DNA of 21,886 nt from DATDCY01 sp031406795 [NCBI: Candidatus Rokuibacteriota bacterium] (lineage in GTDB: Bacteria; JAUVQV01): the NCBI GenBank assembly GCA_031406795.1, contig JANOHV010000234.1:1-21886 (forward strand). Direction: 5' to 3'. A program made the translations under genes and the position numbers. Numbering within the stretch: position 1 is the first letter of the stretch; each line of letters begins with the position of its first letter. The notes under the pieces are model-generated. The model was not told the origin of the DNA and ran no database searches. It worked only from the letters and a program-made list of their open reading frames with translations. Below are positions 1 through 21,886 of this stretch, in pieces.

Positions 1-11
1 ATCAGCGCATC

Positions 12-1097
12 ATGAGCGTCCAGAGGTTTCGTTTCCGCCAGGTGGATCCGCGGGTCGCCATCGGCACCGCGACCGACCGCTATGCCGGCTGGCTCGGACA
101 GATCTACACGCCGAAGCGCTACGAGGGGCGCATCACGCGACGGACGCACGAAGTCGGCGGCCGTTCGTTCGTCGAGGAGGTCCTCCCGGTCGACAGCGTC
201 GAGGAGTATTTCGAACACTTCGGCGTGCTGGAAATCGACTACACGTTCTACCGGCCGCTGCTCGACGAGCACCTGCACCCGACCGATACCTTCCACCTGG
301 TGCGCACGTATGCCGGCCATCTCAAGGAGGGGGACCGGGTGATCCTGAAGGCGCCGCAGGCGGTGGTGGCGCCGCGCGTGCGCCGGGGCGGCGGATTCGT
401 GACGAACCCCGATTACCTCGACGCGGACTTCTTCACGCACCGGTTCTACGCTCCCGCCGCGAAGCTGCTGAAGGAACACCTCGGCGGGATTCTGTTCGAG
501 CAGGAGTACCGTCGCGCAGCCGACCGGGACGTCCCGGAAGACGAAGCCGCCGATCTCGAACGCTTCTTCCGCCGCATCCCCCCCGACAGGCACTACCACC
601 TCGAGCTGCGCACGGAGCGCTACCTCTCGGGGCCGGTCTTCGAGGTTCTCGCGCGGCTCGGCGTCGGGCAGGCGCTTTCGCACTGGACGTGGCTGCCGCC
701 GCTCGGCGAGCAACTCGCGCGGGCGGGCGGGCGCTTTTTCAACGCGGGTGGCGACGTGCTGATCCGGCTGATGACCCCGCACGGGATGCGCTACGAGGAG
801 GCCTTCGCGAAGGCGCATCCCTTCGACAAGCTCGTGCCGGGGCTGCTCTCCGAGCGGATGCTCGACGAGACCGCGGCGATCATGCATCAGGCGATCGCCG
901 CGGATCGTCAGGTCACCGTGATCGTCAACAACCGCTCCGGCGGCAACGCGCCGCTGATCGCCGAACGGCTCGTGGAGCGGTTTCGGAGCACGCGCCACGA
1001 ACCGGGTCCCGCGGAACGCGAAACCGGCAAGCCGCTGCCCGCCGCGGATGCGCCGCTGCCGCCGCCGGCTAAGGCCCGAAGAGCGCGGCGCGGCTGA
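12..1097 (+). CDS. DUF72 (YecE-like) family protein
   Basis: Predicted 361-residue soluble protein of the DUF72/YecE family, a TIM-barrel-like family of unknown reaction. Visible hallmarks are the N-terminal IGTATDRYAGW block (the family's GTSGWxYxxW-like start), the strand ending EIDYTFYRP (family: E.NxTFYr), the segment GDRVILKAPQ, the LELRTERYL stretch, and the C-terminal VIVNNRSGGNAPLIAERL, which matches the family's NNHxxGxAPxxA ending. The last roughly 30 residues (PLPAADAPLPPPAK and a basic tail) are low complexity and look like an extension beyond the domain. The ATG at 12 is the first usable start. The ribosome-binding region is largely outside the window, so a slightly earlier start cannot be excluded. 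Its 3' end overlaps the convergent methyltransferase gene by 29 bp. Biochemical function is unknown. Confidence 0.85.
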   Translation: MSVQRFRFRQVDPRVAIGTATDRYAGWLGQIYTPKRYEGRITRRTHEVGGRSFVEEVLPVDSVEEYFEHFGVLEIDYTFYRPLLDEHLHPTDTFHLVRTYAGHLKEGDRVILKAPQAVVAPRVRRGGGFVTNPDYLDADFFTHRFYAPAAKLLKEHLGGILFEQEYRRAADRDVPEDEAADLERFFRRIPPDRHYHLELRTERYLSGPVFEVLARLGVGQALSHWTWLPPLGEQLARAGGRFFNAGGDVLIRLMTPHGMRYEEAFAKAHPFDKLVPGLLSERMLDETAAIMHQAIAADRQVTVIVNNRSGGNAPLIAERLVERFRSTRHEPGPAERETGKPLPAADAPLPPPAKARRARRG

Positions 1098-1614
1098 GCC
1101 TGATCCGCGGCTGGCCGACCAGCTTCAGGCCGGCGCGCGCGGCCGCCGCCAGTTCGGCGGCGAAGTCCGCCTTTGCGACGTGGAACGCCGGCTCGGCGAC
1201 GAGCAAGCGTCCGTCGCGGGCGAGCGCGCCGGCGATCTCGCGGCAGAAGGCCTCGGCCGAGGGTGTCTCGTGCAGCATCCAGAAGGCGAGGGCGAAGTCC
1301 ACCGGCCCGGTGACGCCAATGGAATCGGCGCCGCAGCGCCGGGTCACGATGCGGTCGGCGAGCCCGGCGCGACGGGCGCGCCGCTCGACGACGCCGAGCG
1401 CCCGCTGCTGCAGATCGACGGCGATCACCCGCCCGCCCGGGCCGACCATGCGCGCGAGCCCGAGCGTGAAGTGACCGATGCCGCAGCCGATGTCGAGCAC
1501 GGTCATCCCCGGACGCACCCAGTCCGAAAGGACTTTCTCCGGAGGGTGCAGCAGGCGCCGCAGGGGATTGTCGAAACTGTAGGCGAACCACCACGGACAG
1601 ACGTGCGTTTCCAT
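1069..1614 (-). CDS. Class I SAM-dependent methyltransferase
   Basis: Predicted 181-residue Rossmann-fold methyltransferase. Motif I is VLDIGCGIGHFTLGLA (about residues 39-54), followed by the acidic end of strand beta2 in VIAVDLQQRAL. A beta4 region DFALAFWMLHE with the family-typical H-E pair and a late LVAEPAFHV strand are also visible. This is the general Methyltransf_11/25 pattern. The substrate cannot be read from the sequence. The ATG at 1614 is preceded by GGGAG about 6 nt upstream, a good Shine-Dalgarno. The gene reads toward the DUF72 gene and overlaps its 3' end. A small palindromic element begins about 60 bp upstream of its start and may sit in or near its promoter. Confidence 0.85.
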   Translation of the reverse strand: METHVCPWWFAYSFDNPLRRLLHPPEKVLSDWVRPGMTVLDIGCGIGHFTLGLARMVGPGGRVIAVDLQQRALGVVERRARRAGLADRIVTRRCGADSIGVTGPVDFALAFWMLHETPSAEAFCREIAGALARDGRLLVAEPAFHVAKADFAAELAAAARAGLKLVGQPRIRLSRAALFGP

Positions 1615-1676
1615 CGCTTCTCCCTGGCACCCGGGCCGGCGGATGCGCCGATTATACCCGCGCCGACGCGGAACGG

Positions 1677-1853
1677 TAATCCTTCAGTGCGGTGCGGTAA
1701 CTTTTCCCGTTTGTGGTGAGCCTGTCCCGTTCGTGGTGAGCCTGTCGAACCACGAACGGGAAGGAGTCTTCACACAAGCGCCCTTCGACCGTTCGACAAG
1801 CTCACGGCTCAGGGCGAACGGTACTGATCGGGCCACTGTTCAGTGAAGGATTA
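1677..1853. mobile_element. MITE-like palindromic element, copy 1 (TA-flanked, 13-bp TIRs)
   Basis: The 315-bp gap between two divergent genes is largely filled by a 177-bp element. Its ends are imperfect inverted repeats, TAATCCTTCAGTG on the left and, read inward from the right, TAATCCTTCACTG (12 of 13 identical). A TA dinucleotide at each edge could be the target-site duplication typical of IS630/Tc1-mariner-type MITEs. Inside is a hairpin with 12-bp perfect arms CCCGTTCGTGGT / ACCACGAACGGG, and a second with arms CCGTTCG / CGAACGG around a GACAAGCTCA-type core. A 20-bp unit is tandemly repeated at 1706-1725 and 1726-1745 with one mismatch. No ORF codes for a transposase. A reverse-oriented relative lies at 14764-14920. 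The short ORF readable inside it is not considered a gene. Confidence 0.75.
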
Positions 1854-1929
1854 TCGCGGAACGTGCGCCCGGCGTGGCGACGGCCGTTGCGAGCTGGTAC
1901 TATCGGATCCGAAATCCGGGGGGGCGACC

Positions 1930-2397
1930 GTGGATGAAACCATCACCTTCGGCGTCAACGGCCGGCGGCGCACGCTGACCACCGATCCGCGGCGCACGCT
2001 GCTCGAGGTCCTGCGGGAGGACTTCGGGCTGACCGGCACGAAATACGGCTGCGGCGAGGCCCGCTGCGGCGCCTGCTCGGTGCTGATCGACGACCGACGG
2101 GCCCTCTCCTGCACCATCCCGCTTGGCAGCGTCAGCGGCGCCTCGGTGATCACCATCGAAGGCCTGGCCGCGGAGGGGACCCTGCACCCGGTGCAGGAGG
2201 CGTTTCTCGCCGAGGGCGCGTTTCAGTGCGGTTTCTGCACGCCGGGCATGATCATGACCACGGTGGCCCTGCTGCGCGAGACCCCCCGGCCGGACGATGC
2301 GCGGATCCTCGCGGCCTTCGAGGGCAACCTCTGCCGCTGCAACGGCTACGTCAGGATTCTCAAGGCCGTCAAGCGGGCCGCGGCGGGGGGGCGGTAG
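1930..2397 (+). CDS. 2Fe-2S subunit of a molybdenum hydroxylase (IorA/XdhC-small-subunit type)
   Basis: Predicted 155-residue electron-transfer subunit of a xanthine oxidase-family enzyme, most like the IorA-type small subunit of isoquinoline, nicotinate or aldehyde oxidoreductases. The N-terminal plant-ferredoxin-type cluster site is [11 protein letters not shown] with a fourth Cys in ALSC. The C-terminal helical domain holds the second cluster in CGFCTPGM and LCRCNGY. The reading frame is open back to 1843, but that start lies inside the mobile element and the added residues do not resemble the family. The GTG at 1930 gives the normal family start ([11 protein letters not shown]) and has a G-rich ribosome-binding site a few bases upstream. 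It stops 3 nt before the large subunit. No FAD subunit is adjacent, as is usual for two-subunit enzymes of this type. Confidence 0.9.
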
Positions 2398-2400
2398 GTC

Positions 2401-4497
2401 ATGCCGGCAGAAGAGCTACCGGTCGACCGGTTCCCGGATGGCGGCCTCAACCGGCGCGAATTCATCCAGCTGCTCGGCGCGGGGCTGCTGATCACGGTTG
2501 GCCCGCCGGCGGCGTTCGCGCAGCTTCGGCCCGGCCGCGCCGGCGAACCCGCCGGCGGGACGATTGCCGCCCGCGTTCACCTGGGCGCGGACGGCGGCAT
2601 CGCCGTCATGACCGGCAAGGTCGAGGGCGGGCAGGGCGCCCGGGCCGAGCTGACGCAGGCCGCGGCCGAGGAGCTGCGCGTGCCGGTCGCGCGCATCAGC
2701 CTGATCATGGCCGACACCGATCGCGTGCCCGACGACGGCATCACCGCCGGCAGCCGGAGCACGCCTTCGACCGTGCCCGCGGTGCGTCAGGGGGCCGCGG
2801 CCGCCCGCGAGCTGCTGATCGCCTTCGCCGCGGCCCGCTGGCAGGTGGACCGCACGCAGATTGCGGTCCATGACGGCAAGGCGACTCACGGCGCGAGCCG
2901 GCGCGAACTGACCTACGCCGACCTGGCCGCCGACGAAGGGCCGGCAAATGCGCTGCACCAGCCCGTGCCGGTGGGCGTCACCCTCACGCCGGTCAAGGAC
3001 TGGAAGGTCATGGGCACGCCGGTCCCGCGCCCCGGCGGCCGCGACCTCGTGAGCGGCTCGCACGCCTTTCCCTCGGACGTCGTCCGGCCGGGGATGCTCT
3101 ACGGGAGAATCCTGCGCGCCCCCTCCTACGGGGCGAAACTCACCGACATCGACCTGGCTCCGGCCCGCGGGATGGAAGGCGTCGTCGTCGTGCGGGAGGG
3201 TCCGTTCGTCGGCGTGGCCGCCCCGACGAGCCGCGGCGCCGAGCAGGCCCTGGAGGCGATCGCGCGGACGGCGGCCTGGGAGTCGGCCGCGCACCCCTCG
3301 AGCGGCAAGCTCTTCGAGTATCTGCGCGCGGGAGCCCGCGGCGGCGAAGCAAAGTCCTCAGCCGCCCTCGAGCCGGGCGCCGGCAGGTTCGTCAGCGGTA
3401 CCTACCACGTCGCCTACATCCAGCATGCCCCGCTGGAGACGCGGACGGCCGTCGCCGAGTGGGACGCGGGCAGACTGACGGTCTGGACGGGCACGCAGAA
3501 CCCCTTCGGCGTGCGCTCGGAGCTGGCCACTGCGTTCGAACTGCCGGCGCAGCGCGTCCGGGTCATCGTGCCCGACTTCGGCGCCGGCTTCGGCGGCAAG
3601 CACCAGCCCGACGCCCCCGCGGAGGCGGCCCGCCTGAGCCGGGCCGCCGGCAAACCGGTGCAGGTCCGCTGGACCCGCCGTGAGGAGTTCACCTGGGCCT
3701 GCTTCCGGCCGGCGGCGGTGATCGACCTCGAGGCCCGGCTCGACGCGCGGGGCCGCCTGACGAGCTGGCGTCACGTCAACATCAACTCGGGCCGTCCGGC
3801 AATCGAGACGCCGTACCGGGCGGGGGCGTCCCGCAGTGAGTTCCTGCAATCGGACCCGCCGCTGCGGCAGTGCTCCTACCGCGCGCTGGCCGCAACCGCC
3901 AACAACTTCGCCCGCGAATGCTTCATGGACGAGTTGGCCGCCGCGGCCGGCGGCGATCCGTTGGCCTTCCGCCTGGCGCACCTCGACGATCCCCGGCTCA
4001 AGGCCGTGCTGGAGACGGCCGCCGCCCGATTCGATTTCGCGGGACGGCGCAGCCGGCGGCAGCCGGGCACCGGCTTCGGCCTCGCCTGCGGGACTGAAAA
4101 AGGCTCCTACGTCGCCGCCTGCGCCGAGGTCGCCGTTCGCGACGGCGGAATCGTCGTCCGCCGGATCGGCCAGGTCTTCGAGTGCGGCGCGATCGTCAAC
4201 CCCGCCAATCTGGAGGCTCAGGTCACCGGGTGCCTGCTGATGGGCCTGGGTCCGGCGCTGCGCGAGGAGATGCGCTTCGAGAACGGGGTCGTGCTCAACG
4301 CGAGCTTCCGGGAGTACCTCGTGCCGCGCTTTGCGGACGTGCCGGAGCTGGACGTGCACCTGTTGAACCGGCCGGATCTCCCCTCTGCGGGCTCCGGTGA
4401 GACGCCGATCATCGCCGTCGCCCCGGCGATCGCCAACGCCGTCTTCGACGCGACCGGCCGGCGGGTGCGGCAGATGCCGATCCGACTGACGGACTAG
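2401..4497 (+). CDS. Molybdopterin-binding large subunit, Tat-exported aldehyde/isoquinoline-type oxidoreductase
   Basis: Predicted 698-residue catalytic subunit of a xanthine oxidase-family hydroxylase, probably using molybdopterin-cytosine dinucleotide to hydroxylate an aldehyde or N-heterocycle. The N-terminus has a twin-arginine signal, NRREFIQ (residues 17-23), then a hydrophobic stretch LLGAGLLITV ending near AFAQ, so the heterodimer may be periplasmic or membrane-tethered. Family blocks are KVEGGQGARAELTQAAAEEL, the GFGGKHQ cofactor-binding loop, a RALAATANNFARE block, and the C-terminal GSGETP with the expected catalytic Glu (about residue 667). It is slightly shorter than common IorB proteins. 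The start is 3 nt after the 2Fe-2S gene stop, so the two are co-translated. The stop is in a CTAG shared with the opposite-strand gene. Substrate and electron acceptor are not deducible. Confidence 0.9.
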   Translation: MPAEELPVDRFPDGGLNRREFIQLLGAGLLITVGPPAAFAQLRPGRAGEPAGGTIAARVHLGADGGIAVMTGKVEGGQGARAELTQAAAEELRVPVARISLIMADTDRVPDDGITAGSRSTPSTVPAVRQGAAAARELLIAFAAARWQVDRTQIAVHDGKATHGASRRELTYADLAADEGPANALHQPVPVGVTLTPVKDWKVMGTPVPRPGGRDLVSGSHAFPSDVVRPGMLYGRILRAPSYGAKLTDIDLAPARGMEGVVVVREGPFVGVAAPTSRGAEQALEAIARTAAWESAAHPSSGKLFEYLRAGARGGEAKSSAALEPGAGRFVSGTYHVAYIQHAPLETRTAVAEWDAGRLTVWTGTQNPFGVRSELATAFELPAQRVRVIVPDFGAGFGGKHQPDAPAEAARLSRAAGKPVQVRWTRREEFTWACFRPAAVIDLEARLDARGRLTSWRHVNINSGRPAIETPYRAGASRSEFLQSDPPLRQCSYRALAATANNFARECFMDELAAAAGGDPLAFRLAHLDDPRLKAVLETAAARFDFAGRRSRRQPGTGFGLACGTEKGSYVAACAEVAVRDGGIVVRRIGQVFECGAIVNPANLEAQVTGCLLMGLGPALREEMRFENGVVLNASFREYLVPRFADVPELDVHLLNRPDLPSAGSGETPIIAVAPAIANAVFDATGRRVRQMPIRLTD

Positions 4498-6218
4498 CGG
4501 GCTGCCGGGGAAGGAGCAGCCCAGCCTGATTCAGCGGCGGGCTCTCCGTCGAGAACCCCCCGTACCGACCCGGCCAGGTCGGTCGGCGTCAGCGGCTTGA
4601 GCAGCAGCCGCTCGCCGTCGTCCAGCAGTCGCCGTTCGTGGACGGCCTCGAACGGGTAGCCGCTCGTGAAAACGATTTTCGCGTCGCCTCTGATCTGCCT
4701 GATCGCCGCCGCGGCCTCCTTGCCGCTCTTCCGCGGCAGCACGACGTCCATCAGCACGAGATCCACGCCCCGCCCCTTTTCCCGGAAGACCTCGACGGCC
4801 TCCAGCCCATCCTTCGCGCGGAGCACCCGGTAGCCGAGACTCTCCAGATACAGTTCCAGATAGCGCCTGATCGCGGGTTCGTTCTCGACGACCAGGATCG
4901 TTTCCGTACCGCCGCGCAACGGGCGGGGCTGCACCGGTGCGCCCGGGGCCGCCACGTCGCCGGGCATCAGCGGTAGCAGGATCCTGAACGAGGTGCCCTG
5001 GCCGGGTTCGCTGGAGACGCTGATGTGCCCCTGGTGCTGCTGGACGATCCCATAGACGATCGCGAGCCCCAGACCCGTCCCCTTGCCGGCCTCCTTGGTG
5101 GTGAAGAACGGCTCGAAGATCCGCTTCCGGGTCGTCTCGCCCATGCCGCAGCCGGTGTCGGTGACGCTGAGGACGGCGTAGCGCCCCGGCGCGCCATACC
5201 CGTTCAGGCGAACGAATTCCGCATCGACCATCAGGACGTCCGTCCCTATGGCCAGCAGGCCGCCACCCGGCATGGCATCCCGGGCATTGCTCGCCAGATT
5301 CATCAGGATCTGCTCGATCTGGCCGGCATCGGCGACGATCGGGATGTCCTTCTCCCGGAACGACAGCGTGAGCTTGACGTCCTTGCCGACGACCCTGTCC
5401 AGAAAGGTCTCCAGGTTCCGGACGCAGTGGTTCAGGCTCAGCGGCCGCGGCGTGATCGCCTGCAGCCTGCTGAAGCTCAACAGGCTGCGGGTCAGGTTCT
5501 GCGCCCGGCCGGCCGCGGCGAGAATCTGATCCAGCAGGCTCAGTTCGGACTCGTCAGTCTTGACCTTCTCGCGCAGCAAGTCCCCGAAACCGACGATGAC
5601 GGTCAGGATGTTGTTGAAATCGTGCGCGATGCCGGCGGAAAACCGGCCGACGGCTTCCAGTTTAAGCGCCTGGCGGAGCCGATCCTCGAGGCGCCGCTGC
5701 TCTTCGACGGATAGCTGGAGTTCCCGGTTGCTCCGCTCCAGTTCGGCCACCTTCTTCTCGAGTTTGTGGAACAACACTTCATTGTATCCCCTGAGGAACT
5801 CGTCTTCGCCGGGGCCGGCCCCCGGGGAAGCGCCCGCCGCGACGGGAGCGGGCCCGGCCAGCACCTCGCGAATGATGCCGAGCAGGGCCGCGGGCTCCTG
5901 AGGCTTGACGACGAATTTTGCCGCCCCCAGGCTCAACGCCAGATCCTCGTCCTGTTTGTCGGTGTAGGTGGCGGTATAGAAGATGAACGGTCTGCCGCGG
6001 AGTCGATCGTTCTTGCGCCACTCCCGGCAGAGCGCAAAGCCGTCCATGACCGGCATCAGGATGTCGCTGACGATCAGGTCCGGCGGGTCGGTCAGCGCCG
6101 ATGCGAGCGCCTGCGCGCCGTTGTCGGCAGAGCGGACCACGAACCCGTTCCCCGTGAGGAGGGCCTCCAGAAAGTAGCGGTTCTCGGCGTTGTCGTCGAC
6201 GACCAGCACGCTAGGCAT
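4494..6218 (-). CDS. Hybrid sensor histidine kinase/response regulator (REC-HisKA-HATPase-REC)
   Basis: Predicted 574-residue cytoplasmic phosphorelay protein without membrane segments. In order: a receiver domain (about 1-120; acidic VVDDN, phospho-acceptor Asp52 in SDILMP, Lys105); a charged coiled coil (about 148-185); a HisKA domain with the phosphorylatable His199 in IAHDFNN; a HATPase_c domain (N-box [28 protein letters not shown]); and a C-terminal receiver (about 438-555; Asp491 in LMDVVLP, FTSGYP, Lys541). The C-terminal receiver's acidic pocket reads VENEP rather than the usual VEDD/E. The open frame extends to 6299, but the ATG at 6218 has AGGAG upstream and starts exactly at the receiver. 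This start overlaps the end of the upstream kinase gene by 8 bp, suggesting translational coupling and a shared relay. There is no DNA-binding output domain. Confidence 0.93.
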
Positions 6219-8442
6219 GTTCGCCGCTCCTCTGCAGCGGCAGCACGAACGCGAACGTGCTTCCCGCCCCGGGGCTGCTCTCGACCCGCATGCTGCCATC
6301 CATCAATTCCACGAGCTTCCGGCAGATGGAGAGCCCCAGCCCGGTGCCCTCGTACCGGCGGGTCAAGCCGGTGTCGACCTGATAAAACGGCTTGAACAAC
6401 CGGGCCAGGTCAGCCTCCCCGATGCCGATGCCGGAATCGATCACGCTGGTCACCATGCCCCCCGCCTCGCGCACGCAGGTGACGCGAATCCCGCCCGTCT
6501 CGGTGAACTTCACCGCGTTGCTCAACAGATTGAGCAGGACCTGCTCCACCCGGCGCGCGTCACCTACGATAGTCCCTCTATCTTCCATCAAGGCGACCGA
6601 AAGATCGAGTCCCTTTTTTTCGGCGAGCGGCCGCACGCTCTGAACGACCTTGAGGATCGTCTCGCGCAGGTCGAACGGCTCGCTGGCCACCGTCAGTTGC
6701 CCCGCCTCGATCTTGGAGATGTCCAGGACGTCGCTGATCAGCCTGAGCAGGTGGTTGGCGCTGCCGTGGACCATGGAGAGCTGCTTGGCCTGCTCCTCGT
6801 TGACCGGGCCGCTCAGCCCCTGCAGCAGGATGCCGGTGAAGCCGATGATCGAATTCAGGGGCGTGCGCAATTCGTGGGACATCGTGGCCAGAAAGGCGGA
6901 TTTCAGCCGGTCGGCGGCCTCGGCGCGTTCCTTGGCCGTCTCCAGCTGCCGGTTCGTCGCGCTGACGTCCTCCAGCGAGTGCCGGAGCGCCTGCTGCGAA
7001 CGCTCCAGATCGTCGGTCTTCTGCCCCAGTTCGGCCGTGCGCGCCGCGACGAGCTCCTCGAGGTGCAGCCGGTGCTGCGTCAGTTCGGCCTCGGTCCGCT
7101 TGCGCTCCGTGATGTTGCGGATGATGGTCAGCAGGCAGGGCTCGCCGCCGACCTCGATCGTCTCCCCGGAGACGAGGCCGTCGAGCAGCGCTCCGGCCTT
7201 CGTCAGAAAGCGCGCTTCCATCTCGCGGACGCGTCCCGCGGCCCGGATGGCGGCGAGATAGCACTCGCGCTCCCGGGGGTCCGCCCAGAGGCGCAGGCCG
7301 ATCGTGGACTGCGCCCGCGCCTCCTCGGGCGAGTATCCCGTCTCGCGCAGAAAGACCTCGTTGACCTCCAGCAGCATCCCATCCGCGATCCGGCTGATCA
7401 CGATGGCGTCCGGCGTGGCGTGAAAGGCTTTCATGAACTTCTGCTCGGAGACCCGCAGCGTCCGTTCCGCCTGTCGGCGCTTGTCCTCTTCGCTGATGAT
7501 CAGCCAGGCGCGGGCGGCGACGATCGCGAGGAGCATCCCGCCCGCGTAGACCAGGCCGACGACCAGCGCCAGCCGGTTCCTGAAGGCTTTCAGGCTGGCG
7601 AGCAGCTCCTCCACGGAGGAGGAAACGACGATGGACCAGTAGGTGCTGCCGAGCCGGATCGGCATGTACACGGCGTACTTCCGCACGGGCGCGGCCGTGC
7701 GCTCGCGAATCCAGTCCGAGGTGTAGGTCGCGACCCCTTCGCGGCCCTGGAGCATGTCGGTGAGCATGGCGATGACCGAGGGTGAGGACTTGAACTTTTC
7801 GAGCGCCGAACTGCCGGTGAACCCGGGGACCGGGGTGTAGAGCAGCGTGGCATCGCGGCTGACGACCCAGGCGTACCCGGTCGCGCCGATGCTGATCGCG
7901 TCGATATAGCGCTTCGCGAGACTCTCGAAGTTGAAGCCGACGGCGATCGAACCCTTGAACGCCGTCCCCTTGAAGACCGGCACGTGCAGCGCGATCGCGT
8001 CGAACCCCTGCACCGCGCGGAAGACGTCGCTCACGACCGGCCGGCGATCGCGCAGGATCTCGCGCACGTGCCGCTGTCCGGAGATGTCGCTGCCCTCGGA
8101 GTCGCCGAAGGGGAGCGAGGCGAGAATCACCCCCCGTTCGTCCATCCGGGTGATCGACCTGATCTGTTCCCGGTGGGCCTCGAAGAAGAGCCTCATGTAA
8201 CGCCTGCCGTTGGCGTCGACGTCGGCGATCTCGCTCATGCCGGAGAAGGCCGCGAGAATACTGGTCCACGTCGCGAAGAAGTCCTCGATGCCCCGGGCCG
8301 CCTGCCGGGCGTGAATCCGCTGCGTCTCCTGGAGTTGCGCGAGGGCGACCTGCTTGGCGTCCCGATAGAACTCGAGAAAGAGCAGGACGCAGACCCCGCT
8401 GAAACCGATCATCAGCGCGGCGAACCGTAGTTTCTTCACCAC
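6211..8442 (-). CDS. Membrane sensor histidine kinase with Cache and PAS domains
   Basis: Predicted 743-residue inner-membrane sensor kinase. TM1 is at about residues 6-25 and TM2 at about 290-315. Between them is a periplasmic domain of about 260 residues with dCache-like features (SDISGQRHVREIL, DVFRAVQGFDAIALHVPVF, GYAWVVSRDATLLYTP). A PAS domain follows (about 330-450, ending in LTIIRNITERKR), then a long coiled coil, a HisKA domain with His523 in ATMSHELRTPLN, and a complete HATPase_c domain (LLNLLSNAVKFTE, DSGIGIG, EGTGLGLSI). The start is GTG at 8442 with GGGGAGAA about 4 nt upstream; a second GTG follows directly. The gene overlaps the downstream hybrid kinase by 8 bp, so it likely feeds phosphate to that protein's N-terminal receiver. 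The ligand sensed by the Cache domain is unknown. Confidence 0.93.
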   Translation of the reverse strand: MVKKLRFAALMIGFSGVCVLLFLEFYRDAKQVALAQLQETQRIHARQAARGIEDFFATWTSILAAFSGMSEIADVDANGRRYMRLFFEAHREQIRSITRMDERGVILASLPFGDSEGSDISGQRHVREILRDRRPVVSDVFRAVQGFDAIALHVPVFKGTAFKGSIAVGFNFESLAKRYIDAISIGATGYAWVVSRDATLLYTPVPGFTGSSALEKFKSSPSVIAMLTDMLQGREGVATYTSDWIRERTAAPVRKYAVYMPIRLGSTYWSIVVSSSVEELLASLKAFRNRLALVVGLVYAGGMLLAIVAARAWLIISEEDKRRQAERTLRVSEQKFMKAFHATPDAIVISRIADGMLLEVNEVFLRETGYSPEEARAQSTIGLRLWADPRERECYLAAIRAAGRVREMEARFLTKAGALLDGLVSGETIEVGGEPCLLTIIRNITERKRTEAELTQHRLHLEELVAARTAELGQKTDDLERSQQALRHSLEDVSATNRQLETAKERAEAADRLKSAFLATMSHELRTPLNSIIGFTGILLQGLSGPVNEEQAKQLSMVHGSANHLLRLISDVLDISKIEAGQLTVASEPFDLRETILKVVQSVRPLAEKKGLDLSVALMEDRGTIVGDARRVEQVLLNLLSNAVKFTETGGIRVTCVREAGGMVTSVIDSGIGIGEADLARLFKPFYQVDTGLTRRYEGTGLGLSICRKLVELMDGSMRVESSPGAGSTFAFVLPLQRSGEHA

Positions 8443-8522
8443 CGGCTTCTCCCCTGCCTGCGATCTTGTCGCCGCGATAAACCGGCTGGATCGACCCTAC
8501 GCCGAACCGGAACAGAAGGCAA

Positions 8523-10235
8523 TTACTCCTGCTCTCGGCGCGACAGTTCGAGGTTGGCCCGGAATTTCGCCTCCCCCGGATCGCAGACCACGGCCTTCTC
8601 GAAATAGAGCCGTGCCTGGAGCCTGCCGCCCTTGAGCAGGTGGGCGCGGCCGAGGTTGTTCAGGGCCGTGCAGTAGGCCGGGTCGATTTCGATCGCGCTC
8701 GCCAGCGCGGTGATCGCCTCAGCGTAGTCGCCGGTTTCGATCAGCAGGAAGCCGTAGTTCTGCAGCGCTTTCGCGTTTCGCGGGTTCAGGCCCAGCAGCG
8801 TCCGGTAATCGGCGAGCAGGGCCTCCGGCCGCTCGCCGAGACGATAGCGCGCGATGCCGAGGTTGTTGAGCGCGCGCTGGTGTCGCGGGTTGAGCCGCAG
8901 CAAATCCCGCAGCAGATCGGCCTGCTGCCGGATGCGGCCGAGCTCCCGCTCGTGCTCGCTCAGCTGGTAAAGAGCGGTCTCGGATCGCGGGTCCACCGCC
9001 AGCGCATGCCGCCACAGGCTGCCGCTGTCCCGCCAGTGTCCCGCCTGGCGGTGGGCGGCCAGGCCGAGCAGCGCGACGGCGGCCGCGATCGCGAGCGACG
9101 CCGGGATCCGGGTGTCCGGGCGGCGCCGCGCCAGCTCCGCGGCGCCCCAGACGACGGCCAGGAAGATGCCGATCAGCGGCACGTAGAGGTAGCGGTCGGC
9201 GCGCGCCTGGGCGCCGACCTGGAGGATGCCGATCACCGGGAGCAGCGTGATCAGAAACCAGAACCACCCGAAGGCGGCGTAGGGCGCCGCGCGGCGCAGC
9301 CGCAACGCCGCGACCGTGAGCGCCGCCAGCGCGAGCGCGGCGAGCCCCGCGCGACCCCAGGGCAGCCCGGCGGACGGATGCGGATAGAACACGCTCAGAT
9401 CGCGGGGCAGAAACAGCTCCCCCAGGTACGCGACGCAGCTGAGCAGCGCGTTGCCCAGACGCACCGGCAGCGGGAAGAACTGCAGCGAGGCGACCGCGCC
9501 GACCCGGGACTGCGCGGCGATCGTGACGAGGCCCGAGGCCAGCGCCAGCGCGAACAGCGGCGCCTTCTCGCGGACCAGGGGGCGGAGGGCCCCGGGGCCG
9601 ATCCCGGCGCGGCCGCCGCGCCCGAGGGGCCACCAGTCGAGCAGCAGCAGCAGCAGAGGCAGTACGACGAGCATCGGCTTGGCGAGCAGACCGAGGGCGA
9701 ACAGGACCGCCGCGAGCGCGAGCGATCGGTTCGCGGGCCGGGCGAGGCGCCAGAGGTAGGCCCGCACGCTCAACAGCCCCAGCAGCGCCGCCAGCAGCGT
9801 CTTGCGCTCCGCGATCCAGGCCACGGACTCCACCTGCACGGGGTGCACCGCGAACAGCGCGGCGACCGCGGCGCAGCGCCAGAACGAGCCCGTGAGCGCT
9901 CGCAGCAGCTCGAAGAGCAGCAGCGTGCAGGCGGCGTGCAGGCTCAGGCTCACCAGGTGCTGGGCGCTCGCGTCGGTGCCGAAGAGGCTCACGTCCGCCA
10001 TGTGCGAGAGCCAGGTCAGCGGGTGCCAGTTGGCGGCGTGGAAGGCCGTGAAAGCCCACTTCAAGCCGCTCCAGCTCAGCCCGGCGCGCACCGCCGGGTT
10101 GCGGGAGACGTACTCGGGGTCGTCGAGATTGACGAAGTCGAACCCGCCGACGCCGCGGTACACGAACGCCAGCGCGCCGAGCAGCAGCGCGGCCAGCAGC
10201 AGCGCGCGAACCCGCCTCGGGTCGCGTTGCGGCAT
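8523..10235 (-). CDS. Polytopic GT-C/TMTC-like glycosyltransferase-family protein with C-terminal TPRs
   Basis: Predicted 570-residue inner-membrane protein. The N-terminal 400 residues contain about ten hydrophobic segments and the characteristic blocks of bacterial relatives of TMTC/GT39 O-mannosyltransferases: FVNLDDPEYV with the acidic pair (Asp38/Asp39) in the first periplasmic loop, NWHPLTWLSHM, HPVQVESVAWIAERK and ARADRYLYVPLIGIF. The C-terminal 140 residues are TPR helices (for example NPRHQRALNNLGIARYRLGERPEA, split over repeats). The family fold suggests transfer of a lipid-linked sugar to a protein, but most bacterial members have no proven activity. The start ATG lies 3 nt after the stop of the PATAN-DnaJ-TPR gene, so the two are probably co-translated. 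The pilins and a ligase 8 kb away are possible but unproven clients. Confidence 0.85.
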   Translation of the reverse strand: MPQRDPRRVRALLLAALLLGALAFVYRGVGGFDFVNLDDPEYVSRNPAVRAGLSWSGLKWAFTAFHAANWHPLTWLSHMADVSLFGTDASAQHLVSLSLHAACTLLLFELLRALTGSFWRCAAVAALFAVHPVQVESVAWIAERKTLLAALLGLLSVRAYLWRLARPANRSLALAAVLFALGLLAKPMLVVLPLLLLLLDWWPLGRGGRAGIGPGALRPLVREKAPLFALALASGLVTIAAQSRVGAVASLQFFPLPVRLGNALLSCVAYLGELFLPRDLSVFYPHPSAGLPWGRAGLAALALAALTVAALRLRRAAPYAAFGWFWFLITLLPVIGILQVGAQARADRYLYVPLIGIFLAVVWGAAELARRRPDTRIPASLAIAAAVALLGLAAHRQAGHWRDSGSLWRHALAVDPRSETALYQLSEHERELGRIRQQADLLRDLLRLNPRHQRALNNLGIARYRLGERPEALLADYRTLLGLNPRNAKALQNYGFLLIETGDYAEAITALASAIEIDPAYCTALNNLGRAHLLKGGRLQARLYFEKAVVCDPGEAKFRANLELSRREQE

Positions 10236-10238
10236 CGG

Positions 10239-11804
10239 CTACTTCTTCAGAAACCGGTCGAGCAGCCCCTTCTCGGCGGTCGGGGTCTCCATCTCGCGGA
10301 TCTCCTTGAGCGCGCCCGGGTGCTTCGGGTCGAGCCGCAACGCCGTCTCGAACTGTTTCTTCGCCTTGTCGTAAAGGTGCCCCGTCCGGTAGACCTGGCC
10401 GAGATGCACGTAGTACTGGGCGTTGTTGTAATCCAGCGCGATCGCGGTCTTGCAGTGCTCCTCGGCCTCGTGCAGCCGTTTCCTGGTGCGCATCAGCGCG
10501 ACCCCGAGCCAGGTGTGGTAGCGCGGGTTCTGGGGCGCGAGGTTCACCGCCCAGCGCAAGGCCTGGATACCCGACCAGACATCGCCCGCGTTGAGCAGCG
10601 CGAGCCCCTTGGCGAACTGATCCCGGGCCAGGTGGGAATCCCCGTCCGGCGTCTTCTCCCGCGCCACCGGCACCGTCAGCTGCAGCACATCGCGATCGTA
10701 CTCGGCGCGCGCGCTGGCATTCTGCAGCGTCGTGTACGCCTCGCTGACGCGCATGAAGATCGCGTTCACCGCCTCCTGCAGGTCTTCGAACTCGGGGCGG
10801 AAGTACCGGTCGGGGTGGTACTCCTTCGCCAGCGCGATGTACGAGCGCTTGATGGTGTCGACGTCCGACTCCGGGGTCACCCCGAGCAGCTGGTAGAAGG
10901 AAAGGCTCGGGATCCGGCCCATCAGCGTCGAAATCTTCTCGCGCTGGGCCAGCGCTTCCGCATCGGGCGGCTGCGTGGTCGCCGCGGTCGCCGCCGGGGT
11001 CGTCCCCGGGGCCGGCGCCGCGGTCCCCACCGCGGTCCCCGCCGGGGCCGGCGCCGCGGTCGGCGACAGCGGCTGCTCCGCGGCTCGCGGGCGGATTTCG
11101 ACCAACCCCAGCAGTGCCAGCCCGTACAGCAGGACGTCCGTGCCGCGTTCGTCGAGGTCGATCATCCGCGCCATCTCCCGCGGGGACCGCCCCTGCTCGA
11201 CGAGGGAATAGAGTCGCCGGGCGGCATCGGGGGCGTCGATCTGGTCAATGGCGAACTGCGGCTCGGCCGCCGGATACAGCTCGGATTGCCGCAAGTCCCA
11301 CACGCCGCCCCAGCGCACATCGGCGGCGATCTGCGCCAGCCCCTCGAAGATCAGGCCCGCCGGGTGCAGGCGCAGGCTCACGATTTCCTCCTGGGTCGCG
11401 AGCCCATCGAGGAACCGCCAGTTGCCCTCATCCCAGGCGCAGAGTGAAACGACGATCTCGCGCACCTGCGCGATCAGCCCGCGGAAGAGGTCCTTCGGCG
11501 CCAGCGCGCCGATCTGCACCAGGATGGTCCCCTGTTTGCGGCCGGTGGCGAGAACCTGGCTCGCGGACTCCTCGTACTGGTCGCGGGTGATCATCCCCCG
11601 GGCGAGCAGGATGTCGCCGAGCCGATCGGCCGTCAGGCTCGAGGTGGCGTACAGGATGAAGCCGTTCTTGAAAAAGACCTTCTTGATGCTGTCGTCGCGA
11701 TAGGCCACCAGCTGGCCGGTCGCCTTGCGCACGAGCAGATCCCGCAGCTGCTCGGGCATCGTCAGAAAACCGATCGCCCCGGCGGTCTCGGGGGTTGCGG
11801 TCAT
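10239..11804 (-). CDS. PATAN/DUF4388 - J-domain - TPR protein
   Basis: Predicted 521-residue cytoplasmic multidomain protein. The N-terminal 170 residues fit DUF4388 (PATAN): ATGQLVAYRDDSIKKVFFKNG, ADRLGDILLARGMI, GTILVQIGALAPKDLF and WDEGNWRF. A Pro/Ala/Thr linker (about 240-285) leads to a DnaJ J-domain (about 301-373) with the intact HPD tripeptide at 330-332 in AKEYHPDRYF, so it should stimulate Hsp70 ATPase. From 392 to 500 there are three TPRs. Known family roles: PATAN domains act in bacterial signalling, J-domains recruit DnaK, TPRs bind proteins. A combined adaptor role is inferred. The ATG at 11804 overlaps the stop of the upstream pseudokinase gene in an ATGA, showing tight coupling. 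The product is not a classical DnaJ because the G/F and zinc-finger regions are absent. Confidence 0.88.
   Translation of the reverse strand: MTATPETAGAIGFLTMPEQLRDLLVRKATGQLVAYRDDSIKKVFFKNGFILYATSSLTADRLGDILLARGMITRDQYEESASQVLATGRKQGTILVQIGALAPKDLFRGLIAQVREIVVSLCAWDEGNWRFLDGLATQEEIVSLRLHPAGLIFEGLAQIAADVRWGGVWDLRQSELYPAAEPQFAIDQIDAPDAARRLYSLVEQGRSPREMARMIDLDERGTDVLLYGLALLGLVEIRPRAAEQPLSPTAAPAPAGTAVGTAAPAPGTTPAATAATTQPPDAEALAQREKISTLMGRIPSLSFYQLLGVTPESDVDTIKRSYIALAKEYHPDRYFRPEFEDLQEAVNAIFMRVSEAYTTLQNASARAEYDRDVLQLTVPVAREKTPDGDSHLARDQFAKGLALLNAGDVWSGIQALRWAVNLAPQNPRYHTWLGVALMRTRKRLHEAEEHCKTAIALDYNNAQYYVHLGQVYRTGHLYDKAKKQFETALRLDPKHPGALKEIREMETPTAEKGLLDRFLKK
11008..11061. repeat. Short direct repeat in linker codons
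   Basis: An identical 18-bp GC-only unit (GGGGCCGGCGCCGCGGTC) occurs at 11008-11025 and 11044-11061, 36 bp apart. It encodes the repeated Ala-Pro-Ala-Pro-Gly-Thr-type residues of the linker between the PATAN and J-domains. The repeat is in frame (12 codons apart), so expansion or contraction would change linker length without breaking the protein. Confidence 0.6.
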
Positions 11805-12820
11805 ACCGGCAGCGTGACGATATACTCGGTGCGGTCCGCGGACGGCGCGATCCGCAGCTCGCCGCCGTGCAGCAGGAAGATGCCGCGGATGACGGCGAGT
11901 TCCTCGATGGCCAGGCGGTTGATGCGCGGGTGGCTGTCGTCGAGCGGGAAGAGTGCCTGCGGGGGCCAGGGAACGTCCATCGTGTGCGCGCCACGCCGCA
12001 CGGCGATCACGGTGGTCACCACGCCCTCGTCCGGGCGCGCCGTGAGCGTGACATCGGTGAGGGCGGGGGCCGCCCGCAGCGCGTGGGTCAGCACGCCGTA
12101 CAGCCCCAGGTAGAGCCAGTGGTAGTCGCCCGAGGTGAACGGCAGGCGCGGCGGAAGTGTCCAGAGCAGGCAGGCGCTGCGCTCGCTGGCCAGCCCCTGG
12201 ATCTTGGCGGCGAGATCCTCCAGCAGCGTCCGCAGGTCCACCGGCGAGCGCGCCACGCGATTGGGCATCGCGACCTGCTCGGCGGTCTCGAGCAGCTGCA
12301 CGAAGAGCGTGTTCAGGTCCCTGACGTCCTGGCGCAGCGTCGAGATGAAGGCCTCGCGCGTCGGTTCGCGCTGGCGCAGTTCGGGCTCGGTGATGAATTC
12401 GCTGGCGATCCCGACGGAGTTGAGGCGCGAGGCCACTTCGTGGGCCAGGTAGTTGTTGAGGCTGACGCGCATCCGCCCGAACTCGCGCTCCAGGCTGTAG
12501 GGGCGCATGATGATCGCCCTGCGCAGCACGGGGTCGTGCTCGGGGCCGAGGCGGCGCGAGACGATCAGCAGCAGGCTGTGCGGGCCCGGGGCGAGACAGT
12601 AAAAGGTGGCGGGGAAGGCGCCCCAGAACTCGGACGAGCGAATCCCCGGTCGCAGGATCGAGGCGTCGTTCCCGATGAGTTCGTCCGGCTCCAGACCGAG
12701 ATAAACACCGACGTTGCCGTTCGCCGCGACGATCGTATTGCCGGCGTCCAGCCCGATCAGGCCGATACCGGAGGACTCGAACAAATCGAAGATGATGCGG
12801 GTGCCCGGCGTCTGCTCCAT
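11801..12820 (-). CDS. PAS-containing degenerate histidine kinase-like protein (probable pseudokinase)
   Basis: Predicted 339-residue cytoplasmic protein with the architecture of a small sensor kinase: a PAS-like N-terminus (about 10-110; IIFDLFESSGIGLIGLDAGNTIVAAN), a two-helix dimerisation region with a His-Glu pair (His127) in NNYLAHEVASRLNS, and a C-terminal ATPase-like fold ending LAVIRGIFLLHGGELRI and TEYIVTLPV. The ATP site looks lost. The N-box region reads YLGLYGVLTHALRAA with no Asn, no DxGxG box is visible, and the GxGLG lid is replaced by LAIEELAV. A structural or docking role is inferred. No strong ribosome-binding site precedes the ATG at 12820. The stop overlaps the PATAN-DnaJ gene start by 4 bp. 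It could still be a divergent active kinase, but its missing residues are the ones that bind nucleotide. Confidence 0.8.
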   Translation of the reverse strand: MEQTPGTRIIFDLFESSGIGLIGLDAGNTIVAANGNVGVYLGLEPDELIGNDASILRPGIRSSEFWGAFPATFYCLAPGPHSLLLIVSRRLGPEHDPVLRRAIIMRPYSLEREFGRMRVSLNNYLAHEVASRLNSVGIASEFITEPELRQREPTREAFISTLRQDVRDLNTLFVQLLETAEQVAMPNRVARSPVDLRTLLEDLAAKIQGLASERSACLLWTLPPRLPFTSGDYHWLYLGLYGVLTHALRAAPALTDVTLTARPDEGVVTTVIAVRRGAHTMDVPWPPQALFPLDDSHPRINRLAIEELAVIRGIFLLHGGELRIAPSADRTEYIVTLPV

Positions 12821-12880
12821 CTGCTGTTCAAACCCCCTGGTTGAGATTTGAAAAACGGTACCAGAGTGCCGCCGCGAGTG

Positions 12881-13471
12881 TCAACGCGCGGGCGGGGTCA
12901 GCTCGCGACGGATCTCCTCGGCGTGCGGCCCGTCCGGCGCCAGCTGCAGATAGCGCTCCCAGGCGCGCCGCGCCGCCTGCGGATTCCCCGGCGGCCGCGA
13001 CTCCAGGATGCCGAGGTTGCGCTGGGTCAGCGCGTACGAGGGATCGATGAGCACGGCCTGCTCGTAGGCCCGCCGGGCGCCCGCGTAGTCGCCGAGGCGC
13101 TCCAGCGCGGTGCCGAAGTTGTTGCAGGCGCGCACGTCGCGCGGGTCCAGCTGGAGGGCCCGACGGAATTCCTCGAGCGCCCGGGCGTAATTCCCCTGGG
13201 CGAAGTGGACCCCGCCGACGTAGTTCCAGCTGCGGGCGCGCGTCTGATCGCGCGCCAGCGCCGTGTCGAACTGGCGCAGCGCCTGATCGAGGTCTCCGGC
13301 CTTGAAGGCGGCATCGCCGAGCATCCAGAGGCTCTCGATCGAACCGGTCGCGGGGAGCGGCTCCTCGCCGCGCGCCGGCGGGGTCGCCGGACACAACGCG
13401 CACAGCAGCAACGCGACGGCCGCCAGCCGCGACCGCCGCCGGTATTTTTTCGGCACCCCTCTTGTTCTCAT
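12881..13471 (-). CDS. Secreted or periplasmic TPR protein
   Basis: Predicted 196-residue protein with a basic N-region (MRTRGVPKKYRRRSR), a hydrophobic core (LAAVALLLCAL) and a probable signal peptidase site after PARG, followed by three to four TPR units (for example LGDAAFKAGDLDQALRQFD, NFGTALERLGDYAGARRAY). It is likely exported and binds another protein. The frame stays open to 13663, but that part overlaps the divergent folC-like gene and has no signal-peptide character, so the ATG at 13471 is preferred. No clear Shine-Dalgarno precedes it. A TATACT box lies about 10 nt upstream, which would allow a very short leader. It lies 60 bp upstream of the pseudokinase gene and is probably the first gene of a four-gene minus-strand TPR/signalling operon. 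Confidence 0.8.
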   Translation of the reverse strand: MRTRGVPKKYRRRSRLAAVALLLCALCPATPPARGEEPLPATGSIESLWMLGDAAFKAGDLDQALRQFDTALARDQTRARSWNYVGGVHFAQGNYARALEEFRRALQLDPRDVRACNNFGTALERLGDYAGARRAYEQAVLIDPSYALTQRNLGILESRPPGNPQAARRAWERYLQLAPDGPHAEEIRRELTPPAR

Positions 13472-13480
13472 GGCGCAAAG

Positions 13481-13486
13481 AGTATA
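13481..13486 (-). promoter_or_regulatory. Possible -10 box for the secreted TPR gene
   Basis: On the minus strand this reads TATACT, a near-consensus sigma-70 -10 hexamer, in otherwise GC-rich DNA between two divergent starts only 34 bp apart. A start of transcription about 7 nt downstream would leave almost no leader before the ATG at 13471. No convincing -35 hexamer is seen at 16-18 bp spacing, so this is a weak call. Confidence 0.25.
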
Positions 13487-13505
13487 CCCGACGTAGAATG
13501 CGGCA

Positions 13506-14777
13506 ATGCGCTTCGTCGACGCGGAAACGTTCCTGCAGCACCAGCAGCGTTTCGGGTGGAAGTTCGGGCTCGGGCCGATGCGGCGCGCGCTCGCCCGTCT
13601 GGGCCAGCCGCAGCGCTCGTTCCCGTCGGTGATCGTCGCCGGCTCCAAAGGCAAGGGCTCCACTGCGGCTTTCCTCGAGGCGCTGCTGCTGGCGGCGGGC
13701 CACCCGGCCGGCCTCTACACCTCGCCGCACCTGGTCAGCATCCGCGAGCGTATCCGCCTCGGCGGCGCCCCGATCGGCGAGCGGGCCTTCGGCCGGCTGA
13801 TCGGCGAGCTGCGCGGACGCCTCGGCGCGCGGGCCCGGCTGACGCACTTCGAGTGGCTGACGCTGGCGGCGCTCGAATATTTTTCGCAGCACGGGGCGCG
13901 GCCCGCGGTGCTCGAAATCGGGCTGGGCGGGCGCCTCGACGCGGTGAACGCGGTCGACGGGGCGCTCAGCGTGATCACCGGGATCGAGCGCGAGCACGTC
14001 GAGCTGCTCGGCACGCGCCTCGGCGCGATCGCGCTCGAGAAGGCCGGAGTCATGCGCCCCGGGGTCCCGTGCCTGATCGGGGCGGTGCGCCCCGCGGCCG
14101 CGCGGGCGCTGCAGGCGCAGGCGCGCCGGATCGCCGCGCCCGCGGTCTGGCTCGAGCGCGAGGCCGCGTGGACGATCACCGGACATGACACCCGCGGGGT
14201 GCGGCTGGACCTCGTCACCTCCCGCGCCCGCTACCCGGGGCTGCGCCTGGGCCTGCTCGGGCGCCACCAGGCGCACAATGCGGCCCTCGCCGTTCTCGCC
14301 GCGGAGCGCCTCGGCGAACTGGGTTTCCCCGTCCCGCGCGCCGCGGTGCGCGCCGGGCTCGCGGGCGCCCGCTGGCCGGGACGCTGCGATTACCGCCCCG
14401 GCCGTCCGGCGTTTCTGCTCGACGGGTCGCACACCGACGGGTCGGCGCGCGCGCTGGCCGAACTGCTGACCGAACTCTTCCCGGAGCGGCGCATCGCGCT
14501 GGTCTTCGGCGCGCTGCGCGACAAGCGCGTCGGCGCGATGGCCGCCGCGCTTTTCCCGCTCGCCGGCACCGTGCACCTCGTGCGCCCCCCCGAGGAGCGG
14601 GGACTGGAGCCCGCCGAACTGCTGCGGCGGGTTCCCGCCGGCCTGCGCGCGCGCTGCTCCGCGGCGGGGGACCTGGCCGCCACAGTGGCCGCGGCGCGGC
14701 GCTCCGCCGGGTCGCGCGGGCTGGTGGTCGTCGCCGGATCGCTGTTCCTGGTGGGCGAGGTGCTAACCCTTCAATGA
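13506..14777 (+). CDS. folC: Folylpolyglutamate synthase/dihydrofolate synthase-like Mur ligase family protein
   Basis: Predicted 423-residue cytoplasmic ligase adding glutamate to folates (and perhaps to dihydropteroate). FolC blocks are in order: P-loop GSKGKGST (about residues 46-53; usual GTNGKGS), GLYTSPHLVSIRERI, FEWLTLAALEYF, LEIGLGGRLDAVNA, ITGIEREHVELLG, a carbamylated-Lys-region equivalent EKAGVMRPGVP, LLGRHQAHNAALA, FLLDGSHTDGSA (usual DGAHN) and VFGALRDKR. The DGSHT variant and the GSK P-loop mark a divergent FolC subgroup. No accD neighbour, common next to folC, is present. The start ATG lies 34 bp from the divergent TPR gene start and has only a weak ribosome-binding site. The last three codons and the TGA stop fall inside the small TA-flanked element at 14764-14920, so the native C-terminus was probably replaced when it inserted. 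Confidence 0.88.
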   Translation: MRFVDAETFLQHQQRFGWKFGLGPMRRALARLGQPQRSFPSVIVAGSKGKGSTAAFLEALLLAAGHPAGLYTSPHLVSIRERIRLGGAPIGERAFGRLIGELRGRLGARARLTHFEWLTLAALEYFSQHGARPAVLEIGLGGRLDAVNAVDGALSVITGIEREHVELLGTRLGAIALEKAGVMRPGVPCLIGAVRPAAARALQAQARRIAAPAVWLEREAAWTITGHDTRGVRLDLVTSRARYPGLRLGLLGRHQAHNAALAVLAAERLGELGFPVPRAAVRAGLAGARWPGRCDYRPGRPAFLLDGSHTDGSARALAELLTELFPERRIALVFGALRDKRVGAMAAALFPLAGTVHLVRPPEERGLEPAELLRRVPAGLRARCSAAGDLAATVAAARRSAGSRGLVVVAGSLFLVGEVLTLQ

Positions 14778-14920
14778 ACGGTGGCCCGATCAGTACCGTT
14801 CGCCCTGAGCCCGTCGAAGGGCGCTTGTATGAAGACTCTGTCCCGTTCGTGGTTCGACCGTTCGTCAAGCTCACGGCTCACCACGAACGGGAAAAGTTAC
14901 CGCACTTCACTGAAGGGTTA
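14764..14920. mobile_element. MITE-like palindromic element, copy 2 (opposite orientation to copy 1)
   Basis: This 157-bp element is bounded by TA on each side and by inverted ends TAACCCTTCAATG and, read inward from the right, TAACCCTTCAGTG (12 of 13 identical). Its plus strand aligns along nearly its whole length to the minus strand of the element at 1677-1853. The shared parts include GTGGCCCGATCAGTACCGTT, the CGTTCG hairpin units, GGGCGCTTGT, GAAGACTC and GGGAAAAGTTACCGCAC. The 20-bp length difference equals the extra tandem unit in copy 1. It supplies the stop codon of the upstream folC-like gene and lies 56 bp upstream of lptD. No transposase is encoded. Confidence 0.78.
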
Positions 14921-14976
14921 CGGCGAGGTGCTCGGGATGTGAGGAAAATTCTCCGGTTTTGTGGTAAAGGATTGCG

Positions 14977-17202
14977 ATGATCGGCCGCGCCGCACTCCTG
15001 ACCCTGTCCCTCCCTCTGGCTTTCGCGCTTCTGGCGGACCCGGCTGCCGGGGCCGATTCCGGGGCAGCCGCCGGCGCGCCGCTGGCCGCTGCCACTGCGG
15101 CAGCGGCGCCGATCCCCGGCGCGCCGCCGGTCGCCCTCGACGGCGACGAGGTCCTCGTCTCGGCGGAGCACCTCGAGCGCAGCAACGAGGACCGCACCGT
15201 GATCGGCGAAGGGGCGGTCACGATCCGCCACCGCGAAATGCGGCTGGTCGCCGATCGCGTCGTCTACAACGAGCTGACCAAGATGGTCGTCGCGGACGGC
15301 AACGTGGTGCTCGACAGCGGCGCGGACCGGCTGCAGGGCGAGCACCTCGAGTTGAACCTGGAGACGCGCATCGGCTTTCTCGAGCACGCGCAGGGCTTCC
15401 TCCAGACCTATTATTTCAAGGGCGAGCGCATCGAGAAGCGCGGTCCCGACCACTACTTTCTGCGTGGCGGCTCCTTCACCACCTGCGAGGGCGTGCTGCC
15501 CGACTGGAGCTTTCACGCCACCTCGACCGAGGTCACCATCGACGAATACCTGCATGCCTGGAACCCGACGCTGCGGATCAAGCGGGTGCCGGTGCTCTAC
15601 TTCCCCTATGCGGTCTTCCCCGTCAAGCGCGAGCGCTCCACCGGCCTGCTGATCCCGGCGATCAGCCTCCGGAGCGCCGACGGCATTACGGTCCGCAACG
15701 CCTTTTACTGGGCGCCGCGCGACAACTTCGACGCCACGCTCGGAATCGACTACCTGCAGAAGACCGGCTGGGGCGCCAGCGGCGAGATGCGCTACCTGCT
15801 GGCCCCCCGCACGCAGGGGGTCGTCGACGCCTACTACCTGCGCAACACGAGAACCGACGCCGAGCGCTGGTCGCTCGCGACCCGCAACTCCCACGAGCTG
15901 CCGCTGGGCATCCACGCCGAGATCGACGCCTTCTTCCAGAGCGACCGCGAGTTCATCGCGACGCAGGCCACGACGATCGAGGAGCGCTCGAGCGAGCGGA
16001 CCTCCTCCTCGTTCTTCCTCAACCGCAGCTGGTCGGCCTGGAACTTCGCGCTCTCGGGCCGCAACGAGATCAGCCTGATCACCGAACAGCGCACGACGCT
16101 CACGCGCTTTCCCGAGCTGCAGATCGACCGCACCAGTACCGAGGTCTTCGGCACCGATCTGTTCCTGAAGGTCGCGGCCAGCGGCGTGAGCCTCAAGCGC
16201 GACGACAGCACCACCGAGGTCGAGACGACGCGCGTGAACGTCGCCCCGGAGATGACCTGGCCGCTCTCGATCGGCAGCATCGCGCGCATCATCCCCCTGG
16301 CCGGCTATTCGTGGACCAGCTACAGCAAGAACACGCTGGGCGCCGAAGAGACGCGGTCGATCCCCTTTTTCAAGCTCGGGCTCGAGGGGCCGCGCACGTA
16401 CCGCATCTGGGATCTCTCCGAGGGGGGGCGTTTCACGCGCCTCAAGCACCTGCTCGAGCCGCGCATCTCCTACGTCTACACACCGGAGGTCAATCAGGAC
16501 ACCATTCCCCTGTTCGATTCCCTCGACCGGATCCCGCGGGCGAACCGCCTCGAATACAGCCTGATCAACACGCTCTACGCCAAGGTGCGGGCGACCCCGG
16601 CCACTGCGACCACCACCACTGCGACCGCCATCGATGCCGCGGGCGTCCCGCCCGCCCTCCCTCCCGGGACGCCGCCCGGCGGCGATCCTCTCGGCACGGC
16701 CCCGGCCGCGCCGCTGACCTCGACGCAGGAGCTGCTCTGGGTCAAACTTTCGCAGAACTACACCTTCGACAGCGGCAAGCTGACCGAAACCGAACCCTCC
16801 TTCACCCCGATCGAGTGGGAGGCGCGCACGCGGCCGCTCAAGGGGCTCGAGGTTCTCTGGCGCGGCAACTTCGACGTTTACGGCAAGGGGCTCGGCTATC
16901 ACAATCTCTCGCTCTCCTGGCAGGTCACCGAACGCTCCTCGCTGCAGGGCGACTGGCGCTCCACCCGCGACTCCGACCAGGACTTCCTCGATCTCGGCGG
17001 CAATGTTTCGCTCGGGCGCTTCGACGTCCAGGCGCGCAGCCGCTACAACCTCGCCGAGAAGACCTTCGTCGAGAACCGGGTCAACCTCAAGTACGTCTCG
17101 CAGTGCTGGGACATCACGCTCGGCTACGTGAAATGGACGGACAGGTATGAGTACACGCTGCTCTTCTCCCTGAAGGGCATCGGCACGATCGTGAGGATCT
17201 GA
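14977..17202 (+). CDS. lptD: LPS-assembly outer-membrane protein LptD
   Basis: Predicted 741-residue outer-membrane beta-barrel that inserts lipopolysaccharide into the outer leaflet with LptE, taking it from LptA. It has a signal peptide (LLTLSLPLAFALLADPAAGA), a low-complexity Ala stretch, an OstA/LptA-like jellyroll (about 60-150; GEGAVTIRHREMRLVADRVVYN, split over strands), then the family blocks LRIKRVPVLYFPYAVFP and RSTGLLIPAI and an alternating aromatic barrel to YEYTLLFSLKGIG at the C-terminus. Only two Cys remain in the mature part (about 170 and 710), placed like one interdomain disulfide of the E. coli protein. A Pro/Ala/Thr-rich insert of about 45 residues (about 538-582) lies between barrel strands. 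The ATG has AAGGA 5 nt upstream. Two smaller genes follow at 8 and 21 nt. Confidence 0.93.
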   Translation: MIGRAALLTLSLPLAFALLADPAAGADSGAAAGAPLAAATAAAAPIPGAPPVALDGDEVLVSAEHLERSNEDRTVIGEGAVTIRHREMRLVADRVVYNELTKMVVADGNVVLDSGADRLQGEHLELNLETRIGFLEHAQGFLQTYYFKGERIEKRGPDHYFLRGGSFTTCEGVLPDWSFHATSTEVTIDEYLHAWNPTLRIKRVPVLYFPYAVFPVKRERSTGLLIPAISLRSADGITVRNAFYWAPRDNFDATLGIDYLQKTGWGASGEMRYLLAPRTQGVVDAYYLRNTRTDAERWSLATRNSHELPLGIHAEIDAFFQSDREFIATQATTIEERSSERTSSSFFLNRSWSAWNFALSGRNEISLITEQRTTLTRFPELQIDRTSTEVFGTDLFLKVAASGVSLKRDDSTTEVETTRVNVAPEMTWPLSIGSIARIIPLAGYSWTSYSKNTLGAEETRSIPFFKLGLEGPRTYRIWDLSEGGRFTRLKHLLEPRISYVYTPEVNQDTIPLFDSLDRIPRANRLEYSLINTLYAKVRATPATATTTTATAIDAAGVPPALPPGTPPGGDPLGTAPAAPLTSTQELLWVKLSQNYTFDSGKLTETEPSFTPIEWEARTRPLKGLEVLWRGNFDVYGKGLGYHNLSLSWQVTERSSLQGDWRSTRDSDQDFLDLGGNVSLGRFDVQARSRYNLAEKTFVENRVNLKYVSQCWDITLGYVKWTDRYEYTLLFSLKGIGTIVRI

Positions 17203-17210
17203 GCCCGGCC

Positions 17211-18329
17211 ATGAAGCGGGTGCTGCTCCCGGTATGCCTGGTCGTCACCCTGGTCGCCATTCTGGAGATCCTCGCCAGCTGCTACTATTTTCTCGTCGTC
17301 CCGCCTTTGAGCCGCGACATGCTCGAACCGCTGATCGGAATCGCCAGCGCGGAGCGCCTTGACCTGCTGCGCTATCAGCCGCACCCGTATTTCAACTACG
17401 TCTTCAACCGGGACTACCGGTATCCGGATGGATTCAAGCCCTACAACTCCCGCGGCTTCCGCGCTCCCGAGTGGACGAAGAAACAGCCGGGGACCGTCAG
17501 GATCGTCGCCGTCGGCGGCAGCACGACCTACGGCATCTTCTCGCGGGACGGGAAGCACACCTGGCCGGTCTTACTCGCGAGCCGCCTGAACGCCCGCGGC
17601 GCCCCCGCGGTGGAGATCGTCAATCTCGGCGTGACCGGGTACACGCTCCCCGAGATCATGGGCGTCGTCGCGCTGACGGTGCCCGAGCTGGAACCGGACG
17701 TCGTGCTGATCAACGCCGGCGTCAACGACGCGTTCGCCGCGTGCTATCCGGACGAAGGGGGAGCGGACGGCACGCTCTTCCGCTTCCCGTGGAGCCCCCG
17801 GCAGCTCCCCGACATCGCCAAGCGCGGGATGCGCAGGAGCTACACGCTGAGAGTCCTGGGGTATCTGACGATGTCTCTGAACGACTATCTCCCCGGCGAC
17901 CTGATGACCGCCATGCAGTACACCCGCCCGGACGACGAGGAAGCCCGGCGCAACGCGGCGCAGGCCTCCGGGAAATACTTCCGGAGAAACCTCGCGACCG
18001 TCGTGTCGCAGGCCGGGGCCACCGGCGCCGCCGTGGTGCTGTTCACGCAGCCGCTCAACCAGGCCTGGGAGACGGTGGAGTCGCCCTTTTATCAGGGGGT
18101 CATCAGCGCGCACCGGCGAATCAACGAGATCATCCGGGAACTCGGGAAGGCGGCCGGCGTCGCCGTGGTCGACCTCGGCGCGCAGGTGCGGGCACCGACG
18201 CTCTTCGTGGACGCCATCCACGCGAGCCTCCGCGGGGAGGAGCTGCAAGCGCAGCTGATCGAGCCGACGGTCGCCGCGATCGTCGACGGCCTGCGAAGCC
18301 GCCCTGGACCCGGCGCGGCCCGGCCGTAG
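17211..18329 (+). CDS. Membrane-anchored SGNH/GDSL hydrolase-like protein
   Basis: Predicted 372-residue protein with one N-terminal hydrophobic segment (about 3-30) that acts as an uncleaved anchor or signal peptide, and a periplasmic SGNH-fold domain. Block I is VAVGGSTTYG with nucleophile Ser104, block II NLGVTGYT (Gly140), block III INAGVNDAF (Asn172) and block V FVDAIHAS (Asp about 334, His about 337), so all catalytic positions look present. Related anchored SGNH proteins act as esterases or O-acyl transferases on envelope polysaccharides. The substrate here is unknown. It starts 8 nt after lptD, which suggests an envelope role and shared transcription. No strong Shine-Dalgarno is visible, consistent with translational coupling to lptD. 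Confidence 0.82.
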   Translation: MKRVLLPVCLVVTLVAILEILASCYYFLVVPPLSRDMLEPLIGIASAERLDLLRYQPHPYFNYVFNRDYRYPDGFKPYNSRGFRAPEWTKKQPGTVRIVAVGGSTTYGIFSRDGKHTWPVLLASRLNARGAPAVEIVNLGVTGYTLPEIMGVVALTVPELEPDVVLINAGVNDAFAACYPDEGGADGTLFRFPWSPRQLPDIAKRGMRRSYTLRVLGYLTMSLNDYLPGDLMTAMQYTRPDDEEARRNAAQASGKYFRRNLATVVSQAGATGAAVVLFTQPLNQAWETVESPFYQGVISAHRRINEIIRELGKAAGVAVVDLGAQVRAPTLFVDAIHASLRGEELQAQLIEPTVAAIVDGLRSRPGPGAARP

Positions 18330-18350
18330 CCCGCCGCGAAGGCGCGACCC

Positions 18351-18623
18351 GTGGCGAACCCCGCGCCCCCGGCCGAGCGTCGGCCGACCCGCGCGGGCGG
18401 CGCGGCGGCGTTCGTCGGCATCCCCCTGGCGCTGGTCGCGCTGGTGTACGCGCCGCTGCTGGCGGCCGACTTGCTGCTGCGCGCGGTGCCGGTCCCCGCG
18501 GGCAACCACCTCGTGGCGCTCGCGTACGCCCCCCCGGGACTCGCGGCCGGCGCGCTGATTGCGCTGCTCGGGCTCGGCGTCCTAGTCGGACTCGCGGTGC
18601 GTCGACCGTCCAGCGACCGGTGA
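18351..18623 (+). CDS. Small hypothetical membrane protein with two predicted TM segments
   Basis: A 90-residue open frame starting at GTG with GAAGG about 8 nt upstream, 21 nt after the SGNH gene. A basic, Pro-rich N-terminus (about 1-17) is followed by hydrophobic helices at about 18-45 (AAFVGIPLALVALVYAPLLAADLLL) and 58-83 (ALAYAPPGLAAGALIALLGLGV, split by a PP kink), and a short charged tail RRPSSDR. No family is recognised. Position and spacing suggest the last gene of the lptD operon. Because GC-rich DNA gives many chance ORFs, it could be spurious, but the signal, spacing and two-helix topology favour a real gene. Confidence 0.5.
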   Translation: MANPAPPAERRPTRAGGAAAFVGIPLALVALVYAPLLAADLLLRAVPVPAGNHLVALAYAPPGLAAGALIALLGLGVLVGLAVRRPSSDR

Positions 18624-18665
18624 TGGGGCGTTGTGGGGCGGGGCCGGGTGAGGCAGCTGGGGGGA

Positions 18666-18725
18666 AAAGCCGGGAATGACAATAATTGTCATTCCGACTG
18701 ACCAGAATCGTCAGTTTCCGGCTTT
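18666..18725. promoter_or_regulatory. Tandem TGAC-N7-GTCA dyads, likely activator-binding (UAS) region of the pilin promoter
   Basis: The 275-bp gap before the pilins holds two dyads of the same design. The first, at 18677-18691, is the core of a perfect palindrome with arms GAATGACAAT and ATTGTCATTC around one A (18674-18694). The second is ACTGAC-N7-GTCAGT at 18697-18715. Their centres are 22 bp apart, two DNA turns. Perfect 8-bp arms AAAGCCGG (18666-18673) and CCGGCTTT (18718-18725) enclose both, so the strand could fold into a three-way junction. Two more GTCA half-sites occur at 18758-18761 and 18764-18767. The distance to the -24 element (about 120-150 bp) is normal for sigma-54 enhancer-binding sites such as those of PilR. 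The activator is not identified; a structured RNA or dispersed repeat is the alternative. Confidence 0.5.
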
Positions 18726-18829
18726 CCGGCTCTGATGTGGCTGTCCGCCGGATCGGCGTCATCGTCAAATGTTGCGATATATCCAATAAACACCGCCTCT
18801 TTTCGCTGTCGGCGGCGATACACCGGTGA

Positions 18830-18846
18830 TTGGCACGGAAAGTGCT
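18830..18846 (+). promoter_or_regulatory. Sigma-54 (RpoN) -24/-12 promoter of the pilin operon
   Basis: The sequence TTGGCACGGAAAGTGCT matches the RpoN consensus YTGGCACGRNNNTTGCW at 16 of 17 positions (G instead of T at the first base of the -12 TTGC). The invariant GG (18832-18833) and GC (18844-18845) have the required 10-bp gap between them. Transcription would start near 18857, about 40 nt before the pilA start. RpoN/PilR control of pilin genes is established in several proteobacteria. Confidence 0.8.
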
Positions 18847-18885
18847 TTAACTATTCGCAAAGGGTGCAAACCCGCAACAACAAAT

Positions 18886-18890
18886 GGAGG
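18886..18890 (+). promoter_or_regulatory. Ribosome-binding site deciding the pilA start
   Basis: GGAGG at 18886-18890 lies 8 nt before the ATG at 18899. An in-frame ATG at 18884 overlaps this site and has no purine-rich sequence of its own upstream, so initiation at 18899 is preferred. This gives a normal 10-residue prepilin leader. Confidence 0.7.
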
Positions 18891-18898
18891 GTAGGAAA

Positions 18899-19369
18899 AT
18901 GTTACAGCGGATTCGGAACCGGAAAGGCTTCACCCTGGTCGAGCTGATGATCGTCGTCGCCATCATCGGTATCCTGGCGGCCATCGCCATCCCGAACTTC
19001 CTGCAGTTCCGCCTCAAGGCCAAGACCTCCGAGGCCAAGTCGAACCTCGGCGCCATCCGCAGCACGGAAGTGGCGTACTTCGCCGAGTGGAATTTCTACG
19101 TTGGCAGTCAGACCCCGACGCCCGTCGCCGACCGCTCGGGAAGCGCCGCCAAGGTTGCTTGGGATACGACGACCCGCTTCTCCCTGCTCGGTTTCGCTCC
19201 CGAGGGGTCCGTGTTCTATTCCTATTCCCTTGAGTCCACCCTCTCTTACCCGTCCACCGCCGGGCTGACCATGAATGCCATCGGCGACCTTGATGCCGAC
19301 AGCTCGCTCAGCTCCTTCTACGTCACCGATTCCACCAACGAAATTCTCAAGAAGGGCGGCACGTTCTAG
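18899..19369 (+). CDS. pilA: Type IV major prepilin-like protein
   Basis: Predicted 156-residue prepilin with a 10-residue basic leader MLQRIRNRKG, PilD cleavage before Phe, Glu at mature position 5, and the hydrophobic N-terminal helix FTLVELMIVVAIIGILAAIA that forms the pilus core. The mature protein is about 146 residues. The globular part contains TRFSLLGFAPEG and a GDLDADSSLSSFYVTD segment with Asp-rich spacing that may bind a metal. Cysteines are absent, so there is no D-loop disulfide. The start at 18899 is supported by GGAGG. It is preceded by a sigma-54 promoter and followed, 47 nt after its stop, by a strong terminator. A paralogue with the same body blocks is encoded next. Confidence 0.93.
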   Translation: MLQRIRNRKGFTLVELMIVVAIIGILAAIAIPNFLQFRLKAKTSEAKSNLGAIRSTEVAYFAEWNFYVGSQTPTPVADRSGSAAKVAWDTTTRFSLLGFAPEGSVFYSYSLESTLSYPSTAGLTMNAIGDLDADSSLSSFYVTDSTNEILKKGGTF

Positions 19370-19403
19370 GATCGCGCCCGACATCTCGCCGGCTGGATCG
19401 CAG

Positions 19404-19904
19404 ATGTCAACAGTTGCAGGGGGCCCCAGGAAGTTCAGGGGCCCCCTGGTTTTTTTTTCGGGGAACGCGGGGTTCACGCTCGTCGAGTTGATGATCGCCG
19501 TCGCGATCGTCGGCATCCTGGTGATGGTCGCCGTCCCGAACTTCATGCGGATGCGCGAACGGGCGAAAATCTCCGAGGCCAAGGCCAATCTGGGCGCCAT
19601 CCGCGTGACCGAGCACGCCTATTTTTCCGAGTACAACCGCTATGTCGGTAACCAGCCTTTGACCCCCGATCGGACCGCCAACCCGTCCGGCCGTTTCCCC
19701 TGGTCGCCGGCCACCCGCTTTTCCCTGCTGGGGTTCGTGCCCGACGGCACGGTCTTCTTCAGCTACGGCCTCTCCGGGGTCGATGCGCCGACCGACACGT
19801 TCACCGCCCTGGCGGTCTCCGATCTCGACGGCGACGGCTTGTGGTCGAGCTGGCACCTGACCGGGGGTGACAAAGAGATGTACCACGAAGGCGCAGACAT
19901 CTGA
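19404..19904 (+). CDS. Second type IV pilin-like protein, paralogue of the upstream pilin
   Basis: Predicted 166-residue prepilin. The mature part begins FTLVELMIAVAIVGILVMVAVPNF with Glu5 and shares the blocks of the upstream pilin: SEAKANLGAIRVTEHAYFSEYNRYVGN versus its SEAKSNLGAIRSTEVAYFAEWNFYVGS-type region (shown in part), TRFSLLGFVPDG and SDLDGDGLWSSW. The duplication is therefore tandem. The leader is unusual: 23 residues (MSTVAGGPRKFRGPLVFFSG then NAG) instead of about 10, and its codons are the terminator hairpin and T-tract. ATG 19404 is the only standard in-frame start between the upstream pilin stop and the cleavage site; the frame is open further upstream into pilA. GGA about 6-7 nt upstream is a weak ribosome-binding site. 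Expression probably depends on read-through of the terminator. Confidence 0.88.
   Translation: MSTVAGGPRKFRGPLVFFSGNAGFTLVELMIAVAIVGILVMVAVPNFMRMRERAKISEAKANLGAIRVTEHAYFSEYNRYVGNQPLTPDRTANPSGRFPWSPATRFSLLGFVPDGTVFFSYGLSGVDAPTDTFTALAVSDLDGDGLWSSWHLTGGDKEMYHEGADI
19417..19458 (+). terminator. Intrinsic terminator inside the second pilin's leader codons
   Basis: A perfect 11-bp stem, CAGGGGGCCCC (19417-19427) with GGGGCCCCCTG (19438-19448), closes a 10-nt loop and is followed by G and nine T residues (19450-19458). This is a strong Rho-independent terminator for pilA. It lies 13 nt inside the second pilin ORF, so a ribosome translating that ORF would melt the hairpin. This is the geometry of an attenuator. 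Confidence 0.85.
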
Positions 19905-21886
19905 TCGGGGCTGACCGGAACCCGGCGCTGGCCGGCTGGTGGCTGGCCGCCGCGCTCCTGCTGCTGCCCCCTCTCGTCCAGGGGGGTACCCCCCGGCTGC
20001 CCGCCGCGGTCGTCAATCTCGGCATCCTCGCGCTGGTGGTGTACTGGGCCGGCACCTGGGCGCGCCTGCCCCGGCGCGAGCTGCGTCTGAACGCGCTCGA
20101 TGCGCTGCTCGGGCTGCTCGTCTTCTGGTCGCTCTTCTCCACACTCTTCGCTCCCTACTATCATGCGGCCGAGTCGGCGTTCCTCGCCATTGCCTGCTAC
20201 GTCGCGCTGTACGCCTACCTGTCGTTCAACCCGAGCTTCGCCGGGCTCTCGCTCGCCCTCGGCGCGGTCCGGGCGCAGGCGGTCTTCCAGTCGCTCCTCG
20301 TGGTCGGCGCGGCGGTCGGCTTCGGCCAGGACCGCCCCGCGGGGACTTTCTTCAACCCGAATTTTCTGGCCGGCTTCCTCGCCGCGGCGCTGCTGCTGCT
20401 CGTCGGCGGCCAGGTCTTCCCCGCGCCCGGGGAACGCCGCCGCCCGCTGCGCGCGGTTCTGGCCCTCGCCGAAGGGGCGCTGCTCCTCGCCGCCCTGTTG
20501 ACCACCGGTTCGCGCGGCGGCGCCCTCGCGCTGGGCGCCGGGCTGCTGGTGCTGCTCGCGCTGCGCTCCTGGCGGGTCGCCGCTGCCGCTTTCTCGGTGG
20601 CGCTCGTCGCACTGCTGGCGATCCCGAACCCGCTGCTGCAGCGGCTGCAGTCGCTGCCGCAGACGGACAACTTCGCCTTCACGCGGCTGGCCATCTGGAA
20701 GAGCGCGCTCGCGATGATGCTCGACCACCCCTGGGTCGGTATCGGACTCGGCCAGTACGAATACATCTCGACCCGCTACGCCTTCCCGATCGAGACCCAC
20801 TGGGCCAGGTATTCCCGCGTCGCCGAGAACGCCCACTCGGAATACCTGCAGGCCGGCGCCGAGCTGGGGATTCCCGGGCTCCTGCTCGCCCTCGGCGCGG
20901 TCGCCCTGCTTGCCTGCGCCGGCGTCCGGCGGCTGCGGACGCTGCCGCGCGCCTCGTGGGGGCCGGTCGCGACGCTGCTGGCCGCGGTGGTGTCGATCGC
21001 GGTCCAGGCCGTTGTCGACTTCCCGCTGCAGACGCCGCCCACGGCGCTGCTGCTGGTGCTGCTGGCCGCCGGGTTGCGCCTGCACGGCGCCACCGGAGCG
21101 GAGTACGTCATCGGCTTTCGCGTGCGCCGCGTCTACGCCGTGTCCGCAGCTCTGGTCGCGCTGGTGCTCGCCGTCGCCACGGTGCGGCCCGTCGTCGGCT
21201 TCTGGTACTTCCTCGGCGGCATCGGCGCCCCGCGCAACCTGCTCAACGAGAAGTGGGCGCTCGAGCTGGCGCCGCGCGCCGCGCCGCCGCTCGCGGAGTC
21301 CGCGCGGCTGGTCGGGCTGGCCGCGCGCATCGACTTCACCAATGCGCCCTATCGGCGCGCCCTCGGCAGCATGCTCTTTCAATCCTACCTGCGCGGGGAA
21401 GGGGGGGGCGACTCCCTGAAACAGGCGCTGTATCACCTCAATTACGCGGCCGAGCTCAATCCCAACCAGTTCCAGTACTCGCTGAACCTCGGCCAGGCGA
21501 TGACCTCGCTCGCGCGGCTCGAGCCGCCGGGACGCCAGCGGCTCGAGGCGGCGCTCGGCCATCTGCGTCACGCGGCGGAGTTGGCGCCGTTCCAGCTCAG
21601 CGTCTGGACCGAGATCGGCCTGCTCTCCGACGAACTGGGGGATCTCGCCGCGGCCGAGGCGGCCTTCCGCCGCGCCGTCGCGATCGAGGAGTACTTCCTG
21701 CGCGGCTGGTTCAATCTCGGCACGCTCTACGCCCGGCACGGGATGCTCGCCCCGGCGCGGGAGGCCTTCGAGCGCGGCCGCGCGCTCGCGGAAAAGGCCC
21801 AGTCGCTCGTGCCGACCACGAAGATGGAAATCGAGTTGCTTGCCATCAAGCCGGCGGTTTTCTACAACGAACGCTGCACGCCGGCC
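19901..21886 (+). CDS. O-antigen ligase/PglL-family membrane protein with TPRs (partial, runs off the window)
   Basis: An open frame of at least 660 residues continues to the window end without a stop. The N-terminal 400 residues hold about ten hydrophobic segments and Wzy_C/O-antigen-ligase signatures: GTFFNPNFLAGFLA, LLTTGSRGGALA, ARYSRVAENAHSEYLQAGAE with the key His at about residue 312, and VVDFPLQTPPTA. The C-terminal 200 residues contain TPRs (for example HLNYAAELNPNQFQYSLNLG, FNLGTLYARHGMLAPAREAF). Family members ligate lipid-linked glycans to lipid A or, as PglL/PilO-type enzymes, to pilins. No ATG, GTG or TTG occurs in frame between the upstream stop (19868) and GTG 20036, which would delete the first membrane helix. 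A CTG at 19901, overlapping the pilin stop as CTGA with GAAGG 9 nt upstream, is the best full-length start. The start is therefore uncertain; the gene is not. Confidence 0.85.
   Translation, partial: MIGADRNPALAGWWLAAALLLLPPLVQGGTPRLPAAVVNLGILALVVYWAGTWARLPRRELRLNALDALLGLLVFWSLFSTLFAPYYHAAESAFLAIACYVALYAYLSFNPSFAGLSLALGAVRAQAVFQSLLVVGAAVGFGQDRPAGTFFNPNFLAGFLAAALLLLVGGQVFPAPGERRRPLRAVLALAEGALLLAALLTTGSRGGALALGAGLLVLLALRSWRVAAAAFSVALVALLAIPNPLLQRLQSLPQTDNFAFTRLAIWKSALAMMLDHPWVGIGLGQYEYISTRYAFPIETHWARYSRVAENAHSEYLQAGAELGIPGLLLALGAVALLACAGVRRLRTLPRASWGPVATLLAAVVSIAVQAVVDFPLQTPPTALLLVLLAAGLRLHGATGAEYVIGFRVRRVYAVSAALVALVLAVATVRPVVGFWYFLGGIGAPRNLLNEKWALELAPRAAPPLAESARLVGLAARIDFTNAPYRRALGSMLFQSYLRGEGGGDSLKQALYHLNYAAELNPNQFQYSLNLGQAMTSLARLEPPGRQRLEAALGHLRHAAELAPFQLSVWTEIGLLSDELGDLAAAEAAFRRAVAIEEYFLRGWFNLGTLYARHGMLAPAREAFERGRALAEKAQSLVPTTKMEIELLAIKPAVFYNERCTPA

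What the first reader, a model, noticed from the sequence alone, without database searches (positions are those of the whole stretch)
19404..19470. Terminator-attenuator embedded in the leader-peptide codons of the second pilin
A perfect 11-bp GC-rich hairpin plus nine T lies inside the coding sequence of the second pilin, 13 nt after its ATG. Transcription would mostly stop after pilA, giving a high ratio of major to second pilin. Translation starting at 19404 would disrupt the hairpin, so second-pilin translation could promote its own transcription and that of the ligase. The price is a 23-residue leader with PLVFF from the T-tract, unlike the short basic leader of the first pilin. An attenuator written into a prepilin signal sequence is, to my knowledge, not described.
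Basis: partly seen in the sequence, partly recalled or inferred. Interest (0 to 1): 0.72.

Follow-up and report, generated by a model that had tools for sequence, protein, structure and literature searches.

The report
Terminator between two tandem pilin genes
A strong stop signal for copying DNA into RNA sits just after a bacterial pilus gene and runs into the first codons of a second pilus gene, so the second gene is probably made only in small amounts; such stop signals after a main pilus gene are already known.

Summary
19417-19448 is a perfect 11-bp GC-rich stem with a 10-nt loop, then one G and nine T (19450-19458); no comparable element arose in 200 shuffles. The only in-frame ATG, GTG or TTG between the pilA stop and the second pilin's mature start is ATG 19404, so the T-tract is read as second-pilin codons whether ATG 19404 or CTG 19446 starts it. 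Best reading: pilA's intrinsic terminator, 47 nt after its stop; the second pilin and a Wzy_C ligase beyond it are probably expressed by low read-through, as in Pseudomonas pilin-accessory cassettes. Folding gave only a weak competing pairing. No related tandem-pilin locus could be reached, so conservation and covariation are untested, and a silent second pilin remains possible.

The parts
18831..18846 (+). sigma-54-type (-24/-12) promoter candidate of pilA, TGGCACGGAAAGTGCT
   Evidence: 1 mismatch to the recalled consensus TGGCACG-N4-TTGCW; the other 17 matches in the window have 3. The total of 18 matches is below chance (30 expected), so only the 1-mismatch site is of note.
18899..19369 (+). 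pilA: first (probably major) type IV pilin, leader MLQRIRNRKG, stop TAG 19367-19369
   Evidence: Pfam N_methyl E 1.8e-10 on 18902-19366; strong Shine-Dalgarno match, -11.0 kcal/mol
19380..19408 (+). 7-bp inverted repeat GACATCT / AGATGTC whose 3' arm holds ATG 19404
   Evidence: weak: 219 of 3,000 random 47-nt stretches of the window hold such a repeat, and the fold of 19370-19458 prefers another pairing
19404..19472 (+). presumed leader codons of the second pilin (MSTVAGGPRKFRGPLVFFSGNAG); ATG 19404 is the only canonical in-frame start after the pilA stop
   Evidence: codon usage at the 0.2 percentile of in-frame windows
19417..19448 (+). terminator hairpin, 11 bp perfect, loop 10
19446..19448 (+). 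CTG, the only near-cognate alternative start downstream of 19404, inside the hairpin's 3' arm
   Evidence: its duplex with the recalled anti-SD, -7.7 kcal/mol, is better than that of ATG 19404, but it is buried in the stem
19450..19458 (+). T9 tract (terminator U-tract), read within V-F-F-S codons in the second-pilin frame
19473..19904 (+). mature part of the second type IV pilin (FTLVELMIAVAIVG...), stop TGA 19902-19904
   Evidence: Pfam N_methyl E 1.6e-7; 77 of 145 columns (53%) identical to pilA; dN 0.25, dS 0.91 over the first 65 codons; GC3 0.88
19901..21886 (+). O-antigen ligase / pilin oligosaccharyltransferase-like gene (Wzy_C + TPR), cut by the window end; no canonical start before GTG 20036, CTG 19901 overlaps the pilin stop

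Best explanation
The hairpin and T9 form the Rho-independent terminator that ends the pilA transcript (probably sigma-54-driven) 47 nt after the pilA stop codon. A minor fraction of polymerases reads through and transcribes the second pilin and the Wzy_C ligase, which sets an excess of first pilin over second pilin and ligase. The second pilin's 5' end has been laid over the terminator: its T-tract, and the hairpin too if ATG 19404 is used, is read as leader codons. This overlap is most likely a consequence of close packing of the two tandem genes rather than a sensor. Shown: the sequence elements and the gene order. Inferred: that it terminates, the read-through, the stoichiometry, the promoter and the start codon.
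For: Perfect 11-bp stem plus T9, beyond all 200 shuffles; score 22.3 on a d'Aubenton-Carafa-type formula recalled from memory, where above 0 is terminator-like. Spacer from the pilA stop to the stem is 47 nt; in the E. coli tR2 constructs distances above about 27-30 nt gave maximal termination, because the upstream ribosome cannot then shield the stem (PMC4824070 passages). One good sigma-54 match lies before pilA and none of the 18 loose matches lies between pilA and the second pilin; no sigma-70-like site in 17500-21886. A transcript started upstream of 19417 must cross the terminator to encode the second pilin. The same arrangement, pilin then Rho-independent terminator then accessory gene, is described as attenuating the downstream gene in P. 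aeruginosa and is cited there for three further species (PMC11841053, introduction read; terminator passages). The second pilin has been under protein-level constraint (dN 0.25, dS 0.91 against pilA).
Against: No transcript data. No tandem-pilin relative was found, so conservation is untested. No canonical start lies beyond the terminator for the second pilin, which is odd for an expressed gene, and the ligase also lacks a canonical start. A terminator this strong may leave very little read-through.
Confidence: 0.7

Rival explanations
1. Translation-coupled self-attenuator: ribosomes starting at ATG 19404 invade the stem and let polymerase continue, so second-pilin translation promotes its own transcription and that of the ligase.
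For: ATG 19404 is in frame and 13 nt before the stem; it is mostly free in one of five folded lengths (19390-19475). Translation over a terminator does raise pilus transcription in S. gallolyticus pil1 (PMC3894217, section 13 read). Folded up to 19430, the 5' arm can pair weakly with sequence upstream.
Against: In E. coli a terminator 30 bp after an AUG lost only about 10% of its efficiency to translation (PMC4824070 section 12). Weak Shine-Dalgarno match; of five folded lengths the ATG is mostly paired in three, mixed in one and mostly free in one. Codons unlike coding sequence. The terminator stem is in the best fold of each stretch holding both arms: three, one, and 19404-19460 and 19370-19460 among those. 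Co-transcriptional folding was not modelled.
Confidence: 0.07
2. The hairpin simply ends pilA; the second pilin is silent or in decay, having lost its start codon, or serves only as a recombination donor for pilA.
For: No canonical start after the terminator and a poorly supported one before it; the ligase also lacks a canonical start.
Against: Second-pilin mature codons have normal usage (GC3 0.88; frame score 0.66 against -0.23 and -0.77 in the other frames) and dN is well below dS, though recent loss would not show there. Longest DNA run shared with pilA is only 13 bases, so ongoing gene conversion is unlikely.
Confidence: 0.17
3. The T9 tract is a phase-variation or polymerase-slippage tract: a change in T number moves the second pilin in or out of frame.
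For: Longest T or A run in the window, in the 5' part of a surface-protein gene; TTG 19414 lies in the +1 frame.
Against: T9 directly after a perfect 11-bp GC stem is fully explained as a terminator; no population data were available.
Confidence: 0.04

Closest known systems
pilin-accessory cassettes of Pseudomonas aeruginosa, pilA with tfpO/tfpW/tfpX/tfpY/tfpZ (PMC11841053: introduction and terminator passages seen)
   Same: Pilin gene, then a Rho-independent terminator, then an accessory gene (TfpO and TfpW are glycosyltransferases) proposed to be attenuated by it; U-stretch mutations were used there to raise TfpY.
   Different: Here a second, paralogous pilin comes directly after the terminator, and the U-tract lies in its reading frame; the ligase gene is third.
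S. gallolyticus pil1 attenuation (PMC3894217: abstract, outline and section 13 seen)
   Same: Terminator upstream of pilus genes; translation across it raises transcription.
   Different: There a separate leader peptide ends 39 bp before, within or beyond the terminator according to repeat number, and mutants were tested; here there is no separate leader peptide, and the frame is the pilin itself.
Terminator inside the first 100 bp of an ORF, E. coli tR2 construct W48 (PMC4824070: section 12 read, other passages seen)
   Same: Gene, then an AUG, then a terminator shortly after the AUG, then a further gene.
pap operon papA-papH hairpin (recalled, not looked up)
   Same: Hairpin after a major pilin gene lowers expression of the next subunit gene.
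   Different: Chaperone-usher pili; hairpin in the intercistronic gap.

Membership tests
Rho-independent (intrinsic) terminator | GC-rich stem-loop | tested here: met
   11 bp perfect, -27.5 kcal/mol
Rho-independent (intrinsic) terminator | U-tract directly after the stem | tested here: met
   T9 one base after the stem; 0 of 200 shuffles comparable
Rho-independent (intrinsic) terminator | RNA 3' ends at the U-tract | not testable with these tools
   no transcript data
Pilin-accessory cassette with attenuating terminator | order pilin, terminator, accessory or glycosylation gene on one strand | tested here: met
   pilA, hairpin, second pilin, Wzy_C; a second pilin stands between terminator and ligase
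Pilin-accessory cassette with attenuating terminator | co-transcription by read-through at low level | not testable with these tools
   no RNA data
Pilin-accessory cassette with attenuating terminator | accessory protein acts on the pilin | not tested
   Wzy_C domain found, which fits a ligase; substrate unknown
Ribosome-mediated (leader-peptide) attenuator | separate leader ORF ending near the terminator | tested here: not met
   the frame from 19404 runs on into the second pilin to TGA 19902-19904
Ribosome-mediated (leader-peptide) attenuator | well-placed ribosome start before the stem | tested here: inconclusive
   ATG present, weak SD -3.5 kcal/mol, but folC (-3.2), tpr (-2.1) and dnaj (-2.6) are no better
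Ribosome-mediated (leader-peptide) attenuator | mutually exclusive antiterminator fold | tested here: inconclusive
   only a weak pairing of the 5' arm with upstream sequence when folded to 19430; with both arms present the terminator stem wins; co-transcriptional folding not modelled
Ribosome-mediated (leader-peptide) attenuator | stem conserved by compensatory change in relatives | not testable with these tools
   no homologous tandem-pilin locus reached
Riboswitch / known RNA family | match to an Rfam model | tested here: not met
   two weak matches, both far below gathering score, in 18600-19600

The most novel reading that the evidence does not exclude
The second pilin is a real, expressed gene whose prepilin leader is encoded by a functional terminator. 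Every mRNA able to make it must first escape a terminator built from its own signal-peptide codons, and translation or a pause between 19404 and 19417 tunes that escape. Selection would then keep one stretch as terminator and as prepilin leader at once.
Probability: 0.12. Interest if true: 0.6.

Novelty: new member of a known kind. Interest (0 to 1): 0.3.

Why it matters
If read-through is confirmed, it adds another case in which a terminator after the pilin gene sets the ratio of pilin to downstream proteins, here including a second pilin. The overlap of U-tract and leader codons makes it a clean test of how far a ribosome can influence a terminator at the very start of a gene.

Tried and rejected
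Comparative evidence: the second pilin and an alignment of the two pilins without their N-termini were scanned in genome contigs; 136 and 70 pattern matches, none confirmed. Viral contigs: 0 of 61 pattern matches confirmed, and 16 of 76. A motif scan of these 16 loci shows prepilin-like proteins unlike this pair; L016 and L017 carry two prepilin motifs about 1 kb apart and L008 carries three, none resembling these pilins beyond the N-terminus. The hairpin as a DNA pattern gave one viral contig, L019, inside a collagen-like protein ORF, taken as chance. Plasmids: pilA-region DNA gave 11 records with matches covering 6-11% of the query at its pilA N-terminal part; pilA protein gave no match, perhaps because low-complexity filtering masks the hydrophobic N-terminus; LptD gave 35 remote records, under 60% identity, not followed. 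Solved structures: 21 sequences match pilA, the best named Geopilin domain 1 protein; this did not fix the organism.

Riboswitch or other Rfam family: rejected. An upstream hairpin 19380-19408 as a designed ATG lock: not relied on; such repeats occur in 219 of 3,000 random stretches and the fold of 19370-19458 prefers another pairing. A separate promoter for the second pilin: none found by consensus, which does not exclude one. Structure model of the second pilin: one long helix then strands, as in pilins, but mean pLDDT 53.7 from a two-row alignment, too low to use; no fold search was run.

Rows left out or changed: codon totals leave out the second pilin and one kinase gene; shortens two kinase genes (start region of one, overlap of the other) and includes the rest. 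One search also showed a kinase gene whose first 23 codons as listed score as badly as the pilin leader (-1.28 against -1.25); I read that as a misplaced start. In one search the leader's own frame (-0.43) does not stand out from the other two frames of the same stretch (-0.84 and -0.27). Of 10 paper searches, 4 returned no paper: type IV pilin + intrinsic terminator + readthrough + pilA, prepilin + transcription terminator + leader sequence + hairpin, pilin gene + Rho-independent terminator + Eikenella, two pilin genes + tandem + terminator + type IV. None of the titles and abstract starts listed by the other six describes a terminator written into a prepilin leader; they cover only the open-licence library. 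Passages only were seen of PMC5174107, PMC10971746 and PMC7815308.

Full report
What is there. The window (69% G+C) carries, on the + strand, an lptD-like gene, a GDSL-type hydrolase, a small ORF without Pfam match, and then pilA (ATG 18899, stop 19367-19369), a second pilin (mature start 19473, stop 19902-19904) and a Wzy_C ligase gene cut by the window end. Both pilins match Pfam N_methyl and are identical at 77 of 145 columns. Over the first 65 mature codons dN is 0.25 and dS 0.91, so the protein has been constrained since the two split. A 1-mismatch sigma-54-type promoter lies at 18831-18846 before pilA; none of the other 17 loose matches (3 mismatches) lies between the two pilins.

The element. 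19417-19448 is a perfect 11-bp stem with a 10-nt loop, then G and T9. Among the three T runs of 6 or more on the + strand, only this one follows a long stem: 11 bp, against 3 and 4 for the others; the - strand has no such run. In 200 dinucleotide shuffles of the window none gave a T run of 6 or more after a perfect stem of 8 or more. The 89-nt stretch 19370-19458 folds better than shuffles (z -2.76, 3 of 200 as good). By sequence it is an intrinsic-terminator signal. A looser scan of 17500-21886 finds 4 terminator-like sites against 2.6 expected, so only the length of stem and T-tract makes this one stand out.

Whose leader is it? Between the pilA stop and the mature second pilin the only in-frame ATG, GTG or TTG is ATG 19404; the only near-cognate codons looked for and found are ATC 19371, ATC 19383 and CTG 19446. 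No start lies after the T-tract. But openness of the frame is weak evidence: the frame is open back to 19275, just after a stop at 19272, and the other two frames have no stop in this stretch either. 15% of 20,000 random 34-codon stretches offer an open ATG by chance. The leader codons score -1.25 on a log codon-usage index, at the 0.2 percentile of 1,243 in-frame 23-codon windows and typical of out-of-frame ones. The hairpin and T-tract force part of that, but codons 2-5 lie outside them and are all rare and A/T-ending, a pattern in 0 of 6,388 in-frame four-codon windows of 14 genes. The five codons after the T-tract are ordinary. ATG 19404 has a weak Shine-Dalgarno match, -3.5 kcal/mol against -11.0 for pilA, though three other genes here score no better; CTG 19446 scores -7.7 but lies in the stem. 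Of five folded lengths, the ATG is mostly paired in three, mixed in one (19370-19449) and mostly free in one (19390-19475).

Mechanism. The spacer from the pilA stop to the stem is 47 nt. In the E. coli tR2 constructs termination is maximal beyond about 27-30 nt, because the upstream ribosome then cannot shield the stem (PMC4824070 passages). In the same work a terminator 30 bp after an AUG kept most of its efficiency, losing about 10% to translation, and the authors argue that a ribosome is unlikely to catch the polymerase within the first 100 bp unless there is a pause (section 12). The same section notes that ribosomes starting just before a terminator run onto non-stop RNA and lower the upstream gene's output. 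By inference, an efficient ATG 19404 would harm pilA mRNA, which fits a weak start. Folding gave only a weak pairing of the 5' arm with upstream sequence (19370-19430) and the terminator stem whenever both arms were present; co-transcriptional folding was not modelled. No Rfam family reached its gathering score. The simplest mechanism is a pilA terminator with limited read-through into the second pilin and ligase. P. aeruginosa pilin-accessory cassettes are described this way, and terminators after the pilin gene are cited for three further species (PMC11841053). In S. gallolyticus, translation across a terminator does control pilus genes, but through a separate leader peptide already being translated (PMC3894217). 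Putative terminators inside coding regions are said to be numerous (PMC4824070 introduction passage), so the overlap alone is not unheard of.

What is not settled. No relative of this pilin pair could be reached in the collections open to me and no genome is held for the window, so neither conservation of the stem nor the start codon could be tested, and the organism is unknown. The second pilin could be silent. The ligase, too, has no canonical start before GTG 20036; CTG 19901, overlapping the pilin stop, is the best candidate. Two neighbouring genes without a clear start may mean unusual starts in this organism, or decay.

Verdict. Observation confirmed; terminator reading supported by sequence; self-promoting attenuator unlikely on present evidence. 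The kind is known (terminator after a pilin gene, read-through to the next gene); the overlap with the next pilin's leader codons is the unusual point.

Noticed in passing
18831-18846: Sigma-54-type promoter candidate before pilA with one mismatch to the recalled consensus.
   Followed up: partly
18673-18695 and about 18700-18714: Perfect 11-bp palindromic repeat GGAATGACAAT-A-ATTGTCATTCC and, by eye, a second TGAC...GTCA element, about 120-160 bp before the sigma-54 site; they look like enhancer-binding-protein sites.
   Followed up: no
18666-18676 and 18715-18725: Imperfect inverted repeat AAAGCCGGGAA / TTTCCGGCTTT enclosing those palindromes; could be a terminator or operator.
   Followed up: no
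19901: The Wzy_C ligase frame has no ATG, GTG or TTG until GTG 20036; CTG 19901 overlaps the second pilin's TGA stop, with GAAGG upstream.
   Followed up: partly
19450-19458: T9 in a reading frame could cause polymerase slippage or phase variation; TTG 19414 is in the +1 frame.
   Followed up: no
L019:2697-6164: Viral-contig ORF with collagen-like Gly-Pro repeats that matches the hairpin pattern, taken as chance.
   Followed up: yes
1725-1761: Perfect 13-bp inverted repeat with an 11-nt loop upstream of the gene starting at 1843; no T-tract.
   Followed up: no
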